64,000 nucleotides of DNA from Pontibacter vulgaris (lineage in GTDB: Bacteria; Bacteroidota; Bacteroidia; Cytophagales; Hymenobacteraceae), in NCBI RefSeq assembly GCF_022758145.1, contig NZ_JAJVDH010000005.1, forward strand, positions 310,001 through 374,000, given 5' to 3'. The translations under genes were made by a program, and so were the position numbers. The notes beneath the pieces were generated by a model. The model was not told the origin of the DNA, searched no databases, and saw only the letters and a list, made by a program, of their open reading frames with translations. This document shows, in pieces, positions 1-64,000 of this stretch (positions are counted from its first letter, which is position 1; each line of letters starts with the position of its first letter).

Positions 1-1
1 T

Positions 2-304
2 ACAGAAGTAACACTTAACCGTGATGCAGCTCCTGATAAACGCTCTTATTGCGTAAACTTCGACCTATTCAAGTCTTTGGCACCTAACCACCAGCCGCAG
101 GTAACATTAAAGCAGGCAATTCAGGAATTGCGTGATGGCCTGATGGCGATGAACTTTAAAGATGGCGACTTCCGTAACTCGCTACTGATGCGCCTGAAAG
201 TGCTGACCAGCCTGCAGGATACTGGCGAAATTAACGACCAGTTGCAGTGGAAACACAATAAAACCAAAGTATCGGAAGAACAAGCCGAGTTAGAAACAGC
301 CTAA
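2..304 (+). CDS. NAD-dependent epimerase/dehydratase (SDR), C-terminal fragment
   Basis: The reading frame is open from the window edge to the stop, so the gene starts outside. About 100 C-terminal residues are visible. They resemble the substrate-domain tail of extended short-chain dehydrogenase/reductase sugar epimerases, with a CVNFDLFKSLAP stretch, a helix that ends such folds (TLKQAIQELRDGL) and a hydrophilic tail. A TTG codon at 77 can be read as a start but lies inside the continuous frame, so I do not use it. The RmlC-like gene follows 11 bp later, which suggests one operon for making a nucleotide-linked sugar. The Rossmann domain and YxxxK site lie outside the window, so substrate and exact reaction cannot be stated. 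Confidence 0.75.
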   Translation, partial: TEVTLNRDAAPDKRSYCVNFDLFKSLAPNHQPQVTLKQAIQELRDGLMAMNFKDGDFRNSLLMRLKVLTSLQDTGEINDQLQWKHNKTKVSEEQAELETA

Positions 305-315
305 TACATTCAAAA

Positions 316-882
316 ATGATATTTACAGAAACCAAACTAAAAGGTGCTTTTATTATAGATGTGAAGCGCCTGGAAGATGAACGTGGCTTTTTTGGCCGTT
401 CATGGTGCCAGCGTGAATTTGAAGAGCACGTTTTAACTGCCAATGTAGTGCAGACAAACGTGTCGCATAACAAAATAAAAGGTACGCTGCGTGGCATGCA
501 CTACCAGTTGTCGCCTTACGAAGAAACCAAACTGGTACGTTGCACACGCGGTGCTATTTACGATGTGATCATCGACCTGCGCCCGGAATCGCCAACTTAC
601 AAAGAGTGGATTGGGGTAGAGCTTACTGCAGATAGCTTCCGCATGCTGTTTGTGCCTGAGCGCTTCGGCCATGGCTTTATTACCTTGGAAGACAACACAG
701 ATGTAACCTACCAGGTAACACAGTTCTACACACCAGGCGCTGAGCGTGGTATCCGCTGGGATGATCCTGCTTTTAACATCGAGTGGCCGATAGAGCCGGT
801 ACTGATTTCTGAGAAAGATAAAGTACACCCGCCTTACGTGAACGAATTCGAACCATCAACTGACGGAAAGCAGCTGGTTTAG
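316..882 (+). CDS. rfbC: dTDP-4-dehydrorhamnose 3,5-epimerase family protein (RmlC-like)
   Basis: This is a 188-residue cupin enzyme of the RmlC family, which epimerises C3 and C5 of a nucleotide-linked 4-keto-6-deoxy sugar in the cytoplasm. The family block KGTLRGMHYQ contains the expected catalytic His62, and Tyr132 in TDVTYQVTQFY matches the family's catalytic tyrosine position. The C-terminal block RGIRWDDPAFNIEWP is typical, and the length matches the family. The ATG at 316 lies 11 bp after the upstream epimerase stop. No rmlA, rmlB or rmlD partner is visible here, and the neighbours are a SAF-domain oxidoreductase and an atypical nucleotidyltransferase. The substrate may therefore be another nucleotide sugar rather than the dTDP-rhamnose precursor. 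Family assignment is firm; substrate is inferred. Confidence 0.88.
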   Translation: MIFTETKLKGAFIIDVKRLEDERGFFGRSWCQREFEEHVLTANVVQTNVSHNKIKGTLRGMHYQLSPYEETKLVRCTRGAIYDVIIDLRPESPTYKEWIGVELTADSFRMLFVPERFGHGFITLEDNTDVTYQVTQFYTPGAERGIRWDDPAFNIEWPIEPVLISEKDKVHPPYVNEFEPSTDGKQLV

Positions 883-923
883 CCAGCAGCTTTTTATTAG
901 CTAACCCAAAACAAATTTAACGA

Positions 924-2300
924 ATGATTATAGTTGATACAGCCTTAGCCAAACGCCATGCCGAAGGCAAACCAGTACGTGTAGCCATGGTAGGCGCCGG
1001 ATTTATGGGCCGTGGCATTGCCCTTCAAATCTGCAAATATGTGCCAGGCATGGAGCTTGTAGCCATTGCCAACCGCGATACCGATAAAGCCAGACGTGCC
1101 TATTCAGAAGCTGATGTTTTTGATGTTGCTGAAGTAGCTTCCCTAACTGCCCTTGAAGAAAATATCCGTAACGGAAAGTATAGCATTACAGACGACGCCA
1201 TGCTGCTGTGCGATGCTGAAGGCATTGATGCTATTATAGAAGTAACAGGTGCTGTAGAATTCGGGACTAACGTTGCGTTGCGCGCCATCGAAAACAAGAA
1301 GCATATCATCATGATGAATGCTGAGGTAGATGGTACTGTTGGCCCTATTCTGAAAGTATATGCTGATAAAGCAGGTGTGGTGTTCACAAACGCAGATGGC
1401 GACCAGCCAGGTGTTGAAATGAACCTATACCGTTTTGTGAAGTCGCTGGGCGTTAAGCCTGTACTTTGCGGTAACATCAAAGGCTTGCACGACCCTTACC
1501 GTAACCCAACCACACAAAAAGGCTTTGCCGAGAAATGGGGACAGAACCCAGCTATGGTAACTTCTTTTGCCGATGGCAGCAAGATATCTTTTGAGCAGGC
1601 TATTGTAGCAAACGGAACCGGTATGCGTGTGGCTAAACGCGGTATGCTGGGGCCAACTGTACCAAGCGGAACTTCTCTGAAAGATGTGGTAAATTCACTT
1701 TACCCGCTGGAAGCTTTGACTGAAGGCCCGGGAGTAGTTGACTACGTAGTTGGCGCTGAGCCAGGACCAGGTGTATTTATACTTGGTACACACGATCACC
1801 CGATTCAGCAACACTACCTTAACCTGTATAAATTAGGCGAAGGCCCACTTTATTTGTTCTATACACCGTACCACCTGTGCCATTTCGAGGTGCCAAGCAC
1901 TGTAGCAAGAGCCGTATTATTTAACGATGCTGCCCTTACGCCAATTGCAGGCCCTTGTGTAGAGGTAGTTGCTGCCGCCAAAACCGACCTGAAAGCAGGC
2001 GACGTGGTAGACGGAATAGGCCACTACATGACCTACGGCCTGTGCGAAAACGCTGATACTACCCGTGCAGAGAACCTGTTGCCACTGGGGGTTGCAGAAG
2101 GCTGTATTCTGAAGCATGATGTGCCTAAGGATAAAGTGCTTACGTACGATGATGTTATACTTCCGCAAGGCCGCTTAGTGGATGAGCTGCGTGATAAGCA
2201 GTCGGCTTACTTCGCAGCAACTGATGACGCGGAGCGCGAACGCATCCTGAGCACATCAAAACTAAAAAACGAAGCACAACTTAATGCTGCTGTAGAGTAG
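924..2300 (+). CDS. SAF-domain NAD(P)-dependent oxidoreductase (COG4091-like)
   Basis: This 458-residue protein begins with a Rossmann nucleotide-binding motif (VAMVGAGFMGRGIALQI, near residues 19-35) and has a homoserine-dehydrogenase-like middle region. The C-terminal third, from about residue 330, resembles a SAF domain (VVAAAKTDLKAGDVVDGIGH). The layout matches the family often labelled 'predicted homoserine dehydrogenase with SAF domain'. It lies 41 bp after the RmlC-like gene in an apparent sugar-nucleotide operon. A role in sugar modification, such as oxidation or reduction of a nucleotide-linked sugar or its precursor, is therefore more likely than threonine biosynthesis. That role is inferred from context only. 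A strong hairpin follows the stop. Confidence 0.75.
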   Translation: MIIVDTALAKRHAEGKPVRVAMVGAGFMGRGIALQICKYVPGMELVAIANRDTDKARRAYSEADVFDVAEVASLTALEENIRNGKYSITDDAMLLCDAEGIDAIIEVTGAVEFGTNVALRAIENKKHIIMMNAEVDGTVGPILKVYADKAGVVFTNADGDQPGVEMNLYRFVKSLGVKPVLCGNIKGLHDPYRNPTTQKGFAEKWGQNPAMVTSFADGSKISFEQAIVANGTGMRVAKRGMLGPTVPSGTSLKDVVNSLYPLEALTEGPGVVDYVVGAEPGPGVFILGTHDHPIQQHYLNLYKLGEGPLYLFYTPYHLCHFEVPSTVARAVLFNDAALTPIAGPCVEVVAAAKTDLKAGDVVDGIGHYMTYGLCENADTTRAENLLPLGVAEGCILKHDVPKDKVLTYDDVILPQGRLVDELRDKQSAYFAATDDAERERILSTSKLKNEAQLNAAVE

Positions 2301-2328
2301 CCCGAAGTATAAATCAAATCAGAAGTAT

Positions 2329-2367
2329 AATGTGCGCTGTTTCCCAAACCGGTTAACAGCGCACATT
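2329..2367 (+). terminator. Rho-independent terminator-like hairpin after the SAF oxidoreductase
   Basis: A perfect 13-bp stem (AATGTGCGCTGTT with its complement) encloses a 13-nt loop and is followed by TTTAC. The hairpin directly abuts an AAGTATA heptamer at 2323-2329. It lies between the oxidoreductase stop and the GTG start at 2409. It may end or attenuate transcription before the nucleotidyltransferase gene. Confidence 0.7.
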
Positions 2368-2408
2368 TACTATATCATCCACTCAAGCTATACTTTAAGC
2401 CTTTCCTT

Positions 2409-3200
2409 GTGCAACCCGAAACAGTAGGTTTGATTCCGGCAGCCGGCTTGGGCACACGCATTTCACCATTGCCCTGCAGCAAAGAACTCTTTCCTGTAGG
2501 TTATACTTTAAATTCTGAGCTGGAGCCCATACCTAAACCTGTGGCACAACACCTGCTGGAACGGATGCAAATTGCAGGAATCTCCAATGCCTATGTTATA
2601 CTACGGAAAGGCAAATGGGACATACCGGCTTATTTTGGAGATGGTTATGCACTACAGATGAACCTGGCTTACCTGATCATGCGCAAGCCTTACGGTACAC
2701 CATTTTCTGTAAATCAGGCTTATACTTTTATCAAGGGCAAACGGGTGGCTTTTGGTTTTCCGGATATACTTTTTGAGCCCAAGGATGCTTTTGCCGAGCT
2801 GCTTCAGAAACAGGAAGCAACACAGACAGATGTAGTACTGGGGCTTTTTAAAGTTGATCATCCTGAAAAATGGGATACGGTAACACTAGCTGATGATGGC
2901 AGCATAATAAGTATAAATCCAAAACCCGCTGCAGTTGTATCTCCGTATGCATGGGTAATGGCTGTGTGGTCGCCGGCGTTTACTGAATTTATGCACCAGT
3001 ATTTACTTAAATGGGAGCAGGAGCGGGGTGAACAAGCAGAGCTAAGTATAGGCCATGTAATGCAACAGGCACTTGCAGCCGGGCTGCAAATTCAAAGTGT
3101 GTTTTTCGAAAACGGTACTTGCCTCGATATTGGTACGCCTTCTGATTTGATAAAAGCCATACAGCATTACGCTAACCATAACCCACAAAACCCAACCTGA
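2409..3200 (+). CDS. Sugar-phosphate nucleotidyltransferase
   Basis: This 263-residue protein carries the sugar nucleotidyltransferase signature near its N-terminus (LIPAAGLGTRISPLP, then SKELFPVG). This is the NTP-binding loop and lysine motif of the RfbA/GalU-type family, which joins a sugar 1-phosphate to an NTP. The end is typical too (GTCLDIGTPSDLIKAI). The start is GTG at 2409; I chose it because the catalytic motif begins only seven residues later and no upstream ATG exists in frame. Together with the preceding epimerases and oxidoreductase it should supply an activated sugar for the glycosyltransferases of this locus. NTP and sugar specificity cannot be read from the sequence. Confidence 0.82.
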   Translation: MQPETVGLIPAAGLGTRISPLPCSKELFPVGYTLNSELEPIPKPVAQHLLERMQIAGISNAYVILRKGKWDIPAYFGDGYALQMNLAYLIMRKPYGTPFSVNQAYTFIKGKRVAFGFPDILFEPKDAFAELLQKQEATQTDVVLGLFKVDHPEKWDTVTLADDGSIISINPKPAAVVSPYAWVMAVWSPAFTEFMHQYLLKWEQERGEQAELSIGHVMQQALAAGLQIQSVFFENGTCLDIGTPSDLIKAIQHYANHNPQNPT

Positions 3201-3215
3201 CCCTTTACAACTCAC

Positions 3216-4430
3216 ATGAAAATATTAATCATACATAATAAGTATAAAGAAAAAGGAGGCGAAGACAACAGCTTTGCAGCCGAGTGCGCCATGCTCAGCA
3301 ACTATGGCCACGATGTGCGAACGCTGGTGTTTGATAACAAGGACATAGACTCCTGGATGGCAGTGGCTAAACTGTCTTACCAGATGTTCTATAACTCTGA
3401 TTCTGCCGCTTCTATGGAGCAGGAAATTCTGGCTTTCAGACCAGATGTGATTCATGTGCACAACTTCTTTTATGTAGCCTCGCCATCAGTATTCTACATT
3501 GCCAATAAGCATAATATACCGGTAGTGTTCACGGTACGTAATTTCAGGCTGATCTGCTCCGGAGCTTTCCTGCTGCGCGATGGCAAAGTATGTGAGCAAT
3601 GTATTACAAAACAGCTTCCTTTGGATGGTATCATGCATGGTTGCCACCGCAACTCGCGCATGCAAACGGCGCAGCTTACGCTCATGACCTCGCTGCACAA
3701 AATGGCAGGCACCTGGCGCAACAAAATTACCCGCTACATTGTGCTTACCGAATTTGCCAAAAATAAACTCCTCAGCTCCAGCCTGAAACTGCGCCCTGAG
3801 CAGATTGTAGTAAAGCCTAACTGCGTTACCGACCAGGGGTATACTTTGCCGGAAGAGCGCGAAGACTATTTCCTGTTTGTGGGCAGGTTGTCAGAAGAAA
3901 AAGGTTTGGATGTGTTGCTGAAAGCTCGTGACCTGGTGCCTTACAAACTCAAGATAATTGGAACAGGACCTCTGGTACCGATGGTGGAGGAATACGCTGC
4001 CAAGTATAGCGATGTAGAATATCTTGGTTTCCAGGATAATGCCTTCATAGTTGATGCCTTGAAGAAAAGCCAGGCGCTGCTATTCCCTTCTATCTGGTAC
4101 GAAGGTATGCCACGAACTATATTGGAGGCTTTCTCTACCGGTACGCCTGTTATCGCTTCCGATATCGACAACATCAACGAAATAGTGGAAAACAACTATA
4201 ACGGTATCCACTTCAAAACCAGCAGCCCTGAGTCGCTGGCCGAGGTTATTCGTAACTATAGCCCAGGTATAAATCCAGCCCATCGTGCACTGTATGAGCA
4301 GGCCCGGCAGACCTTTATAGATAAGTTTACTTACGAAGGTAACTACCAGCAACTTATCAGTATTTACGAAAACTTAATAACCAATAAAGAGCGCCTGCCA
4401 GAACAGTTTCCGGCTAAAGAACTCATTTGA
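3216..4430 (+). CDS. Glycosyltransferase family 4 protein
   Basis: This is a 404-residue GT-B fold glycosyltransferase. The N-terminal domain starts MKILIIHNKYKEKGGEDN, and the acceptor region includes DVIHVHNFFYVASP. The C-terminal GT4 domain shows FLFVGRLSEEKGLDVLL (about residues 219-235) and the donor-binding EGMPRTILEAFSTGTPVIAS with its EX7E glutamates. It is probably cytosolic or peripheral to the inner membrane and transfers a sugar from a nucleotide donor onto a growing repeat unit. It starts 15 bp after the nucleotidyltransferase stop, so co-transcription is likely. Donor and acceptor are unknown. Confidence 0.88.
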   Translation: MKILIIHNKYKEKGGEDNSFAAECAMLSNYGHDVRTLVFDNKDIDSWMAVAKLSYQMFYNSDSAASMEQEILAFRPDVIHVHNFFYVASPSVFYIANKHNIPVVFTVRNFRLICSGAFLLRDGKVCEQCITKQLPLDGIMHGCHRNSRMQTAQLTLMTSLHKMAGTWRNKITRYIVLTEFAKNKLLSSSLKLRPEQIVVKPNCVTDQGYTLPEEREDYFLFVGRLSEEKGLDVLLKARDLVPYKLKIIGTGPLVPMVEEYAAKYSDVEYLGFQDNAFIVDALKKSQALLFPSIWYEGMPRTILEAFSTGTPVIASDIDNINEIVENNYNGIHFKTSSPESLAEVIRNYSPGINPAHRALYEQARQTFIDKFTYEGNYQQLISIYENLITNKERLPEQFPAKELI

Positions 4431-4519
4431 CCCAAGTATAAATTGATAAATAATACTTTTCTAATATAACCAAGCCTCTATTTTCGCCGTAACATAAACG
4501 CAGTAAAATAACCGTAAGC

Positions 4520-4564
4520 AGGAGCAGTGAACGCGGCTTTATACCTGATTGATGCTCCTTCTTT
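4520..4564 (+). terminator. Weak possible terminator after GT4
   Basis: AGGAGCA at 4520-4526 pairs with TGCTCCT at 4553-4559 across a long loop and is followed by a T-rich stretch. The stem is short, so this is tentative. The rest of the gap from 4431 to 4629 shows no gene. Confidence 0.28.
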
Positions 4565-4629
4565 TATCTAATTAATTTCTGGTGCGCAAAGCGTTTTTCT
4601 GCAGGGCACCTGTCTCAACAAACTGAAAT

Positions 4630-5697
4630 ATGGCAAAAGTATTACTTACTGGAAATGCTGGGTTTATCGGAATGCATATGGCGCTCCGACTGGCAAAAGA
4701 AGGGTATGAAGTAGTCGGTATTGATAATATAAACGAGTACTACGATATTAACCTGAAGTATGCGCGCCTGCGCGAACAAGGTATAGAAAAAGAACAGATT
4801 GAGTACGGTGCCATGGTAAACGGCCAGAGCGGGATCCGCTTTATGAAGCTGAATCTGGAAGACCGTGAAATAATGGCTCAGCTTTTCCAGGACCAGAAGT
4901 TTGACTATGTGGTGCACCTGGCTGCACAGGCCGGCGTTCGTTACTCAATCGAAAACCCACATGCCTACATCAACAGCAACATTACAGGCTTTCTGAACAT
5001 ACTGGAGTGCTGCCGTACGCACCCGGTGCGTAACCTGCTGTATGCCTCAAGTTCTTCGGTTTATGGCTTAAATGCTGCCGTACCATTCCGCGAGGAAGAC
5101 GGTACAGAGCACCCGGTTTCGCTTTACGCTGCTACTAAAAAGGCCAACGAAATGATGGCGCACTCTTATGCACATGTGCACCAGATTCCGGTTACAGGCC
5201 TGCGTTTCTTTACAGTATATGGTCCGTGGGGACGGCCAGATATGGCGCTCTTCAAGTTTACGAAGAACATTATGGAAGGCAAGCCGATAGATGTTTACAA
5301 CTATGGCCGTATGCAACGCGATTTTACGTATGTAGATGACATCGTAGACGGGATTTTTAACCTGCTGGATGTAGTGCCGCAAAAACAGGAAGTTTTGCCT
5401 GGTATCCCGCTTAAAACCGATGAAAGCAGTGCACCTTATGCAATTTACAATATTGGTAACAGCCAGCCGGTAAAGCTGCTGGATTTTGTAAAAGCAATTG
5501 AAGCATCGCTTGAGAAGCAAGCCATACTTAACCTTATTCCGCTGCAGCCCGGCGATGTAACCACTACCTACGCTGCTATGGATAAACTAAAAGAAAAAAC
5601 AAATTATGCCCCATCTACTCCGCTGCAGGAGGGTACGCGCAAATTTGTGGAGTGGTACCTGCTGCATTACCACAAGGAGCTGGTTTACGAAGGATAA
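4630..5697 (+). CDS. NAD-dependent epimerase, UDP-glucuronate 4-epimerase-like
   Basis: This 355-residue extended SDR enzyme has the NAD-binding glycine motif (LLTGNAGFIGMHMALRL, residues 5-21), the catalytic Ser/Tyr/Lys set (YASSSSVYG; SLYAATKKANE with Tyr166 and Lys170) and the substrate block FFTVYGPWGRPDMA. FTVYGPWGRPDMALFKF and DNINEYYDINLK are characteristic of UDP-glucuronate 4-epimerases (CapI/LspL type), which form UDP-galacturonate. This suggests that a uronic acid is present in the polymer, which would fit the alginate-lyase-like proteins of the locus. It is set apart from the preceding operon by 199 bp and may have its own promoter. Specificity is inferred from family resemblance. 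Confidence 0.83.
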   Translation: MAKVLLTGNAGFIGMHMALRLAKEGYEVVGIDNINEYYDINLKYARLREQGIEKEQIEYGAMVNGQSGIRFMKLNLEDREIMAQLFQDQKFDYVVHLAAQAGVRYSIENPHAYINSNITGFLNILECCRTHPVRNLLYASSSSVYGLNAAVPFREEDGTEHPVSLYAATKKANEMMAHSYAHVHQIPVTGLRFFTVYGPWGRPDMALFKFTKNIMEGKPIDVYNYGRMQRDFTYVDDIVDGIFNLLDVVPQKQEVLPGIPLKTDESSAPYAIYNIGNSQPVKLLDFVKAIEASLEKQAILNLIPLQPGDVTTTYAAMDKLKEKTNYAPSTPLQEGTRKFVEWYLLHYHKELVYEG

Positions 5698-5730
5698 GCA
5701 AAATTTGCCCGCTTGTATTTGCAGGTAGCT

Positions 5731-5761
5731 TTGCCCGAAAGTGCTGTATACTTTCAGGCAA
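5731..5761 (+). terminator. Hairpin after the UDP-glucuronate epimerase-like gene
   Basis: TTGCCCGAAAGT pairs with ACTTTCAGGCAA with one mismatch around a 7-nt loop, and a TATACTT heptamer runs from the loop into the right arm. No clear U-run follows, so it may be a processing or partial termination signal. Confidence 0.38.
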
Positions 5762-5852
5762 TCTGATAAATTTCAAAGATAATTTCAGGGTGAAAGCTGT
5801 ACCATTTTTAAGTAGCCTGCTCCCTGAAATCCATTAATCCGCAGATCCATTT

Positions 5853-7271
5853 ATGAAAAAATATTTTGCAGTGCTAGGTATGACTTTGCTGTTTTCGGCT
5901 GGCCTTACCACTTCAGCAACGCCTATACATAGAGATCTTGCTGTTGCTGAACACAGCGCAGTAAATAGCACAAACAATAATCCGGAAGCCTTCATTTTCA
6001 GTAGTGTGGCTGCACCTGCCGTTACGCTGACTTCGCCGAAGATCGGTGCCGTACTAGACCAGAACAGCGCCATTACACTTACTGCAGATGCCAGCAATGA
6101 AAGCGGAAGTATAAGTAAGGTGGAGTTTTATGCCAACAATGCAAAAGTAGGAGAAGATAACACCAGTCCTTACAGCGTTTCCTGGAGCGCTGCATCTGCC
6201 GGTGACTTTACGCTTACCGCCAAAGCTTATGATAACTCGGGGGCTAGCACTACATCGTCGCCGGTAAAAATATCTGTGTTAGAATGGGGGCAGAAAATTG
6301 TACGTATTCTCCCACTTGGCAACTCCATTACGTTTGATAGCCGTACCGATGATACCCGAAACGATGGGGACAAACGCTCATACCGCTACAAATTATCTCA
6401 ACAACTAAAGCAGGCTGGTTATAGCGTCGATTTTGTAGGAAGCCGCTATAGTGGTTATAATTTCTTTGCCGATGCCAACAATGGCGGTATACCTGGCATA
6501 CGCGACGACCAAGTGGCGCGCATGCTGGCTACAGGTTTTAACGCCCGCGATGGCGTACAGGAAACACCGGGCCCTTATCTTGAATCTTATCCGGCAGATA
6601 TTATTTTACTACATATCGGTACTAACCAGGTAAACGAAAGCCCTGCTGATGTAGAAAGCATACTGAATGAGATTGACAAGTATGAGGCATCGAGTAAAAC
6701 AAGTATAACCGTAATTCTGGCGCAAATTATTAACAGGGTATCTGGGGCAGAGAAGGAGATAACATCCGCTTTTAACCGCAACATTAAAGCCATGGCCGAA
6801 GCCCGTATAGCCAAAGGCGATAAAATTGTGATTGTGGATATGGAAAAGGGTGCCGGCTTTGTATATGAACTGGAACCGAACGGGGATATGGCCGATAACC
6901 TGCACCCGAACACGGTAGGGTATGATAAAATGGCAAATGTATGGTTTGCAGCACTTAAAAATGTATTGGGTAAGCCAACTGGTATTTCAGACCCTAACTC
7001 ATCTGAAAACCTGGCCGACCTGAGTGTGTTTCCTAATCCGTTTCAGAACGAGCTGAATATCATGCTGAAAGGCATCCAGAACAGTGCAGCCGAACTTGAA
7101 TTGTATGATATGAATGGCAGGAGAGTAGCCGAGCTATTTAAAGGGGATCTTACACCAGGTCAGACCATTGAACTAAAGTATAATACCAGTGGGCTGGCAA
7201 GCGGAATGTACTTTGCAAAGCTGAAAACCGAAAAAGGGATGCTTACACGAAAGCTTGTATTGCAGCGCTAA
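5853..7271 (+). CDS. T9SS-type SGNH/GDSL hydrolase with Ig-like domain
   Basis: This 472-residue secreted protein begins with a signal peptide (MKKYFAVLGMTLLFSAGLTT). A bacterial Ig-like domain follows (about 50-145; SKVEFYANNAKVGED), then an SGNH hydrolase domain (about 150-375), then a type A T9SS sorting domain (VFPNPFQNELNI, ending in a basic KLVLQR). SGNH blocks are visible: ILPLGNSITFD (serine nucleophile, Asn in place of the usual Asp of GDS), HIGTNQVNE, and DNLHPN carrying the Asp/His pair. Such enzymes remove acyl, often acetyl, groups from glycans. With O-acetylation genes at 10501-13146, an esterase acting on the locus polymer is plausible. It is a shorter paralogue of the next gene. 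Substrate is inferred. Confidence 0.82.
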   Translation: MKKYFAVLGMTLLFSAGLTTSATPIHRDLAVAEHSAVNSTNNNPEAFIFSSVAAPAVTLTSPKIGAVLDQNSAITLTADASNESGSISKVEFYANNAKVGEDNTSPYSVSWSAASAGDFTLTAKAYDNSGASTTSSPVKISVLEWGQKIVRILPLGNSITFDSRTDDTRNDGDKRSYRYKLSQQLKQAGYSVDFVGSRYSGYNFFADANNGGIPGIRDDQVARMLATGFNARDGVQETPGPYLESYPADIILLHIGTNQVNESPADVESILNEIDKYEASSKTSITVILAQIINRVSGAEKEITSAFNRNIKAMAEARIAKGDKIVIVDMEKGAGFVYELEPNGDMADNLHPNTVGYDKMANVWFAALKNVLGKPTGISDPNSSENLADLSVFPNPFQNELNIMLKGIQNSAAELELYDMNGRRVAELFKGDLTPGQTIELKYNTSGLASGMYFAKLKTEKGMLTRKLVLQR

Positions 7272-7340
7272 ACAGACTTCATTTATAAATAGCTTCAGAA
7301 ACAATGTTGGAAGTAAAACGATATTTTCAACCATAAGTAT

Positions 7341-7386
7341 AAAAACCACACATCAGGTTAAAAATCTGGTGTGTGGTTTATTTTTT
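7341..7386 (+). terminator. Rho-independent terminator between the two SGNH genes
   Basis: An ACCACACATCAG arm pairs with CTGGTGTGTGGT (one G-T wobble) and is followed by TTTATTTTTT. An AAGTATA heptamer at 7335-7341 sits at the left base of the stem. Confidence 0.8.
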
Positions 7387-7535
7387 AGCCCCTTTCTCAC
7401 GTAGGTTATACTTCACCCTGGTAGCCTTTTCATCAAAAATTGTTTTGCATTAGCCCAATGCTGATGCCCTCTTTTATTTGCGCTGGCTGCGCAGCAAATA
7501 CGTATTTATACTTTACAAATCTTTACAAACAAGCT

Positions 7536-10145
7536 ATGAGAAAACTATACTTACTGATAAAGGAAAGCTTTATTTTAGGCTTTCTACTTTTTAGCACAAT
7601 CAATGCTCAAGCCGCTGCAGGCGATCTTTACCGGGCTATAAACCTGAACGGCGAAGTCCTTACCATAGACGGCGAAGCCTGGGAAAGCAGGTCTGCTGCC
7701 AACCTTACGTATACCGGGCGCGCTTTCGAAAATCAAACTATAGTTCTGAATCCTGCTACTGATGCAGCCCGTGCCAAAATGATACGTTCTTCTGTTTGGG
7801 AGCGTAACGGAATTCTTAAGGTTTCGCTGGCTGCCATGCCCAACGCATCTTATGATGTATACATTTATACCTGGGAGGATAATGCTGCCGAAAACTATAG
7901 TTTATACTTAGAAGGAAAAAAGATTATAGACCGAAACAGTGGCAGTGCCGGTAGTTGGGCCAAACTCGGGCCTTACCGCGTAGACCTCACAGATGGGACT
8001 CTGAACATTACTACTTCCGGTGGCGCCGTAAATCTTTCAGGTTTGGAAATACGCCATGCCGGCTCAGATGCATCACCAAATATATTGCCTTCGGTTTCTG
8101 TAACTGCACCAACTGCAGGTGGTGTTTTTAACCTCGGAACTTCTGTAAATTTCAGCGCTAATGCATCAGACAGCGATGGGAGTATTGCCAAAGTTGAGTT
8201 TTTAGTGAATGGCAGTAAAATTGGAGAGGATGTAACCAGCCCATATACTATAAACTGGAGTGCCAGCACGGTAGGCGATTATTCCCTTACGGCAAAAGCT
8301 ACGGATAACAATGGCGGCGCTACCGTTGCGGAGCCGGTGAGGGTTTCTATACTTGCAGGTGGCAAAAAGATAATGCGAATTCTGCCACTGGGCAACTCCA
8401 TCACATACGACGAAATTTCGCTCGATAAAACCAATCCGCGCCCGACCGGCGACCGCCTCTCGTACAGGTATAAATTGTGGCAACTGCTGCGTGGAGGCAA
8501 CTATAGCTTTGATTTTGTAGGTAACCGTTACAGCGGCTATAATTACTTCCCGGATGCCAACAATGCCGGTATGCCCGGAATAAATGCAGGCCAGACGGTG
8601 CGCGTATTGCAGGATGGTTACAACTCCCAGAAAGGCATACAGGAAGCTCCGGGCCCTTACTTAGAATATTATCCAGCCGATATTATACTCTTACACATTG
8701 GTGTAAACGATATCAACAAAACAGATGAGGCTACCGCAATTGCCAATGTTGGGAAAATACTGGATGAAATAGATAAATATGAGCAGGAACATAATACTGT
8801 TGTTACGGTTGTGCTGGCCAAAATCATTAACCGGGTGCCTGTTATAAGTGCTGTTACCAGTTTTAACAACAAGCTGACTAATCTTGCCAATACGCGTATA
8901 GCGCAAGGCGATAAAATCGTACTGATTGATCTGGAGAATGGTGCAGGACTAAATTACAAGTTGCAATCTGATGGCGGCGACATGGTTGATGCCCTGCACC
9001 CGGCACCAAGTGGTTATGAGAAAATGGCAAATGTCTGGTTCAGTGCCCTGAAAGGTATACTGGATGACGGTACACAATCTGCTCCTGTAATTACTTCTTC
9101 GCCGGTAACAACTGCACAGGTCGGCCAAAATTATAGTTATGATGTGAATGCATCGGGTAATCCTACGCCAACTTATACTTTAGTTACCAGCCCATCAGGT
9201 ATGCAAATTAATGCAACCAGCGGTTTGGTAACCTGGAGCCCCACTCAAGCAGGAGACTATAATGTGGTTGTTGAAGCAAAGAATACAGTGGGCGCTGTTC
9301 GGCAGTCGTTTACAGTAAAAGTAACTTCCACTACAACCGCTTGTACCGCCTCCGGCACCATCGTACGCGAAATGTGGACGGGAATTACAGGTTATGATAT
9401 TGCCAGCATCCCGGTTAATTCTGCGCCAACCAGCACCCTGGAGCTGACCTCGCTGGCCTCGCCGCTGCACGTGGGCGATAACTATGGCAGCCGCATGCGG
9501 GGGTATTTGTGTGCCCCGGCCACAGGCAATTATACTTTCTGGGCCGCCGGCGATAATGCCGTGGAAGTATGGATCAGCTCGGATGCCAGCCCGGCCAACA
9601 AGCGCCGCATCATTGCTTTTACAGGCTCCACCCTCAGCCGCGAATGGACCAAGTATCCTGAGCAGCAGTCGGGGTTGGTAGCCCTGGAAGCAAACAAGCG
9701 CTATTACATCGAAGTGCTGCACAAGGAAGCAACCGGCGGCGACCATGTAGCTGTAGGCTGGCGAATGCCAAACGGAACCCTGGAAAGACCTATTGGTGGT
9801 AACAGGCTTTCGCCTTACGAGGCAAGTATGAGTAGTAGCTTACCGCAATCTCAAATGGCGCTTACAAACGAACCGAAAACGACCGAAACGCTATTCAGCC
9901 TGTTTCCTAACCCAGCTGAAACAGAAGTGAACTTCGAAATAAGCGCTGCTAAAAATGAGAACGTTACGTTGCAACTGCTTAACATGAATGGAAAAGTAGT
10001 TGAGACAATTTTTACCGGTGAGTTGGAGGCAAATACATCAAAATCATTTACGCTGAATTCTGCCAGCCTGCCCGGCGGTATGTATATTGCCAGGCTTAAA
10101 ACCGAAAGCAAAGTGCAGGTTATAAAGTTGCTGCTAAATAAGTAA
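7536..10145 (+). CDS. T9SS-type multidomain SGNH hydrolase with malectin, Ig, He_PIG and PA14 domains
   Basis: I chose the ATG at 7536 because it opens a signal peptide (MRKLYLLIKESFILGFLLF...NAQA); the frame runs further upstream to 7440 without signal-like sequence. The 869-residue product has, in order: malectin-like carbohydrate-binding domain (about 28-172), Ig-like domain (175-270), SGNH hydrolase (275-520; ILPLGNSITYD, HIGVNDINK, DALHPAPSGY), putative Ig domain (530-615), PA14-like domain (620-765) and type A sorting domain (LFPNPAETEVNFE to the end). It should be exported by T9SS and act on the cell surface or released matrix, binding glycan by malectin/PA14 and cleaving ester groups. 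The malectin domain closely matches that of the lyase at 18798-21041. The PA14 segment has a much higher GC content than its flanks. Confidence 0.85.
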   Translation: MRKLYLLIKESFILGFLLFSTINAQAAAGDLYRAINLNGEVLTIDGEAWESRSAANLTYTGRAFENQTIVLNPATDAARAKMIRSSVWERNGILKVSLAAMPNASYDVYIYTWEDNAAENYSLYLEGKKIIDRNSGSAGSWAKLGPYRVDLTDGTLNITTSGGAVNLSGLEIRHAGSDASPNILPSVSVTAPTAGGVFNLGTSVNFSANASDSDGSIAKVEFLVNGSKIGEDVTSPYTINWSASTVGDYSLTAKATDNNGGATVAEPVRVSILAGGKKIMRILPLGNSITYDEISLDKTNPRPTGDRLSYRYKLWQLLRGGNYSFDFVGNRYSGYNYFPDANNAGMPGINAGQTVRVLQDGYNSQKGIQEAPGPYLEYYPADIILLHIGVNDINKTDEATAIANVGKILDEIDKYEQEHNTVVTVVLAKIINRVPVISAVTSFNNKLTNLANTRIAQGDKIVLIDLENGAGLNYKLQSDGGDMVDALHPAPSGYEKMANVWFSALKGILDDGTQSAPVITSSPVTTAQVGQNYSYDVNASGNPTPTYTLVTSPSGMQINATSGLVTWSPTQAGDYNVVVEAKNTVGAVRQSFTVKVTSTTTACTASGTIVREMWTGITGYDIASIPVNSAPTSTLELTSLASPLHVGDNYGSRMRGYLCAPATGNYTFWAAGDNAVEVWISSDASPANKRRIIAFTGSTLSREWTKYPEQQSGLVALEANKRYYIEVLHKEATGGDHVAVGWRMPNGTLERPIGGNRLSPYEASMSSSLPQSQMALTNEPKTTETLFSLFPNPAETEVNFEISAAKNENVTLQLLNMNGKVVETIFTGELEANTSKSFTLNSASLPGGMYIARLKTESKVQVIKLLLNK

Positions 10146-10164
10146 GGTATTAATTGCCGGAAGT

Positions 10165-10207
10165 ATAAAAGGGCAGAGCGGCTTTAATGCGGCTCTGCCC
10201 TTTTATT
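10165..10207 (+). terminator. Rho-independent terminator after the large SGNH hydrolase
   Basis: A perfect 13-bp stem (AAAAGGGCAGAGC with its complement) is extended by AT pairs and closed by a 12-nt loop. It overlaps an AAGTATA heptamer at 10161-10167 and ends in TTTTATTGTTT. Confidence 0.87.
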
Positions 10208-10431
10208 GTTTAGCAGGTAATAGATTTCTATCTTGATCTTTGCTGGTTTTAAAGATAGGTTAATGCCTGCTTTATACTTTCTGGTAATATACATGAGATG
10301 ATCTGAAGTATAAACTGGCCTGATCTGTACTTTGTGGGAATGCATGAACTGGCTCTATACTTTAAGAAGCTGATTCGGCTTTACACTTATCCGCATTTTC
10401 AGTTTATACTTCTGATTCTCTGTTAACAGGT

Positions 10432-10477
10432 AAAAAAAATCTCCCTGCCATGCCCCGAAGGGAATAACAAGGAGATT
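10432..10477 (-). terminator. Strong terminator with UUCG tetraloop after the AlgX-like gene
   Basis: Read on the minus strand, a long stem (about 18 pairs, one mismatch and a few G-T pairs) closes on a C(TTCG)G tetraloop. Eight T residues follow directly. It lies just past the AlgX-like stop at 10501. Confidence 0.88.
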
Positions 10478-10500
10478 AAGTTAAGGGTTATAGTTTGGGG

Positions 10501-11664
10501 TTAGTTGCTGCTTTCCAGGTCTTTGTTGTTGCTGCTCATTAGCAACGTTTCGCCGTCATCTGTTTTGGTTTTAACTTTCAGGTCATTGAGGTAGCTGGTC
10601 AGAATTTCAGCTGTAATATTCACACCATTCTCGTTCCAGTGGTTGTCGTCTTTAGGATACAACGGAATTTTATACTTGATGTAGGCCTGGTAAAACGGCT
10701 CCTGCAAATCAACTACATTAACCTTGCGGCGCTGTAGCTCTGCAATAAGCTGTGGCAGGAAATTAGGCTTGGTTTGAGAAGGTAAAAGCTGGTAGTAAAT
10801 GTTCTCTTTGTTAGGTACGGGCAGAAATACGAATTTCATACCGCGTTTTTCCACAGCTTTGGCATAGCCTTCTATAATTGAAGCAGTACGCTTAATTTCT
10901 TCTTCACTCACAGGTTTGTTGGCCTGTTCGCCATGCAAAAACAGTTCGCCGTTGTATACATTGTACTCTTTTTGCTCAAAAGCACGATCTAAGCTGGCAC
11001 GCACATAATGGTACATCGACCACTTTGTGATACGGTCCATGGTAACGACTGCCTTGGTAAGCAGTGGGCTTTCGTTAATAATGGGGCCAACTTCTGCTTT
11101 AAAAATTTCCTCTATGTTATGCTCATTAACCGGAGGCAGGTCAAGTATACGGCGCTCTGTTCTTGAAAAGATAACTACTTCAGGAGGGGTTTCTTTAAAA
11201 CGTTTTGAGGCCAGGAATTTATCCAAGAAAACAGGGTCGGCGGGAGCAAAGGAGTACACCTTTTTGTGCAAGCGCCGCTCCAAGCTTTCCGACAATAACT
11301 CATCCTGTGTAAGGGCAGCACCGGCAATATAAGAATCGCCGATCAGTACTACTTCAGGCGGTGTGTTGGCATCCCTGTTTCTGAAACCATACTTATCAGT
11401 GATCCAGTGCTCTAGCTGTGGTACTGCATACTGCGAGTGGGGTGCAATTTCGCCGGCTGCTACTTTTTGCACATCCATGCCCGGGTAAAAAGGCCCTGTC
11501 ATTACTTTTACATTTTGTACCGAAAGCGTTTCCCAGGGTCTGAAAGTGAAATAGTCAATTGGAAGTATAAAGATCTCTACAACAATGCATAGCACGAATG
11601 GTAGTAATAGCAATCCAAGCTTCCCAAACATTTTTTTTACTTCGTGTTTCTTAGCTTTATGCAT
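10501..11664 (-). CDS. AlgX/AlgJ-like SGNH-fold O-acetyltransferase
   Basis: This 387-residue protein has one N-terminal membrane segment (LGLLLLPFVLCIVVEIFIL) and a periplasmic SGNH-like domain. The nucleophile block is VVLIGDSYIAGAAL, and the block YPKDDNHWNENG carries the Asp/His of the AlgX/AlgJ (DHHW-like) family. These enzymes transfer acetyl groups to polysaccharide in the periplasm after an MBOAT partner moves acetyl across the membrane. The MBOAT gene lies 12 bp upstream, so the two form an acetylation operon. A later ATG at 11631 is possible, but I kept the first start because it gives close spacing. The polymer acetylated is presumably the product of this locus. Confidence 0.82.
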   Translation of the reverse strand: MHKAKKHEVKKMFGKLGLLLLPFVLCIVVEIFILPIDYFTFRPWETLSVQNVKVMTGPFYPGMDVQKVAAGEIAPHSQYAVPQLEHWITDKYGFRNRDANTPPEVVLIGDSYIAGAALTQDELLSESLERRLHKKVYSFAPADPVFLDKFLASKRFKETPPEVVIFSRTERRILDLPPVNEHNIEEIFKAEVGPIINESPLLTKAVVTMDRITKWSMYHYVRASLDRAFEQKEYNVYNGELFLHGEQANKPVSEEEIKRTASIIEGYAKAVEKRGMKFVFLPVPNKENIYYQLLPSQTKPNFLPQLIAELQRRKVNVVDLQEPFYQAYIKYKIPLYPKDDNHWNENGVNITAEILTSYLNDLKVKTKTDDGETLLMSSNNKDLESSN

Positions 11665-11676
11665 GGTATCTGTTAA

Positions 11677-13146
11677 TTAAAACTGGAAGTAAATAAACTG
11701 GCCTTCGCCAAAATGGCCCAACAATAAAACAACTGCGACTACAGCATAGTATAGCGACCAGCGCTGCCATACCGGCTTTTGATTTACCATGGCTCTTACG
11801 CTGCCCTGGCGTTGGATAAGGTGCACCCACTCCATAAAAATTACGGAAAGCACCCCGATGTAGAATACTTTCGGGTTAGTATCCAGGAAAACCAGGTGGC
11901 GCAAATCTCCGGAGAATACCTCTGAAATATTTCCGATTCCTGCAAAGGCGTTGTATACGATGTAGTTGGCATCTGCCAGGCTGTTGGCTCTGAAATATAC
12001 CCAGGCAATGCAAACCAGCACAAACACCGTTGCCACCTGTAGTACTTTGTAAATTGTCGGGCTGGCTGTGAGGCCAAGGCTATTAGCCAGGCTGTTTCTG
12101 AAGTCTTTTGTTAAATAGCCGAAAATCTGATAGAAGCCGTGCAGGGCACCCCATACTATAAATGTCCAGCTGGCGCCGTGCCACAGGCCACTGACCATAA
12201 ACACAATAAAGATGTTGTAATACCAGCGCCACTTAGTCACACGGCTACCGCCTAGCGGAATGTAGAGGTAATCTCTAAACCAAGTGCCTAATGAAATGTG
12301 CCAGCGGGTCCAGAATTCTGCAATTGTTTTAGAGAAGTATGGCCGGTTAAAGTTTTTCATGAGCGTGAAGCCCATTACCTGTGCCGATCCGATAGCTATA
12401 TCAGAGTAACCTGAGAAGTCGCAGTAGATCTGGAAAGCAAAGAATATTGTGGCTATTACAAGCGAAATACCAGTATACTCGGTTGGGTTATTGTATACCT
12501 GGTCTACCATAATAGCCAGGTTATCTGCAATTACTATCTTCTTAAAAAAGCCCCAGGCCATTAGCTGCAGGCCGGCCACCACGCGGGCATAGTCAAAATA
12601 CTGGCGCTCATGAAATTGGTGCAGAATATTCTGTGGTCTTTCGATCGGTCCGGCAACCAGCTGGGGGTAAAACATTACGTAAAGCGCATAAATACCAAAA
12701 TGTCTTTCTGCTTTCTGGTGGCCGCGGTATACTTCAAAAGTATAGCTCATGGCCTGGAAAGTATGGAAAGAAAGCCCGATAGGCAGCAAAATGGTCAGGT
12801 ATGGTATCGGGTTTTCAACGCCAAATACATCGCCCAACGATGTAATGTTATCGTTAAGGAAGTTATAGTATTTGAAGATAGCCAGCACACCGATGTTGGC
12901 TATCAGGCTGGCAATAAGGTATTTTTTCTTCTCTTTCTGGGTCTTGCTGTTTTCCAGGAAAATGCCCGCATAATAATCTATAACGATCGTGAAAAATAAG
13001 ATCAGGATATATACAGGCTTGAAGAACATGTAAAACAGGCAGCTGGCTGCCAGCAACAGCGCCCATCTGAACCGGTGCGGCAGCAGAAAGAACAGCAGCG
13101 TAACTACCGGAAAAAAGAACAGGAATTCGATAGAGTTAAAAAGCAT
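11677..13146 (-). CDS. MBOAT-family O-acyltransferase (AlgI-like)
   Basis: This 489-residue polytopic membrane protein belongs to the membrane-bound O-acyltransferase family. About ten hydrophobic segments are visible. The family core is clear: FWTRWHISLGTWFRDYLYIP, then VFMVSGLWHGASWTFIVWG, containing the conserved catalytic histidine. AlgI/PatA-type members pass acetyl groups from a cytosolic donor across the inner membrane to a periplasmic transferase, here the AlgX-like protein 12 bp downstream. The start ATG at 13146 gives the usual AlgI N-terminus (MLFNSIEFLFFFP). A 530-bp region separates it from the divergent LamG-repeat gene. Confidence 0.92.
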   Translation of the reverse strand: MLFNSIEFLFFFPVVTLLFFLLPHRFRWALLLAASCLFYMFFKPVYILILFFTIVIDYYAGIFLENSKTQKEKKKYLIASLIANIGVLAIFKYYNFLNDNITSLGDVFGVENPIPYLTILLPIGLSFHTFQAMSYTFEVYRGHQKAERHFGIYALYVMFYPQLVAGPIERPQNILHQFHERQYFDYARVVAGLQLMAWGFFKKIVIADNLAIMVDQVYNNPTEYTGISLVIATIFFAFQIYCDFSGYSDIAIGSAQVMGFTLMKNFNRPYFSKTIAEFWTRWHISLGTWFRDYLYIPLGGSRVTKWRWYYNIFIVFMVSGLWHGASWTFIVWGALHGFYQIFGYLTKDFRNSLANSLGLTASPTIYKVLQVATVFVLVCIAWVYFRANSLADANYIVYNAFAGIGNISEVFSGDLRHLVFLDTNPKVFYIGVLSVIFMEWVHLIQRQGSVRAMVNQKPVWQRWSLYYAVVAVVLLLGHFGEGQFIYFQF

Positions 13147-13676
13147 TCGATATAAAAAAAGTTAAGGGTTAGAACTTGATTAGAAATTCTTCATGTAAAC
13201 CACCACGTATAATTTCTTGGTACAATAGATTTGGCCCGTTTGTGCTTCTAATACAGCTTTGGCTTCTGCGGCAGGTTAACTGTTTTACCGTTGCTAAACT
13301 GTTAAGCAGCGTAATCAAACCATGTTTCTAATAATTCATCTGTTGTTCAGGAGAGTTTTATTCTATAACAAGTAACGCTTACTGCTAATTTTTGTAAATG
13401 TTCTGCCTGTTATATAGGTCATTCTTAATGTTAGTATACTTGAGTTCTTTTTTAAGGTTTTATGAGGGGATGAATCTTTTTTAAGAAGGATAAATGCGAT
13501 GCAACAGAATCCTGATAAACAGGTATATAGAGTAGTAAAAATGAATAAAAAATCTCCTGTCAGTTTGCATTAAAAATTTATGTAAACTCTTCCACAACCT
13601 ATTCATGCATTAAGCTGTATTAATATGCTATAGGTTCTATATATCTATACTTGTGTTTTCCGGTAATCAATTTTAT
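13147..13676. other. Long divergent intergenic region upstream of the AlgI-like and LamG genes
   Basis: This AT-rich 530-bp region must hold promoters for both divergent genes. An imperfect inverted repeat, TTAACTGTTT (13276-13285) and AAACTGTTAA (13296-13305) with a 10-nt spacer and one mismatch, is a candidate operator. A TATACTT heptamer lies near 13436. I found no credible gene and could not place a promoter with confidence. Confidence 0.5.
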
Positions 13677-16025
13677 ATGAAAAAAATCTACAGAAGGCGC
13701 TTTGCTTCTATAGTAATGTTTGCAGGTTATCTGTTGTTGCCTTCATTTGTTTTTGCACAAACTTCGGAAGGTAATTTATGCCAGGAGGGGATCATAAATA
13801 AATGGCATTTAGATGAATCTGCCGGTAATAACTACCGCACTTCTTACTCATTAAACCATGCTGTCGCTTTGGCTCCGCTAACTCCTGTAGAAGGTGTTAT
13901 AAACGGTGCACAAGCTTTTGACGGAACAGCCAGCGCCATAGATATTCGGGATGATGGCAAGTTTGACTGGAGTACCAACTCCAGTTTTTCGATTGGTTTC
14001 TGGATGAAGCATGATAAGCCCTTGCGCGGCAATGGTGGCGAAGGTGGCAACGAAGTTATTATAGGCCGCACCGACCAGACAGGTTATGCAGGCAGGCGAT
14101 TACACTGGTGGGTTGGCATTGATGCTACGAACGCAGGCAAAGGCGCAGCCCGTTTTGAGTTGCGGGACAACAAGCGCGAAGGCGTTTCGATTGTAGGAAC
14201 AACGCCGCTTAATGATGGCAAATGGCATTATATTGTAGCAGTACGCGAACCCAACACCAAAAAGAATATACTTTATGTGGATGGTGTAAAAGAAGCGGAA
14301 GCTGAATTCGCATACACAGCTGACTTTAAAGCAAACGACCTTCCCATAAATGTAGGTTGGTTAAACCTGACAGGGAAATTTTACTACCAGGGTGCACTAG
14401 ATGAGCTAACGTATCATCGTAATCCGCTTACAGCAGCTCAGGTAGCGGCTAACTATAATAATGGTTCAGGTATAAATTGCCAGGTAGCTCCTATACTTTT
14501 ATCGCAACCACAGGTACTTACAAATAAAGGACAGGTATACCAGTATAAAGTTGATGCTGCCGGCCAGCCCGAAGTATCTTATTCGCTTCTGAATGCACCT
14601 TCGGGCATGTCAATAGATGGCAAATCAGGTGCTATTACCTGGCTACCTAATGCAGAGGGTAAGTATAATGTTACAGTTCAAGTTTCTAATGCAGTTGGCG
14701 CTGTGGAGCAGGCATACGAACTACAGGTGCTTGATCCTAAGACATGTGCCACGGAAATTACCCACTACTGGAATTTTGAAGAAACCGGGGGTAGTACATA
14801 TGCCAATGTTCATTCGGCTACACAAGCAACTGCAAATGGAGCTGTTGCCCCAACAAAAGGTATACTTGGTGGCGCGCAACGGTTCAATGGCTCTGGCAGC
14901 GCATTGGATGTTGCAGATGATAACGCTTTCGACTGGAGTAATAGCAGCAACTTTACGATAGGTTTATGGATCAGGAAAGATGGCGCTATGGGTACAAAAG
15001 GGGTTAACTCCAATGAGGTGCTTGTAGGCCGCAACGACCCATCTAACAAAGCCGGTAACGATCTGCACTGGTGGATTGGCTTAGATGCAGCTGGCACAGT
15101 GCCCGGCGCAGTTCGTTTTGAGCTGCGTGATAATAACCGCTATGGTATAGGTATAACAGGCGTAAAGCCGTTAAACGATGGCAAATGGCATTATATAGTA
15201 GCTATGCGAGATGGGAAATCCAATAAGAATATACTTTATGTGGATGGTGTAAAAGAAGCGGAAGCGGATATTGAATATACCAGTGGCTTTGATGCTGTGG
15301 ATAAGGCCATCAACATCGGCTGGCTGAATCTGCCCAATAAGTTTTACTTCAACGGTGAAATGGATGAGGTAATGTTATACTCTAATACTATTTCAGAGCA
15401 GTTGGTCAAGAAGCAGTATAATAATGGCCTGGCTGGTATCAATAGCTGTAACCAGGAAGTATCGCCTGTAGAACTTGTTATGTTTACCGCTACGCTGGTG
15501 AAAAACAAAGTAGAGCTGAAGTGGAAGACAAACAAAGAGGTGAACAATGATGAGTTCATTATTGAAAGATCCTCAGACGGGGAAACATTTACAGAGATTG
15601 GGCGGGTTAAAGCTGCCGGCAATTCAAATGTAGCTGTTAACTACGAGCATGTTGATCCGCAGCCAGTTAAAGGCTTAAACTATTACAGACTAAAACAAAC
15701 TGAAATAGATGGCACCTTTACTTATTCAGATATTGTGCAAGTGCGTTATGGTATAGAAGATTCAGGTCTTGTATTTGTTTACCCAAACCCGAACCAGGGC
15801 AAAAATATTAAAATATCGCTTGAAGGAGCAGGTATAAATGAAAAGGTAACGGTTACGATTTTTGACATGTGGGGTAAAAAGCTGTTTGAAAAGGAGTATA
15901 CTTCGGATGGTGCTGGAAGAATTACGGAAGAGCTCATTTTTAATCATAACCTTTCAGGTGGCATGTATACAGTTGGTTTCAATTCAGCAACTCTTAAGAA
16001 GTATAGAAAGCTGGTAGTGCAGTAA
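13677..16025 (+). CDS. T9SS-type secreted protein with two LamG-like domains
   Basis: I chose the ATG at 13677, which opens a signal peptide (MKKIYRRRFASIVMFAGYLL...FAQ); a GTG at 13653 would add eight residues ahead of it. The 782-residue product has a LamG/concanavalin-like domain (about 30-265), a putative Ig domain (275-355), a second LamG-like domain (360-590), a linker and fibronectin-like segment (VELKWKTNKEVNNDEF), and a type A sorting domain (FVYPNPNQGKNIKI to the C-terminus). No catalytic motif is visible, so it is probably a glycan-binding or adhesive surface protein. The LamG copies share a 41-nt identical DNA stretch. It sits between acetylation and glycosyltransferase genes of the locus. 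Confidence 0.8.
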   Translation: MKKIYRRRFASIVMFAGYLLLPSFVFAQTSEGNLCQEGIINKWHLDESAGNNYRTSYSLNHAVALAPLTPVEGVINGAQAFDGTASAIDIRDDGKFDWSTNSSFSIGFWMKHDKPLRGNGGEGGNEVIIGRTDQTGYAGRRLHWWVGIDATNAGKGAARFELRDNKREGVSIVGTTPLNDGKWHYIVAVREPNTKKNILYVDGVKEAEAEFAYTADFKANDLPINVGWLNLTGKFYYQGALDELTYHRNPLTAAQVAANYNNGSGINCQVAPILLSQPQVLTNKGQVYQYKVDAAGQPEVSYSLLNAPSGMSIDGKSGAITWLPNAEGKYNVTVQVSNAVGAVEQAYELQVLDPKTCATEITHYWNFEETGGSTYANVHSATQATANGAVAPTKGILGGAQRFNGSGSALDVADDNAFDWSNSSNFTIGLWIRKDGAMGTKGVNSNEVLVGRNDPSNKAGNDLHWWIGLDAAGTVPGAVRFELRDNNRYGIGITGVKPLNDGKWHYIVAMRDGKSNKNILYVDGVKEAEADIEYTSGFDAVDKAINIGWLNLPNKFYFNGEMDEVMLYSNTISEQLVKKQYNNGLAGINSCNQEVSPVELVMFTATLVKNKVELKWKTNKEVNNDEFIIERSSDGETFTEIGRVKAAGNSNVAVNYEHVDPQPVKGLNYYRLKQTEIDGTFTYSDIVQVRYGIEDSGLVFVYPNPNQGKNIKISLEGAGINEKVTVTIFDMWGKKLFEKEYTSDGAGRITEELIFNHNLSGGMYTVGFNSATLKKYRKLVVQ
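14262..14302 (+). repeat. 41-nt exact repeat in LamG domain 1 (second copy 15225-15265)
   Basis: Forty-one bases are identical between 14262-14302 and 15225-15265, encoding the NILYVDGVKEAEA strand of each LamG domain. The surrounding domain DNA is more diverged. This points to recent duplication or gene conversion. Confidence 0.85.
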
Positions 16026-16045
16026 ACTGCCAGGGTACTACTATA

Positions 16046-16090
16046 AAAACAGAAAGGCCGGATGTAATTTGCATCCGGCCTTTCTGTTTT
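16046..16090. terminator. Bidirectional terminator between LamG gene and GT4
   Basis: A perfect 19-bp stem (AAAACAGAAAGGCCGGATG with its complement) closes on a 7-nt loop. It ends in TTTT on the plus strand and in TTTTTATAG on the minus strand. It serves two convergent genes. Confidence 0.92.
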
Positions 16091-16104
16091 ATAATAAAGT
16101 ATGG

Positions 16105-17283
16105 CTAATTCTGGCTAAGGCACTGCAGTATACCTTGCGAAAAATTAGCTACCATCTTATCCACCGTATAGTTTGCAGCTGCTTCCTGGCAGCCTTGTAC
16201 AAGTTTTTCTCTTAGCACATTATCTTTAAACACTTTGATAACGGTAGCTGCATAGCTTTCCAAATTGTTTTCCGAAATAAGCCCGTTTATGCCATGTTGC
16301 AGGTATTCTATTTCAGGGCTATGGAAAGGAAAGTCTGTCGTGATCATGGGTGTTTGCAGTGAAAAAGAGTCCAGAACGGCCAAACCTACTAAGCCCGGCA
16401 TCAGGAAAGCAGAAGCCAGTTTAAAGTACTTAACGCGCTCTAGTCCGAATTTTGGACCAAGGTAGTGTACCCAGTTCCGGGATTTTGCAGCTTCCTGTAC
16501 TAAAGCCACATCTATACCTGATCCAAGTATGATCAACTCAAAATCAGGTATCTGTTTCCGGATCAGGTCGCAGGCATCGATAAGGAAGTTTATGCGTTTT
16601 TCTTTGTAGATGCCCCCGCAGTAAATTGCCACATTAGCGGAGTTTATGTTCAGCTCTTTTTTTATAGCATCGAGCTCTGCTTTTGAAGTATCTGCATAAG
16701 CTTTGCTAAGTGCCTGGGTATCTATAGCGTTCTGTACGCAGGTTATATTTGTCTCCGGGTAGGCATTTTGCAACAAGTATTGCTTTACATTGTTTGTGTA
16801 GGCAAACCACCAGTTACATTGGTTCAGGTAAAACGATTTAAACTTATTGCCTACAGCAGCCGGGTCAGACTGGCGGTTAAAACCATGGCCCCAAAAAGCA
16901 AATTTGCGGGGTGTAAACAAACGCTGAAACGAAAGCAGGTAATTGATCAGAAGCTTATTTGCTTGTTCTGCAATTACCAGGTCAGAATGTTTAAGGTGCC
17001 CCAGGCAAGGTTGCCAGTATAGTTCCGTTGAGCCGATCCTGAAGATTTTATTCGGTACACATATACCCCAGTCAAGCTCAGCTTCATCGCCTTTTAATGC
17101 ATCGCGTTTATTCCTTTTGCCATAAATGAGATTAAGCTCTACGTTATTCTCGTAGAGCTTATCCCGTAATTTATTATAAAATTCAAGTCTGTACTTTGGT
17201 AATGCTTTTTGTATGATGGTAACCTTTTTCATTTTATGAATTCTCTCATTCCTGCAAATCACTTTTTGAGTGTTTGCACTCAT
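16105..17283 (-). CDS. Glycosyltransferase family 4 protein
   Basis: This 392-residue glycosyltransferase has a GT4 C-terminal domain: VAIYCGGIYKEKRINFLIDA (about 216-235), ELIILGSGIDVALV and the donor region LMPGLVGLAVLDSFSLQTP. The position where many GT4 proteins show an EG..LEA motif reads PGLVGLAVLDS here, so the first EX7E glutamate appears to be replaced. The start at 17283 overlaps the stop of the upstream GT61 gene by four bases (ATGA), suggesting coupled translation. An internal ATG at 17232 (MKKVTIIQKALPKYRL) looks more like a GT4 N-terminus and is an alternative start. It is the last gene of the minus-strand block. Confidence 0.82.
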   Translation of the reverse strand: MSANTQKVICRNERIHKMKKVTIIQKALPKYRLEFYNKLRDKLYENNVELNLIYGKRNKRDALKGDEAELDWGICVPNKIFRIGSTELYWQPCLGHLKHSDLVIAEQANKLLINYLLSFQRLFTPRKFAFWGHGFNRQSDPAAVGNKFKSFYLNQCNWWFAYTNNVKQYLLQNAYPETNITCVQNAIDTQALSKAYADTSKAELDAIKKELNINSANVAIYCGGIYKEKRINFLIDACDLIRKQIPDFELIILGSGIDVALVQEAAKSRNWVHYLGPKFGLERVKYFKLASAFLMPGLVGLAVLDSFSLQTPMITTDFPFHSPEIEYLQHGINGLISENNLESYAATVIKVFKDNVLREKLVQGCQEAAANYTVDKMVANFSQGILQCLSQN

Positions 17284-18521
17284 GCAACTGCTTTTACCTT
17301 GGAAGTTAATCGGTTTAAACGTGTTTTAAGCTCCTGTATGTCAACTGTTATGTTATCAGTCAATCCCTTCTTCATGTTATCAGCCTTTTTAGGGCTTTTG
17401 CAAATCAGGAATTCATAATCGAGCCCGATAGAGCGTGCAATATTATAGTATATAGGATGAACAAAGCTCTCGGAAAACACTTCTAACAACTTAGCTCCTT
17501 TTTGTGCGAAGAAAAGGTTGTTAAGTCCTGCGCCACTGGCAGATACAATTACTTCGGCATTGGCAAAAAGTGCGATTTTCTCCTCGAAAGATAGTTTGCT
17601 TAGCTCAAAAGACTCGAAGCCCATAGGTCGCAACACATCCATTACTTCGTCTTCGTTGGTAACTGTGCGTAGCCTGGAGTCGCGTCTGCTGATATAGATA
17701 TAGCGCGGATATTCTTTTTTGCTGGAAACCAGTGGCAAAATGGTATTGCGGTAGAAAAGCGGCATCCAGTCAGGTACAAGTATACTTCGCATTCCTCTTG
17801 GGTGAGAGCAAGTTATCAGGTTGTCGGTTTGCAAGTGTAGGTGGTTATAGCCTACAATTACTTTGCTGGCATCTATACCTAATAAGGCAAGCGAATCACG
17901 CTGGTAATCGAATACATAATTAGGAACCAGGAACCAGTCTACTTTATCGAACCAGCCACTTTCTTTTAATAAATGCAATCTTGAATAAGAGTCCAGAAGC
18001 CAATGGCCATAGTTATGAACGGCGCCACCACCTGCCAGCATGTTAAAAACGGTGCCTTTGTAATAAGTAGGCTTGTCAAAATAAGCTAGTTCAAATATTT
18101 TGTTTTCGTGTGGTTGCGTCAGCCTTGATATGTTGTACTGAAACGACATGTCGGCAACCAGCCTGTTATCCGGGGTTATAACTGCAACCGTATCAATGTT
18201 GTTTGTATACAGTCTGCCGTGTGGTATAGATAATACGGCATAGTTGTTTTTTACAGTCAGGGTTGATTCTTTGCCATGAGAGGGCGAATCATAGTTTGCA
18301 AAAGAAGAAAGAGCCTGGTAAAGTTCCTCCGGCACACTGAGGCTGGTAGTTAATTCAGGGTATACTTCTACATATTCAGAGCCTTTGAAGCGAGTGGAGT
18401 TAACAAACTCTCTTGACGTATAGTAAATGCCGCAAGGTTTATAAAAGTAATTTTTCTTGATGAATTTCCTGAGCGTATCAGTTAGCCGTCGTTTAGCTTT
18501 TTGTAAAAATGTCTTTTTCAT
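17280..18521 (-). CDS. Glycosyltransferase family 61 (DUF563) protein
   Basis: This 413-residue protein matches the GT61/DUF563 style. An N-terminal basic region precedes a central block GGGAVHNYGHWLLDSYSRLH (about 172-191). The C-terminal half has RYIYISRRDSRLRTVTNEDE and the nucleotide-binding-like VIVSASGAGLNNLFFAQKGA (about 341-360). Family members transfer pentoses or hexosamines onto glycans. It overlaps the downstream GT4 start by four bases and is separated from the lyase at 18798 by a terminator, so the two glycosyltransferase genes form their own transcript. The promoter should lie in 18522-18745, where I see only AT-rich sequence. Confidence 0.78.
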   Translation of the reverse strand: MKKTFLQKAKRRLTDTLRKFIKKNYFYKPCGIYYTSREFVNSTRFKGSEYVEVYPELTTSLSVPEELYQALSSFANYDSPSHGKESTLTVKNNYAVLSIPHGRLYTNNIDTVAVITPDNRLVADMSFQYNISRLTQPHENKIFELAYFDKPTYYKGTVFNMLAGGGAVHNYGHWLLDSYSRLHLLKESGWFDKVDWFLVPNYVFDYQRDSLALLGIDASKVIVGYNHLHLQTDNLITCSHPRGMRSILVPDWMPLFYRNTILPLVSSKKEYPRYIYISRRDSRLRTVTNEDEVMDVLRPMGFESFELSKLSFEEKIALFANAEVIVSASGAGLNNLFFAQKGAKLLEVFSESFVHPIYYNIARSIGLDYEFLICKSPKKADNMKKGLTDNITVDIQELKTRLNRLTSKVKAVA

Positions 18522-18745
18522 AGTTACTATGAAATTTGAGGATTAGAAGTGATAGGGTAACTGTAAGTGATTTCTGTTATACTTGCTCTCATCTTCAGAC
18601 TAGTATTTGTTACTATAGTCTCAACTATACTTACAGCAAAATCAATAAATACATTTACTATTTTTAATATATTTTGTTCCCTGCCAAGCGACACTTTTTT
18701 ATACTTTCATTAAAAAAACAATCCCTGTTCTGGTTGGCTACATAA

Positions 18746-18784
18746 AAAAGAAAAGGCCCAGCTAATTGCCGGGCCTTTTCTTTT
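18746..18784 (-). terminator. Terminator after the malectin-lyase gene
   Basis: A perfect 14-bp stem (AAAAGAAAAGGCCC with its complement) with an 11-nt loop ends, on the minus strand, in TTTTCTTTTTTATG. It sits 13 bp past the lyase stop. Confidence 0.87.
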
Positions 18785-18797
18785 AAGTAATATATAA

Positions 18798-21041
18798 TTA
18801 CTGCTTATACATTTTTACTTGTTGCTCTTTGCCGTCAGCAAATACCATCTTGAGTAAGTATGTGCCTTTTGGCAGGTTTGAGCTTGCAAGGTCAAAGTCA
18901 AATCTTCTGGCTTTGTCCGCTTTTATCTGAGCCTCTTCGTAAACCGTGCGGCCTGCTTTGTTAGTGATGCTTACTTCTTTCAAATCACTTGTGGTAGCTG
19001 GTATTTGAACCGCAATTTTAGAAGTAAACGGATTTGGGTAAACCTGAATATCTGTAACAACGTCGCCCTGAGTAGCTGCTGTTTCGGTTGAGGCAATGGA
19101 TGTAGTAGTAGTAACTACTCGTATCTCTATACCTGAAAGGTTAACGGCGCCACCTGCTGTTGTCAGGTTCAGCGTGCCATCTGACATGTCTACGCGGTAT
19201 GGACCATGTTTCTTCCACTTTCCGGCAGTACCACTTGTGAAATCAAGTACCTTTTTACCTTCCAGGCTAATGCTGAAAGCTTCTGAAGCATTATCTTCCC
19301 AAGTATAGAAGAATACATCGTACTGGCCTTTTGGCATCGAAGCTACATTTACTTTCAGAGCACCATTACGCTCCCAGATTGATGAACGTATCATGGTAGA
19401 ACGAGCTGCATCAGTTGACGGATTTAATGCGACAGTCTGATTTTCGAATGAACGGCCAGAATATGTAACGTTAGCTGCAGCTTTGCTTTCGAATGCTATA
19501 CCATCAATCGTTTGCGCAGTACCGTTAAAGTTAATAGCACGGTACAGTTTGCTTGAGGTAGTCGTTGTTGGCGCAGTGGTAGTAGTGGTAGTAGTTGTGG
19601 TGGTAGGCGCAGTTGTTGTTGTTGTTGTTGTTGGTGCAGTGGTAGTAGTTGTAGTAGCTATAGTACCAGAAGTAATTCCGCTATAAGGATTTACTTTGCC
19701 TTCCATCTGACCAAACATGAACAATACACCTGGGTATGCTGCACCTGCACCTGACCATGGGTGGTTTGCACCTTGAGAAGCCGGGCTTGAAGGATACTGA
19801 CGAGTACCACCGTTTCTGCGGGTATAAGCACCTGTTAGGTATGAGCTTTTATAGTAAACGTTAGGTTGTGAGAACCAAACATCATTTACTGCCTGCCATG
19901 TACCATTTACGCCATCAATTAGCAAGCTAGAGCTGGTAGTTGAAGAAGTAGAGGCATAACGCTTATAAGTACCATCCATGTGTTTAGCAATGTTTTCAAG
20001 AACTAAACGAATGTTCTTCTGGCCACCAGCTGAAGTATAAGCGCCTTTAGAAGTTGTAAAGTTCATCAGTTCTGTATCGCCAGTTCTTGCTAATGCATCA
20101 GCTACTTCTGCTGCATCTGTTGCTACAGTAGTAGCATAGTTCCAGCCTTTATCGGCAAATGAGCTTTCCCAACGCTCGAAATCACTGATTGTGCCATCCG
20201 GGAATACACCGAACATTAGCCACTCACGCACATAAGCTTTTGCGCTGCTTATAAGAGTCGTGTTTTTGGTAAGAACACCTGCAAGGCCATAAAAGCGCAT
20301 GATAGTGCTGCGGCGGTTGTTATAGTACTTATGAATACTATAAACCTTATAACCATTGTAGTGAGTAACATCGCTGGATGTTTGGCTTGTGTTTTTAAGA
20401 GTATAGTCGCCGGCAGCCTTATTAACATAAAGCTTTGCCAGGTCAGCATCCTGGTTCCGCTGGAAGAAAAGACCAGCATTACGGATCCAGGCCTCAACCT
20501 TATCGCGCTCAGCAGTTGTCATTGTACTTTTCACATAATCGTATGTAAACGCTACACGTAATGCCCATTCAGCAATAATAAAGCCTGGGTTTACGTCATG
20601 CAATACATTATCGCACCATCGTGAACGATTTGAAAAGTCTGTTCCTGATTTAGAAACCTGGTTCAACAAGGCTTTCTTAGCAGCATCAGCATACTTTGTA
20701 TTCTGTGTTATAAGATAAGCAAAAGCTGCATCACGCATAAGTATACCTTGCTTATGCGGTTCCGTTTTTGCCCACTGTTGCACACATCCGGATCCATCAG
20801 GTCCGTTCCATACATCTGTAGAAGGAAGGCTTAATGCCTGATTTGCGTTGGAAAGAATTCGGTTCCAATCACCTGGCGAGTTTGTGCCGGCATCGCCTGC
20901 ACTTTTATAAGGACCAGAATTGGCGCGTTGACGCCAAATGGTAAGTTCCTCAGCAGTGTAATGAAGTCCTAAGCGCGTTTGGGCACTTAAGTTTAAAATG
21001 GTAACTAAAAAGAAACCTAGGGCTAAAAGTGAATTTCTCAT
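18798..21041 (-). CDS. T9SS-type alginate-lyase-like protein with Thr-rich linker and malectin domain
   Basis: This 747-residue secreted protein has a signal peptide (MRNSLLALGFFLVTILNLSAQ), an alginate-lyase-like alpha-helical domain (about 25-455; LHYTAEELTIWRQRA, HDVNPGFIIAEW, NNRRSTIMRFYG), a Thr/Pro linker (about 460-495), a malectin-like domain (about 497-640) and a type A sorting domain (VYPNPFTSKIAVQIP to the end). It should be exported by T9SS and cleave a uronate-containing polymer outside the cell. Where classical PL5 lyases have Asn-Asn-His, this one shows NNRRS, so activity may differ. The linker is encoded by a trinucleotide repeat. Its malectin domain is nearly the same as that of the esterase at 7536. 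It is a paralogue of the gene at 21727-23268. Confidence 0.78.
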   Translation of the reverse strand: MRNSLLALGFFLVTILNLSAQTRLGLHYTAEELTIWRQRANSGPYKSAGDAGTNSPGDWNRILSNANQALSLPSTDVWNGPDGSGCVQQWAKTEPHKQGILMRDAAFAYLITQNTKYADAAKKALLNQVSKSGTDFSNRSRWCDNVLHDVNPGFIIAEWALRVAFTYDYVKSTMTTAERDKVEAWIRNAGLFFQRNQDADLAKLYVNKAAGDYTLKNTSQTSSDVTHYNGYKVYSIHKYYNNRRSTIMRFYGLAGVLTKNTTLISSAKAYVREWLMFGVFPDGTISDFERWESSFADKGWNYATTVATDAAEVADALARTGDTELMNFTTSKGAYTSAGGQKNIRLVLENIAKHMDGTYKRYASTSSTTSSSLLIDGVNGTWQAVNDVWFSQPNVYYKSSYLTGAYTRRNGGTRQYPSSPASQGANHPWSGAGAAYPGVLFMFGQMEGKVNPYSGITSGTIATTTTTTAPTTTTTTTAPTTTTTTTTTTAPTTTTSSKLYRAINFNGTAQTIDGIAFESKAAANVTYSGRSFENQTVALNPSTDAARSTMIRSSIWERNGALKVNVASMPKGQYDVFFYTWEDNASEAFSISLEGKKVLDFTSGTAGKWKKHGPYRVDMSDGTLNLTTAGGAVNLSGIEIRVVTTTTSIASTETAATQGDVVTDIQVYPNPFTSKIAVQIPATTSDLKEVSITNKAGRTVYEEAQIKADKARRFDFDLASSNLPKGTYLLKMVFADGKEQQVKMYKQ
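19557..19662 (-). repeat. Trinucleotide repeat encoding a Thr-rich linker
   Basis: A run of ACN codons, seen as GTT/GTA/GGT triplets on the plus strand, encodes blocks of T6-T10 separated by Ala-Pro. It links the lyase and malectin domains. Such repeats can change length by slippage in steps of whole codons without breaking the frame. Confidence 0.9.
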
Positions 21042-21726
21042 AAACGTTATATTTTGTTTATGTTAAAAATTGATTTCGATTCAAAAATATGTGAAAAAAA
21101 TGGATGGACAATAAAATTTTCTCAATTTCTTTGAAAATTACTACAACTTATTTAAATTGTGTTCGTAGGTATTTGACTTTTTAGAGAGGGATGTAGTGAT
21201 CCTGTATCTTTTAGTTGTTCTATTGATGGAGTTATTGGAATGGAGATAATGGATATTTTTTGTTGTTTAAGCGTCTGTTAATCAACGTCTTGCGATTAAT
21301 ATAATTGATGATAGGTAAATAGCGTTATAGGTTTAGTTTTATTAGTCAGGGTAGGTGGTGGAGAGGTTATAACAACAGGCGAATTGAATAAATTAAATAT
21401 ATGCTATTATTTATATTTACAAAGTTTATAGTTGCTTTGTGAATTTGGCTGGTGCTTATGTAAATGATTGTGCTGTTAAAGTTATACTTATTGATGTATT
21501 TTGTGATTAATTGTTATTGTGGAAAAATGCAATTAATTATGAAGTGTGCCAGTTCTGGTATGGCAAAGAGTATGTATTTTGGGCATGTTTAACTTACATA
21601 AACCCTCTTGTGTAAGAGGCAACGGGTTTGAAGCTAAATTATTGAATACCAAGCCAAAAAAAATAAACCCGGAGTTATACTTGACTGATACTCTCAAAAT
21701 CAAGTTTCAAATAGAAGGGCAATTAT
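21042..21726. other. Long AT-rich intergenic region between the two lyase genes
   Basis: This 685-bp region is the longest gap in the window and very AT-rich. It should carry the promoter of the malectin-lyase gene. A 72-codon frame at 21546-21764 (plus) has no recognisable motif and runs antisense into the lyase gene, so I do not call it. No RNA gene or insertion sequence was recognised. Confidence 0.6.
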
Positions 21727-23268
21727 TTACTTTAAGAGTTGAGAAGTCTGGAGAGAGTGGATAGTTTGGCGGGATAGTGGGTAGGGCCATACTTGTTTTT
21801 CCATTTGACCGAACATGAACAAAACACCAGGATAGACTGATCCGGCTCCAGACCATGGGTGGTTGGCACCCTGAGAAGCTGGTTTCCGGGGATATTCACT
21901 CAGCTTTTTATGTTTTCTTGTATAAAGGTTAGTAAGTGCAACGTCTTCATAGAACAGGTTTATCTGAGCAAACCAAGTATCATTAACAGCCTCCCATGTG
22001 CCGTTTTTACCATCAATCAATTTACTGTTATCCCCAACTACGGCTGCAGAATCAGTGGCATACCGCTTAAAGGTGCCATTAACGTGGCTAATCAAATTGT
22101 TAAGAACCAGCTTTATACTTTTATTTTCTCCTTCCGAGCCCAATACACCTCCAGCTGTAGTATACTGTAATAGCGCAGCATCTCCTGTTCTTGCGAGAGC
22201 ATCAGCAATTTCGGCCACATCACTTAAAACAGTAACCGCATAATTCCAGCCTTTATCCGGGAATTCAGGTGTCCAACGATTAAAATCGGCTATAGTACCA
22301 TCAGGGAATACCCCGAACATCAGCCATTCGCGCACATATTTCTTTGCACTATTTATTAAAACAGGATCTTGTAACAATACTCCGGTCAAACCATAGAACC
22401 GCACAATTGAACTACGGCGGTTGTTATACCATGTATGAATGCTGTATACTTTATAGCCCCCGTAATGAGTTGTAGTAGTCGATTTGTTGTTTAAAGCTCG
22501 GGCATAATTACTCAACTTATAATTCTCATGCTCTCTGTTTATATAAAGCTTGGTTAAATCAGAGTCTATATCGTGCTGAAAGTATAGAGCGGCATTGTGT
22601 AACCAGGTTTCTGTTTGCTCCCGCTCAGATTCGGACATGTACGCTTTAATATAATCGTAGGTGAACAAAACTCTCGTAAGCCATTCTGCTACTATGAAAC
22701 CCGGGTTAACATCATGAAGAATATTGGGGCACCAACGCAAACTATCTGAAAAGTTAGTAGCAGGCAGTTTTATTTGCTGCAAAAGTGCGTGTTTAGCAGC
22801 ATTTGCAAACTTAGGGTCTTGTGTGATCAGGTAAACAAAAGCAGCATCACGCATTAACATCCCTTCTTGCTGGGGCTCTTCTTTTGCATGCTGTTGCACA
22901 CAATCATCGCCCTCTGGGCCAGCCCACACATCAGATTCAGGATTATTCAAAAGCAGTTCTGCATTTGTATAGATTCGTTTCCAATCGCCGGGAGAGTTAA
23001 TGCCAGCATCGCCGGGACTTTTATAAGGCCCGGTTTTAGCGCGTTTGCGCCAGATAGTTAATTCTTCCGGAGAGTAATGCAGGCCATAACCCTTTAACAT
23101 GGCCGGAACAGGAATGTGTTTTTTACCTTGAGCTGATGTAGTAGTCTGTTCTGGTATTGCCTTTGGCTTCTTCTCAAGCGTAGTAATATTATTTTGTGAA
23201 CTACTGCACATACCGGCAAAAGTCAGAATCAGAAGTGTAAAAATATGGCGGTGGAGATAAAGCAGCAT
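21727..23268 (-). CDS. Alginate-lyase-like protein, possible lipoprotein
   Basis: This 513-residue protein is a paralogue of the catalytic part of the gene at 18798. It shares LHYSPEELTIWRKRA, SPGDWKRIYTNAE, HDVNPGFIVAEW and YNNRRSSIVRFYGL, but lacks the linker, malectin and sorting domains. The N-terminus is a signal sequence ending FAGMCSSSQ; the Cys followed by serines suggests a lipoprotein, though the preceding Met is unusual for a lipobox. It would then act in the periplasm or at the outer membrane, trimming or clearing polymer during export. It starts one base after the GT4 stop, so it is translated from the main polysaccharide operon, unlike its secreted paralogue. It also has NNRR in place of the PL5 NNH motif. 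Confidence 0.75.
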   Translation of the reverse strand: MLLYLHRHIFTLLILTFAGMCSSSQNNITTLEKKPKAIPEQTTTSAQGKKHIPVPAMLKGYGLHYSPEELTIWRKRAKTGPYKSPGDAGINSPGDWKRIYTNAELLLNNPESDVWAGPEGDDCVQQHAKEEPQQEGMLMRDAAFVYLITQDPKFANAAKHALLQQIKLPATNFSDSLRWCPNILHDVNPGFIVAEWLTRVLFTYDYIKAYMSESEREQTETWLHNAALYFQHDIDSDLTKLYINREHENYKLSNYARALNNKSTTTTHYGGYKVYSIHTWYNNRRSSIVRFYGLTGVLLQDPVLINSAKKYVREWLMFGVFPDGTIADFNRWTPEFPDKGWNYAVTVLSDVAEIADALARTGDAALLQYTTAGGVLGSEGENKSIKLVLNNLISHVNGTFKRYATDSAAVVGDNSKLIDGKNGTWEAVNDTWFAQINLFYEDVALTNLYTRKHKKLSEYPRKPASQGANHPWSGAGSVYPGVLFMFGQMEKQVWPYPLSRQTIHSLQTSQLLK

Positions 23269-23269
23269 A

Positions 23270-24535
23270 TTATACTTTCCTGATTAAACAATCGGGCGTG
23301 ATGGTCTTTGATTGGGGAAGTATTGCCTGGTTATCTAACTTGCTGTATAACAGTTTTACCTTTTCAGACCATACTTGCCCGGAAGCAAATTTGTAACCAC
23401 TGCGGCCCAACTTATTTCTGAGATCGTGTTGGTGATATAGTCTTTCTATTGCCTTGGATATAAGTGATACTGTTAACTCAGGCTTGTTAACTGGTATCTT
23501 AATGCCTGCACCATCTGGTACCAGGTTTCTTGCTCCATGCAAATCCAGGGTTATGACAGGTAAGCCAAATGCCATGGCTTCTAATAGCTGTGCGGCAGAA
23601 GAATCGCGGAGGCTACAGAATAAGAAGATGTCATGTGTTAAGTAGGCCTCTTTCATTTTATCCCACGGTACATGCCCCTGCCAATGTACTTTTCCTTGCA
23701 GGTTATACTTTTTGATCCAGCCTGGTATGTATTTACGCATTGGGCCATCACCCAAAATGGTAAGCGTAAAATCTATAGCCGAATCTACTTTTGAAAGTGC
23801 ATCTAACACCAACGATAATCCTTTGCGTGCCAGCAGCCTACCGGCCCAAAGAATTTTCAGCGTTTTGCCAGCAGGTCTTTCGGGGTAATTCAGAGGTATA
23901 AATTCAGATGGGAGGTTTGTATCTAAGAACAGGGTAGGAGCTGCCGCGCCAAGCTGTTTTGCTAAAGTTAGTGTATCAGAGTTGGTAACAAGTACTTCCT
24001 GTGCCAGCTCCAGTGTCTGCTTAACATTGGGATTAAATCTGGTGAGAAGTTTACTGGTATAATTTCTCTGCAACTCTAAGAACCAGCCGTTATGGAAATA
24101 CTGCTTATAGGCAGTGGGTGCCATCTGGCCTCCTCCTACAGGGCCGAATATTAAAGGCAGATTAAGGCGCCATAAAGGTGTAGCTAACTGTAAACTACCC
24201 CATGTAACATGGTGCACCAGATCAAAATCAATTATTCTGCATAATTTCTTGGCGCGTTTCAAAGCAAGCCTTTGCCAGATCAGGTAGTATAAGTATAAGC
24301 CCGGTTGAGTTTTATATAAAAGCCTGACCAGCGGGGAGGTGCTGATATACTCAAAATGAATGTTCTTCAGCCCTAAGCTGGCTACCTCTTTTTCTATACT
24401 TTTTTTACCATTAATGCATGTTAGGCACCATACTTCATGCCCAAGCATGGCCACATTAATGGCCCAGTTCCAGCCATTGCCTGGCTCAGAGCCACGATTG
24501 GGTTCGCATGCATAGGCTGAAATAAGTACTTTCAT
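23270..24535 (-). CDS. Glycosyltransferase family 4 protein
   Basis: This 421-residue GT-B enzyme begins MKVLISAYACEPNRGSEPGNG, where the GSEPGNGWNW block is typical of a GT4 subgroup. The C-terminal domain shows KILWAGRLLARKGLSLVLDAL (about 230-250) and DSSAAQLLEAMAFGLPVITLD, with the second glutamate of the EX7E motif. It is expected to add a sugar to the lipid-linked repeat unit on the cytoplasmic side. It lies 23 bp after the GT2 gene and one base before the lyase-like gene, within the minus-strand operon. Donor sugar is unknown. Confidence 0.88.
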   Translation of the reverse strand: MKVLISAYACEPNRGSEPGNGWNWAINVAMLGHEVWCLTCINGKKSIEKEVASLGLKNIHFEYISTSPLVRLLYKTQPGLYLYYLIWQRLALKRAKKLCRIIDFDLVHHVTWGSLQLATPLWRLNLPLIFGPVGGGQMAPTAYKQYFHNGWFLELQRNYTSKLLTRFNPNVKQTLELAQEVLVTNSDTLTLAKQLGAAAPTLFLDTNLPSEFIPLNYPERPAGKTLKILWAGRLLARKGLSLVLDALSKVDSAIDFTLTILGDGPMRKYIPGWIKKYNLQGKVHWQGHVPWDKMKEAYLTHDIFLFCSLRDSSAAQLLEAMAFGLPVITLDLHGARNLVPDGAGIKIPVNKPELTVSLISKAIERLYHQHDLRNKLGRSGYKFASGQVWSEKVKLLYSKLDNQAILPQSKTITPDCLIRKV

Positions 24536-24558
24536 GAAGAATCAGGCACCTGAATGTT

Positions 24559-25407
24559 CTATTTTAAAAGGTAACCAAAAATGCGCTTGGCATATCCCTG
24601 AAGTAGATACGAAGGAACATAATGCGGAGGACAATGTCTGAAAGTATACTTTGTGAAGTTAACCAGATTGCCTCCTCCTTTTATGCCAAATAGATGCTGG
24701 TAGTAATTGTTTATGGTTTTTTTACGGCGGTTGTTACGATCTCCGCTTTCTTCAGGATAAGTATAAAGTATAGCATCGTAGTTGCAGTAAACCGGAAAGC
24801 CTTTTCTGTCTGCTCTTTGTGTAAAGTCGTAATCCGCGTAATAATGCGGAAACTCAATCTCATCGAACAAACCTACTTTTGCAAATACAGCTGCTGGTAT
24901 CAGGAGCCCTCTGCCCGGGAAATGTGTTACCCGATGCAAGCCCTGGCGCTGCTCCTGTGGTAATACATCAAGTAAACTTGTCATACTACACTTTTGCCAG
25001 TTTATAAGAGCACCACCATAACATGGCTGCTGGTTTTTTGCATCAAAAGCGAAAGCACCTAGCAGAGCATTGGGTGTAGTGGCAGCATGTTTTCTCAGAT
25101 TTTCAATAAATTGCTCATGCGCCAGTACATCGTTGTTCAGCGTAAGCACATAGTCTGCGCCCTCAGTTAAAGCTTTGCGGATACCCAGGTTTACAGATGC
25201 TGTCCACCATAAATTACCGCTTCCGGTAATTACATCCACCTCCGGAAATTCTTCAGCAAGCATATTGGCCGTGCCATCTGTAGAGCCATCATCTATAATA
25301 ATGGTCTTGAAGTATGTATCGGTTTGCTTGCGCAGCGAAAGCAGGCAGGCTTTAGTATACTCTTTACGATTGAAAACAGGTATAACGATGTAAATAGATT
25401 TTTCCAT
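24559..25407 (-). CDS. Glycosyltransferase family 2 protein (rhamnosyltransferase-like)
   Basis: This 282-residue GT-A enzyme has the GT2 start YIVIPVFNRKEYTKACLLSL, the nucleotide-binding TIIIDDGSTDGTANML (about 36-51) and the metal-binding region YVLTLNNDVLAHEQF in place of a DxD. GNLWWTASVNLGIRKAL and FPGRGLLIPAAVFAKVGLFDE resemble rhamnosyltransferase-type GT2 proteins. It has no transmembrane segment. Its stop lies 23 bp before the following GT4, and its start one base after the Wzy-like gene stop, so it is in the same operon. Sugar specificity is inferred only from family style. Confidence 0.85.
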   Translation of the reverse strand: MEKSIYIVIPVFNRKEYTKACLLSLRKQTDTYFKTIIIDDGSTDGTANMLAEEFPEVDVITGSGNLWWTASVNLGIRKALTEGADYVLTLNNDVLAHEQFIENLRKHAATTPNALLGAFAFDAKNQQPCYGGALINWQKCSMTSLLDVLPQEQRQGLHRVTHFPGRGLLIPAAVFAKVGLFDEIEFPHYYADYDFTQRADRKGFPVYCNYDAILYTYPEESGDRNNRRKKTINNYYQHLFGIKGGGNLVNFTKYTFRHCPPHYVPSYLLQGYAKRIFGYLLK

Positions 25408-25408
25408 A

Positions 25409-26731
25409 TTAAGTAAGAATCTCAGAATAATTTGAGACAGTTTTTTTCTCGTTTAATTGCTTTTTTTGCTGTGCAGTTAATTCAGGCTCTTCGTCAGTTT
25501 CTTCAGCATTAGGTTCGTATTCTGTAAAAGCAAGGGCCATTCCTATTATGCCGTAGTAGTAAAACGGCCAGTTGTAAGAAAGTCCGTATGCAAAACCACT
25601 TACTACGAAAACCAACAAAGTTATCTGCTCCGGAGAAAGGCTTTTTAAACGCAGGTATTTTATGATAATATATATTGAAGGCACACTGATGATAATGAAA
25701 CCAAACAGGCCAAAGTAAAATAACTTATCGAGGTAAAAGCTGTGAAAGTGGTGGCCGGTGCCATCTTCAAAGTAAGCAATATCTGCGTCCTCGCTGTAAA
25801 ACTGAATTGGGAGTTCGAAGCCTGCGAACCGCATACCAAAGATTGGGTTCTGTTCTACAAAGGGCATATACGACTGAAACTGCTGATAACGCCATCCGCC
25901 CGTTCCCTGCGATTCATAGTTCTGAATATCGGATACACGGTTAAAGAACTGGGTTATTACCTCCGGACGCTCCGAAAGCACGAACAGGAAAATTGCCATA
26001 CCAACCATAGCCGGGAAAACTACCAGCGAAAGCCTTGCTGTTACAGACGGCCGCACAGGCGATTTATAGTAAACAAACAAAACGCTCACCACCAAAGAGA
26101 TTGTGGTGCAAACCCATACCGTGCGGTGCTGCAAGAAAAGTATAAAGCCTAGCATGACAAAGAAAAGCACCAGATGCAGCGGCCGCTCTTTTACGAGGTA
26201 CTTGTTAAAGAAATAAATACAAGGTAGCATGATAAGGTAAGTACTGCCAGCTTGTATGGCCCGCTCAGTCTGCACAAATGCACCCAGCGTAAGATACTCC
26301 CGTTTATACAACAGGATATTCAGGAAGAAACCTACAACAATAAAATAAGCGATATTTCTGAGTTGCTGTGGCTCCGGCTTACTGAAAAACATTCCGGCCA
26401 TAAAAACCAGGAACAGGCACATGATCTTGGAAAAAACGTGCGGATAAACCAGGAAGCTGCCGTAAACGAAAAAGGATTCTACTACCAGGGCAAAGAAATA
26501 GAGGTAAGCAATCATCATCCAGTATTGGATGAACGGGGTAAAAAGCCCGAAAAGCAAAATGGAAACGGCTACAGCAATCACTGCCAGATACTTTTCAGGT
26601 GTTGGCAACGGCGATGGTTCTCCTCCAGTAATCAGATCAAAGTATAAATAGTCTGTTAAAAAAAGCAGAAGTATAAATACCAGATAAGTATACTTGGTTG
26701 AGATCGTAAGATTTCCGTAGGTTATCTTCAT
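25409..26731 (-). CDS. O-antigen ligase/polymerase family membrane protein (Wzy-like)
   Basis: This 440-residue protein has about eleven hydrophobic segments and a large periplasmic loop late in the protein. The loop follows GTGGWRYQQFQSYMPFVEQN and contains NPIFGMRFAGF and FHSFYLDKLFYFGLFGF, a pattern shared by O-antigen ligases and Wzy polymerases. With Wzx, Wzc and Wza in the same operon, the most likely role is joining lipid-linked repeat units in the periplasm. The C-terminal tail is hydrophilic and acidic (EPNAEETDEEPE). It follows the GT4 at 26802 after a 70-bp spacer containing a GC-rich hairpin. Confidence 0.82.
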   Translation of the reverse strand: MKITYGNLTISTKYTYLVFILLLFLTDYLYFDLITGGEPSPLPTPEKYLAVIAVAVSILLFGLFTPFIQYWMMIAYLYFFALVVESFFVYGSFLVYPHVFSKIMCLFLVFMAGMFFSKPEPQQLRNIAYFIVVGFFLNILLYKREYLTLGAFVQTERAIQAGSTYLIMLPCIYFFNKYLVKERPLHLVLFFVMLGFILFLQHRTVWVCTTISLVVSVLFVYYKSPVRPSVTARLSLVVFPAMVGMAIFLFVLSERPEVITQFFNRVSDIQNYESQGTGGWRYQQFQSYMPFVEQNPIFGMRFAGFELPIQFYSEDADIAYFEDGTGHHFHSFYLDKLFYFGLFGFIIISVPSIYIIIKYLRLKSLSPEQITLLVFVVSGFAYGLSYNWPFYYYGIIGMALAFTEYEPNAEETDEEPELTAQQKKQLNEKKTVSNYSEILT

Positions 26732-26745
26732 GATGTATACAAGCT

Positions 26746-26795
26746 GCCTGCGCGTTGATGCTGTGTTGTTAAACTCACACTATCTACGCGCAGGC
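26746..26795 (-). other. GC-rich intercistronic hairpin
   Basis: A perfect 10-bp stem (GCCTGCGCGT with ACGCGCAGGC) encloses a partly paired 30-nt loop. No U-run follows. It lies between two co-directional genes of the polysaccharide operon and may act in mRNA processing, stability or attenuation. Confidence 0.6.
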
Positions 26796-26801
26796 GTCAT
26801 G

Positions 26802-27947
26802 TTAGTTATTCAGGTAAATATTAAGCAGCTTGTGGAGTGAGTTGCTTCTGGAGAATTTGTTTTGGAAATACTGGAATGCTTTCTCTTTCCAATCTGTAAT
26901 GGTGCCGTCCTGTTTCTTTTTATACACATCAAGTATGGCCTCATCAAAACGCTCGGTCTTATGGTTTAGCCAGTAACCGTAGGTATCCTTTTCTGCCGCA
27001 GGCTTGAAATCATTCATGCCGTGGCCGCTATAAAGTATAACTGGCAGCTTGCAGGCAATTGCCTCAATAATTACGTCGCCTAATCCTTCCCATTTAGATG
27101 AGAAAATGAAAGCGTCTGCAGCCCAGAATACTTTCGGCAAGTCTTCTATATAGCCCAGGAATTTCACGTTTTCTGCAATGCCTAACTCTTCAACATAACG
27201 TTTTTCCTGCTCGGCGTTTGGTCCGCTGCCTCTGTGCAGAAATACAATATTCGGGATCTGGTCTTTTACGCGTTTTACAGCCTCGAAAATATCGTTGTGG
27301 CATTTTTTGTCGTTGCAGGTACCAACTGTCAGCACTACAAAAGCATCGGGTGCAATGCCAAATTCTGCGCGGGCTTTTACAATTTCTTCCGGAAGTGGTG
27401 GTCTGAACTTGGTCTCATCAATCCAGTTATAAACGATAGCTGTATCGTTCTTCAGCATCTCCTTCTCTATCTTATGCACCGACTCGCCAATAGAAACGCC
27501 TGTTACGCCAAAGTATTTGTTACAGATCATGCGCTGGTATTCCCGGCTCTTTTTCTGAATGGAGCTATACTTGTCAAAAACATCGTGGTAGGTGCGCACG
27601 ATCTTCAGGTTTGGATTGGCCAGCTTTGTAGAAATACACTTCCAGAAGTATAGCATTTCAGGATGAATGTGGACCACATCAAATTTATTAGACCGGAAGA
27701 ATTGGTACATATCTACCAGGAAGCCTATACTTTTGGTAGCAGGAATAAAATGGATGATATAGCCTTTTTCTTCCAGTACTTGCTTGTAAGGCCCTAATGC
27801 GGTACCGTTGCAAAGAATGTGCTGCTCAAAACCTTTTTCTTCAAAAAAATCATAAGCATCATATAGCATAACTTCCGCTCCTGAATAATTCAGGTTATTC
27901 AGAACATGCAGTAGTTTGGTTTGTGTTCGGGTAATTGTATTAGCCAT
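26802..27947 (-). CDS. Glycosyltransferase family 4 protein
   Basis: This 381-residue enzyme shows an N-terminal acceptor domain (LLHVLNNLNYSGAEVMLYDA) and a GT4 domain with VVLTVGTCNDKKCHNDIFEAV (about 204-224), NVKFLGYIEDLPKVFWAADA and SSKWEGLGDVIIEAIACKLP (EX7E glutamates). It belongs to the minus-strand operon, 23 bp after the preceding glycosyltransferase coding region ends. It probably adds one sugar of the repeat unit at the cytosolic membrane face. The 'GAEV' N-terminus is shared by GT4 enzymes of many capsule and exopolysaccharide clusters. No specific donor can be assigned. Confidence 0.88.
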   Translation of the reverse strand: MANTITRTQTKLLHVLNNLNYSGAEVMLYDAYDFFEEKGFEQHILCNGTALGPYKQVLEEKGYIIHFIPATKSIGFLVDMYQFFRSNKFDVVHIHPEMLYFWKCISTKLANPNLKIVRTYHDVFDKYSSIQKKSREYQRMICNKYFGVTGVSIGESVHKIEKEMLKNDTAIVYNWIDETKFRPPLPEEIVKARAEFGIAPDAFVVLTVGTCNDKKCHNDIFEAVKRVKDQIPNIVFLHRGSGPNAEQEKRYVEELGIAENVKFLGYIEDLPKVFWAADAFIFSSKWEGLGDVIIEAIACKLPVILYSGHGMNDFKPAAEKDTYGYWLNHKTERFDEAILDVYKKKQDGTITDWKEKAFQYFQNKFSRSNSLHKLLNIYLNN

Positions 27948-27970
27948 AAATTTATTCTTGAAAGGGTGAT

Positions 27971-29206
27971 CTAGGCCGTGTGGCCCAGGGAGTATGTTTT
28001 CTGTGCTTGTTTTTTGGGAGACGGATAAGTGGACAGCACCTTGTTATATAGTTCTAGATAAGCTGCAGCTATCTCCTTAGATGTAAAATGTTTCTTTATA
28101 TAGCTTATGCCGTCGCTGCTTAATGATTCGTAAAGTGTCTTATTTTCTACTAGTTTTTTAAGTGCCTGGTAAATTGCCTGTTCATCTGTAACATCAACCA
28201 ATAAACCGTTTTTACCATAATTCAGTACCCACGGAACTGCGCCGCTTTTCTCGCCTGCTACAATCGGCAGCCCTAGAGCAAGGCCTTCAATCAGTGTATT
28301 TCCAAAAGATTCCTCAAGTGCCGGATGTAGCAGAATGTCGTATTGGGCTATACGTTCCATTAGCACGGAGTGATCATACGAGCCCATAAACGATACACCT
28401 TGGTCACATTTGTTCTGGATAGCCCACTTTTCTGCCTCGGACCCTGGTGCATACCCTGGCCCGTATATATGATACGTAATATCTTCGCCAAAGTGTTGCC
28501 GCAGCTGTTTAAAAGCTAACAAAGCTTTTGTAGCATTTTTGCGTTTGTTCCAGCCATTTAGCACCGAAACTATTTTTATACTGCTGCCCGGGTGCTTTTT
28601 ACTTAACTTAGCGATATAAGTTTCATTAACCGGGTTAGAAATAACAGTTGCTTTGCTGCCTAACGAGCCAAGTTTCTTCTGCAGATACAGAGAATTTACG
28701 CTAAAGTGCCTGCCCGCTATTTTTACTCTCAGATCCAGGAAAAACCTGATAAGGCGGTAAGGGTCTTTCTGCAGCTTAAGAATTTCAGTAGCAGAATCCC
28801 GGAAAGTTATAAGATGCGGATAATTGGACCAGATAGTGCCTAAGGCAAATTCATAAGACCAATGTGCATTTACAAAGTCGGGTGCATCCTGAAGTATAAA
28901 CTCTTTAATCTGGCGGGCTTCCTGCTTAAACATGTCAAGCATACGTTGCCTGCCTGATGGCCTGTAAACTCCCACATAAACAGTAAGGTGCTCTCCGCAA
29001 AGTATAACGGGTTCAGAGATAGTGCGATCCAAAGTATACAGCGATACATTTACACCATTCTTTAACAGGCCATTTACCAGGTTATTTACAGCCGTACCAC
29101 CTAAGCCAAGTTCCAGTTGTTCGGGGCTTACACCTTGAAGATGTTCTTTCAGGCTATTTATCAGAGCTGGGCCGGCTATACCTATTTTTTTTATGGAGTG
29201 GTGCAC
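27971..29206 (-). CDS. Glycosyltransferase family 4 protein
   Basis: I place the start at the GTG at 29206 (HHSIKKIGIAGPALINSL), ten bases after the upstream stop. The frame continues to an ATG at 29362, but those 52 residues overlap the coding end of the ATP-grasp gene and look non-native; an ATG at 29272 is a third choice. The protein has a GT4 core: SIKIVSVLNGWNKRKNATKA, HIYGPGYAPGSE, VSFMGSYDHSVLMERIAQYD and HPALEESFGNTLIEGLALGLP with the EX7E glutamates. It is an operon member between the ATP-grasp-like gene and another GT4. Family assignment is firm, the start is not. Confidence 0.83.
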   Translation of the reverse strand: MHHSIKKIGIAGPALINSLKEHLQGVSPEQLELGLGGTAVNNLVNGLLKNGVNVSLYTLDRTISEPVILCGEHLTVYVGVYRPSGRQRMLDMFKQEARQIKEFILQDAPDFVNAHWSYEFALGTIWSNYPHLITFRDSATEILKLQKDPYRLIRFFLDLRVKIAGRHFSVNSLYLQKKLGSLGSKATVISNPVNETYIAKLSKKHPGSSIKIVSVLNGWNKRKNATKALLAFKQLRQHFGEDITYHIYGPGYAPGSEAEKWAIQNKCDQGVSFMGSYDHSVLMERIAQYDILLHPALEESFGNTLIEGLALGLPIVAGEKSGAVPWVLNYGKNGLLVDVTDEQAIYQALKKLVENKTLYESLSSDGISYIKKHFTSKEIAAAYLELYNKVLSTYPSPKKQAQKTYSLGHTA

Positions 29207-29216
29207 TGCGTGTTTA

Positions 29217-30176
29217 TTAAGCGTAAGTTTTATCTTTTCGGGCTTTCGCAGGAGATTTTTCGATAAATTCATCCTGAAAGGCCTGTGCCAGCGTAAGCAA
29301 GGCGCGCATCTGTTCTTTTCGGTTAAGCTGGTTTGGAGGGCCGCCAGGTGTGTTATTTGCATCTACAATATAGATACGGCCATCTGTACGGTCTCTTAAT
29401 ACATCCAGTTCGCCATACTCCAACCCTAATTTCTGACAGAAGCTGATTATGTTCTGTACTTCTGTAGGGCTTAACACAGCTTCTGTTGGCGTAATAACTA
29501 CGCGGCTGTTCTTACTGGCAAAGCGGCTTTCAAGAGGGCGGTTTTTCATGTAAACAAATGGTATGCGGTTACCAATTATAGGAACCCTTATGTCTTCTAC
29601 CTCTTTGCTGTTTGCCTGGTTGTTAATCAGCTTATGGTACACGTAACCTTCTTCAGGTTTTGCTATCGGGCAGGTTATAGTTGTGCCATCATGCACAGCG
29701 TTCTTATTTCCTTTTTTTACACATACGCCTTGGTATACCAGTGGGTCTACAGCCATACTATAACCAAAAACTTCTTCCAATACCTCGTTTACGCGCTCTT
29801 TGCTGATATCTGTACAATGGTAATTTAGTACGTGTTGTTCTGCTGCAACAGCTTCCAGTTTAGGTACATATTCTTTAAAAGTGTCATCAATCCAGAACAC
29901 TGCAAAAGAATAGGCATCTGAAAGATTAGTAGTTACTTCGTAGCCAAGTATAGCCAGTAGTTTGCGCAGCATGCTGCGGTTGCGGGGGCCTTCCGGGTAA
30001 AACAAAGCAACTTTTAAAGACTCTTTCTGCTTTCGCTTTATCTTACGGGATAAAAAAGAGAACATCAGATTGTCACACGAAATCTGGTATTGGCGGTGAT
30101 ACTTATAAAATGTAGGGTTTTTATCAAGTCGTTCTAAAACTGACTTTTTAAGTGTGGGTAGAAAATTATTTCCCAT
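29217..30176 (-). CDS. ATP-grasp-like protein in the polysaccharide operon
   Basis: I chose the ATG at 30176 (MGNNFLPTLKKSVLERL); the frame runs on to 30224. The 319-residue product has an N-terminal basic region, a pre-ATP-grasp-like domain (VALFYPEGPRNRSMLRKLLA, FAVFWIDDTFKEY) and a C-terminal half resembling ATP-grasp ligases. The most telling stretch is YGELDVLRDRTDGRIYIVDA followed by NNTPGGP, which fits the Mg-ATP binding acidic residues of that fold. ATP-grasp enzymes make amide or peptide-like bonds, so addition of an amino acid or acyl group to a sugar is conceivable. The glycine-rich lid loop is not obvious, so it could be a divergent or inactive member. It lies between Wzx and a GT4. 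Confidence 0.6.
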   Translation of the reverse strand: MGNNFLPTLKKSVLERLDKNPTFYKYHRQYQISCDNLMFSFLSRKIKRKQKESLKVALFYPEGPRNRSMLRKLLAILGYEVTTNLSDAYSFAVFWIDDTFKEYVPKLEAVAAEQHVLNYHCTDISKERVNEVLEEVFGYSMAVDPLVYQGVCVKKGNKNAVHDGTTITCPIAKPEEGYVYHKLINNQANSKEVEDIRVPIIGNRIPFVYMKNRPLESRFASKNSRVVITPTEAVLSPTEVQNIISFCQKLGLEYGELDVLRDRTDGRIYIVDANNTPGGPPNQLNRKEQMRALLTLAQAFQDEFIEKSPAKARKDKTYA

Positions 30177-30296
30177 GGCGTTTAATTTCAATTTACTCGG
30201 AAAATTGTATGGTGCATCAAACACAGGTTTTTTTAAAATAAATAACCTATGCTATTAAATGTTTATAGTTGCTAGTAGCCAGGTACCTTTGTGTTG

Positions 30297-31817
30297 TTAT
30301 TTCATGGCTAACAGGCTTGACACCCGAAGAAGAATTTTACCTTTAAAGGATGTCTCGTTGATATTAAAAGTATTGGTAATACGGTAATAGATCTCCGATT
30401 TAATATGCTTGTTAGGACTCATAAAAAGTAAGAGCACCAGCATCAGAAAACCTACTACAGCTTCTGCAATTAATATGACCAGTTGCGGCATATTTAAATT
30501 CTTCAACCCATAAGCAGCCAGGTAAATAGCGCCTCCTGTTATTATGGCAGTGCCTGTAGCAGGTGCGTATGCCTTTAATACAGCCTTTAGCCTAAGCCCG
30601 AGAACTTTTCTTGTAACAAAAGCATAGGCAATGGTTCTGAAAAAAACTGAAAGCAGGAATGCTGTTGCAAAGCCCGTTACGCCAAAACCTTTAAGTAAGT
30701 ATAGCAAAATAACCATTGCTGTTACTGAGCCAATCTGAAGCACAGCCTTTATATTAAGTGTATTAGTAGCCTCGCAAATAATGCCTGCAAAATGGTTTAG
30801 CAGTAACAATGGTATTGCAAGTGCAAGTATTTGTAGAAGTGGAATGGCAGCTGTCCACTTATCGCCCAGTACAACAAGTACGATCTGTTCGGATGCAACA
30901 GCAGCTCCAACGCAGGCCGGTATTATAAAATAGGCCGCCAGCGATATTACAGTTACATACGCTTTTCGCAGCCTGGCTGTTTCTGACTGGAGCCTGCTAA
31001 AGGCCGGGAAAAGTACCCTTGATATACTTACTGTGATAGAATGAATAGGCAGGTTAACCAGCATATAAGCTCTATTATATAAACCAAGGGCACTGGCGCC
31101 CATCAGCCTGCCAATAAGTATGGTATCAAGGTTGCCTCCAAGAAACTCAAGAAAACTGATGAACGAAACCCTTCCGCCAAAAGCAAGCAAGGGCTTATAG
31201 TGTACCCAGCTGAACAGAAAAGCTATGTTGTGGCGAACGGTTGCATAAGATAATATGGCAACTATAAATGCAGATGATAAGCTGGCGTAAACAAGACTCC
31301 ATACGCCCATGCCCATATAAGCCGATGTAATGCCTATTCCGATATATCCAATAACATAAGCACTTATCTCCACAACAGCCATGTTCTTAAAGCGCATTTC
31401 TCTCCTGAGTAAACTAACCGATGTAGACGACAGACCAGAAATAACAAAAGACAAAGCCATTACCCGGATTACTGGAATTACTTCTTCATTTTTAAAAATG
31501 TAGATGGATAAGGGCGCAATCAACCACATAATCGCGAAGAAAATAATGCCAAGGAACAACGATGAGGTAAACGCAGAGCGAATATCTTCTTTAGAAAGCT
31601 GCTCTTTCTGTATCAATGCCTGGCTCATGCCCATTTGGGCAAAATAACTGGCAAAGCGTAATACTACCCCGGAAAGTGCTACCAAACCAAAAGCCGCAGG
31701 ATCTAAGAGCCTTGCCATAATGGCGGTATAAATAATCTGCATCAGGGAGGTAGTAATGGTAGAAGCTGTACTCCACTGGATGCCTGATACTGTTTTGGAA
31801 GTTAAATTTTTACTCAT
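30297..31817 (-). CDS. wzx: Polysaccharide flippase (Wzx/MOP family)
   Basis: I chose the ATG at 31817 (MSKNLTSKTVSGIQWST), typical of this family's N-terminus; the frame extends to 31853. The 506-residue product has about 14 hydrophobic segments and the MOP-superfamily opening GIQWSTASTITTSLMQIIYTAIMARLLDPAAFG, followed by LFLGIIFFAIMWLIAPLSIY. It should flip lipid-linked repeat units across the inner membrane to the Wzy-like polymerase. It follows the tyrosine kinase Wzc after 63 bp, completing a Wza-Wzc-Wzx order. Proteins of this length are often labelled lipopolysaccharide biosynthesis protein. Confidence 0.88.
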   Translation of the reverse strand: MSKNLTSKTVSGIQWSTASTITTSLMQIIYTAIMARLLDPAAFGLVALSGVVLRFASYFAQMGMSQALIQKEQLSKEDIRSAFTSSLFLGIIFFAIMWLIAPLSIYIFKNEEVIPVIRVMALSFVISGLSSTSVSLLRREMRFKNMAVVEISAYVIGYIGIGITSAYMGMGVWSLVYASLSSAFIVAILSYATVRHNIAFLFSWVHYKPLLAFGGRVSFISFLEFLGGNLDTILIGRLMGASALGLYNRAYMLVNLPIHSITVSISRVLFPAFSRLQSETARLRKAYVTVISLAAYFIIPACVGAAVASEQIVLVVLGDKWTAAIPLLQILALAIPLLLLNHFAGIICEATNTLNIKAVLQIGSVTAMVILLYLLKGFGVTGFATAFLLSVFFRTIAYAFVTRKVLGLRLKAVLKAYAPATGTAIITGGAIYLAAYGLKNLNMPQLVILIAEAVVGFLMLVLLLFMSPNKHIKSEIYYRITNTFNINETSFKGKILLRVSSLLAMK

Positions 31818-31880
31818 AAAGGGGGTAAAAAAGGAGTAAGAAAGAGGCAACACGTAAATAGGTGCTGCCTCTCCTGAAGA

Positions 31881-34268
31881 CTATACGTAATAGCCCTTTG
31901 CCTTTGCTTTGTAGCCGTATTCGTACGTTTTGTCGTAGTTTACGTCGTTTATGATCATGTACATATTCTGCAGTTTGCCCTGATCATATAAGTCGTTGAT
32001 CGGCTCCAGCAGGTTTTTCTGTGTATACTTATGCCGTACCACATAAATAGTTGCATCGGTGTAGCGCATCATGATAAAATACTCTGATACAAAGCCGATT
32101 GGAGGCGTATCAAGTATAACGTAATCATATTGTTCCTTGAGCAGTTCTATTAGCTGGTGCATTCTTGGCAGCTCAAGCAGTTCAATTGCGTTGGTCGGGA
32201 TAGGCCCTGAACTAATAATGTCCAGATTAGGGTGCTCGCTTTGCTGAATTGCATCGTTCAGCGTAATGTCGTCGGTTATATAAGTAGATAGGCCCACTTC
32301 ATTGTTCAGGTTAAAGTAGTTGCCAAAGGTTGGCTTGCGCATATCTGTTTCTATTAACACCACCTTTTTGCCAGATGAGGCCAGTTCAAGGCTCAGGTTA
32401 ACAGAGCAGAATGTTTTACCCTCGCCTGAAATAGAAGATGTTAGCCCTATTACTTTTGTGCCAGTATTGGAAGCCAGGTACTGCAGGTTAATTCTGACAG
32501 ATCTGAACGACTCTGCAATGGCCGAGCGCGACTGGTGCAGCATCACCAGGCCATCTTTTTTATCAGGGTTATGGGCAATTACACCCAGAAACGGAATGTC
32601 GGTAATTGCTTTTAAATCTTCTTTACCTTTTATAGTATCATTGGCTTTATCCGAAACCACAATCAAACCTGCCGGAATAATAAGCGCTACCAGAAACGAT
32701 AGTGCAAAAATGCCGCTGGCTTTCGAGTTTACAGGTGTAGTGCTTGCTAATCTGGCCTTGTCAATAACTTGTTTATCAGTTGTATTGGTGGCAAGCGCAA
32801 TAGCAGCCTCTGTGCGTTTCTCCATCAGGAAGGCATAGTTCTTATCGTTGAATGCGCTTTTGCCCTCCAGGTTAGATAACTGACGCTCCTGATCTGGCAT
32901 GCTGCTAAGAGTACCCTTAATCTGTGCAATGCGGCCTTGTACCTCATTTAAGGAAAGATCTGAGGAGCGGACCGTATTTTTGATGTTTTCGATAAGAGCC
33001 TGGCGTGTATTGCTGATTTTTTCGTCCAGCACTTTAATGATCGGGTTATCGCTGGTTGCTGTAACACTATAACCGGCTTTTTGTCTGCCAAGCTCAGCCA
33101 GCTGCATAATCAGGTTGTTAAGTACCGGGTTTTCGGCACTGGCAGAAGAGGGAGCTATAACCCTGGATAAATCGCTGTTGGTTTTAACAGTGCTAAGCAG
33201 ATCTGAATAATATCTTTTATTAAGTATGATCTTAGCACGCTCTGATTCCAGTGCACTTAAAGTTTCGAAGCTGGTATTTGACTGGAAACCTACGTTCATG
33301 AGGTTGCGCGAAGAACGGTAGCTGGATAATGCAGCTTCGCTTTTCTTTAGTGAATCTGAGATTGTAGCCAGCTGCCCTTCAATAAACTTCAGGGTTTTAA
33401 GGCCGTTCTCATTCTTCATTTTCAGGTCATGCTCGATGTATACTTCCGAGATGGCATCCAGGAACTTAATATCTTTACCAGGTACTGGTGTTTGTGTAAC
33501 CAGTTCCAGTACCTTAGAGTCTTTGTTTATCGGGTAAGCCTGTAACTGAGCCTGGTAGTTAGCAACAAGTGCTTCCGGGTTGTTTATGATGAAATAGTTT
33601 TTGCCAGGAGGCAATGCTGCATCGTGGGCAGAAGTATCGCTCTTAACAACAGTAAAGCTCAGGTTGCCATCGTTATACTTTTCGCCAAAGGCCAGTTCTT
33701 TTTCAATCTTTACCTGGGATAACTTATCAGTAGTGCGGCTTTCTTTAAAATCATAAACGGCAGCATCTGTAGCATCCATCGTGATTTTATACTTGTTGCC
33801 TTCTACAAACTCTATATAAACCGGCTGGCCTACAACCTGGCGGCTGCTGGAGTCTATTACTACTTTGTATGGCGCAGTTTCATATTGTTCTTTTACAACA
33901 AGGTCGCCTAGCTTGTTTACCCAGCTATCTTCTATGTTGTAGTAAGAAACTTCAAAGTCAAGCCTATCCAGTGTTTGCTTGATAAATGAATTTGATTTGA
34001 GTAAACCGATCTCATCATCTACTCTTATCCAGTTCTCCTGCTTTCCATTGATAAGGGTGAGTAGTTCCTGAGCCTGTTTAGAGCCAGTAGCTTTATCACC
34101 GATCATTAAGGTAGCTTTAACCTGGTATAGGGGGGTAGAGGTTTTTACATAAAGAAAAGCGGCTGCCATAATAAGTAACAGGGAAATAGCAAAGTAATGC
34201 CACTTTTTTCTGAACTTAAACAACCAACTCTTCAGATCAATCTCTCTCTCCTTGTTAGTTTTTTTCAT
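31881..34268 (-). CDS. wzc: Polysaccharide co-polymerase/tyrosine autokinase (Wzc-like)
   Basis: This 795-residue protein has two membrane segments (about 24-42 and 520-540) bracketing a periplasmic Wzz/coiled-coil domain. The cytosolic BY-kinase domain has Walker A (GLTSSISGEGKTFCSVNLSL), Walker A' (VVLIETDMRKPTFG) and Walker B (YVILDTPPIGF). The C-terminal tail holds a tyrosine cluster (about six Tyr within the last 20 residues), the autophosphorylation sites of this family. Wzc controls chain length and, through cycles of phosphorylation, export through Wza. The Wza gene ends five bases upstream, so the pair is tightly coupled. Length and architecture are normal for Bacteroidota, where co-polymerase and kinase are fused. 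Confidence 0.94.
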   Translation of the reverse strand: MKKTNKEREIDLKSWLFKFRKKWHYFAISLLLIMAAAFLYVKTSTPLYQVKATLMIGDKATGSKQAQELLTLINGKQENWIRVDDEIGLLKSNSFIKQTLDRLDFEVSYYNIEDSWVNKLGDLVVKEQYETAPYKVVIDSSSRQVVGQPVYIEFVEGNKYKITMDATDAAVYDFKESRTTDKLSQVKIEKELAFGEKYNDGNLSFTVVKSDTSAHDAALPPGKNYFIINNPEALVANYQAQLQAYPINKDSKVLELVTQTPVPGKDIKFLDAISEVYIEHDLKMKNENGLKTLKFIEGQLATISDSLKKSEAALSSYRSSRNLMNVGFQSNTSFETLSALESERAKIILNKRYYSDLLSTVKTNSDLSRVIAPSSASAENPVLNNLIMQLAELGRQKAGYSVTATSDNPIIKVLDEKISNTRQALIENIKNTVRSSDLSLNEVQGRIAQIKGTLSSMPDQERQLSNLEGKSAFNDKNYAFLMEKRTEAAIALATNTTDKQVIDKARLASTTPVNSKASGIFALSFLVALIIPAGLIVVSDKANDTIKGKEDLKAITDIPFLGVIAHNPDKKDGLVMLHQSRSAIAESFRSVRINLQYLASNTGTKVIGLTSSISGEGKTFCSVNLSLELASSGKKVVLIETDMRKPTFGNYFNLNNEVGLSTYITDDITLNDAIQQSEHPNLDIISSGPIPTNAIELLELPRMHQLIELLKEQYDYVILDTPPIGFVSEYFIMMRYTDATIYVVRHKYTQKNLLEPINDLYDQGKLQNMYMIINDVNYDKTYEYGYKAKAKGYYV

Positions 34269-34273
34269 GACTG

Positions 34274-35044
34274 TTATTTGAATGTGTTATATATCAAAAC
34301 GAGTGTAGTAATACCAGAGAACACCACGCCCAATAAGGTAAGGTTGTTTCGTCTTGTGTAAGAGCTTAATGGTTGTACGTAAATGGCGTCATTTGGCAAC
34401 AGGTAGTAATACTTGGATTGCATCAGGTTTGGGTCTGTTAAATCGAGTAGTACAACTTCTGATCCTGAGGCAGTTGGGCGTATCAGTTTAACCATTTTTC
34501 TGTTACCGGATTGGTCAATATCGCCTGCCAGGGCAAGGCCCTCCAGAATAGTTGCTTTCTCATTAAAGATGTAGTATTGGCCTGGTCTTCTAACATCGCC
34601 CAGAACGGTAACACGGAAGCTGGTCAGCTTCACAATTACATTTGCATTTTTAATGTACCTGTCTATATGTTGTTGCACTGTTTTCTGGGCATCATTTACA
34701 GTAAGGCCCGCTACTTTAACTGTGCCCACAGTTGGCAGGTTGATAGAGCCGGATTCATCTACAGAATAACCGTTCAGAAAAAGGAAACCCGGGTCTGAAT
34801 TTCCAAGCTGGTTCGGGCTGTTCGAGATGTTGAAAATGCTGGAAATCTCTGGCTGTATACTTTGTACTTTTATAGAGAGCACATCGTTTGGCTGAATTTT
34901 ATAGATGAACTTTTCTGTAGTTACCGGGTATGGTTTGTCTTTTGAAAAATTATCGTTCTGCAGATATACCAAGTCTTTGTTTGATACGCAGGAAGTAGCA
35001 AAAGCTATAAGCAGAAGTAGAAGAAAACTATGTTTCTTTAGCAT
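34274..35044 (-). CDS. wza: Polysaccharide export outer-membrane lipoprotein (Wza-like)
   Basis: This 256-residue protein starts with a lipoprotein signal (LLLLLIAFATSCVSNKD, lipobox Cys about residue 19). It has a polysaccharide export domain (FIYKIQPNDVLSIKVQSI; INLPTVGTVKVAGLTV) and an SLBB-like domain (VTVLGDVRRPGQYYIFNEKA). A C-terminal hydrophobic stretch (LLGVVFSGITTLVLIYNTF) may cross the outer membrane, as the Wza C-terminal helix does. It is shorter than enterobacterial Wza (about 380 residues), as is usual in Bacteroidota. It is the first gene of the long minus-strand operon, so the promoter should lie in 35045-35230, where the sequence is AT-rich and I cannot place it. Confidence 0.92.
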   Translation of the reverse strand: MLKKHSFLLLLLIAFATSCVSNKDLVYLQNDNFSKDKPYPVTTEKFIYKIQPNDVLSIKVQSIQPEISSIFNISNSPNQLGNSDPGFLFLNGYSVDESGSINLPTVGTVKVAGLTVNDAQKTVQQHIDRYIKNANVIVKLTSFRVTVLGDVRRPGQYYIFNEKATILEGLALAGDIDQSGNRKMVKLIRPTASGSEVVLLDLTDPNLMQSKYYYLLPNDAIYVQPLSSYTRRNNLTLLGVVFSGITTLVLIYNTFK

Positions 35045-35230
35045 ATATTAATTTTTAAATCAAGGGTGATATACTTTGAAACGGCAGGAGCTGGATACAT
35101 TTATGATTGCTGCAAGTTGAGAATTGGCAACCCATTGTGTTCCGTTTGCCGACTGTTTTTACTGATTTGGACGAAAAAAGATTTATTAAAAAATATCTTT
35201 TTTTTGATATTGGGTAAAAAAGCTGCAGAA

Positions 35231-36541
35231 TCAGCCTCTTACGAAGAAAGGAATATTGCCGGTGGCTACTTTCTGGCTGGCATCAGTAACATAAATATAA
35301 AGCCTGTAAGGGCCTTCTTTTTCAGGTACTTGTAATTTTAATTTGCCCGTGCCTTTGTCCTGCGTTAGCGACCATACCGGGGCGGGCTCTATTTCCTTGT
35401 TATACTTGTCTTTTTTATACCTTCCTTCCGGTCTGATTTCCCATGTATAGGCAAGCTGGTTGCTTCTGTCATCCTGTGTTTCTATCTGTACCTGTATGGG
35501 TGCACCGGGCTTTGTATAAATAGCTGATATGGCAGAACTGCCGTTCCAATATAACTTTTTAATGTGCGGAGCTGCATCAGCAGGGGGTTTGCCAGTCCAT
35601 ACCTGCTGCATGGCATCTACGGCTTCAGTTGGGTTGCCAGCTGCGGTAAACATGCTGAAGAGGGTAGGAGTGCGTTCCTGTTTTTTGCCCCAGTAAAACA
35701 CGTAAGAGCCTATACACTGCTCTGCATCCTGCTGTATGTAACTATAGTTTTGCCTGTAAAGTATGGCTTTTTCGGTGCTGGTTTTCTCTACGGTAGCATT
35801 CCAGGGGGTTTTTATTTCTTGGTCTTCCCAATAGCCCGGTGGCCCCCATTCCGATACGATATAAGCACCATCCCAACCCCACACAGGGTTCTTGATTTTA
35901 CCTGCTACATTTTTTAGATCGTTAAAAGCGTTAATGGAAATAATGTCTAGATTGGGGGCAAGCATGCGCAGAAACGGCATGTTAAGTCTGGTATAACCAG
36001 CAAGGGTAGTAGTGGTAGGGTGGTTAGGATCTTCGGCTTTTACAACGCCGGCAAGCTCGTTTACCAGCAGCCAGGCTTTGATATCAGGATATACCTGGTG
36101 TACCTCGTTGCCTACAGCCCACATCAATAAAGCAGGGTGGTCTTTATAACGCCTCACATCCCGTTTTATAGCCCGTAGCTGCCTCCTGCGCGATAGCTCA
36201 CTTTTATAGTTTCTGACTGTTAGGCCCAGTGTTACGGTTATACCGTTTTTATAAGCTGAGTCAAGCACTTGCTGGGCATCTTCGGTGTGCCAGGTGCGGA
36301 TAGAGTTGCCGCCAACTCTTTTAAGTTCTGAAAGATGCGAGCTTCCTGCTGCCCCTTTTATGTAATAAGGCTTGCCGCCACGGTACAGGCTATACTTATC
36401 GCCTACTTTCCGAACCTCTACTTTCAGGGAATTATTGTTGTCTGTTCTGGTAGGTAATTGTTTATTAACTTGGTTATCAGTAGATAAAGAAGGGAGGGTA
36501 AGAAGGTAAGTATAAATTAACCAGAAAAAGGCAATATTCAT
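35231..36541 (-). CDS. Secreted GH2-type TIM-barrel glycoside hydrolase-like protein
   Basis: This 436-residue protein has an N-terminal signal or anchor (MNIAFFWLIYTYLLTLPSLS) and a (beta/alpha)8 domain similar to GH2 catalytic barrels. Visible motifs are YYIKGAAGSSHLSELKRVGG, the acid/base motif LLMWAVGNEVHQ and the nucleophile motif YIVSEWGPPGYW. The C-terminal domain ends LQVPEKEGPYRLYIYVTDAS, which matches the end of the divergent fusion protein starting at 36676 (LPEKASAYRLYLYVSDKN). The barrel also resembles that protein's third domain, so the two are paralogous. It probably hydrolyses or rearranges the locus polymer in the periplasm or outside. Substrate unknown. Confidence 0.75.
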   Translation of the reverse strand: MNIAFFWLIYTYLLTLPSLSTDNQVNKQLPTRTDNNNSLKVEVRKVGDKYSLYRGGKPYYIKGAAGSSHLSELKRVGGNSIRTWHTEDAQQVLDSAYKNGITVTLGLTVRNYKSELSRRRQLRAIKRDVRRYKDHPALLMWAVGNEVHQVYPDIKAWLLVNELAGVVKAEDPNHPTTTTLAGYTRLNMPFLRMLAPNLDIISINAFNDLKNVAGKIKNPVWGWDGAYIVSEWGPPGYWEDQEIKTPWNATVEKTSTEKAILYRQNYSYIQQDAEQCIGSYVFYWGKKQERTPTLFSMFTAAGNPTEAVDAMQQVWTGKPPADAAPHIKKLYWNGSSAISAIYTKPGAPIQVQIETQDDRSNQLAYTWEIRPEGRYKKDKYNKEIEPAPVWSLTQDKGTGKLKLQVPEKEGPYRLYIYVTDASQKVATGNIPFFVRG

Positions 36542-36565
36542 TTATTTCTATAATTTAATTTGAAA

Positions 36566-36582
36566 GCAAACTTTCCGTTTGC
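36566..36582. promoter_or_regulatory. Inverted repeat in the divergent GH / GT-GH promoter region
   Basis: GCAAAC and GTTTGC flank a 5-bp spacer in the 134-bp region between the divergent genes starting at 36541 and 36676. It is a candidate operator for co-regulating both, but six-base arms can arise by chance. Confidence 0.3.
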
Positions 36583-36675
36583 AATACGTATACCCATGCA
36601 TATTGTTCCTGGAACCTCTGTTCAAGCACATAAAAAGCAAGCTCATACAATTTATTTTACTGCAGTTTCTTATTT

Positions 36676-39600
36676 ATGCCCACATTATTGCGAGTGCCCG
36701 CTAAACCCAGAGCACAAAAACCAATTATAAAATCGGCAGCTCCTACCAAAAGAGAAAAACTGACTATCCGGCTGATGATCTGGCTGGGGCTGGGCTTTAT
36801 GGGCATTTTTGTATGGTGGTTTTTTAATCCTGAGTTTATTGGCTATAAGCCTCTTTACTGGGTACTTACGTCGGTTTTGATGTTTAAGCTGCTCCGGATG
36901 CTGCACGAATGGTATCACTATTATAACATAGGAGTACCTGAACCTCTGGCCAAATGGCGCCCCCGAACAGTGGATATGCTGACTACTGCCTGCCCTGGCG
37001 AACCACACGAAATGATTCTGGAAACGCTGCAGGCAATGGTTAACGTAACGTACCCGCATACAACTTACCTTTGTGATGAAGGCGATGACCCTGCGTTAAA
37101 AGAAGCCTGCCGCAAAATGGGCGTGGTACATGTTACCCGAACCATTAAAAAAGACGCTAAAGCCGGCAACATAAATAATGCACTGCAACTTGCCACCGGC
37201 GAAATAGCTGTTATTCTTGATCCTGACCATGTGCCTGACCCGCAGTTCCTGGACAGAGTTTTACCATACTTTGAAGATGAAGAAGTAGGGTATGTACAGG
37301 TTGTGCAGGCCTATAAAAACCAGGATGAGAGCCTGATAGCCCGCGCTGCTGCCGAACAAACCTACGTTTTTTACGGCCCGATGCAGATGTGTATGCACAC
37401 GTACGGTACAGCTCAGGCCATAGGAGCTAACTGCTGTTTCAGGCGTAGCGCTCTGGATAGTATAGGGGGGCATGCAGCGGGCTTGTCAGAAGATATGCAC
37501 ACGGCCATGCAACTGCATGCCAAAGGCTGGAAATCGGTTTATGTGCCTGAAATATTAACACGCGGCCTGGTGCCTGCCTCGTTATCGGCATACTACAAGC
37601 AGCAGCTGAAATGGTCGAGAGGTACGTTTGAGCTGCTATTTGTTACCTATCCGAAGTTATTCTCAAAATTTACCTGGCGCCAGAAACTGCATTATTTTAC
37701 GCTGCCGCTCTACTATCTTTTCGGGCTTTTCGACCTGCTAAGTATAGCCGTGCCTATTGTGTCGCTGTTTTTGGCTAAAGTGCCATGGCAGTTTGATATG
37801 GAGGAATTTGCCCTTGCTTTTTTCCCTTTAATAGGTGTATCTATGCTGATACGGCAGTATGCACAGCGCTGGCTTTTAGAAGAACATGAACGTGGGCTTC
37901 AGCTTTTTGGCGGCCTGATGCGTGTGGGTACGTGGTGGGTATTTTTATTGGGCTTCGTATATGCTGTATTGCGCGTAAATGTGCCTTACATTCCTACGCC
38001 AAAAGATGATAAGCTGAATAACGAATGGCTGCTAAGTATGCCCAACCTGGCCGTAAGCCTGCTAAGTATAGCAGCTGCTATTTATGGCTTATCCATCGAC
38101 TGGAGCCCTTACAGTATCTTTATGGCGGGTTTTGCCTTGTTTAACGCTACCTTGTTTGGTATTGTGGTTTTGATGGGGCAGCAACGTTTCCTGGTAGGGG
38201 CACAGCAATGGCTTAGTAAATCAACTTTTGATAAATACCTGTTGCACCCAGTTCATAACAAGGTAATAAACCTAAGAAACTGGGCCTATAGTTTTATGCG
38301 ACATAAAGCAGCTACGTTGGCTACATGTATTGTTATAGCATTTATAAGTATGGCCTGGGTGCAGCAAAATCTTACAACCGATCCGAATACCCTGGCTACG
38401 CCCGAAGTTAAAGATACAGGCGGATTTTATACCGGCATTTACCTGCCACAACTTGATCGGAAGTTAAGTATAAATGAGGTAGAAAAGGTTGAGAAAACCG
38501 TTAGCAAGGAGTTTAATATCGTTTCTTTTTACCACGGATGGGGCGAGCAAAGTATAACCGGTTTTCCTGTAGAAGAACTTCAGCAGCTTGGTGCACGAGG
38601 AGTTACCCCCATGATCACGTGGGAGCCGTGGCCATTTCATAAAGGCGAAACCAAACCGGTAATGGCTGCCATACTTGCCGGAAATTACGATGAATATATA
38701 AAGAGGTATGCCCAACTTATTGCAAAAACCGGCGTGCCCATGTACCTGCGCTTTGGCCACGAACCTGAAAATCCATTTTACCCCTGGTCGCCGGAGTATG
38801 GCAACTCACCTGAAAAATATGTGGCAGCTTGGCGGTATGTTGTAGATAAATTCAGGCAGGAAGGTGTAACAAATGTGGCATGGGTCTGGAACCCGTGGAA
38901 GCATACGACAATGCTGGATTATTACCCGGGAGACGACTATGTGGATTGGATTGGGGTTACAGCGCTTAATTACGGGCAGGCATACTCAGATCATGCCTGG
39001 CGTACTTTTGATGATCTATACGAGCCTTTCAGAAGCCACCTGACACGCATTAAGAAACCTGTAATGTTGGCTGAATTCGGAACAACTGAATTCGGAGGCG
39101 ATAAAGCTGCATGGCTGAAATATGCGCTCTACAACATCAGTTTCGACTATCCTGAAATTAAGGCTGTCGTATTTTTTAACTCAGACCGGGATAAGAACTG
39201 GCCGAACGAGTGGCGACCGGACTCGACTGCATCTTTTATAGATTGGTCATTCACAAAATCAACCCAAACCAGTAAGGTAGTAAAGCGCGCCCTGGCACAA
39301 AAGCATTATAAAGAGCAACCGTATCATAGCCAGCAGCCAGCTTCAGAAGTTACCTCTGCCTATACTTCAAAATTTGTGAAAGGAAACGCGGGTAACTATA
39401 CTTTGCAGGTACAGGGCAAGCCTTTCTATATTAAAGGTGTTGTCTATAATCCGTCACATAACTGGCGCGATGGCAACCACCCGCTCACACGCGATCAGCT
39501 TGAGAAAGACCTGCATCTGATCAAAAAAATGGGAGCCAATACAATACGTAGGTATAGCTCCAGCTTTTACGACCGCAACATACTTACTGTAGCCGAAGCA

Positions 39601-40620
39601 AACGACCTGAAAGTGCTTTATGGTTTTTGGCTTAGCCCTGATGTAGATTACAATGCCGATACGCTGGAATTAGAAAAGTATATGCAGGAAGTTGAAAAGG
39701 TAGTACAAACCTATAAAGATAACCCTGCTGTGCTGGGCTGGAGTGTGGGCAACGAAGTATGGCAGCTGCTTGACCTGTACTATGAACAACCCTACCTGGC
39801 CAGGGTGCGGCAGCAATATGTAGCTTTTGTTGAAAAACTGGCAATACGCATACATAAACTGGATCCTGACAGACCGGTATTTACAGTTCTCAGGCACAAC
39901 GACCAACTGGCAGCTGCCTTGCGCGACTTTAAGACCGGTGCTCCATCCATTGATGTGATCAGTATAAGCTCGTTTAAAGAAGACGATTTAAGCGGACTTG
40001 ATGAAGTTATGGCAAAACATTATCCTGAGAAGCCTTATATGGTTTCGGAGTTTGGCTACAAAGGTTACTGGAACCCTGATTACTCTAATGTTAAGGCAAA
40101 AGACAAAGCTATAGAAGAAGACCAGGATTACGAAAAAGGCCGCTATTATAAGCAACAGTGGGAGCAACACATAAAAGCGAATAAAGGCCGAAATATAGGT
40201 GGCTTCGCATTTTGCTGGCGCGACCGCATGGAGGGCACAGCCACCTGGAGTGGTATAACCGATTTTAAAGGACGCCTGAAGCCAACTTATTTTGCCATGA
40301 TGGAGGCTTACACCGGCCAGAAAGTAAAACCTGTACTTCCAGCAGTATCAATTCAATCCAGAATCAAAGGATACTACACTGGCCAAACCTATACTTTTAA
40401 AGTAGCTATGGCTGCAAAGGCACCCAAAGGCTTAAAGCATGAATGGTACCTGTATGGTAACGAATACCTGGATAAAATTGGCAGCCTGGAAAAAATGAAT
40501 GGCGGAAAGCAAGTTCGCATACGCCTTCCAGAAAAGGCATCGGCATACCGTTTATACTTGTATGTATCCGATAAGAACGGGAATGTAGTTACTGCCTCGT
40601 TGCCTGTTGCTGTTAACTAA
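36676..40620 (+). CDS. Fusion of BcsA-like membrane GT2 with GH26-like and GH2-like domains
   Basis: This 1314-residue protein has two N-terminal membrane helices (about 32-50, 58-75), then a cytosolic GT2 domain of cellulose-synthase type. It shows CDEGDDP (133-139), DPDHVP (182-187), the general base region SEDMHT (271-276) and QQLKWSRG (309-316), where QxxRW has Lys for Arg. About five further helices follow (340-500), then a last one near 545-562. The rest should be periplasmic: a GH26-like barrel (about 580-870; RFGHEPE with Glu696, WVWNPW, MLAEFG with Glu800), a GH2-like barrel (about 905-1215; GNEVWQ with Glu1027, VSEFGYKG with Glu1125) and a C-terminal Ig-like domain. A synthase carrying its own hydrolases suggests synthesis, extrusion and trimming of a beta-glycan. 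Domains are seen; the product is inferred. Confidence 0.85.
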   Translation: MPTLLRVPAKPRAQKPIIKSAAPTKREKLTIRLMIWLGLGFMGIFVWWFFNPEFIGYKPLYWVLTSVLMFKLLRMLHEWYHYYNIGVPEPLAKWRPRTVDMLTTACPGEPHEMILETLQAMVNVTYPHTTYLCDEGDDPALKEACRKMGVVHVTRTIKKDAKAGNINNALQLATGEIAVILDPDHVPDPQFLDRVLPYFEDEEVGYVQVVQAYKNQDESLIARAAAEQTYVFYGPMQMCMHTYGTAQAIGANCCFRRSALDSIGGHAAGLSEDMHTAMQLHAKGWKSVYVPEILTRGLVPASLSAYYKQQLKWSRGTFELLFVTYPKLFSKFTWRQKLHYFTLPLYYLFGLFDLLSIAVPIVSLFLAKVPWQFDMEEFALAFFPLIGVSMLIRQYAQRWLLEEHERGLQLFGGLMRVGTWWVFLLGFVYAVLRVNVPYIPTPKDDKLNNEWLLSMPNLAVSLLSIAAAIYGLSIDWSPYSIFMAGFALFNATLFGIVVLMGQQRFLVGAQQWLSKSTFDKYLLHPVHNKVINLRNWAYSFMRHKAATLATCIVIAFISMAWVQQNLTTDPNTLATPEVKDTGGFYTGIYLPQLDRKLSINEVEKVEKTVSKEFNIVSFYHGWGEQSITGFPVEELQQLGARGVTPMITWEPWPFHKGETKPVMAAILAGNYDEYIKRYAQLIAKTGVPMYLRFGHEPENPFYPWSPEYGNSPEKYVAAWRYVVDKFRQEGVTNVAWVWNPWKHTTMLDYYPGDDYVDWIGVTALNYGQAYSDHAWRTFDDLYEPFRSHLTRIKKPVMLAEFGTTEFGGDKAAWLKYALYNISFDYPEIKAVVFFNSDRDKNWPNEWRPDSTASFIDWSFTKSTQTSKVVKRALAQKHYKEQPYHSQQPASEVTSAYTSKFVKGNAGNYTLQVQGKPFYIKGVVYNPSHNWRDGNHPLTRDQLEKDLHLIKKMGANTIRRYSSSFYDRNILTVAEANDLKVLYGFWLSPDVDYNADTLELEKYMQEVEKVVQTYKDNPAVLGWSVGNEVWQLLDLYYEQPYLARVRQQYVAFVEKLAIRIHKLDPDRPVFTVLRHNDQLAAALRDFKTGAPSIDVISISSFKEDDLSGLDEVMAKHYPEKPYMVSEFGYKGYWNPDYSNVKAKDKAIEEDQDYEKGRYYKQQWEQHIKANKGRNIGGFAFCWRDRMEGTATWSGITDFKGRLKPTYFAMMEAYTGQKVKPVLPAVSIQSRIKGYYTGQTYTFKVAMAAKAPKGLKHEWYLYGNEYLDKIGSLEKMNGGKQVRIRLPEKASAYRLYLYVSDKNGNVVTASLPVAVN

Positions 40621-40624
40621 GTAT

Positions 40625-40677
40625 AAAAAAAGAACCACTTCCGTTGCTATATCAAGTATAAGCGGTGGAAGTGGTTC
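40625..40677 (-). terminator. Terminator for the DUF1737 gene (possibly bidirectional)
   Basis: GAACCACTTCC pairs perfectly with GGAAGTGGTTC, and G-T pairs extend the stem to about 17. On the minus strand TTTTTTTATACTT follows; on the plus strand the run is weaker. An AAGTATA heptamer overlaps the stop of the fusion gene, and another lies in the loop. Confidence 0.75.
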
Positions 40678-40711
40678 GACCTTTGGCTAAAAGGTTGAAA
40701 TAATGTTTATA

Positions 40712-40921
40712 TTATTCGATCCACTTGGTGCGTCTTTGCTTGGCAGGCATTGGTTTATGCATCGACCTTAACTTATCTGAAGGATTACGAACCAGTTGTT
40801 GTGCATAACCAGTTGTGTGCTCAAAAATTCCACCTTTTAATTTCCAGCCTTGTGGGATATAGCCGGCTACTTCTGTTGCCAGAACCTCAAGGTCCGGGGC
40901 AACTATAATATTGTATTCCAT
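40712..40921 (-). CDS. Small DUF1737-like protein
   Basis: This 69-residue protein starts MEYNIIVAPDLEVLATEVAGYIPQGWKLKGG. The pattern (short strand, helix, GWKLKGGIFE, then GYAQQLV) matches the small DUF1737 family, whose function is unknown. The C-terminal 25 residues are basic (KPMPAKQRRTKW). It stands alone, with a terminator at its 3' side and an AT-rich 299-bp region upstream. No link with the flanking polysaccharide or signalling genes is evident. Confidence 0.65.
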   Translation of the reverse strand: MEYNIIVAPDLEVLATEVAGYIPQGWKLKGGIFEHTTGYAQQLVRNPSDKLRSMHKPMPAKQRRTKWIE

Positions 40922-41220
40922 CTTATTAAACTAACTATAGTTCTAAAGTATAAATTAAATCAATAAGTTGTATCAGGCCGGCTACGAAAAAAATAAGAAA
41001 TCGTTTACATTCGTCTAAAATTTTAGCTGTTTACAGGTATAGTTATAATAGTAGCTTGTGTTATTGATGATATTATTGCTTAAATGCTATTAGGTTAAGT
41101 GGTAACTCAGGTTGAGTTTTGCAGGGAATAGGCCGCAACAATTAGCCCCGGCAGTATCATACTTTATACTTGTGTAAAGTTGTAAATTGTGTTTTGCTAA
41201 TAATAGGAGTGCGTTATTTT
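40922..41220. other. Intergenic region between DUF1737 and histidine kinase genes
   Basis: This AT-rich 299-bp gap holds several AAGTATA/TATACTT heptamers, including a pair near 41160-41175. It should contain the DUF1737 promoter and the 3' end of the kinase transcript. No gene or clear terminator was recognised. Confidence 0.45.
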
Positions 41221-42525
41221 TTATAAAAATCTGATACTGAAGCAGGTAAGTTTATCGGGGTTGGTAGCGAGTGTGAAATTAAACCCGTGGTTAAGCAAAA
41301 TCTCCCGGATCATGGTTAAGCCAATACCTTGGCCCTGCTCTTTGGTACTGAAGAAAGGAGTAAATAAGTAGGGGCGTACCTGTTCCGGTATTCCGGGGCC
41401 GTTATCGCATATAACCAGCTGAGGCGGAGATAATTGTGAGCTAACGCTTATCCGCCCATTTTCGCCTACAGATTCCATTGCGTTTTTAAGTATATTGAGC
41501 AATACCTGCTCAATTTGCTGTTCGTCCAGCTCTACTACCAGCGGCTGATTAGCCAGGTTGTTTTTGCAGAAGGTAATGTGGCGCTTTTCCAGCTCGGGTT
41601 GCATCAGGCGCTCCAGACGCTGCAGCAACACATGCACATTTACGGGCGCTTTGGATGGAGCCGGCAGCCGCACCACATTGGCCAGGTTGGCCATAAACTT
41701 GCTCAGATTGGCGTTGCGGTCAATAGCCACCTGTAATGCATACTCATAATCTTCCTGGTGCTCTTCCTCTAATTGAGGCTTGTAGAACTGCATTGAGTTA
41801 AGAATAGAGTTTATAGCACCCGTAGAATTGTTTACCTCATGCGACATCATCCGGATGATTTTCTCGTACGCCTGCCGCTCGTTCTTAACTATGGCCTCTG
41901 TAAGTTCTTCTACAAGTATAAAATAGTGCTGAAAACCGCGGTCGATAAAGTGTGCCCTGTGGCAGCGGTACGTGCGTATACCGTTTATCCGGAATGTTTT
42001 TGACTGGCCATCTTCCAGCTTCATGAGCTCTTCTGCCCATACTTCCGGCAACTGGCTCAGGTGTTTGCCCAGCAGTTCTTTGCTTTCTTTTTGCAGATAA
42101 CGCTCAGCAGCAGGGTTTATAGTTTCTACATAGTTATCAAACCCGAGCATGATGATACCGGCAGGGGAGGCCTGCACCAGTTTCTCTAACAAGAAATGCT
42201 TTTCGGCCTGCGCCACGCGCTCCTTGCGCAACTGTTCAATCATGTGATTGTATACATCCACCAGCTCATCGAGTTCCTGCTGGCCAACATGCATAAACTT
42301 GGTGGAGAAATCCTGGTCGCGCATCGACTCTATACCCGAACGGATAAGGCTGAGCGGCTGAAAAAAAGCCCTGTAAAGCCTGGCCGTAATTACAACAGAA
42401 ACCAGCACCAGCACTTCCATGCCCAGGAAGTATAGTTTACTTTCCTGTAGCAGGAAGAAAGCCAGTGCTGCCAACAACGCATGTATGGCAACAGCAAAAA
42501 GTATAAACTTAGTCCTGAGACTCAT
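41221..42525 (-). CDS. Sensor histidine kinase (NtrB/NtrY-like)
   Basis: I chose the ATG at 42525 (MSLRTKFILFAVAIHALLAA), which opens a first membrane helix and overlaps the regulator gene by 17 bp; the frame extends to 42585. The 434-residue product has two N-terminal helices with almost no periplasmic loop, a HAMP-like linker, a PAS-like domain (SPAGIIMLGFDNYVETINPA), a HisKA region with MMSHEVNNSTGAIN (His229) and an HATPase domain (ICDNGPGIPEQVRPYLF, KEQGQGIGLTMI). The short sensor loop suggests it senses within the membrane or through a partner. It follows the sigma-54 activator gene, its likely cognate partner, downstream of the exporter genes. Confidence 0.9.
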   Translation of the reverse strand: MSLRTKFILFAVAIHALLAALAFFLLQESKLYFLGMEVLVLVSVVITARLYRAFFQPLSLIRSGIESMRDQDFSTKFMHVGQQELDELVDVYNHMIEQLRKERVAQAEKHFLLEKLVQASPAGIIMLGFDNYVETINPAAERYLQKESKELLGKHLSQLPEVWAEELMKLEDGQSKTFRINGIRTYRCHRAHFIDRGFQHYFILVEELTEAIVKNERQAYEKIIRMMSHEVNNSTGAINSILNSMQFYKPQLEEEHQEDYEYALQVAIDRNANLSKFMANLANVVRLPAPSKAPVNVHVLLQRLERLMQPELEKRHITFCKNNLANQPLVVELDEQQIEQVLLNILKNAMESVGENGRISVSSQLSPPQLVICDNGPGIPEQVRPYLFTPFFSTKEQGQGIGLTMIREILLNHGFNFTLATNPDKLTCFSIRFL

Positions 42526-43888
42526 ACGGGATATCAAACTTATCGAGGCGGCGGTATAGAGCAGCGCGGCTAACGCCCAGCGCACGGGCCACTTTGCTGA
42601 TGTTGTTGTGGTAAAAAGCCATTGATTTCCGGATCATAGATGCTTCCATCTCATCCAGGGTCATGGTGCCAACAGCAGGTAATACTTTATCGCCGGGCTT
42701 GGCCGGGCTTTGCTGTGCCTGTGCCTGAAAATCCTCAGCCTCCAGCACATCTGTTTCTGCCACTAATACGGTACGCTCTACCAGGTTCTTTAGCTCGCGT
42801 ATGTTGCCGGGCAGATGCTGCCCCTTTAGCCACTGCAGGGCCCGCATACTTACCTGCAAGTCGGGACGGTGGTAGGTTTTTTTAAGGTTGTTTACAAAAT
42901 ACTGCACCAGCAAGGGAATATCATCTTCCCGCTCGCGCAAAGCCGGAAGCTTTACCTTTATCAGGTTAATTCTATAGTATAGATCTTCCCGGAATTTACC
43001 TTCTTCTACCAGTTTTGCCAGATCTTTGTTGGTGGCGCATACAACCCGGATATCCAGCTTGCGGGAGCGGCTATCGCCGAGGACTTCATAAGTACGGTCC
43101 TGCAACACACGCAACAGTTTTACCTGGCTGTTCAGGTCCAGCTCGCCTATCTCATCCAGGAAAATAGTGCCTTTGTTAGCCATTTCGAAGCGGCCAACAC
43201 GATCTGCTTTGGCATCAGTAAAGGCGCCGCGCTTGTGGCCGAACATTTCACTCTCGAATAAGCTGGAGGAAATGCCGCCCAGGTTTACTTTCACAAAAGG
43301 CTGTGATTTTCTGTTGCTGTTGCGGTGCACAGCCTCGGCAATTAATTCTTTGCCTGTGCCGCTTTCGCCTTCAATCAATACAGAGGCATCGGTAGGGGCA
43401 ATCTGGCCTATTTTTTTTAGAATCCGGAGCATTTGCAGATCCTGGGCTACAATGTTATCAAAATCATACTGCTCATCCAGCTTTTTGCGTGTCAGCGATT
43501 CATCTGCCGTCTGGGCCTGCTGGGAAAGACTCAGCGAAGTTTGTACTGCTTGTACCAGGTACTCGTTGCTCCAGGGTTTGGTAATAAAATCGGCAGCGCC
43601 TAAACGCATGCCCTCCACAGCCAGGCTGATAGAGCCCCATCCGGTAATAAGTATAACCGGTAAGTTCGGGTATAGCTTTTTAAACTGGCCAAGCAGCGCC
43701 AGCCCATCGTGGCCGGTGGTATCAATAGAGAAGTTCATGTCCATGATCGCTAGCTGGAAAGTATGTTGCTCCGCCAGCAGGAGAGCTTCTCTCGGAGAAG
43801 AAGCCTCCTTTGTTTTGTAGCCACTTTGCTTAAGAAGTATACTTAGCGAAGCGCGCACGGCAACATCATCATCAATTATCAGGATCAT
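42509..43888 (-). CDS. Sigma-54-dependent response regulator (NtrC family)
   Basis: I chose the ATG at 43888 (MILIIDDDVAVRASL), the normal receiver start; the frame extends to 43918. The 459-residue protein has a receiver domain (phosphoacceptor Asp50 in AIMDMNFS), an AAA+ domain with Walker A GESGTGKE, Walker B GTIFLDEIGELD and the sigma-54 contact loop GAFTDAKADRVGRFE, and a C-terminal Fis-type helix-turn-helix (ISKVARALGVSRAALYRRLD). The contact loop reads GAFTDA rather than GAFTGA. It follows the exporter genes and precedes its histidine kinase. A sigma-54 type promoter lies ahead of the adaptor gene at 49875, suggesting autoregulation of the whole unit. Confidence 0.92.
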   Translation of the reverse strand: MILIIDDDVAVRASLSILLKQSGYKTKEASSPREALLLAEQHTFQLAIMDMNFSIDTTGHDGLALLGQFKKLYPNLPVILITGWGSISLAVEGMRLGAADFITKPWSNEYLVQAVQTSLSLSQQAQTADESLTRKKLDEQYDFDNIVAQDLQMLRILKKIGQIAPTDASVLIEGESGTGKELIAEAVHRNSNRKSQPFVKVNLGGISSSLFESEMFGHKRGAFTDAKADRVGRFEMANKGTIFLDEIGELDLNSQVKLLRVLQDRTYEVLGDSRSRKLDIRVVCATNKDLAKLVEEGKFREDLYYRINLIKVKLPALREREDDIPLLVQYFVNNLKKTYHRPDLQVSMRALQWLKGQHLPGNIRELKNLVERTVLVAETDVLEAEDFQAQAQQSPAKPGDKVLPAVGTMTLDEMEASMIRKSMAFYHNNISKVARALGVSRAALYRRLDKFDIPYESQD

Positions 43889-43925
43889 GTGTGTAGATTT
43901 CAAGTATAAATATAGCAATTATGTT

Positions 43926-43973
43926 ACAAGTATAAACCCGGCAGATTTTAAAATCTGCCGGGTTTATACTTGT
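43926..43973. terminator. Perfect 48-bp palindrome between permease and regulator genes
   Basis: Two 24-nt arms are exact reverse complements with no spacer. Each arm ends in AAGTATAAA, then CCCGGCAGATTTT towards the centre. It lies three bases past the permease stop at 43977 and 37 bp before the regulator start. It may form a terminator or attenuator separating exporter and regulator transcripts. On either strand no long U-run follows, so partial termination or mRNA stabilisation is also possible. Confidence 0.7.
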
Positions 43974-43976
43974 GGT

Positions 43977-45158
43977 TTATTCTTCGTGCAGGGCAACTGC
44001 CGGATGTATGGCTGCTGCCTGACGGCTTGGGTAGAAGGCGCAAACAACCGTAAGCAGGTAAATAATAACTACTGCACTGATTATAGCTATGTTGTATACT
44101 GCCGACTCTACCTGAAATACCTGTAACAACGGAAGCTGAACGGCAAATACCACACCCAGTATAAGCCCCAGCGTTGCCATAACAAGCACCTCGCCTATAA
44201 ATTGCCGGTAGATCTGCCCCGATGCTGCACCCAAGGCGCGGCGCAAGCCTATCTCGCTACGGCGGCTGTTAATATTGTACCACAACACCCCGAAAAGGCC
44301 AAGCGCTACATTGAAGATAAGGAAACCGCAAACCAAGCCCAGGGCAATCATGGGTACCAGCGTAAGTTTAGCTTTATTCTGGCGCATTTTTTCCAATGTG
44401 GCCACTTCCAGGGTCCAGTCTTTGCCAATGCCCGAAATCTCTTTCACCATTCTTTCTTCGAAATCCACTCCTGCACCTGGCTTTACCCTGATCAGGAGTT
44501 CATTCCAGAAATAGTCCGGCCGCTTTTGTATGTTGATACGGGTAAAGGAAGCTGGCTCTTCCGCAGCATATTCACTGCCTGCACGGAAGTAATCCGTTAT
44601 TCCCACCACCTGGAAGGTGGTCGAGTCAACTCCCTGAATTAGTTTGCCAATAGCATCTTCCTGGCCAAACAATTTCTGCTGGAATGCCCTGTTGATTACA
44701 ATGGGCTCATAGTTGGAAGCATTATCCTGTGCACTGAACCAGCGGCCCTGGCTTACCTGCAGCTGCATTACATCTTTATACTCATCCTGCACTTCATAAA
44801 TATCCGCGTCTATATCTTTTACTTTGCCATAAGAGAAGCTATTATTCATCTGGCTAAAGGCAAACGGCGCATTGCTTGATATTAAAGATGCCTGAGATAC
44901 CTCCGGAAAAGCGCGTACCCGTTGGAGCACCTGCTCCAGGCTTTGGCGGTTCTGAGCAGTAGAATCTGTACTTGGGCGCATGGTAAGCAGCCATACATTA
45001 TCATGCTTAAAACCAAGCGGCTTAGTATAATTGCGAATATTATACATTACCAGGCTAAGCACCCCGAACAGCACCAGGAAACAAAAGAATATTTCAGCGA
45101 TCAGCAGGAAATTGCTCTTTTTCCGGTTCCAGATCAGTTTAAACAAATGGCGTATCAT
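43977..45158 (-). CDS. ABC transporter permease (MacB/FtsX type)
   Basis: This 393-residue protein has an N-terminal helix after a basic stretch (LIWNRKKSNFLLIAEIFFCF), a periplasmic MacB-type domain (NAPFAFSQMNNSF; FGQEDAIGKLIQG) and three C-terminal helices. The FtsX core shows NSRRSEIGLRRALGAASGQI and ends in PSRQAAAIHPAVAL. It overlaps the preceding permease by four bases (ATGA), which implies the two half-permeases are made together and form a heterodimer with the ATPase at 46400. Such mechanotransmission exporters use no transmembrane substrate channel and move lipoproteins, peptides or lipids through a TolC duct. Substrate unknown. Confidence 0.88.
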   Translation of the reverse strand: MIRHLFKLIWNRKKSNFLLIAEIFFCFLVLFGVLSLVMYNIRNYTKPLGFKHDNVWLLTMRPSTDSTAQNRQSLEQVLQRVRAFPEVSQASLISSNAPFAFSQMNNSFSYGKVKDIDADIYEVQDEYKDVMQLQVSQGRWFSAQDNASNYEPIVINRAFQQKLFGQEDAIGKLIQGVDSTTFQVVGITDYFRAGSEYAAEEPASFTRINIQKRPDYFWNELLIRVKPGAGVDFEERMVKEISGIGKDWTLEVATLEKMRQNKAKLTLVPMIALGLVCGFLIFNVALGLFGVLWYNINSRRSEIGLRRALGAASGQIYRQFIGEVLVMATLGLILGVVFAVQLPLLQVFQVESAVYNIAIISAVVIIYLLTVVCAFYPSRQAAAIHPAVALHEE

Positions 45159-46396
45159 TTCGAACCTCCTTTCAGCGCCTCAACGGCATGTAATCTTGAC
45201 ATTTTATAAGCAGGGAATACTCCCGAAATCAAACCAAAAACCAGGCACAGGAGCAAGCCGAAAGCGAACACCCGCAGGTTAAGGCCCAGATCAGCATATA
45301 TGATGATACCGCTGTCATTAATGAGCCAAAGTACTGCTGCTGAGAAAATAAAACCCAGCAAACCACCCAGCAACGTCAGGAAAATATTTTCGATGATAAA
45401 TTGACCTATAATGGTGGCGGAAGTTGCGCCGAATGCCTTACGTACCCCGATCTCGGAAGAACGTTCCATAATGCGGCTGATGTTGATATTAACCAGGTTG
45501 ATGGTAGGCAACAACATGAACAGAAACGCCAAACCAGTGAGTATGCCATACAGGATGCCAACGCCGGGTTCTTTTCCGCTACCTAAAAAAGTACGGGCAA
45601 TGCTCTCCAGAAAAGTGTCGGGGAAGGAAAAAAGTTTTGTTTCTTTCTGCGGTTGCTGACGCTCCACTTCCTGCATCATAGCAGCATATTCCTCCTTTAT
45701 CTTAGGAACATCGCCAGGCGTTGTGGCCTTGATGGTGGCAAAGTATGTACCACGTAAACCGGGCCTGTTAAAGTCCTGGCTTTTAAGCGTAATAGGCACC
45801 CACACATCGGCATAAGACTGAACGCGCAACACAGGCACGTTTTCCACTACACCTACCACTTTATACTTAACCTGGTCTACCACAATATACTTTCCAACGG
45901 CTTCAGTATTCCCAAAATACTGCTCACGGGTGTTCTCGTTGATTACGGCTACACGGCTGGCACCTTTCACATCCTGTTGGGTAAAGGCGCTACCTTCCAC
46001 AAAATTAAAATTCAGTATGTCCCAGAATTCGCGGTCGGTATACTTAATATCGAGCGCTAATTTGCGGTTGTTGATGTAGCTGTTTACCTGAAAAGGCATC
46101 GAGTTGATAGAAACCTGCTCAGGCGTTTTTAATGTGCGTACATGTCGGTCGAGGAAATAATAACTAGGTGGCCCGCTGTTGTTATATCCCTCTTTTAGCT
46201 GCTCTCTTATCATGTTTACAAAAAGCAGGCGGTCCGTGTCGCGCTCCGGCATTTGCGGCCCGAAAGTATGGTCGAAGAGGGAGGTAGCCACCATCAGTAC
46301 CATTAAAGTAAAGCTGATACCGAAGAGGCTGATGAAGGTAAAGAACTTGCGCCGCAAGAGCACCTTCCAGGCAATTTTTAAGTAATTCTTCAGCAT
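45155..46396 (-). CDS. ABC transporter permease (MacB/FtsX type)
   Basis: This 413-residue protein has the same topology as its downstream partner: helix near 20-40, MacB-like periplasmic domain (FGNTEAVGKYIVVDQVKYKV) and three C-terminal helices. The FtsX core motif is RSSEIGVRKAFGATSATIIG (about 317-336), and the end is VFPAYKMSRLHAVEALKGG. It starts three bases after the ATPase stop and overlaps the next permease by four bases. Two distinct permeases plus one separate ATPase are common for MacB-type exporters of Bacteroidota, unlike the fused ATPase-permease of enterobacterial MacB. Substrate unknown. Confidence 0.88.
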   Translation of the reverse strand: MLKNYLKIAWKVLLRRKFFTFISLFGISFTLMVLMVATSLFDHTFGPQMPERDTDRLLFVNMIREQLKEGYNNSGPPSYYFLDRHVRTLKTPEQVSINSMPFQVNSYINNRKLALDIKYTDREFWDILNFNFVEGSAFTQQDVKGASRVAVINENTREQYFGNTEAVGKYIVVDQVKYKVVGVVENVPVLRVQSYADVWVPITLKSQDFNRPGLRGTYFATIKATTPGDVPKIKEEYAAMMQEVERQQPQKETKLFSFPDTFLESIARTFLGSGKEPGVGILYGILTGLAFLFMLLPTINLVNINISRIMERSSEIGVRKAFGATSATIIGQFIIENIFLTLLGGLLGFIFSAAVLWLINDSGIIIYADLGLNLRVFAFGLLLCLVFGLISGVFPAYKMSRLHAVEALKGGSK

Positions 46397-46399
46397 GGC

Positions 46400-47098
46400 T
46401 TATACTTTTTGAAAATCGAAAACACGTGAATCTGCTACCTGCTGGCCATCAAAGAAGCGAATAAGCCGTTCTGTTTTGTTTGCCATGTTCTCGTCGTGTG
46501 TTACCATCACGATGGTGGTGCCATCTTCTCGGTTCAGGGTCAGCAGAATGTTCATTATCTCTTCTCCCATCACAGAGTCGAGGTTGCCGGTAGGCTCATC
46601 GGCAAGTATAATTTCAGGCTGGCCGATAAGGGCACGGGCAATAGCCACGCGCTGGCGCTGCCCACCAGAAAGCTGGCTGGGGAAGTGCTTGGTACGGGCG
46701 CTCAGGCCTACTTTTTCCAATGCAGTAAGTGCACGGGTGCGTCGCTCCGCTGCCGACATGCTGCTGCGGTATAGGAGAGGAAGCTCCACGTTATCGAGCA
46801 CGCTCAGGTCGTTGATGAGGTGATAGCTCTGGAAAACAAAGCCAATTTTATGGTTCCGGATTTTGGCCAGTTCCCCATCTTTATACTTCTGGATGGGCGT
46901 TCCGGCTATTTCCACCACACCATTGGTAGGCGCATCCAGTAGGCCCATAATGTTTAGGAGGGTACTTTTGCCGCAACCCGAAGGGCCCATAATAGAGACA
47001 AATTCTCCTTTGGGCACCACGAGGTTAACGTTGTGCAGGGCTACCGTCTCAATGGTTTTGGTCTGGTATACCTTTTCAATGTTCTTTAAAGTGATCAT
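46400..47098 (-). CDS. ABC transporter ATP-binding protein (LolD/MacB type)
   Basis: This 232-residue ATPase has all motor motifs: Walker A GPSGCGKST (about 40-48), Q-loop GFVFQSYHLI, signature LSGGQRQRVAIARAL, Walker B ILADEPTGNLD and H-loop VMVTHD. Length and sequence match the LolD/MacB/FtsE group. It powers the two downstream permeases by coupling ATP hydrolysis to periplasmic conformational change. It lies 63 bp after the TolC-like gene and three bases before the first permease. Nothing unusual is seen in the catalytic motifs. Confidence 0.93.
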   Translation of the reverse strand: MITLKNIEKVYQTKTIETVALHNVNLVVPKGEFVSIMGPSGCGKSTLLNIMGLLDAPTNGVVEIAGTPIQKYKDGELAKIRNHKIGFVFQSYHLINDLSVLDNVELPLLYRSSMSAAERRTRALTALEKVGLSARTKHFPSQLSGGQRQRVAIARALIGQPEIILADEPTGNLDSVMGEEIMNILLTLNREDGTTIVMVTHDENMANKTERLIRFFDGQQVADSRVFDFQKV

Positions 47099-47161
47099 AG
47101 TTTTATAGGTTGATGTTTGATAGTTCTGATTTGTTGTTTAGTGTTACTAGAATTAAAGTCT

Positions 47162-48628
47162 TCATCTGCTTTCTGTTTCAGTTGTGATTGGCCCCTGCCG
47201 TTCAAAGTCAAAAAGTGTAAGTTGGCGCAGGTTATAGTGCGCCCGCCAGAACTCGCTGAGCGAGGCAATGTAGGCGCGGCGTGCCTGGTCCTTTTCAGCT
47301 AATGCTATGTTCAGATCGGTGATGCTGATGCGGCCTATAACAAAAGTGTTTTTTGTAATAGTATAGCGCTCCTGGGCAATGGCGTCGGCTTCAGAAGTAG
47401 TGGCAATTCTTGTTTTCAGGGTGTTGTACTGATTTACCTGCGTCAGCACGGCCTGCTCAAAAGTCGTTTCTTCCTGGTCCACAGTGTATTGCACCAGTTG
47501 CCTGTTAAGTTCTGCTACTTTATGAATGGAGCGCTGACGGCCCCAGTCCACAATGGGCATGCTAAAGCCAATGCGGGCGCGCTGCTGGTTTTCAGGCTGA
47601 TCGTAAATATCGGTAAAGTTACCGCCTTGGTTTGTGAGGCCGAAAGTAGCGAAGAGGCTGGCATTTAACCCGTTATCACCTTTTGCTTTGGCTACCAGGC
47701 TTTCAGCTTCCAGCATCCGGCGCTTAAAGTTTATACTTTCCTTCCGGTTCTTTTTGGCCTCTGCCAGTGCTGTCGCTGTCGTTACGTGTGTGGCGGGTAT
47801 ACTTTCCGGTACAGCCAGTTGCAGCTGTGTGCTATCCTGTAAGCCAATAAATGTTTTTAATGCCAGTGCAGCTGTTTGTTTGTCTAGTTCAGCCTGCGCC
47901 TGTGCCAGGTCAGAATTCAGCACGGCAAGCCGAAGTTGCAGGAGGTCGTTTTTAGAAAGGCGGCCGAGTTTATACTTTTCTTCTGCAATAGTATACAGTG
48001 TATCGTTATTAGCTCTGTTTTTAGCAGCTATACTTTGGTTGGTTTGAGCGAGCAGTAGGCTGAAGTATAGCTCAGTTGCCTTAACAGCTATTTTTTCACG
48101 CTCCTCCAGGTATTGCTTCTGCGACTCTTCGTAACGTAGCGGTTCTATGCGTTTTGCCCATGCCAGGTTGTTGTAAGCAAACAGGGGCTGTTGTAAGCCA
48201 ATAATGGCGGGGTTACCGTTATAGCGTGTGAGCTTGCGGTCAAAATCATCGAAGCGCTGCATCAGAGATGTTACAAAAATGCTGCCTCCGGTAGCGCCAA
48301 TTACCTGGTTTAGTGTAAGGCCCAGTTCAGAATTGTTTATAGTTACGGCTTTAAAATCGGTGGTGCCATCTGGTTGCGTTACCGGAATAATAGAACGGCT
48401 ATAGTCGGGTAAAGTGCCTTTAAGCTCCAGTTGCGGGCGATAATCAGACTTGAAGCTGCGCCACTGCCAGTAGCTGTTTTCGCGGCTGGTTTGTGCCTGG
48501 CGTATAGCTGCAGACTGTTCCTGTGCCAGTGCAATTACTTCCTGCAGGTTCAGTTGCCTGTTTGCCGGCTGTGCCACAACCTGCACAGCCAGCATCACAA
48601 ACAACAAACAGATGTTTAGCTTCTTCAT
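47162..48628 (-). CDS. TolC-family outer-membrane efflux protein
   Basis: This 488-residue protein has a signal peptide (MKKLNICLLFVMLAVQVVAQ) and two repeats of the outer-membrane efflux protein domain, rich in long amphipathic helices (LAQEQSAAIRQAQTSRENSY; AELDKQTAALALKTFIG; LAEKDQARRAYIASLSEFWR). Such proteins trimerise into a beta-barrel with a long periplasmic tunnel. It starts two bases after the MacA-like adaptor stop and precedes the ATPase, giving the full tripartite set adaptor-TolC-ATPase-permeases. The transporter would span the whole envelope and release substrate outside. Confidence 0.9.
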   Translation of the reverse strand: MKKLNICLLFVMLAVQVVAQPANRQLNLQEVIALAQEQSAAIRQAQTSRENSYWQWRSFKSDYRPQLELKGTLPDYSRSIIPVTQPDGTTDFKAVTINNSELGLTLNQVIGATGGSIFVTSLMQRFDDFDRKLTRYNGNPAIIGLQQPLFAYNNLAWAKRIEPLRYEESQKQYLEEREKIAVKATELYFSLLLAQTNQSIAAKNRANNDTLYTIAEEKYKLGRLSKNDLLQLRLAVLNSDLAQAQAELDKQTAALALKTFIGLQDSTQLQLAVPESIPATHVTTATALAEAKKNRKESINFKRRMLEAESLVAKAKGDNGLNASLFATFGLTNQGGNFTDIYDQPENQQRARIGFSMPIVDWGRQRSIHKVAELNRQLVQYTVDQEETTFEQAVLTQVNQYNTLKTRIATTSEADAIAQERYTITKNTFVIGRISITDLNIALAEKDQARRAYIASLSEFWRAHYNLRQLTLFDFERQGPITTETESR

Positions 48629-48630
48629 GG

Positions 48631-49875
48631 CTAGTTTAGCTTTATTTTGTTCAGGTGCTGGTACTCCTTCATATCCGAAATCACTATTTCATCACCTGGC
48701 TGCACACCATCCTCGAGTTCCACAAAATCTACATTGCTTACCCCAACTTTAGCCTGTTTCCGTATAATCTCATCGCCGCTTACTACAAATACCTGCTGGT
48801 TAGAAGCACTTTTAAAGTATGGCCCGTTCTTCACGCGCAACACATTGTTTTTAGAGGAAGTGGTTACAAATACATCCACGCGCAGGTTGGGGCGCAGCAG
48901 CTGGTGCGATTTTTCGGTTAAGGCTATATAAAAGGTAACAACCCCGTTTTCTACTGTTGGCTTAATAGTGGTGATGGTGCCATTCAGGTCGGTGTCGTTT
49001 ATGCGAACTATAACCGATCCACCTGTGCTGAGTTGTTCTGCAAAAGCATCTGAGATAGTAGCCTGTATTTTAAAACTACTGAGGTCGGCGAGGCGGGCAA
49101 TGATGTCGCCGGCGTTTACGGTGCTGCCTATCTCGTTTTTAACCCACGTTACCACGCCCTGGGTGGTGGCACGAACTTCGGCCTGTTCCATTTTGCGCTG
49201 CAGCTCTTCAATAGACCTGCCCTGCATGGCCATTGTAAACTGTAATTCCTGCTCATCGGCTTTTAGCAGGGCGCGTTCCGTAGCCATTTCGCGCTCTATC
49301 TGGGCAAATTCCTGCTGCGCTATCTTCAGGTTAAGTTCTGCTTGTTTCACACTTTCCTGGGTGCCACCGCCAATTTTAAGCAGGTACTTTTCGTCTTGCA
49401 ATTGCGCTTGCAGCGTTTTTACCCGCATCTGTTTTATAGCCAGCTGAGACGAAAGACTGTTCAGTGTTTTCTGCAGGTTCAGGCGCATATGCACGCTTTT
49501 ATGTTTGTTAAGTTCCTGCTCGTCTTTCAGTTTTTCATAGTTAAGTTGGGTAAAGGCACGGTCCAGAAGCAGGACCTGATCGCCAGCCTGTACTTTATCG
49601 CCGGCATTGCGCACCACTTGTTCAATGCGTGCCTGTATCGGGCTGGTTATTACCAGTTCGTGCTCGGGCACCACAACACCGGATGCGGTTATGGTTGCCA
49701 CAACAGGTCCTTGCTCAACTATAGCAGTTCTGATTTCGGAGCGCGCTATACCTGGTGCAATAAGGCTTCTGAAACCAAAGATAACTGCCACCACCACGGC
49801 AGCAGCTATACTTAATTGCCAGATGCGTTTTCGTTTGCTGGCTTGTTTTACAGAGTCTGAAAGTTCTCGGTCCAT
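48631..49875 (-). CDS. Periplasmic adaptor subunit (MacA/HlyD family)
   Basis: This 414-residue protein has one N-terminal membrane helix (IWQLSIAAAVVVAVIFGF), a split lipoyl/barrel-sandwich domain (VVVPEHELVITSPIQARIEQ; VRNAGDKVQAGDQVLLLD; VRATTQGVVTWVKNEIGSTV), a long coiled-coil hairpin (about 115-240) and a beta-barrel region near the C-terminus. It should link the inner-membrane permeases to the TolC-like duct. It is the first gene of the seven-gene unit. A sigma-54 type promoter element at 49909-49923 would place transcription start about 20 nt ahead of its ATG, and a palindrome lies further upstream, as expected for an NtrC-family enhancer site. Confidence 0.9.
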   Translation of the reverse strand: MDRELSDSVKQASKRKRIWQLSIAAAVVVAVIFGFRSLIAPGIARSEIRTAIVEQGPVVATITASGVVVPEHELVITSPIQARIEQVVRNAGDKVQAGDQVLLLDRAFTQLNYEKLKDEQELNKHKSVHMRLNLQKTLNSLSSQLAIKQMRVKTLQAQLQDEKYLLKIGGGTQESVKQAELNLKIAQQEFAQIEREMATERALLKADEQELQFTMAMQGRSIEELQRKMEQAEVRATTQGVVTWVKNEIGSTVNAGDIIARLADLSSFKIQATISDAFAEQLSTGGSVIVRINDTDLNGTITTIKPTVENGVVTFYIALTEKSHQLLRPNLRVDVFVTTSSKNNVLRVKNGPYFKSASNQQVFVVSGDEIIRKQAKVGVSNVDFVELEDGVQPGDEIVISDMKEYQHLNKIKLN

Positions 49876-49908
49876 AGTTGTATTTTGTACTAGCTCAATG
49901 CTATATAG

Positions 49909-49923
49909 CCAAACTATGTGCCA
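49909..49923 (-). promoter_or_regulatory. Sigma-54 (RpoN) -24/-12 promoter element
   Basis: On the minus strand the sequence is TGGCAC-ATAGT-TTGG. The consensus is TGGCAC-N5-TTGC, so 9 of 10 fixed positions and the spacing agree; the one mismatch is in the -12 GC. Predicted transcription start is near 49897, about 22 nt before the adaptor ATG. The operon encodes a sigma-54 activator, which supports the call. Confidence 0.65.
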
Positions 49924-49988
49924 TGTTTGTAAATCCTTGATCTACAGGTAATTGTAAACTAAATAATTGATTTTTAGCCTTTTAAAGG

Positions 49989-50004
49989 TGTTCAATAATG
50001 AACA
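49989..50004. promoter_or_regulatory. Candidate enhancer (upstream activator) palindrome
   Basis: TGTTCA-ATAA-TGAACA is a perfect 6-4-6 inverted repeat, centred about 76 bp upstream of the -24 element and roughly 100 bp from the predicted start. That spacing suits an NtrC-family dimer site acting by looping. Only one copy was found. Confidence 0.5.
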
Positions 50005-50051
50005 GTTTGTGCGGTTTTGAGAGAAGAGATTTGGCTAATAGAAGGCTGGAA

Positions 50052-50972
50052 TTAATCTGCTATATAAGCCTGTGGATTCTGAGGGAACTCCGGTGCTTTT
50101 TTACCGATCATTTCAAGAAGTGTGGTTTCGATCATCCGGCTCAAGGCGTTCAGAGCCAGGTCGTTGGCTTCGGTTCCGAATGGCTCTTCAATTTCGTTGA
50201 TGATCGTGTCGAGGGCCATAAAAGTATAAGCCACGAAAATTACGAACAACGGCGTCATCCAACCAATGCTGTCTACCAGGCCAAAGGGAAGTAGAAAACA
50301 GTAAATGTATACTGTGCGGTGTAAAAGTAAATTGTATGGGTAAGGAATCGGGGTACTGGCAATGCGCTCGCAGCCTCCCACAATATTGGATAGTTCGTTA
50401 AAGTTTTGGTCAATGGCGGTTACTGTAATCGAATCCAAGAGGTCTTCTTTTTTTCGTTGTTGTACCCAGTTGCCCATTTCTTGTAAGAGCATGATAGGTT
50501 TATATTTTGCAGGCTGTACCCGCTGCGTAAGTTCTGGCGGAAGCAGGCGTTCAAAATCAGGTGTGGGGTCTGTTTCTCGTAGCTGGTGTTTTAATGCGTA
50601 TGTAAAGGCAATCAGCAGGTTTATAAAGTATGAAACCTGTTCGGACTGAACCGGCAAGCCGCTCATGGTTGTTGCCTGCCTTGCCAGCGAACGCGTGTAA
50701 TTTAGCAATGCGCCCCAAAGTTTGCGTCCTTCCCAGAAACGTTCGTAACCGGCATTATTTCTAAAACCCAGAAAAATTGCAAGCGCAACGCCTATCAGGG
50801 TAAAAGGAGCAGGGTTTAACGGTATTTTATAATGAAAAAGCTCCCCCCGAAAGTATACTACCACCAGCGACAACAAGCCCAATAATAGCAGCCGGGGATA
50901 GATCTGTTGTAACACAGAGCCTCTCCAGACGAAAAGCATTCTAAGCCAATTGTGTTTGGGTCTGATGATCAT
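50052..50972 (-). CDS. Bestrophin-family (UPF0187) ion channel protein
   Basis: This 306-residue membrane protein matches bacterial bestrophins. The signature block is AIFLGFRNNAGYERFWEGRK (about 70-89), followed by LWGALLNYTRSLARQ, and a C-terminal conserved region with NEIEEPFGTEANDLALNAL. Bacterial members form pentameric ion channels in the inner membrane. It is a single gene between the exporter promoter region and the GT2 operon. The sigma-54 promoter and palindrome of the exporter lie just past its 3' end. Physiological role here is unknown. Confidence 0.9.
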   Translation of the reverse strand: MIIRPKHNWLRMLFVWRGSVLQQIYPRLLLLGLLSLVVVYFRGELFHYKIPLNPAPFTLIGVALAIFLGFRNNAGYERFWEGRKLWGALLNYTRSLARQATTMSGLPVQSEQVSYFINLLIAFTYALKHQLRETDPTPDFERLLPPELTQRVQPAKYKPIMLLQEMGNWVQQRKKEDLLDSITVTAIDQNFNELSNIVGGCERIASTPIPYPYNLLLHRTVYIYCFLLPFGLVDSIGWMTPLFVIFVAYTFMALDTIINEIEEPFGTEANDLALNALSRMIETTLLEMIGKKAPEFPQNPQAYIAD

Positions 50973-51177
50973 CAGCAGGTTTTAAGCATGCCCTGAGAAA
51001 AGGTATTTTATACTTGCAAAGAGTACAGTATACTTTCCTTATTCACGGAAGTTGCGGAAACCACGATTGGTTGTTTTTCCGGGTTGCCCCATACTTTAGC
51101 TGTAAGGAAGTATAACTGCGTGAGGCCAATGTTATACTTATACCAGAATTGTGGTTTACTTTGAAATTTAATACTTA

Positions 51178-52614
51178 TTAATTTTTCTTCTGAGCAAAGC
51201 CGGCACGTGTCATTTCGCCCCAGCTTTTTTTACCTGTAATAAGATCGTAATTACCTTTAACGGCAGCCCACACGGTAACCGGATGGAAAATGAAAGGCTC
51301 CAGCAGGGCGGTACCTACCAGGCTTAACATGTGGCGCCGTCGTTTATATTGCTGGTAAGAGCGTTCCTCAAATAAAATAGCAAATACGGTATTCATGATG
51401 GCAAACGTGTAAACCAATCCAAAAAAGGAAAAGAAGTATGGCCAGTTGGCATATCCTAACACGGCCAGGCAAATGAAAAAGATCATCCCGAAGAACTCTA
51501 CAAGCGGGGCAAGCCACTCGAAAAGTACCCACAGCGGCAGGCTTAACAAACCAAGTATACCATAGCGCTTATTCAGGATCATTTTGCGGTGCAGCATCAG
51601 TGTTTCAGCAGTTCCGCGGGTCCAGCGGTTGCGTTGTCGCTTAAGTATATCCCAGGTTTGGGGTGCTTCGGTCCAGCACAAAGGGTCAGGTATGAAAGCC
51701 ACTTTGCAGGGCTCCTTTTCTTCGTACATCAGGCGGCGCATGCGTACCAGCAGTTCCATGTCTTCGCCTACGGTATTGTGGTTGTAGCCGCCGGCGCGTA
51801 TTACAGTGGCTTTATCGAACATGCCAAAAGCGCCCGAAATCAACAGAAGTCCATCGAGGTGCGCCCATGCCATTCGGCCCATTAAAAATGCTCTGAAATA
51901 CTCCAGTATCTGCACTCGTGCAATAAATTTATCGGGCACACGTACGCTTACCAACCGGCCATCTTCTACCACACAGGAATTGGCTATCCTGATAACGCCG
52001 CCGGTTGCGATTACTTTGCGCTCTTCCTCCATAAAAGGCTTTACCAGTTTCAGAAGCGAATCCGGCTCCAGTATACAATCAACATCTATGCAGGCAATTA
52101 GCTTGTTCGACGATACATTGATACCCACATTCAGTGCATCGGCTTTGCCGCCGTTTTCTTTATCTACCACCACCAGTTTATGGTACGCCGGGTTTTTAGC
52201 CTTGTAAATACCTCTCACGGGTTTGGTAGCTATCTGGTTATCAAGAACAAAATCTACTTTCTCCAGCTCGTAAGCATTAATAAGCAGTTCCATGGTGTTG
52301 TCTTTGCTACCATCGTTCACAATAATAACCTCGCAGTTATTGTAATGCAGTGTCAGGAGCGAGCGTACATTGTCTACAATCGTCATAGATTCGTTGTAAG
52401 CTGGCGCAATTAAGGAAACAGAAGGCGCAAACTGCGACGAAAGTATAGCTCGGTAATCAGTAAAGCTGTTCCTTTTTTTATACTTGCGCATGGCCCAGGC
52501 CGATATCATAGCAAGTATAATATAGCTGCAACAAATGCCGATGGCATAGACCAGGATAAGGTGGTTAAAAAAGGTAGCCGTCTGGCTGATATAATATTGA
52601 AGAAGCTCCATCAT
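51178..52614 (-). CDS. Processive membrane glycosyltransferase family 2 (BcsA/PgaC-like)
   Basis: I chose the ATG at 52614, which overlaps the stop of the upstream HEAT-repeat gene (ATGA); the frame extends to 52710 without membrane-like sequence. The 478-residue product starts with one or two helices (FFNHLILVYAIGICCSYIIL), then a GT2 domain with VSLIAPAYNESMTIVDNVRS, VIIVNDGSKDNT, a DxD motif in IACIDVDCILEPD, the catalytic GEDMELL and the canonical QRNRWTRG (QxxRW). Three or four C-terminal helices follow. This is the layout of synthases that polymerise and extrude beta-glycans such as poly-N-acetylglucosamine. Its operon partners are a YaiO-like barrel protein and a phosphorelay pair. The polymer itself cannot be named. 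Confidence 0.87.
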   Translation of the reverse strand: MMELLQYYISQTATFFNHLILVYAIGICCSYIILAMISAWAMRKYKKRNSFTDYRAILSSQFAPSVSLIAPAYNESMTIVDNVRSLLTLHYNNCEVIIVNDGSKDNTMELLINAYELEKVDFVLDNQIATKPVRGIYKAKNPAYHKLVVVDKENGGKADALNVGINVSSNKLIACIDVDCILEPDSLLKLVKPFMEEERKVIATGGVIRIANSCVVEDGRLVSVRVPDKFIARVQILEYFRAFLMGRMAWAHLDGLLLISGAFGMFDKATVIRAGGYNHNTVGEDMELLVRMRRLMYEEKEPCKVAFIPDPLCWTEAPQTWDILKRQRNRWTRGTAETLMLHRKMILNKRYGILGLLSLPLWVLFEWLAPLVEFFGMIFFICLAVLGYANWPYFFSFFGLVYTFAIMNTVFAILFEERSYQQYKRRRHMLSLVGTALLEPFIFHPVTVWAAVKGNYDLITGKKSWGEMTRAGFAQKKN

Positions 52615-53720
52615 AGCCTTTCGTCGAGGGCGTAAGCTGCCACAGTTTGCAGCGAGTGTTCTAAATCGTTTTTTATACTCAGGATTTTCTCTTTCCCTTC
52701 TTCGCCGCAAAATACCAGTGCCCTGGCGGCGGCAAGCTGCAGGCGTTTATCGGGTTGTTGCAACTGGCTTTCATACAACTCAATAGTTTCCGGTCCGGCT
52801 ATGGTGGCAAGTGTCCGGAGTATTTCCAGCTTTACTTCAACAGTTTCGTTCTCATAGATTTCTACCAGCTTGGGTGTAACTTCATAAGCCTCGAGGTGGC
52901 GCAAGGTGGCTACCGCTTCTTCGCGCACCTGTGCCGAAGGGTGTATTAACAAATCAAGTATAACTGGCAGGGCATCGTGCTGTGTGTAGTAGGTAATCAT
53001 GCGCAGGCAAAAAATCACAATGCTGTCCTCTTTGTTTTTCAGCCATTTACTAAAGTTAGGAATGGCAAGAAGCTGGTTCTTTTGTGCGGCACGGGCCAGT
53101 TGCATTTGCTGCCACTCCAGCAGGGGCTCCTCCAGTTTGTTTAAAAAGGCGAAAGGCTTGTTGTTGCGCAGTTTAATTAAAGCCACCAGCGCTTCAGACC
53201 GAAGTATGGAGTGCGAATGGTTAACAAACGAGCGTATGAGTTTGCTATCCTGTTGCATATCCATTTCTGCCAGTTCGCCAATGCCTTTGGCAATTACGTT
53301 CCAGGAGTCTGAATAGAGCTTTTGCTTGGAGAATTGGTACAGCCCGAAATCTATGTATAGTTGGCGAAGTTTGTCTGATGATTCTCCGATCAGGTTCTTG
53401 TGCAAGAGGATCAGGTTCTCCAGGAAAATCTGCCGCAGGCTATCGTTCTTAATATACTTTTTCTGAAAGAATTTACTTTGCTCCGGCGTCAGGTCATCGT
53501 CAGAAAACAGGTAGGTGGTAATAAATTCCTGGGAAATATTCTCCATCCAGAGCCTTCTGGAAACCCTGTAACCATCACGCCAACGGCTGATAAGTATAAA
53601 CAGGAACAGCAAAAATGCCAGCGCAAGAAAAACAGCAGCAAGCAGCAGGTTAAAATTAACCAGTGTTCTGTCGTTTGTTTCGCCCTGAAAAGGAAGTATA
53701 AAAGTAAAGGTGTCTTCCAT
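52611..53720 (-). CDS. Membrane-anchored HEAT-repeat protein
   Basis: This 369-residue protein has an N-terminal helix (LLLAAVFLALAFLLFLFILI, about 26-45) followed by a cytosolic alpha-solenoid. HEAT-like repeats are clear in the C-terminal half: DLLIHPSAQVREEAVATLRH, LVEIYENETVEVKLEILRTL and QQPDKRLQLAAARALVFCG. No enzymatic motif was found. Its stop overlaps the GT2 start by four bases and its start overlaps the YaiO-like stop by one base (TGATG), so translation is coupled in both directions. A scaffold that holds the GT2 synthase or connects it with the response regulator is a reasonable inference. Confidence 0.82.
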   Translation of the reverse strand: MEDTFTFILPFQGETNDRTLVNFNLLLAAVFLALAFLLFLFILISRWRDGYRVSRRLWMENISQEFITTYLFSDDDLTPEQSKFFQKKYIKNDSLRQIFLENLILLHKNLIGESSDKLRQLYIDFGLYQFSKQKLYSDSWNVIAKGIGELAEMDMQQDSKLIRSFVNHSHSILRSEALVALIKLRNNKPFAFLNKLEEPLLEWQQMQLARAAQKNQLLAIPNFSKWLKNKEDSIVIFCLRMITYYTQHDALPVILDLLIHPSAQVREEAVATLRHLEAYEVTPKLVEIYENETVEVKLEILRTLATIAGPETIELYESQLQQPDKRLQLAAARALVFCGEEGKEKILSIKNDLEHSLQTVAAYALDERL

Positions 53721-54964
53721 CAGAACTTATGCTGTAACGTTATGCCTGTTGTAAAACGGTTGCGGGATGCTTTGGCCTGATATTCTTCGTATTCAAACAT
53801 AAATAAGCCACCCAGCAGAAACGAGGGGCTCAGCCTGAATTGTCCTTCCAGGCCGGCACGATTGGAGTTTAACCGGCTGATTTCTTCGAAACCTACCTGG
53901 GTAAGCGGTGTGCTGCCTGTTGCTACAGTCAGGGTCAGGAACTCATCTTCGTGTCTGAAATATCGGCGCAGCTGTAAAATGCCGGTAGTTTGCCAGTTGC
54001 TGTTCTGACGTTGCAGGTATGGCCGGAATGATGCCCAGTATTTAGGAAAATACTTGCCGATGTGCCCGGTAAAAAGTGTAACCGTTTCGGTTGAATAAAA
54101 GAGCAGGCGTGTACCCACAGATGCTTCCAGGCGGTAAGGCAGCATGCGGTATACTTCGGCTCCGGCGCGGTATTCCGGAAACAGGTTGCCATCTGAAATA
54201 CCCAGGTTGAGGTAGGCGTAGGTTTTTTCGTTAATCCGGGGGTAGGCTTCCAGCTCGCCTTGTATACTTTGCTGCTCAAACCTTTCTGCCACATTTACTC
54301 TTGCCACATAATTATTTTCAGGCGTTTGCCGGCTATACTCCAGTGTGCCTAGGTGCCAGTTGGGTATATCCTGGTTAAAAGTAGTAAGCTGGTAGTCTGC
54401 GCGGAGGCGGTTATACTTGCCGGCATCTTCTATCTGCTTAATTAATTGCAGTGCTTCCGGCTGATTGGGTGTAAGGGCAAGTATGCGTTGCAGTGTTATT
54501 GTAGCTTCTTTATACTGATGCAGTTCGCGCTGGGCACGGGCCTTCGCCAATAAAAATGCAACAGAAGCCGGTTCTTGCTGCAAACCTTTCTCCGCGTACA
54601 GCAATGATTTTGATGGATTTCCTGACCACAGCTCCACATCGGCTAAAGCCTGAAGCGCTTCCGCCTGTGTGGGAGTTGTGTTGGTAAGCGGGAGGAGTAT
54701 AGTTCGCGCAGAATCATACTTGCTTTCCCAGGCATAGGTACGGCCGATGAGTATGACTGCATCGGTGTAAGTTGGTGCTGCCTGCAATACCTGCTTTGCT
54801 AACTGGCGGCTGTTTTTATACTTGCCCTGGCTGGCGAGCTTCTGCGCTTGTTGCAAAAGCGAATCGGTATTTACCGTAACCTGTGCAAAGAGGCTACCGG
54901 CAGAAAGTATGAAAATTGTAAGTATTGTAAAAATCCTTAACGCAGCGCGTAAATGTTTAATCAT
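53720..54964 (-). CDS. TPR / YaiO-family outer-membrane beta-barrel protein
   Basis: This 414-residue protein has a signal peptide (FTILTIFILSAGSLFAQ), TPR-like repeats (about 35-170; LASQGKYKNSRQLAKQVLQA, YTDAVILIGRTYAWESKYDS) and a C-terminal beta-barrel region (about 185-414) with alternating aromatic strands that ends LFMFEYEEYQAKASRNRFTT then a final Phe. This is the YaiO layout. TPR-barrel proteins of this kind can act as exit pores for polysaccharide made by a GT2 synthase, as PgaA or BcsC do, although this barrel looks smaller. It overlaps the response regulator stop by four bases. Export of the operon's polymer is inferred. Confidence 0.82.
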   Translation of the reverse strand: MIKHLRAALRIFTILTIFILSAGSLFAQVTVNTDSLLQQAQKLASQGKYKNSRQLAKQVLQAAPTYTDAVILIGRTYAWESKYDSARTILLPLTNTTPTQAEALQALADVELWSGNPSKSLLYAEKGLQQEPASVAFLLAKARAQRELHQYKEATITLQRILALTPNQPEALQLIKQIEDAGKYNRLRADYQLTTFNQDIPNWHLGTLEYSRQTPENNYVARVNVAERFEQQSIQGELEAYPRINEKTYAYLNLGISDGNLFPEYRAGAEVYRMLPYRLEASVGTRLLFYSTETVTLFTGHIGKYFPKYWASFRPYLQRQNSNWQTTGILQLRRYFRHEDEFLTLTVATGSTPLTQVGFEEISRLNSNRAGLEGQFRLSPSFLLGGLFMFEYEEYQAKASRNRFTTGITLQHKF

Positions 54965-55332
54965 CTGGCCGAAGTATAACGGATTAGCAACCGTTTTACC
55001 CTTAGCGAAAGTTCACCGGGGCTAAAAGGTTTTGCAATAAAATCGTCGGCTCCCAGTTTAAAGGCGTCCATAATGGTTTTTTCTTCATCTGCTGCCGATA
55101 GTACAATTACAGGAACCTCCGATGCATTTGTTTTTATGTGAGATAATACCTCCATGCCAGTCACAAAAGGCAACATTAGGTCTGTGATAACCAATTTGAA
55201 TGTATCGTTGGCAAGTTTTTCGAGTGCTTCTTTGCCGGTTTTGGCAAGTATAACTTCATACCCGTCTTTTTTAAGCCGGAATTCGAGGGCACGTAAAATC
55301 ATTTCATCGTCCTCAACTACAAGAATTTTCAT
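54961..55332 (-). CDS. Single-domain response regulator (CheY-like)
   Basis: This 123-residue receiver domain has the acidic pair near the start (VVEDDEMI), phosphoacceptor Asp51 in LVITDLMLP, the conserved Ser/Thr in VIVLSAAD and Lys101 in FIAKPFSPGEL. No output domain follows, so it must act by protein contact. It overlaps the YaiO-like gene by four bases (ATGA) and lies 31 bp after the Hpt gene. The operon setting suggests that its phosphorylation state controls polysaccharide synthesis, with the HEAT protein or the synthase as a possible target. That target is inference. Confidence 0.9.
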   Translation of the reverse strand: MKILVVEDDEMILRALEFRLKKDGYEVILAKTGKEALEKLANDTFKLVITDLMLPFVTGMEVLSHIKTNASEVPVIVLSAADEEKTIMDAFKLGADDFIAKPFSPGELSLRVKRLLIRYTSAR

Positions 55333-55363
55333 ACTTAAAGGTTATGTCAGGTAACTGAAAAAT

Positions 55364-55768
55364 TTAGTCCTGCACTACAAGCAGGTTTAGCTCCGTGGCG
55401 GCCCTGTTAAATAACTCAACCAACTGGTTATGCAGTACAAGTATGTTTTGGTGGATTACGCCTTCTGTTACAGAAGCTTCAATTTGCTTCAGGATATCCT
55501 CCATGCTGCTGGCTCCCATCATGGTTACAGAAGATTTTAGCTTATGCGAAACCTCTTTTACGTCCTTGTAATTTTCGGAAGTGATGGCGAGTTCTAATTT
55601 CTTGAGCTCTATAGGAAGCTGTTTCAGGAACAACCTGATCATCATTTGGGTAAACTCCTGGTTGCCGCCAGCCATTCTGTACAGGTAATCCAGGTGGCAT
55701 ATCTGTTGCAGAGCCTCGTCTTTAAAAAGTTCAGAATTTACTGCAGGGTAGTGTACTTGTGAAAGCAT
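55364..55768 (-). CDS. Histidine phosphotransfer (Hpt) domain protein
   Basis: This 134-residue helical protein contains the Hpt motif KEVSHKLKSSVTMMG with the phosphorylatable His75, preceded by FTQMMIRLFLKQLPIELKKL, the first helix of the bundle. It passes phosphate between a hybrid histidine kinase and a receiver. The response regulator 31 bp downstream is the likely partner; no hybrid kinase lies in this window. It is the first gene of the five-gene operon that ends with the GT2 synthase. The promoter should be in the 350-bp region shared with the divergent aminopeptidase gene. Confidence 0.88.
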   Translation of the reverse strand: MLSQVHYPAVNSELFKDEALQQICHLDYLYRMAGGNQEFTQMMIRLFLKQLPIELKKLELAITSENYKDVKEVSHKLKSSVTMMGASSMEDILKQIEASVTEGVIHQNILVLHNQLVELFNRAATELNLLVVQD

Positions 55769-56118
55769 AGGCGAACTTCTGTTATTGCGGGCTGAGCAAT
55801 AGAATTTAAGTTGATGTTTTTGTGCAACCCTGGCGGCTGCAAAGGTCAGTAAATTTGTAAACTATAGAAAATATGAAGCTCTTTTTTTGTACAGTTTTGC
55901 GCTGAAAAAGTCTGTATTCTATTTTGAAATAATTTTCAGGTGTCTGGGTTCTGCGTGTTAAGTATAAGTTGGTTTATGCTTGTAAGTCTTAATATAGTTA
56001 AATTTTAATGCTTATGGTTCGGCTGTTTTTTAAAGTTATACTACCTAAATAATACCGGTACGTTTACTTAATTAGCGCATCTTTTTATAATTTGCCTGAA
56101 CACAGATAAAACTACGAA
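55769..56118. other. Divergent promoter region: Hpt-polysaccharide operon and aminopeptidase P
   Basis: This AT-rich 350-bp region must carry promoters in both directions. It holds an AAGTATA heptamer near 55962. A TATAATTTG stretch about 30 bp before the aminopeptidase start is only loosely like the Bacteroidota -7 element, so I do not call it. No gene was seen. Confidence 0.45.
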
Positions 56119-57897
56119 ATGAACTATAAAGAAAGATTAGCAGGCATACGTAGCCAAATGAAGGAACAGGGCATTAGCGCTTACATTATTCCTTCTGCAG
56201 ATCCGCATATAAGTGAATATTTACCAGATCGTTACAAGTGTATATACTTTGCTTCCGGTTTTACCGGTTCGGCAGGTACGCTGGTTATTACAGCAGACTT
56301 TGCCGGCCTCTGGACCGATGCCCGTTATTTTGTGCAGGCAGAAGAACAACTGGCAGGCAGCGGGTTTGAGCTCGTAAAACTGAAAGTACAGCAGGCACCT
56401 GAATACATTCAGTGGCTGGCAGAGCGCCTGCCCAATGGTGCCGTAGTTGCCTACGATGCCAAACTGATATCGGTAGGATTGGCCCAGTTGCTGGAGCAAT
56501 CGTTAGCACCGCTAGGTATAACCTTCGCCACCGACCGCGATTACCTGGATCCGATCTGGCAAAACAGGCCTGCACTACCTACAGCACCGGCTTTCCTGGT
56601 GGGCAAAGAAATTACAGGTAAATCCACCACAAGCAAACTGGCCGACCTACGCGCCGAACTGAAAAAGTTTAGAGCTGAATACCACCTGATCTCTTCCCTG
56701 GATGACATGGCCTGGCTCTTTAACATGCGTGGCTCTGATGTGAAGTGTAATCCTGTTGTGTTAAGTTTTGCGCTCATCAGCCAGGAAAAAGCCTTTCTGT
56801 TTATAGATGTAAGCAAGCTGAACGAGGAGGAAAAAAATCAGTTGCACCAAGCCGGAGTTGAGCTAAAGCCTTACGAAGCTGTGGAAAGGTATCTGTCTGA
56901 GCTACCTGAAAAAGCCTCTATTTTCATCGATCCGAAACGCAACTGCTATGCCATGTATAAATTATTGCCGGCAACAGTTCGCGTAATCCAGGAAACAAAC
57001 CCTACTACTTACTCTAAAGCTATAAAAAATGAAGTGGAGGTAGAGAACACCCGCCAGACCATGGTAAAAGATGGTATTGCGTTAACACGCTTCTTTAAAT
57101 GGCTGGAAGAAAACGTGGCCAGTGGCGGCATTACCGAAATGTCGGTAGCCGATAAAGTACGTGGCTTCAGAGAAGAACTGGAAGGTTTTGTTGGCGAAAG
57201 TTTCGATACGATTGCCGGTTACAAAGCGCACGGTGCGCTGCCACATTACAAAGCTACCCCGGAGAGTGATGTAGAGCTGAAAGCAGATGGTTTGTTTTTG
57301 CTGGATTCGGGCGGACAATACCGAACAGGCACTACCGATATTACCCGCGTAGTTTCGTTGGGCAACCTGACCGACGACGAGAAAACAGATTATACTTTGG
57401 TACTGAAAGGTATGATTGATGGCGCGACAGCCCGTTTTCCGAAAGGTACGCGCGGTTACCAGATCGATGCCATTACCCGCAAACCGCTCTGGGATTATGC
57501 CCGCAACTATGGCCATGGTACCGGCCACGGCGTTGGTTTTTTCCTGAATGTGCACGAAGGTCCGCATGTATTTAACCCAACCCCAACACCGGTTGATATA
57601 GAGTTAGGTATGATCACATCGGTGGAACCTGGCATTTACCGACCTGAGCGTTACGGTATCAGAATTGAAAACCTGGTGCTGACAGTAAAGGACGAAGCGA
57701 ATGAGTTTGGGGAGTTTTATACTTTCGAACACCTCACGGTTGCCCTGATCGACACTGCCCCGGTTAAAAAAGAACTACTGGAACAGCGTCAGATCGAATG
57801 GCTCAACAACTATAACCAGATGGTTGTAGACCGCGTTGGTCCGCACCTTACTGCAGACGAACTTGCTTGGTTAAAAGAAAAAGCAAAAGCTATTTAA
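56119..57897 (+). CDS. pepP: Xaa-Pro aminopeptidase (aminopeptidase P, M24B)
   Basis: This 592-residue enzyme has two creatinase-like N-terminal domains (about 1-310; PSADPHISEYLPDRYKCIYF) and a C-terminal pita-bread metalloprotease domain. Metal ligands are visible: first Asp in LLDSGGQYRTGTTDITR together with the second Asp, His in GHGTGHGVGFFLNVHEG, Glu in TSVEPGIYRPERYG and the last Glu in YGIRIENLV. It removes an N-terminal residue preceding proline, in the cytoplasm, since no signal peptide is present. The three-domain length matches the longer eukaryote-like aminopeptidase P form common in Bacteroidota. It is monocistronic, with a terminator after the stop. Confidence 0.94.
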   Translation: MNYKERLAGIRSQMKEQGISAYIIPSADPHISEYLPDRYKCIYFASGFTGSAGTLVITADFAGLWTDARYFVQAEEQLAGSGFELVKLKVQQAPEYIQWLAERLPNGAVVAYDAKLISVGLAQLLEQSLAPLGITFATDRDYLDPIWQNRPALPTAPAFLVGKEITGKSTTSKLADLRAELKKFRAEYHLISSLDDMAWLFNMRGSDVKCNPVVLSFALISQEKAFLFIDVSKLNEEEKNQLHQAGVELKPYEAVERYLSELPEKASIFIDPKRNCYAMYKLLPATVRVIQETNPTTYSKAIKNEVEVENTRQTMVKDGIALTRFFKWLEENVASGGITEMSVADKVRGFREELEGFVGESFDTIAGYKAHGALPHYKATPESDVELKADGLFLLDSGGQYRTGTTDITRVVSLGNLTDDEKTDYTLVLKGMIDGATARFPKGTRGYQIDAITRKPLWDYARNYGHGTGHGVGFFLNVHEGPHVFNPTPTPVDIELGMITSVEPGIYRPERYGIRIENLVLTVKDEANEFGEFYTFEHLTVALIDTAPVKKELLEQRQIEWLNNYNQMVVDRVGPHLTADELAWLKEKAKAI

Positions 57898-57918
57898 TAA
57901 GTAATAACTGATTTTTAT

Positions 57919-57956
57919 AGCGGCTATACTTGCTTGGCAGGTATAGCCGCTTTTTT
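57919..57956 (+). terminator. Rho-independent terminator after aminopeptidase P
   Basis: AGCGGCTATAC pairs perfectly with GTATAGCCGCT around an 11-nt loop, followed by six T. A TATACTT heptamer is in the left arm and another follows the T-run. Confidence 0.87.
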
Positions 57957-58101
57957 ATACTTTAAGTTTGATCTTATAAGCCGCAGCTGTGTTAGTTGTG
58001 AAATTAATGGTCTGATATATTTAAAGTATATCCACATCATCCGGGCAGATGTCTAAATTTGCCAATCAGAAGTATAAATCCAGAATGTCAGCCGTAATTT
58101 C

Positions 58102-59085
58102 ATGAGCAGCATTATTTTAGTTTTTCTTTGCCTTCTCATCGGGGTTTTGTTGCGGCGTGTGCCTGGGTTTCCGGCTAATACAGCGCTTGCGCTAAACCAG
58201 TTTATCATCTACATTTCACTGCCGGCACTTACTTTATACTTTATACCTGAAGTAAAGCTGGATAGCTCGGTTTTATTACCTGTAGGTGTGGCCTGGATAG
58301 GCTTTGCAGGCTCTGCTCTGCTTTTTTATACTTTGGGCAAAGTGTATGGCTGGTCTAAAAAACTGGTGGGCTGCCTTATACTTACAGCGGGCCTTGGTAA
58401 CACATCTTTTGTAGGCTTCCCGATTATTGAGGCGCTTTATGGGAAAGCAGGTCTGGAAACAGCCATACTTGTCGATCAGCCGGGTACGTTTGTGGTAGTA
58501 TCTACGCTTGGCATTGCGCTGGCTGCTTATTTCTCCAGCGGGCAACCCGATGCCAAAGCCATCGCCCGTAAAATTTTTACATTTCCGCCTTTTGTAATGT
58601 TTGCCGCAGCACTTGCTTTAAACGTGGCAGGGCTCGGTTTTCCGGATGAGCTAAAAGAGGTATTTCAGCGGTTGGGAAATACGGTTACGCCCATTGCGTT
58701 GGTATCGGTAGGTTTGCAGTTGCGCATGGAGCGGCGCAGCAAACACTGGCGTTTTCTGCTGCTGGGCCTGTTGTACCAACTGATTTTGGCGCCGGCAATC
58801 ATTTATGTGCTGTATGTTTTGTTGCTGAAAGAAAGCGGCCCTGTAGTGCAGATAAGTATACTTGAAGCAGCTATGGCGCCTATGATTACGGCCTCGATAG
58901 TAGCTACGCAATATGGCTTAAAACCACGGCTTGCCAGCATGATGGTAGGGTTCGGTATCCCGGTTTCCTTTCTCACGCTCACGATCTGGTACCTGCTGAT
59001 ACAGGGGTTTAGCCGACTCAAACTATACTTTATACTTTTAAAGCGAAGTTGTTTTATTCCGGTTCCTGGTACGTATCCAGCTTAA
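58102..59085 (+). CDS. AEC-family (auxin efflux carrier) transporter
   Basis: This 327-residue membrane protein has about ten hydrophobic segments and the AEC pattern: a start of LLIGVLLRRVPGFPANTALAL, then GLGNTSFVGFPIIEALYG (about 96-113, the substrate crossover region) and LEAAMAPMITASIVATQYGL in the C-terminal half. Family members move carboxylates or auxin-like acids. The last 25 residues are not AEC-like and run 32 bp into the convergent zinc-ribbon gene. Two TATACTT heptamers in tandem near 59021-59037 encode part of this tail. Substrate unknown. Confidence 0.88.
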   Translation: MSSIILVFLCLLIGVLLRRVPGFPANTALALNQFIIYISLPALTLYFIPEVKLDSSVLLPVGVAWIGFAGSALLFYTLGKVYGWSKKLVGCLILTAGLGNTSFVGFPIIEALYGKAGLETAILVDQPGTFVVVSTLGIALAAYFSSGQPDAKAIARKIFTFPPFVMFAAALALNVAGLGFPDELKEVFQRLGNTVTPIALVSVGLQLRMERRSKHWRFLLLGLLYQLILAPAIIYVLYVLLLKESGPVVQISILEAAMAPMITASIVATQYGLKPRLASMMVGFGIPVSFLTLTIWYLLIQGFSRLKLYFILLKRSCFIPVPGTYPA

Positions 59086-59689
59086 TTTTTTCTATTAGCA
59101 GGTAGTTTTTGAACTGGTGGATCAGGCGGTCCATTTCCTTTTCTTTCTCGTTCAGCGCAGTAACTTCTTCATCAGAAGTTTCCAGTACCGGGCTCAGGCG
59201 CTCCAGGCTCTCGTGTAGCTGGGCAATGGCCTGGCGGGTATGTGCCTGGATGTCCTCGTTTTGTTCTGTTTGCAGGCTAAGCTCCAGCTCGGCAATGTAT
59301 ACCTGCATAAACTCCTTCATGTGCCACGGGTTGTTGGGGCGGTTCCAGGTGAAGGAAATGTTGCAGCGGCGGCATTTGTAGGTATTGCATTTCCAGCCGC
59401 GCTCGTTAGTAGTTACGCCGGTCCGTTTCAACATATCAGCTTTCTGGCATTTCGGGCACTGCGCGTTGTCTTCAATAATCTGCTCCAGGCGCGCACGCTT
59501 ATCTAAAATGGCGGTGCGGTTTTCGGCATGTATGTGCAGCTGTTTTTCCAGGTTTTCGCAGGCGCTGGTAAGCTGGGTTATTTCATTGCTCATTTCGCCT
59601 TCTTCCATTAAACGCTCTGCGCGCTTACTGAAAAAACGGATCAGTTTTAAAAGTTCGCGTTCGTTTTCCTTAAATGCTGGTTGCTTCAT
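59054..59689 (-). CDS. Coiled-coil protein with zinc ribbon
   Basis: I chose the ATG at 59689 (MKQPAFKENERELLKLIRFF); the frame extends to 59719. The 211-residue product has a coiled-coil first part, a central zinc ribbon (CPKC at about residue 80, then CNTYKCRRC about 30 residues on) and a second helical, acidic segment. The Cys pattern C-x2-C/C-x4-C-x2-C should bind one zinc ion. I do not recognise a named family. A nucleic-acid or protein contact role is possible but unsupported. It overlaps the convergent AEC transporter by 32 bp and lies 64 bp after the HemJ stop. Confidence 0.72.
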   Translation of the reverse strand: MKQPAFKENERELLKLIRFFSKRAERLMEEGEMSNEITQLTSACENLEKQLHIHAENRTAILDKRARLEQIIEDNAQCPKCQKADMLKRTGVTTNERGWKCNTYKCRRCNISFTWNRPNNPWHMKEFMQVYIAELELSLQTEQNEDIQAHTRQAIAQLHESLERLSPVLETSDEEVTALNEKEKEMDRLIHQFKNYLLIEKIKLDTYQEPE

Positions 59690-59753
59690 GTGCCGTATAC
59701 TTTGTACAAATGTACACAATCTGCAGGAAAGTGCGAAAGCGGGTGCAGGGTAT

Positions 59754-60290
59754 CTACTTTATACTTTTCTCGCGCAGGCGCTTGTATATCCGGATAGCCA
59801 GCATCAGTATAGCAGAGAAAAGTATAAGCCCGATTATTCCCCACAACATACTTAACGAACTCTTCAGAACTACCAGGAATATAATGCTGATGAGGAAAAG
59901 GGTAGCTACCTCGTTCCAGATGCGGAGCTGCGAGGATGTATACTTTAAAATGCCGTTTTGCTGCTGTTTAAATATACTATGGCAGAGAAAGTGGTAAATG
60001 TATAAACCTACCACAAAAGAGAGTTTCCAGATAAGCCAGCCCGGTACTGAGCCATACAGATAGAGCATGCTAAGCCCAAAAATAAGCGTAAGTATAGCCG
60101 AAGGCCATGTGATACCATACCACAAGCGCTTCTGCATGATCCGGAACTGGTTTTGCAGGATGTTGCGCTCTGGTTCTGGTTTTTCGGCGGCCTCGGCATA
60201 GTAAATAAACAGGCGCACAATGTAGAACAAACCGGCAAACCAGGTTACCACAAAAATGATATGCAGGGCCTTAACGTAAAAGTAGCTCAT
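59754..60290 (-). CDS. hemJ: Protoporphyrinogen oxidase HemJ-like protein
   Basis: This 178-residue membrane protein has four or five helices and fits the HemJ (UPF0093) family, which oxidises protoporphyrinogen IX in haem synthesis in bacteria lacking HemG and HemY. Conserved features are the N-terminal His (YVKALHIIFVVTWFAGLFYI, His10), RLFIYYAEA, and a central QFRIMQKRLWYGITWPSA. Its length is slightly above the usual 140-170. It is divergent from the D-threonine-aldolase-like gene, sharing a 137-bp promoter region. No other haem genes are seen nearby. Confidence 0.86.
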   Translation of the reverse strand: MSYFYVKALHIIFVVTWFAGLFYIVRLFIYYAEAAEKPEPERNILQNQFRIMQKRLWYGITWPSAILTLIFGLSMLYLYGSVPGWLIWKLSFVVGLYIYHFLCHSIFKQQQNGILKYTSSQLRIWNEVATLFLISIIFLVVLKSSLSMLWGIIGLILFSAILMLAIRIYKRLREKSIK

Positions 60291-60427
60291 AGGGGCTGTA
60301 AGTTAGCAGCTGCAAATGTACGCGTAAAGTAAGTAATGTAGAAGTATGATTTCGCGTCAAAATATTACCGAACCGTTGTGCACAAAAGTATGGCTGCTTA
60401 CCTTAGGCTCCAGCAAATAAAACTGCC

Positions 60428-61528
60428 ATGAACATAACCGTACCCACCTTATTGCTCGATAAAGCAAAATGTCTGCAGAACATTGATATGATGGTTGAGA
60501 AGGCAAGCCGCAATAACATCAGGTTGCGCCCGCATTTTAAAACGCACCAGTCGGCGCAGGTGGGCGAGTGGTTCCGGGAGCGTGGCGTGGAGGCAATAAC
60601 GGTTTCGTCGTTGCGGATGGCGCAGTATTTTGCCCGCCATGGCTGGACAGATATCATGGTGGCCATTCCTGTCAATCTGCGGGAAATAGAGCTTATAAAC
60701 GAGCTGGCAAGTGCTATCAGTCTGCATGTAGTGGCCGTGAACCCGGAAACAGTTACGGCGCTGGCGGAACTGCTGGAAATCCCGGTAAACCTGTGGGTGA
60801 AAATAGATACGGGCTACCACCGTACCGGCTTGCAACCACAAGACCATACTACACTCGACGAAGTAATAAATAACGTGGAGAACAGTGATAAGCTGATATT
60901 TAAAGGTTTTCTGGCGCACGATGGCCATACCTATAAACAAACCGAAAAAGAAGCTATCGTTACTATTTACAACACTTCTGTATACCTGCTGCAGCTTGTT
61001 CGCGACCGCTATAAAACACGCTTCCCGCAGCTGCAGCTTTCCATTGGCGATACGCCTTCCTGCAGTGTGCTGCAAAGTATAAACGGGGTAGATGAGATAC
61101 GGCCCGGCAATTTTGTTTTCTACGATCTGACGCAGCAGCACATCGGTTCCTGTAGTTTTGAACAGATAGCAGTTTGTATGGCCTGCCCTGTTATTGCCAA
61201 ACACCCGGATCGGTTAGAGATCATACTCTATGGCGGCAGCGTTCATTTCTCTAAAGATGTGTTACCGCAGCAAAATGGCGCTTTATACGGTAGGGTAGTG
61301 GAGTTAACAGAAAAAGGCTGGACACTGCCGGTTAATGGTATAGAGCTGGTATCGCTATCGCAGGAACATGGTATAATAAGAGCTAACGAAGAGCAGTTTA
61401 ACAAGTATAAAATTGGCGACCTGATCTATGTTTTGCCTGTGCATTCGTGCCTTACTGCCGATTTAATGAAAGGCTACCTGACTTTGGAAGGAGAGCGACT
61501 GGAGCATTTGTCGGGCGTTCAGGTATAA
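60428..61528 (+). CDS. D-threonine aldolase-like PLP enzyme (alanine-racemase fold)
   Basis: This 366-residue enzyme has the fold-type III PLP layout. The Schiff-base lysine is Lys38 in RLRPHFKTHQSAQ, where D-threonine aldolases and D-serine dehydratases share RPH.KTH. The barrel includes LWVKIDTGYHRTGL and a phosphate-binding SIGDTPSC. The C-terminal domain carries the metal-binding His and Cys in YVLPVHSCLTADLM. These enzymes cleave D-threonine or related D-3-hydroxy amino acids to glycine and an aldehyde, or dehydrate D-serine; which applies cannot be read here. It is cytosolic and ends 16 bp from the convergent peptidase gene. Confidence 0.88.
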   Translation: MNITVPTLLLDKAKCLQNIDMMVEKASRNNIRLRPHFKTHQSAQVGEWFRERGVEAITVSSLRMAQYFARHGWTDIMVAIPVNLREIELINELASAISLHVVAVNPETVTALAELLEIPVNLWVKIDTGYHRTGLQPQDHTTLDEVINNVENSDKLIFKGFLAHDGHTYKQTEKEAIVTIYNTSVYLLQLVRDRYKTRFPQLQLSIGDTPSCSVLQSINGVDEIRPGNFVFYDLTQQHIGSCSFEQIAVCMACPVIAKHPDRLEIILYGGSVHFSKDVLPQQNGALYGRVVELTEKGWTLPVNGIELVSLSQEHGIIRANEEQFNKYKIGDLIYVLPVHSCLTADLMKGYLTLEGERLEHLSGVQV

Positions 61529-61544
61529 GTATAAAATTTAGCAA

Positions 61545-62405
61545 CTATAACCGGATAATGGCATTGTATACACCGTTTACCACCTCAGCCATTTTATCGA
61601 AGTCCAGGGTATCTATCGTATCGGTAGGCAGGTGATAATTCGGGTTACGTAGAAAAGCCGAGTTGTTTATCATGACCGCATCAATGTTATACTTCCAGTA
61701 ATTACGATGATCGGATAAACCCACAAGGCCAAATGCTTCGGGTAAGTTAACGGCGTAAACAGGAACCTGGCAATGCGGCTGCATCAGGTCACGCACTTTT
61801 TGAGTAAATGCCTCGTCGCCTTGCCTGCTAACTACAACTATAAAATTACCTGTATCGGGGTAATACTTACTAAATTCAGGGCTGGGAAAACGTTGCGAAC
61901 CTGGTGTATCGGAATAATAGCCGATCATATCATAACAAATCATGGCCTTTACCTGCACACCAGCCTCTTTTAATGATCTGGCATGTACCGCGCTTCCCAT
62001 GTTTGAGCTACCAAAGTATGGCGGCTCTTCGAGGCAATAAGCTACCAATTCTATAGTATGTGTTAATTCATTTTGCCTCTCGTTCAGGAGTCGGGCTATT
62101 TCCAGTAACCCAGCTACTCCACTGGCATTATCGTCTGCGCCAGGTTGGTCTCCACATACATCATAATGGGCACCTACTACAATTCTTTCCGCTGACCTAC
62201 CTTCAAAAATGGCTGTAATATTTTTGTAAGGATTGCCATCAACCTGAAACGGCTGCTCTTTTACCTGGCAATTTAACTTCCTGAATTCAGATATAATATA
62301 GGTCGCGGCTTTGTTCAGCGACTCCAGTTGCAGGTAATTTCGGGGAGGCGAGATGGAGGTAAGTGTTTCCACATCGTTGTATAATCTGTCAGGGCTGGCT
62401 TTCAT
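61545..62405 (-). CDS. M28-family metallopeptidase
   Basis: I chose the ATG at 62405 (MKASPDRLYNDVETLTSI); the frame extends to 62426. The 286-residue product has the M28 zinc motifs: the His and bridging Asp of VVGAHYDVCGDQPGADDNAS, Glu in AYCLEEPPYFGS, Asp in ICYDMIGYYSD and a late His in LVGLSDHRNYW. M28 enzymes remove N-terminal residues from peptides. No signal peptide is seen, so it would act in the cytosol. It is convergent with the D-threonine-aldolase-like gene, only 16 bp apart, without a clear terminator between them. Confidence 0.88.
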   Translation of the reverse strand: MKASPDRLYNDVETLTSISPPRNYLQLESLNKAATYIISEFRKLNCQVKEQPFQVDGNPYKNITAIFEGRSAERIVVGAHYDVCGDQPGADDNASGVAGLLEIARLLNERQNELTHTIELVAYCLEEPPYFGSSNMGSAVHARSLKEAGVQVKAMICYDMIGYYSDTPGSQRFPSPEFSKYYPDTGNFIVVVSRQGDEAFTQKVRDLMQPHCQVPVYAVNLPEAFGLVGLSDHRNYWKYNIDAVMINNSAFLRNPNYHLPTDTIDTLDFDKMAEVVNGVYNAIIRL

Positions 62406-62459
62406 GTTTCCTTTATATATAAGCATTAGAGGTTTTTACATACTGTGAAAGCTGATTTT

Positions 62460-62501
62460 AAAGTATAAAGGCGCAACTCCATAGCTGCGCCTTTATACTT
62501 T
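62460..62501 (-). terminator. Terminator-like hairpin built from two AAGTATAAA motifs
   Basis: A perfect 16-bp stem (AAAGTATAAAGGCGCA with its complement) surrounds a 10-nt loop. Both arms end in the AAGTATAAA motif. It lies 18 bp past the disordered-protein gene stop and upstream of the peptidase gene on the same strand. Confidence 0.72.
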
Positions 62502-62519
62502 GTACTTCTGGTCTATAGT

Positions 62520-63272
62520 TTAATACCGCTGGAAATCCCGGGCATCTCTCTCGAAATGCTCGCTGTAGCCGCTTGGGCCATAACCACCCCGATAAAAGCC
62601 GCTCATGCCATAAGGCTCGTCGTAACGGTTACTTTCGTAGCGACCCAGCGAGCCATAGTCGCCACGGGGTTCGCTGCGTGTGGTGCGGTTGTAGCCGCTA
62701 CCCATGTAATTGCCCTGCTCCTGGCTATAACCTGAAGGGCGGTTTCTGTCTGTGTTAAATTCCGAACGGTCCTGCTGGCTTCCCTGGAATCTGTCAGAGC
62801 TATAAGACTCACGTTGGGATTCTTTTCCGGAAGATCCCATGCCATGGCTGTCGTAATCGCTTTGGTAGCCGTAAGAGCGATGCCCGCTCGGCGCATACCC
62901 TTCCTGCCGGGCATGTTGTGGCGAGCCCATGCCGCTGTCAAAATTCAGATGTGTGTCAGAATCGTAGTGGCGCTGCGATGGCCTGCCGCCCCTTATATCT
63001 CCAAAGCCCTGTGCGCCGCCGTAGCTGCCCATATTGCCATAGTTGTAAGAGGTGCTGTAAGTGCCGGCAATGTCCTGGCGGCTTTCCCGATGTGGTTGTG
63101 CAAATCTATCGCTGCTCCGAGACATATCAGACCAACTGCCGCGGTTTCTGTTCCCATAGTTTTCAGGAAGGTTGCGTTCGCTACTGCTTTCCGGGTGCCG
63201 GAAGCGCTCCGAACGGTGAGTATGGTAGCCGCTAAAGTTCTCATATAAGTTTTGATCTTGTGGTCTGTCCAT
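62520..63272 (-). CDS. Low-complexity, probably disordered Gly/Ser/Tyr/Arg-rich protein
   Basis: This 250-residue protein has no hydrophobic core, signal or membrane segment. It is rich in Gly, Ser, Tyr, Arg, Asp and Gln, with repeated short pieces such as SYGY, YGSLGRYES and SGYNRTTRSEPRGDYGS. I recognise no family. The composition (Tyr and Arg spaced by Gly/Ser) resembles prion-like and phase-separating RNA-binding proteins and also some stress-linked bacterial proteins, but this is an analogy only. Uninterrupted length, its own ATG and a following terminator-like hairpin support a real gene. It stands alone between the peptidase and a partial nucleotidyltransferase-like gene. Confidence 0.65.
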   Translation of the reverse strand: MDRPQDQNLYENFSGYHTHRSERFRHPESSSERNLPENYGNRNRGSWSDMSRSSDRFAQPHRESRQDIAGTYSTSYNYGNMGSYGGAQGFGDIRGGRPSQRHYDSDTHLNFDSGMGSPQHARQEGYAPSGHRSYGYQSDYDSHGMGSSGKESQRESYSSDRFQGSQQDRSEFNTDRNRPSGYSQEQGNYMGSGYNRTTRSEPRGDYGSLGRYESNRYDEPYGMSGFYRGGYGPSGYSEHFERDARDFQRY

Positions 63273-63534
63273 AGCCTGTAATGTTTAATTGGTAAATGTA
63301 AAACTTAACTGTACTACTTAAAATAACGCAGCTCAAGCCGGCGAGTTGGTATAGCACGGGTATTTATTATGGTATAGGCAGCCGTGCCCGGATATAACAA
63401 TTTTTAAGGCAAAGGAGTAAATGCATCTACTCTGGCAAGAGAAAAAGCATCGGTTTTTAAAGCTAAAGGCATAAAAACCAATGCTAACAAGCCATAGCAT
63501 CTTGTACAACTAACCATTTGATTTGAAGAGCAAT

Positions 63535-64000
63535 ATGGCTAAGGAAACGAAGTCTAAAGAAGATAATAAAAAGCTGGAGGCACAGGGGTTTTACCGCGAA
63601 GCGCTGGAATTGCTGAACAAAAGCGGTTGCCCATACTTAGTAGGAGGCGGATTTGCATTGCGCGAATACACGGGCATCATACGCGAAACAAAAGACCTGG
63701 ACGTGTTCTGCAAAGCCGGCGAATACCCGCGTATACTTAAAGTATTTGCAGAAGCTGGTTACGAAACCGAGAACTCAGATGCCCGCTGGCTGGCCAAGGC
63801 AATAAAAGGCGAGCATTTTGTTGACCTGATCTTTAACAATCCCGGCAACTTTTGCCCCGTAGACGATACATGGTTCGACCATGCTGTGAAAGGCGAATTA
63901 TGGGGCGTGCAGGTGCAGTACATACCGGCCGAGGAGCTGATCTGGTGTAAAACCTACGTACAAAACCGAGAGCGTTTCGACGGAGCCGATATCAACCATA
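63535..64000 (+). CDS. Nucleotidyltransferase-fold protein, N-terminal part
   Basis: The ATG at 63535 opens a frame that runs off the window; about 155 residues are visible. After a lysine-rich start it shows CPYLVGGGFALREYTGI and ETKDLDVFCKAGEYPRI. A GG motif followed by a DxD-type acidic motif is the hallmark of the minimal nucleotidyltransferase superfamily (AbiEii/MNT-like and related proteins). Later residues include HFVDLIFNNPGNFCPVDD, whose Asp could complete the metal site. The C-terminal part and any antitoxin or kinase partner lie outside, so its role (toxin-like, antibiotic modification or other) cannot be judged. Confidence 0.75.
   Translation, partial: MAKETKSKEDNKKLEAQGFYREALELLNKSGCPYLVGGGFALREYTGIIRETKDLDVFCKAGEYPRILKVFAEAGYETENSDARWLAKAIKGEHFVDLIFNNPGNFCPVDDTWFDHAVKGELWGVQVQYIPAEELIWCKTYVQNRERFDGADINH

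Follow-up and report, generated by a model that had tools for sequence, protein, structure and literature searches.

A GT2 synthase fused to GH26 and GH158 barrels, with a separate GH158 partner, as a candidate beta-1,3-glucan system of Bacteroidota

One reading frame in a 64,000-nucleotide stretch of Pontibacter vulgaris DNA (the window) joins a BcsA-like synthase to two glycoside hydrolase-like barrels. We asked whether this frame is real, which polymer its protein would make, and what part the barrels would play. A first-pass annotation, made from the sequence alone, had read the 1314 residues as one chain, with a final helix near residue 555. Both points held. The frame begins with ATG, runs without an internal stop and is uninterrupted in the source assembly (G000:C5:346676-350617). 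Because one-frame three-part relatives of 1202 to 1356 aa recur across many independent assemblies, an assembly artefact joining separate genes is very unlikely, and we rejected it. The AlphaFold model (pLDDT 90.5, pTM 0.82 over 1200 residues) and the hydropathy profile placed the helix at residues 545 to 566. A promoter and terminator scan gave a result near its shuffled background. The parts of the fusion gene are as follows.

36676..40620, plus strand: GT2-GH26-GH158 fusion protein (1314 aa; ATG start; single frame)
36937..37881, plus strand: residues 88-402, BcsA-like GT2 catalytic domain with the first helices after it (phmmer, PF13641)
37600..37614, plus strand: QQLKW, residues 309-313, replacing the QxxRW signature (sequence alignment of relatives)
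38308..38373, plus strand: extra transmembrane helix, residues 545-566, separating synthase from barrels (AlphaFold model helix; hydropathy peak 545-563)
38419..39333, plus strand: GH26 barrel, residues 582-886, lichenase-like (PF02156, CtLic26A match, fold comparison)
38761..38763, plus strand: E696 codon; the residue aligns with CtLic26A residue 109 (sequence alignment)
39073..39075, plus strand: E800 codon; the residue aligns with CtLic26A residue 222, a Gln in entry 2cip (sequence alignment)
39370..40362, plus strand: GH158 TIM barrel, residues 899-1229 (sequence and fold matches to GH158 structures)
39754..39756, plus strand: codon of E1027, aligned with the BuGH158 acid/base position (sequence alignment)
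40048..40050, plus strand: codon of E1125, aligned with the BuGH158 nucleophile position (sequence alignment)
40363..40617, plus strand: residues 1230-1314, C-terminal segment that aligns with the Ig-like domain found in GH158 proteins (6pal/9oro alignment; outside the folded model)

The synthase part is a processive GT2 of the BcsA type, as the first reading had it. It scored 95.9 bits against PF13641 (cut-off 27), its nearest solved relative was BcsA (5ej1/4hg6; phmmer E about 6e-40), and fold comparison of the model with BcsA gave a Z of about 30. QxxRW is the signature motif of GT2 beta-glucan synthases according to PMC6821405. In the window protein the acidic motifs CDE, DPD and SED are there and QxxKW replaces QxxRW, leaving the D, D, D, QxxRW signature incomplete; the Lys was found in all 92 aligned rows (90 distinct). 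No PilZ domain was among the 8 Pfam matches of the fusion protein at E 0.01. The GT2 domain was about equally distant (27-32%) from a BcsA, from a protein of S. meliloti pSymB that is probably BgsA, judging from tag order, and from rhizobial GT2 proteins. Identities were 28-32% among the 30 plasmid matches listed, with BgsA-like and BcsA proteins similarly far. The GT2 sequence therefore leaves sugar and linkage unsettled, and deducing the linkage from it was not decisive. One of the rhizobial GT2 proteins (31% identity) adjoins a separate GH26 gene, a UDP-glucuronate decarboxylase gene and galE, which we take to be the ApsS arabinose-polymer cluster.

The first barrel is GH26, as had been suggested, by PF02156 (44.6 bits, cut-off 20.2). 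Among solved structures the lichenase CtLic26A was its closest relative (E 1.2e-36, against 3.7e-9 for the next GH26 entry), and the model fitted this enzyme with a VIA Z of 34.0 and an rmsd of 1.9 over 275 aligned positions. E696 and E800, the putative acid/base and nucleophile, are both intact in the alignment to CtLic26A; residues 109 and 222 of that enzyme are presumably catalytic, in keeping with entry 2cip, a Michaelis complex in which residue 222 is Gln. GH26 is best known for mannanases, and the product had been proposed as mannan- or glucan-like. The mannanase reading of this barrel is the weaker one given the far closer lichenase match; glucan is therefore favoured over mannan.

The second barrel had been called GH2-like and belongs instead to GH158. 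It matched GH158 laminarinase-family structures in sequence (9oro, E 4.7e-28; 6pal, E 1.3e-21) and in fold (VIA Z 32.2, rmsd 2.5, 292 aligned); the assignment comes from these structure entries, no GH158 model being among the Pfam and NCBIfam matches of the fusion protein. The GH2 barrel model PF02836 passed here (43.6 bits, cut-off 21) and was the only GH2 domain that Pfam found, while GH2 proteins carry N-terminal sugar-binding and Ig-like domains ahead of the barrel; the GH158 structures fit better. PF03198 (GH72) also passed (37.2 bits, cut-off 25.9) over residues 901-1053 only. GH72 has the clan GH-A fold, as does GH158, and we did not file the barrel there because the GH158 matches were stronger and spanned the whole part. 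Pfam gave no GH17 match in the fusion protein. N1026, E1027 and E1125 match the Asn-Glu acid/base and Glu nucleophile of BuGH158, an endo-beta-1,3-glucanase that is inactivated by N136A, E137A or E220A (PMC7157763); the Ig-like domain of GH158 proteins is described in the same paper. Structure prediction with fold and profile comparison thus identified both C-terminal halves as glycoside hydrolase barrels, and the four glutamates named in the first-pass annotation proved exact, each pair aligning with known or presumed catalytic positions.

Beside the fusion gene lies a divergent GH158 gene, which the earlier reading had missed.

35231..36541, minus strand: stand-alone GH158 protein of 436 aa, divergently encoded (E146 and E231, the catalytic Glu, both present)
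36542..36675, no strand: intergenic region between the divergent genes, 134 bp (gene coordinates)

The encoded protein matched 9oro at E 1.5e-77 and 6pal at E 2.1e-62, and such a gene looks like a constant partner of the synthase. Among the best 80 of 385 relatives, 75 loci contained one (exceptions: L028, L031, L034, L057 and L050, a 3.5-kb contig); where it lay upstream on the same strand, 49 of 51 pairs overlapped or were at most 4 bp apart. We used 75/80 instead of the neighbour-cluster counts of 78 (stand-alone gene) and 80 (synthase), both too high because the synthase also matches through its GH158 part. In a 150-genome sample of the family, with the synthase scored at E 1e-100, GH158 occurred in 56 of 58 synthase-positive versus 34 of 92 synthase-negative genomes (Fisher 9e-15, kinship ignored); because of these 34, GH158 alone is no mark of the system. 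Of 113 distinct stand-alone copies, 112 had both catalytic glutamates and one was truncated.

Apart from this pair, no neighbour cluster exceeded 13 of the 80 loci in flanks of up to 6 kb, and therefore no exporter gene regularly flanks the pair. A Wza/Wzc/flippase block beside the window gene was rejected as a partner, Wza homologs occurring in 6 and Wzc homologs in 5 of the 80 loci (flanks up to 6 kb, shorter at contig ends). A double-GH26 gene was likewise rejected as a third obligate component, with 5 of 150 family genomes (E 1e-60) against 58 with the synthase. At 14 of the 80 loci such a gene was close to the synthase, with two GH26 matches in 13 of them and one in L052.

Relatives of the fusion protein are widespread in Bacteroidota, and a fused barrel is often missing or without the usual catalytic residues. 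Our active-site table was drawn from 100 synthase candidates; omitting 8 under 780 aa and removing 2 duplicates left 90 distinct rows (the window protein plus 79 and 10 from two relative searches). L050, which ends at a contig edge, was excluded from the Glu-pair counts, giving the figures 56 and 84 below; L100, also contig-cut, was retained, as Asp already replaces E1027. Both pairs were kept in 17 of the 84 scorable two-barrel proteins; the GH158 pair was absent in 56 and the GH26 pair in 11, where absence includes single mild changes (Gln for E800 in L033, Asp for E696 in L049). L012, L105 and one L061 protein were scored GH26-intact by their Glu letters, though the preceding His is Pro. 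Outside the counts, L111 has Gln for E696, and L112 and L113 have all four glutamates. Two trimming or transglycosylation activities had been proposed for the one chain. The four glutamates of the window protein agree with this, but two hydrolytic activities are not typical of the family: one pair is absent from 67 of the 84 proteins, and within the window's genus 35 of 37 genomes with a synthase encode the GT2-only form. Asp occupied the E1027 position in 21 of 92 aligned rows; because many changed sites carry Asp, altered barrels may still be active.

Loss of both pairs at once was found in 0 of the 84 proteins, against 7.3 expected (Fisher 1e-6, uncorrected). A tree-aware independent-pairs test of this alternating loss found 2 pairs on starred branches and 3 over all branches, too few for significance, and the pattern rests on few evolutionary events. 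Single-barrel synthases without a complete Glu pair (L013, L014, L015 and L016) are exceptions. GT2-only genes are further exceptions to the pattern; they retain the stand-alone GH158 gene.

We consider it reasonably probable that these genes constitute a system of Bacteroidota for synthesising and editing a beta-1,3-containing glucan, perhaps a mixed beta-1,3/1,4 one. The cytosolic GT2 domain would polymerise a nucleotide sugar, with UDP-glucose the likeliest donor, and the growing chain would be threaded through the synthase's own membrane channel, as in BcsA. An odd number of helices, the final one extra, would leave the C-terminus in the periplasm, where the GH26 and GH158 barrels may encounter the chain as it emerges, either cleaving it or transferring fragments. 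The same polymer would be the substrate of the stand-alone GH158. Given this shared substrate, the presence of a lichenase-like barrel and of GH158 makes beta-1,3-glucosyl bonds probable. GT2 and the stand-alone GH158 would form the core, and the fused barrels would be accessory editors or guides.

The periplasmic hydrolase BcsZ belongs to the cellulose synthase system, whose synthase BcsA shares its fold and polymer channel with the window protein; the latter differs in having no PilZ match, QxxKW, fused hydrolases and different GH families. Sinorhizobium BgsA, a mixed-linkage beta-glucan synthase, is likewise a GT2 relative of BcsA without a recognisable PilZ domain, and a similar product is proposed here, but it has no fused barrels and carries a c-di-GMP-binding tail (27% identity for the probable pSymB BgsA). 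CtLic26A and the laminarinase BuGH158 share barrel folds and catalytic residues with the window protein, but are not synthase parts. The opgGH operon for periplasmic glucan likewise sets a synthase gene tightly beside one for a glucan hydrolase; however, OpgG is a GH186 enzyme acting on beta-1,2-glucan, whereas the partner here is GH158 and a periplasmic product is only conjectural. It is a tentative and rather unlikely extension that GT2 and the stand-alone GH158 are an unrecognised, widespread Bacteroidota counterpart of opgGH, with a beta-1,3 (or mixed beta-1,3/1,4) glucan in or near the periplasm, and that the fused barrels were acquired as built-in editors and later eroded alternately, leaving at least one working site per two-barrel synthase. 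A search of openly licensed papers turned up no account of a GT2-GH26-GH158 protein. According to PMC10237404, the pseudomonad GT2-GH17 Orphan/NdvB synthase also joins a BcsA-like GT2 and a periplasmic TIM-barrel hydrolase in one membrane protein, with a beta-glucan product proposed; there, however, a single GH17 barrel forms the first domain, ahead of GT2, whereas the window protein has GH26 and GH158 after GT2, plus a separate GH158 gene.

That same plan with a different GH family is one ground for a reading in which the barrels mainly transglycosylate, the role suggested for the pseudomonad protein. They would cyclise, branch or shorten a beta-1,3 chain, giving a glucan that is periplasmic or short. 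The pass of the second barrel in the glucanosyltransferase family GH72, although GH158 fits better, and the want of a constantly neighbouring exporter point the same way; yet the GH26 and GH158 relatives found are named hydrolases, and an exporter could be encoded remotely. We regard this reading as possible but doubtful. Similarly doubtful is that the fused barrels are mostly non-catalytic guides or docking modules, the stand-alone GH158 doing the catalysis and the window's intact sites mattering little. The missing pairs in two-barrel proteins argue for it, as do a Chitinophaga GH158 barrel that still models as GH158 without its Glu pair, the pairs retained in stand-alone copies, and the persistence of that gene alongside GT2-only synthases. 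Against it stand the 0 of 84 scorable two-barrel proteins without both pairs, the four glutamates of the window protein, and the frequent Asp at changed sites.

Two further readings concern the product. A non-glucan polymer, such as mannan or an arabinose- or xylose-containing chain, seems improbable: characterised beta-mannanases occupy two of five GH26 branches in PMC6556568, and the rhizobial cluster offers a precedent, but the GH26 barrel is closest to a lichenase, GH158 is the constant partner, and the neighbour clusters, a minority of them annotated, included no conspicuous sugar-modifying gene. That the protein represents a form of cellulose synthase carrying its own BcsZ-like hydrolases seems very improbable to us. 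CelA was its best annotated NCBIfam model and BcsA the nearest solved GT2 relative; nevertheless, the protein fell far below the cellulose synthase cut-offs (TIGR03030, 167.9 bits versus 699.1; PRK11498, 137.2 versus 992), had no PilZ match, and is paired with a beta-1,3-glucanase family.

In synthase-dependent polysaccharide systems the membrane synthase is often accompanied by separate periplasmic hydrolases of unclear role. Related synthases with two, one or no barrels, their sites complete or changed, turn the role of the hydrolase in synthesis into a comparative experiment. Bacteroidota are mainly known as degraders of mixed-linkage and beta-1,3-glucans; if the product is such a glucan, they would also include a large and apparently unstudied set of beta-glucan producers.

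The synthase gene is divergent from the stand-alone GH158 gene, across a gap of 134 bp:

36676-40620, + strand: synthase fusion gene, a single open frame of 1314 residues
35231-36541, - strand: stand-alone GH158 gene, matching 9oro at E 1.5e-77

The single frame claimed in the first-pass annotation was borne out, and it is unbroken in the window's assembly too. In Pfam, GT2 families matched residues 112-316 and overlapping stretches, Glyco_hydro_26 matched residues 675-774, and both a GH2 TIM-barrel model (909-1129) and GH72 (901-1053) matched the last part of the protein. In a sequence search against solved structures, residues 88-402 matched BcsA (E about 6e-40), the middle part matched the lichenase CtLic26A (E 1.2e-36; next GH26 entry, 3.7e-9), and the last part matched the GH158 entries 9oro (4.7e-28) and BuGH158 (6pal, 1.3e-21). 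Because solved GH158 structures match the last part, the second barrel is, judging from sequence, best called GH158; the GT2 and GH26-like assignments of the first-pass annotation hold, and its GH2-like barrel is renamed. The glutamates that it had described as intact-looking align with those of solved enzymes: E696 and E800 with CtLic26A residues 109 and 222 (Gln at 222 in entry 2cip), and E1027 and E1125 with BuGH158 E137 and E220, where replacement of either by alanine is reported to abolish activity (PMC7157763).

An AlphaFold2 model spanning residues 30-1229, with 63 relatives in the input, had a pLDDT of 90.5 and a pTM of 0.82. Its synthase part matched BcsA (Z 30.5, 448 aligned), its GH26 part CtLic26A (Z 34.0, rmsd 1.9, 275 aligned), and its last part GH158 entries (Z 32.2, rmsd 2.5, 292 aligned), one of them from a soak with a mixed-linkage oligosaccharide. 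Both C-terminal parts, for which a structure prediction had been proposed, therefore match glycoside-hydrolase folds. We counted seven membrane helices (31-49, 58-83, 349-366, 375-399, 455-474, 478-501, and 545-566); residues 410-431 were taken, from their resemblance to BcsA, as a probable interfacial helix and left out of the count. Given seven membrane helices and a cytosolic GT domain, both barrels would lie in the periplasm.

The window protein was matched in 37 of 296 genomes of an even phylum sample (E 1e-30), many matches being to a single domain only. A scan of genome contigs gave 385 relatives among 433 stretches, and the best 80 were kept for locus analysis. Going by their record titles, these came from Bacteroidota, including Pontibacter, Algoriphagus, Chitinophaga, Pedobacter, and flavobacteria, with one in a Balneolia MAG. 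The stand-alone GH158 gene was present in 75 of these 80 loci: upstream on the same strand in 51 (overlapping or at most 4 bp away in 49), divergent in 15, downstream in 3, and convergent in 6, four of the last about 2.5-3 kb from the synthase. In a sample of 150 genomes from the same family, GH158 was present in 56 of the 58 that carry the synthase and in 34 of the 92 that lack it; within the genus, the figures were 37/37 versus 5/13. Since the characterised GH158 enzyme is described as an endo-β-1,3-glucanase (PMC7157763), its association with the synthase gives the best hint at function.

Besides the pair, no neighbour cluster occurred in more than 13 of the 80 loci; therefore, the pair has no exporter gene as a regular companion, and the product may stay in the periplasm or may leave through an exporter encoded elsewhere in the genome. 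In the window, an exopolysaccharide export block with genes for Wza-like and Wzc-like proteins and a flippase (29217-35044, - strand) adjoins the pair; Wza homologs lie near 6/80 and Wzc homologs near 5/80 related loci. The window's own genome also encodes a 589-aa protein with two GH26 copies (G000:C7:211578-213344; locus L002:550-2319), the second with both Glu and the first with Gln for the nucleophile. This gene occurs in 5 of 150 family genomes, and similar ones lie near the synthase in 13/80 loci. Directly 3' of the synthase in one related locus (L026:9864-12290) is a protein of 808 aa that belongs to the sulfatase/phosphotransferase superfamily (PF00884, assigned from a scan of this protein only). 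Related frames of 182-836 aa form a cluster in 10 loci (this one and nine others), from which the C/S-x-P-x-R signature is absent.

Active sites were tabulated for 90 distinct synthases, the window protein among them, each 780 aa or longer. Among the 84 two-barrel proteins with enough sequence to score, 17, including the window protein, kept both Glu pairs, 56 lacked the GH158 pair, 11 lacked the GH26 pair, and none lacked both, where "lacking" means a replacement of one or both Glu. Since Asp stood at the E1027 position in 21 of 92 rows, such a replacement need not mean loss of activity. Both Glu were present in 112 of 113 distinct stand-alone GH158 copies, the remaining one ending at its contig's edge. 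In a GT2 tree, the 56 fall within one 58-member clade (SH-aLRT 100), so the GH158 site there probably changed once; the GH26 state requires at least 5 changes on the tree, single-barrel proteins counted. A Chitinophaga GH158 barrel without its pair still models as GH158 (pLDDT 87.4; top five structure matches all GH158, Z 25.3-26.7). Because too few pairs were available for an independent-pairs test, we regard the alternating loss of the fused Glu pairs as a pattern rather than an established rule. Four single-barrel proteins (L013-L016) in which no Glu pair is complete run counter to it, as do the GT2-only genes.

Within Pontibacter, the synthase was found in 37 of 50 genomes sampled (E 1e-100). 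In 35 of the 37, the synthase is a GT2-only protein, encoded by an open frame of 598-631 aa that stops a short way past the extra helix; in one of these genomes (G420), the frame is broken by a stop (L129, G420:C34). The three-part form is confined, among these 37, to the window's genome and G410, which carries both forms. A GH158 gene adjoins the synthase in 27 of 29 loci (flanks of at most 1.5 kb; four loci three-part). Of 16 larger stretches, 6 (L139, L140, L141, L143, L145, and L147) carry the GT2-only/GH158 pair flanked by homologs of window genes 60428-61528 and 63523-64000. In the window, the 2 kb that separate these two genes hold no such pair, and the end of the three-part gene is 20 kb from that site. 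A second GT2 tree grouped 26 GT2-only proteins in one clade (SH-aLRT 100), with the window protein outside it at a branch position that is not settled. It is likely that the GT2-only gene was replaced in the window's genome by a three-part gene from elsewhere. A low-complexity Gly/Ser/Arg/Tyr-rich frame (62520-63272, - strand) adjoins the site at which several genus members have the GT2-only/GH158 pair.

Mixed-linkage glucan synthases are reported from Sinorhizobium (BgsA; PMC5567048; PMC9495663) and Romboutsia (PMC10374906), and in the opg system OpgG and OpgD are described as GH186 β-1,2-glucanases (PMC10514313). Pseudomonad Orphan proteins, proposed makers of cyclic β-glucan, likewise combine a BcsA-like GT2 with a periplasmic GH domain, there a GH17, in a single protein (PMC10237404). 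Since this general plan is already known and no description of a GT2-GH26-GH158 protein was found in the open-licence papers searched, the combination is a new version of it.

In BcsA, building and extrusion of the chain by the GT2 are established. The GT2 part of the window protein would similarly make a chain and extrude it; the periplasmic GH26 and GH158 sites may next cut, release, or rejoin this chain, and the stand-alone GH158 may work on it as well. The GT2 domain by itself does not settle the product linkage. On Sinorhizobium meliloti pSmeSM11b (L106), a GT2 gene at 31% identity shares a cluster with galE, a UDP-glucuronate decarboxylase gene, two DUF995 genes, and a GH26 gene that is not fused to it; thus, the GT2-GH26 association extends beyond Bacteroidota, and a non-glucose product is possible. 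Because lichenase-like and β-1,3-glucanase-like sites occur together, the protein's sequence is consistent with a β-1,3/1,4 glucan as its product.
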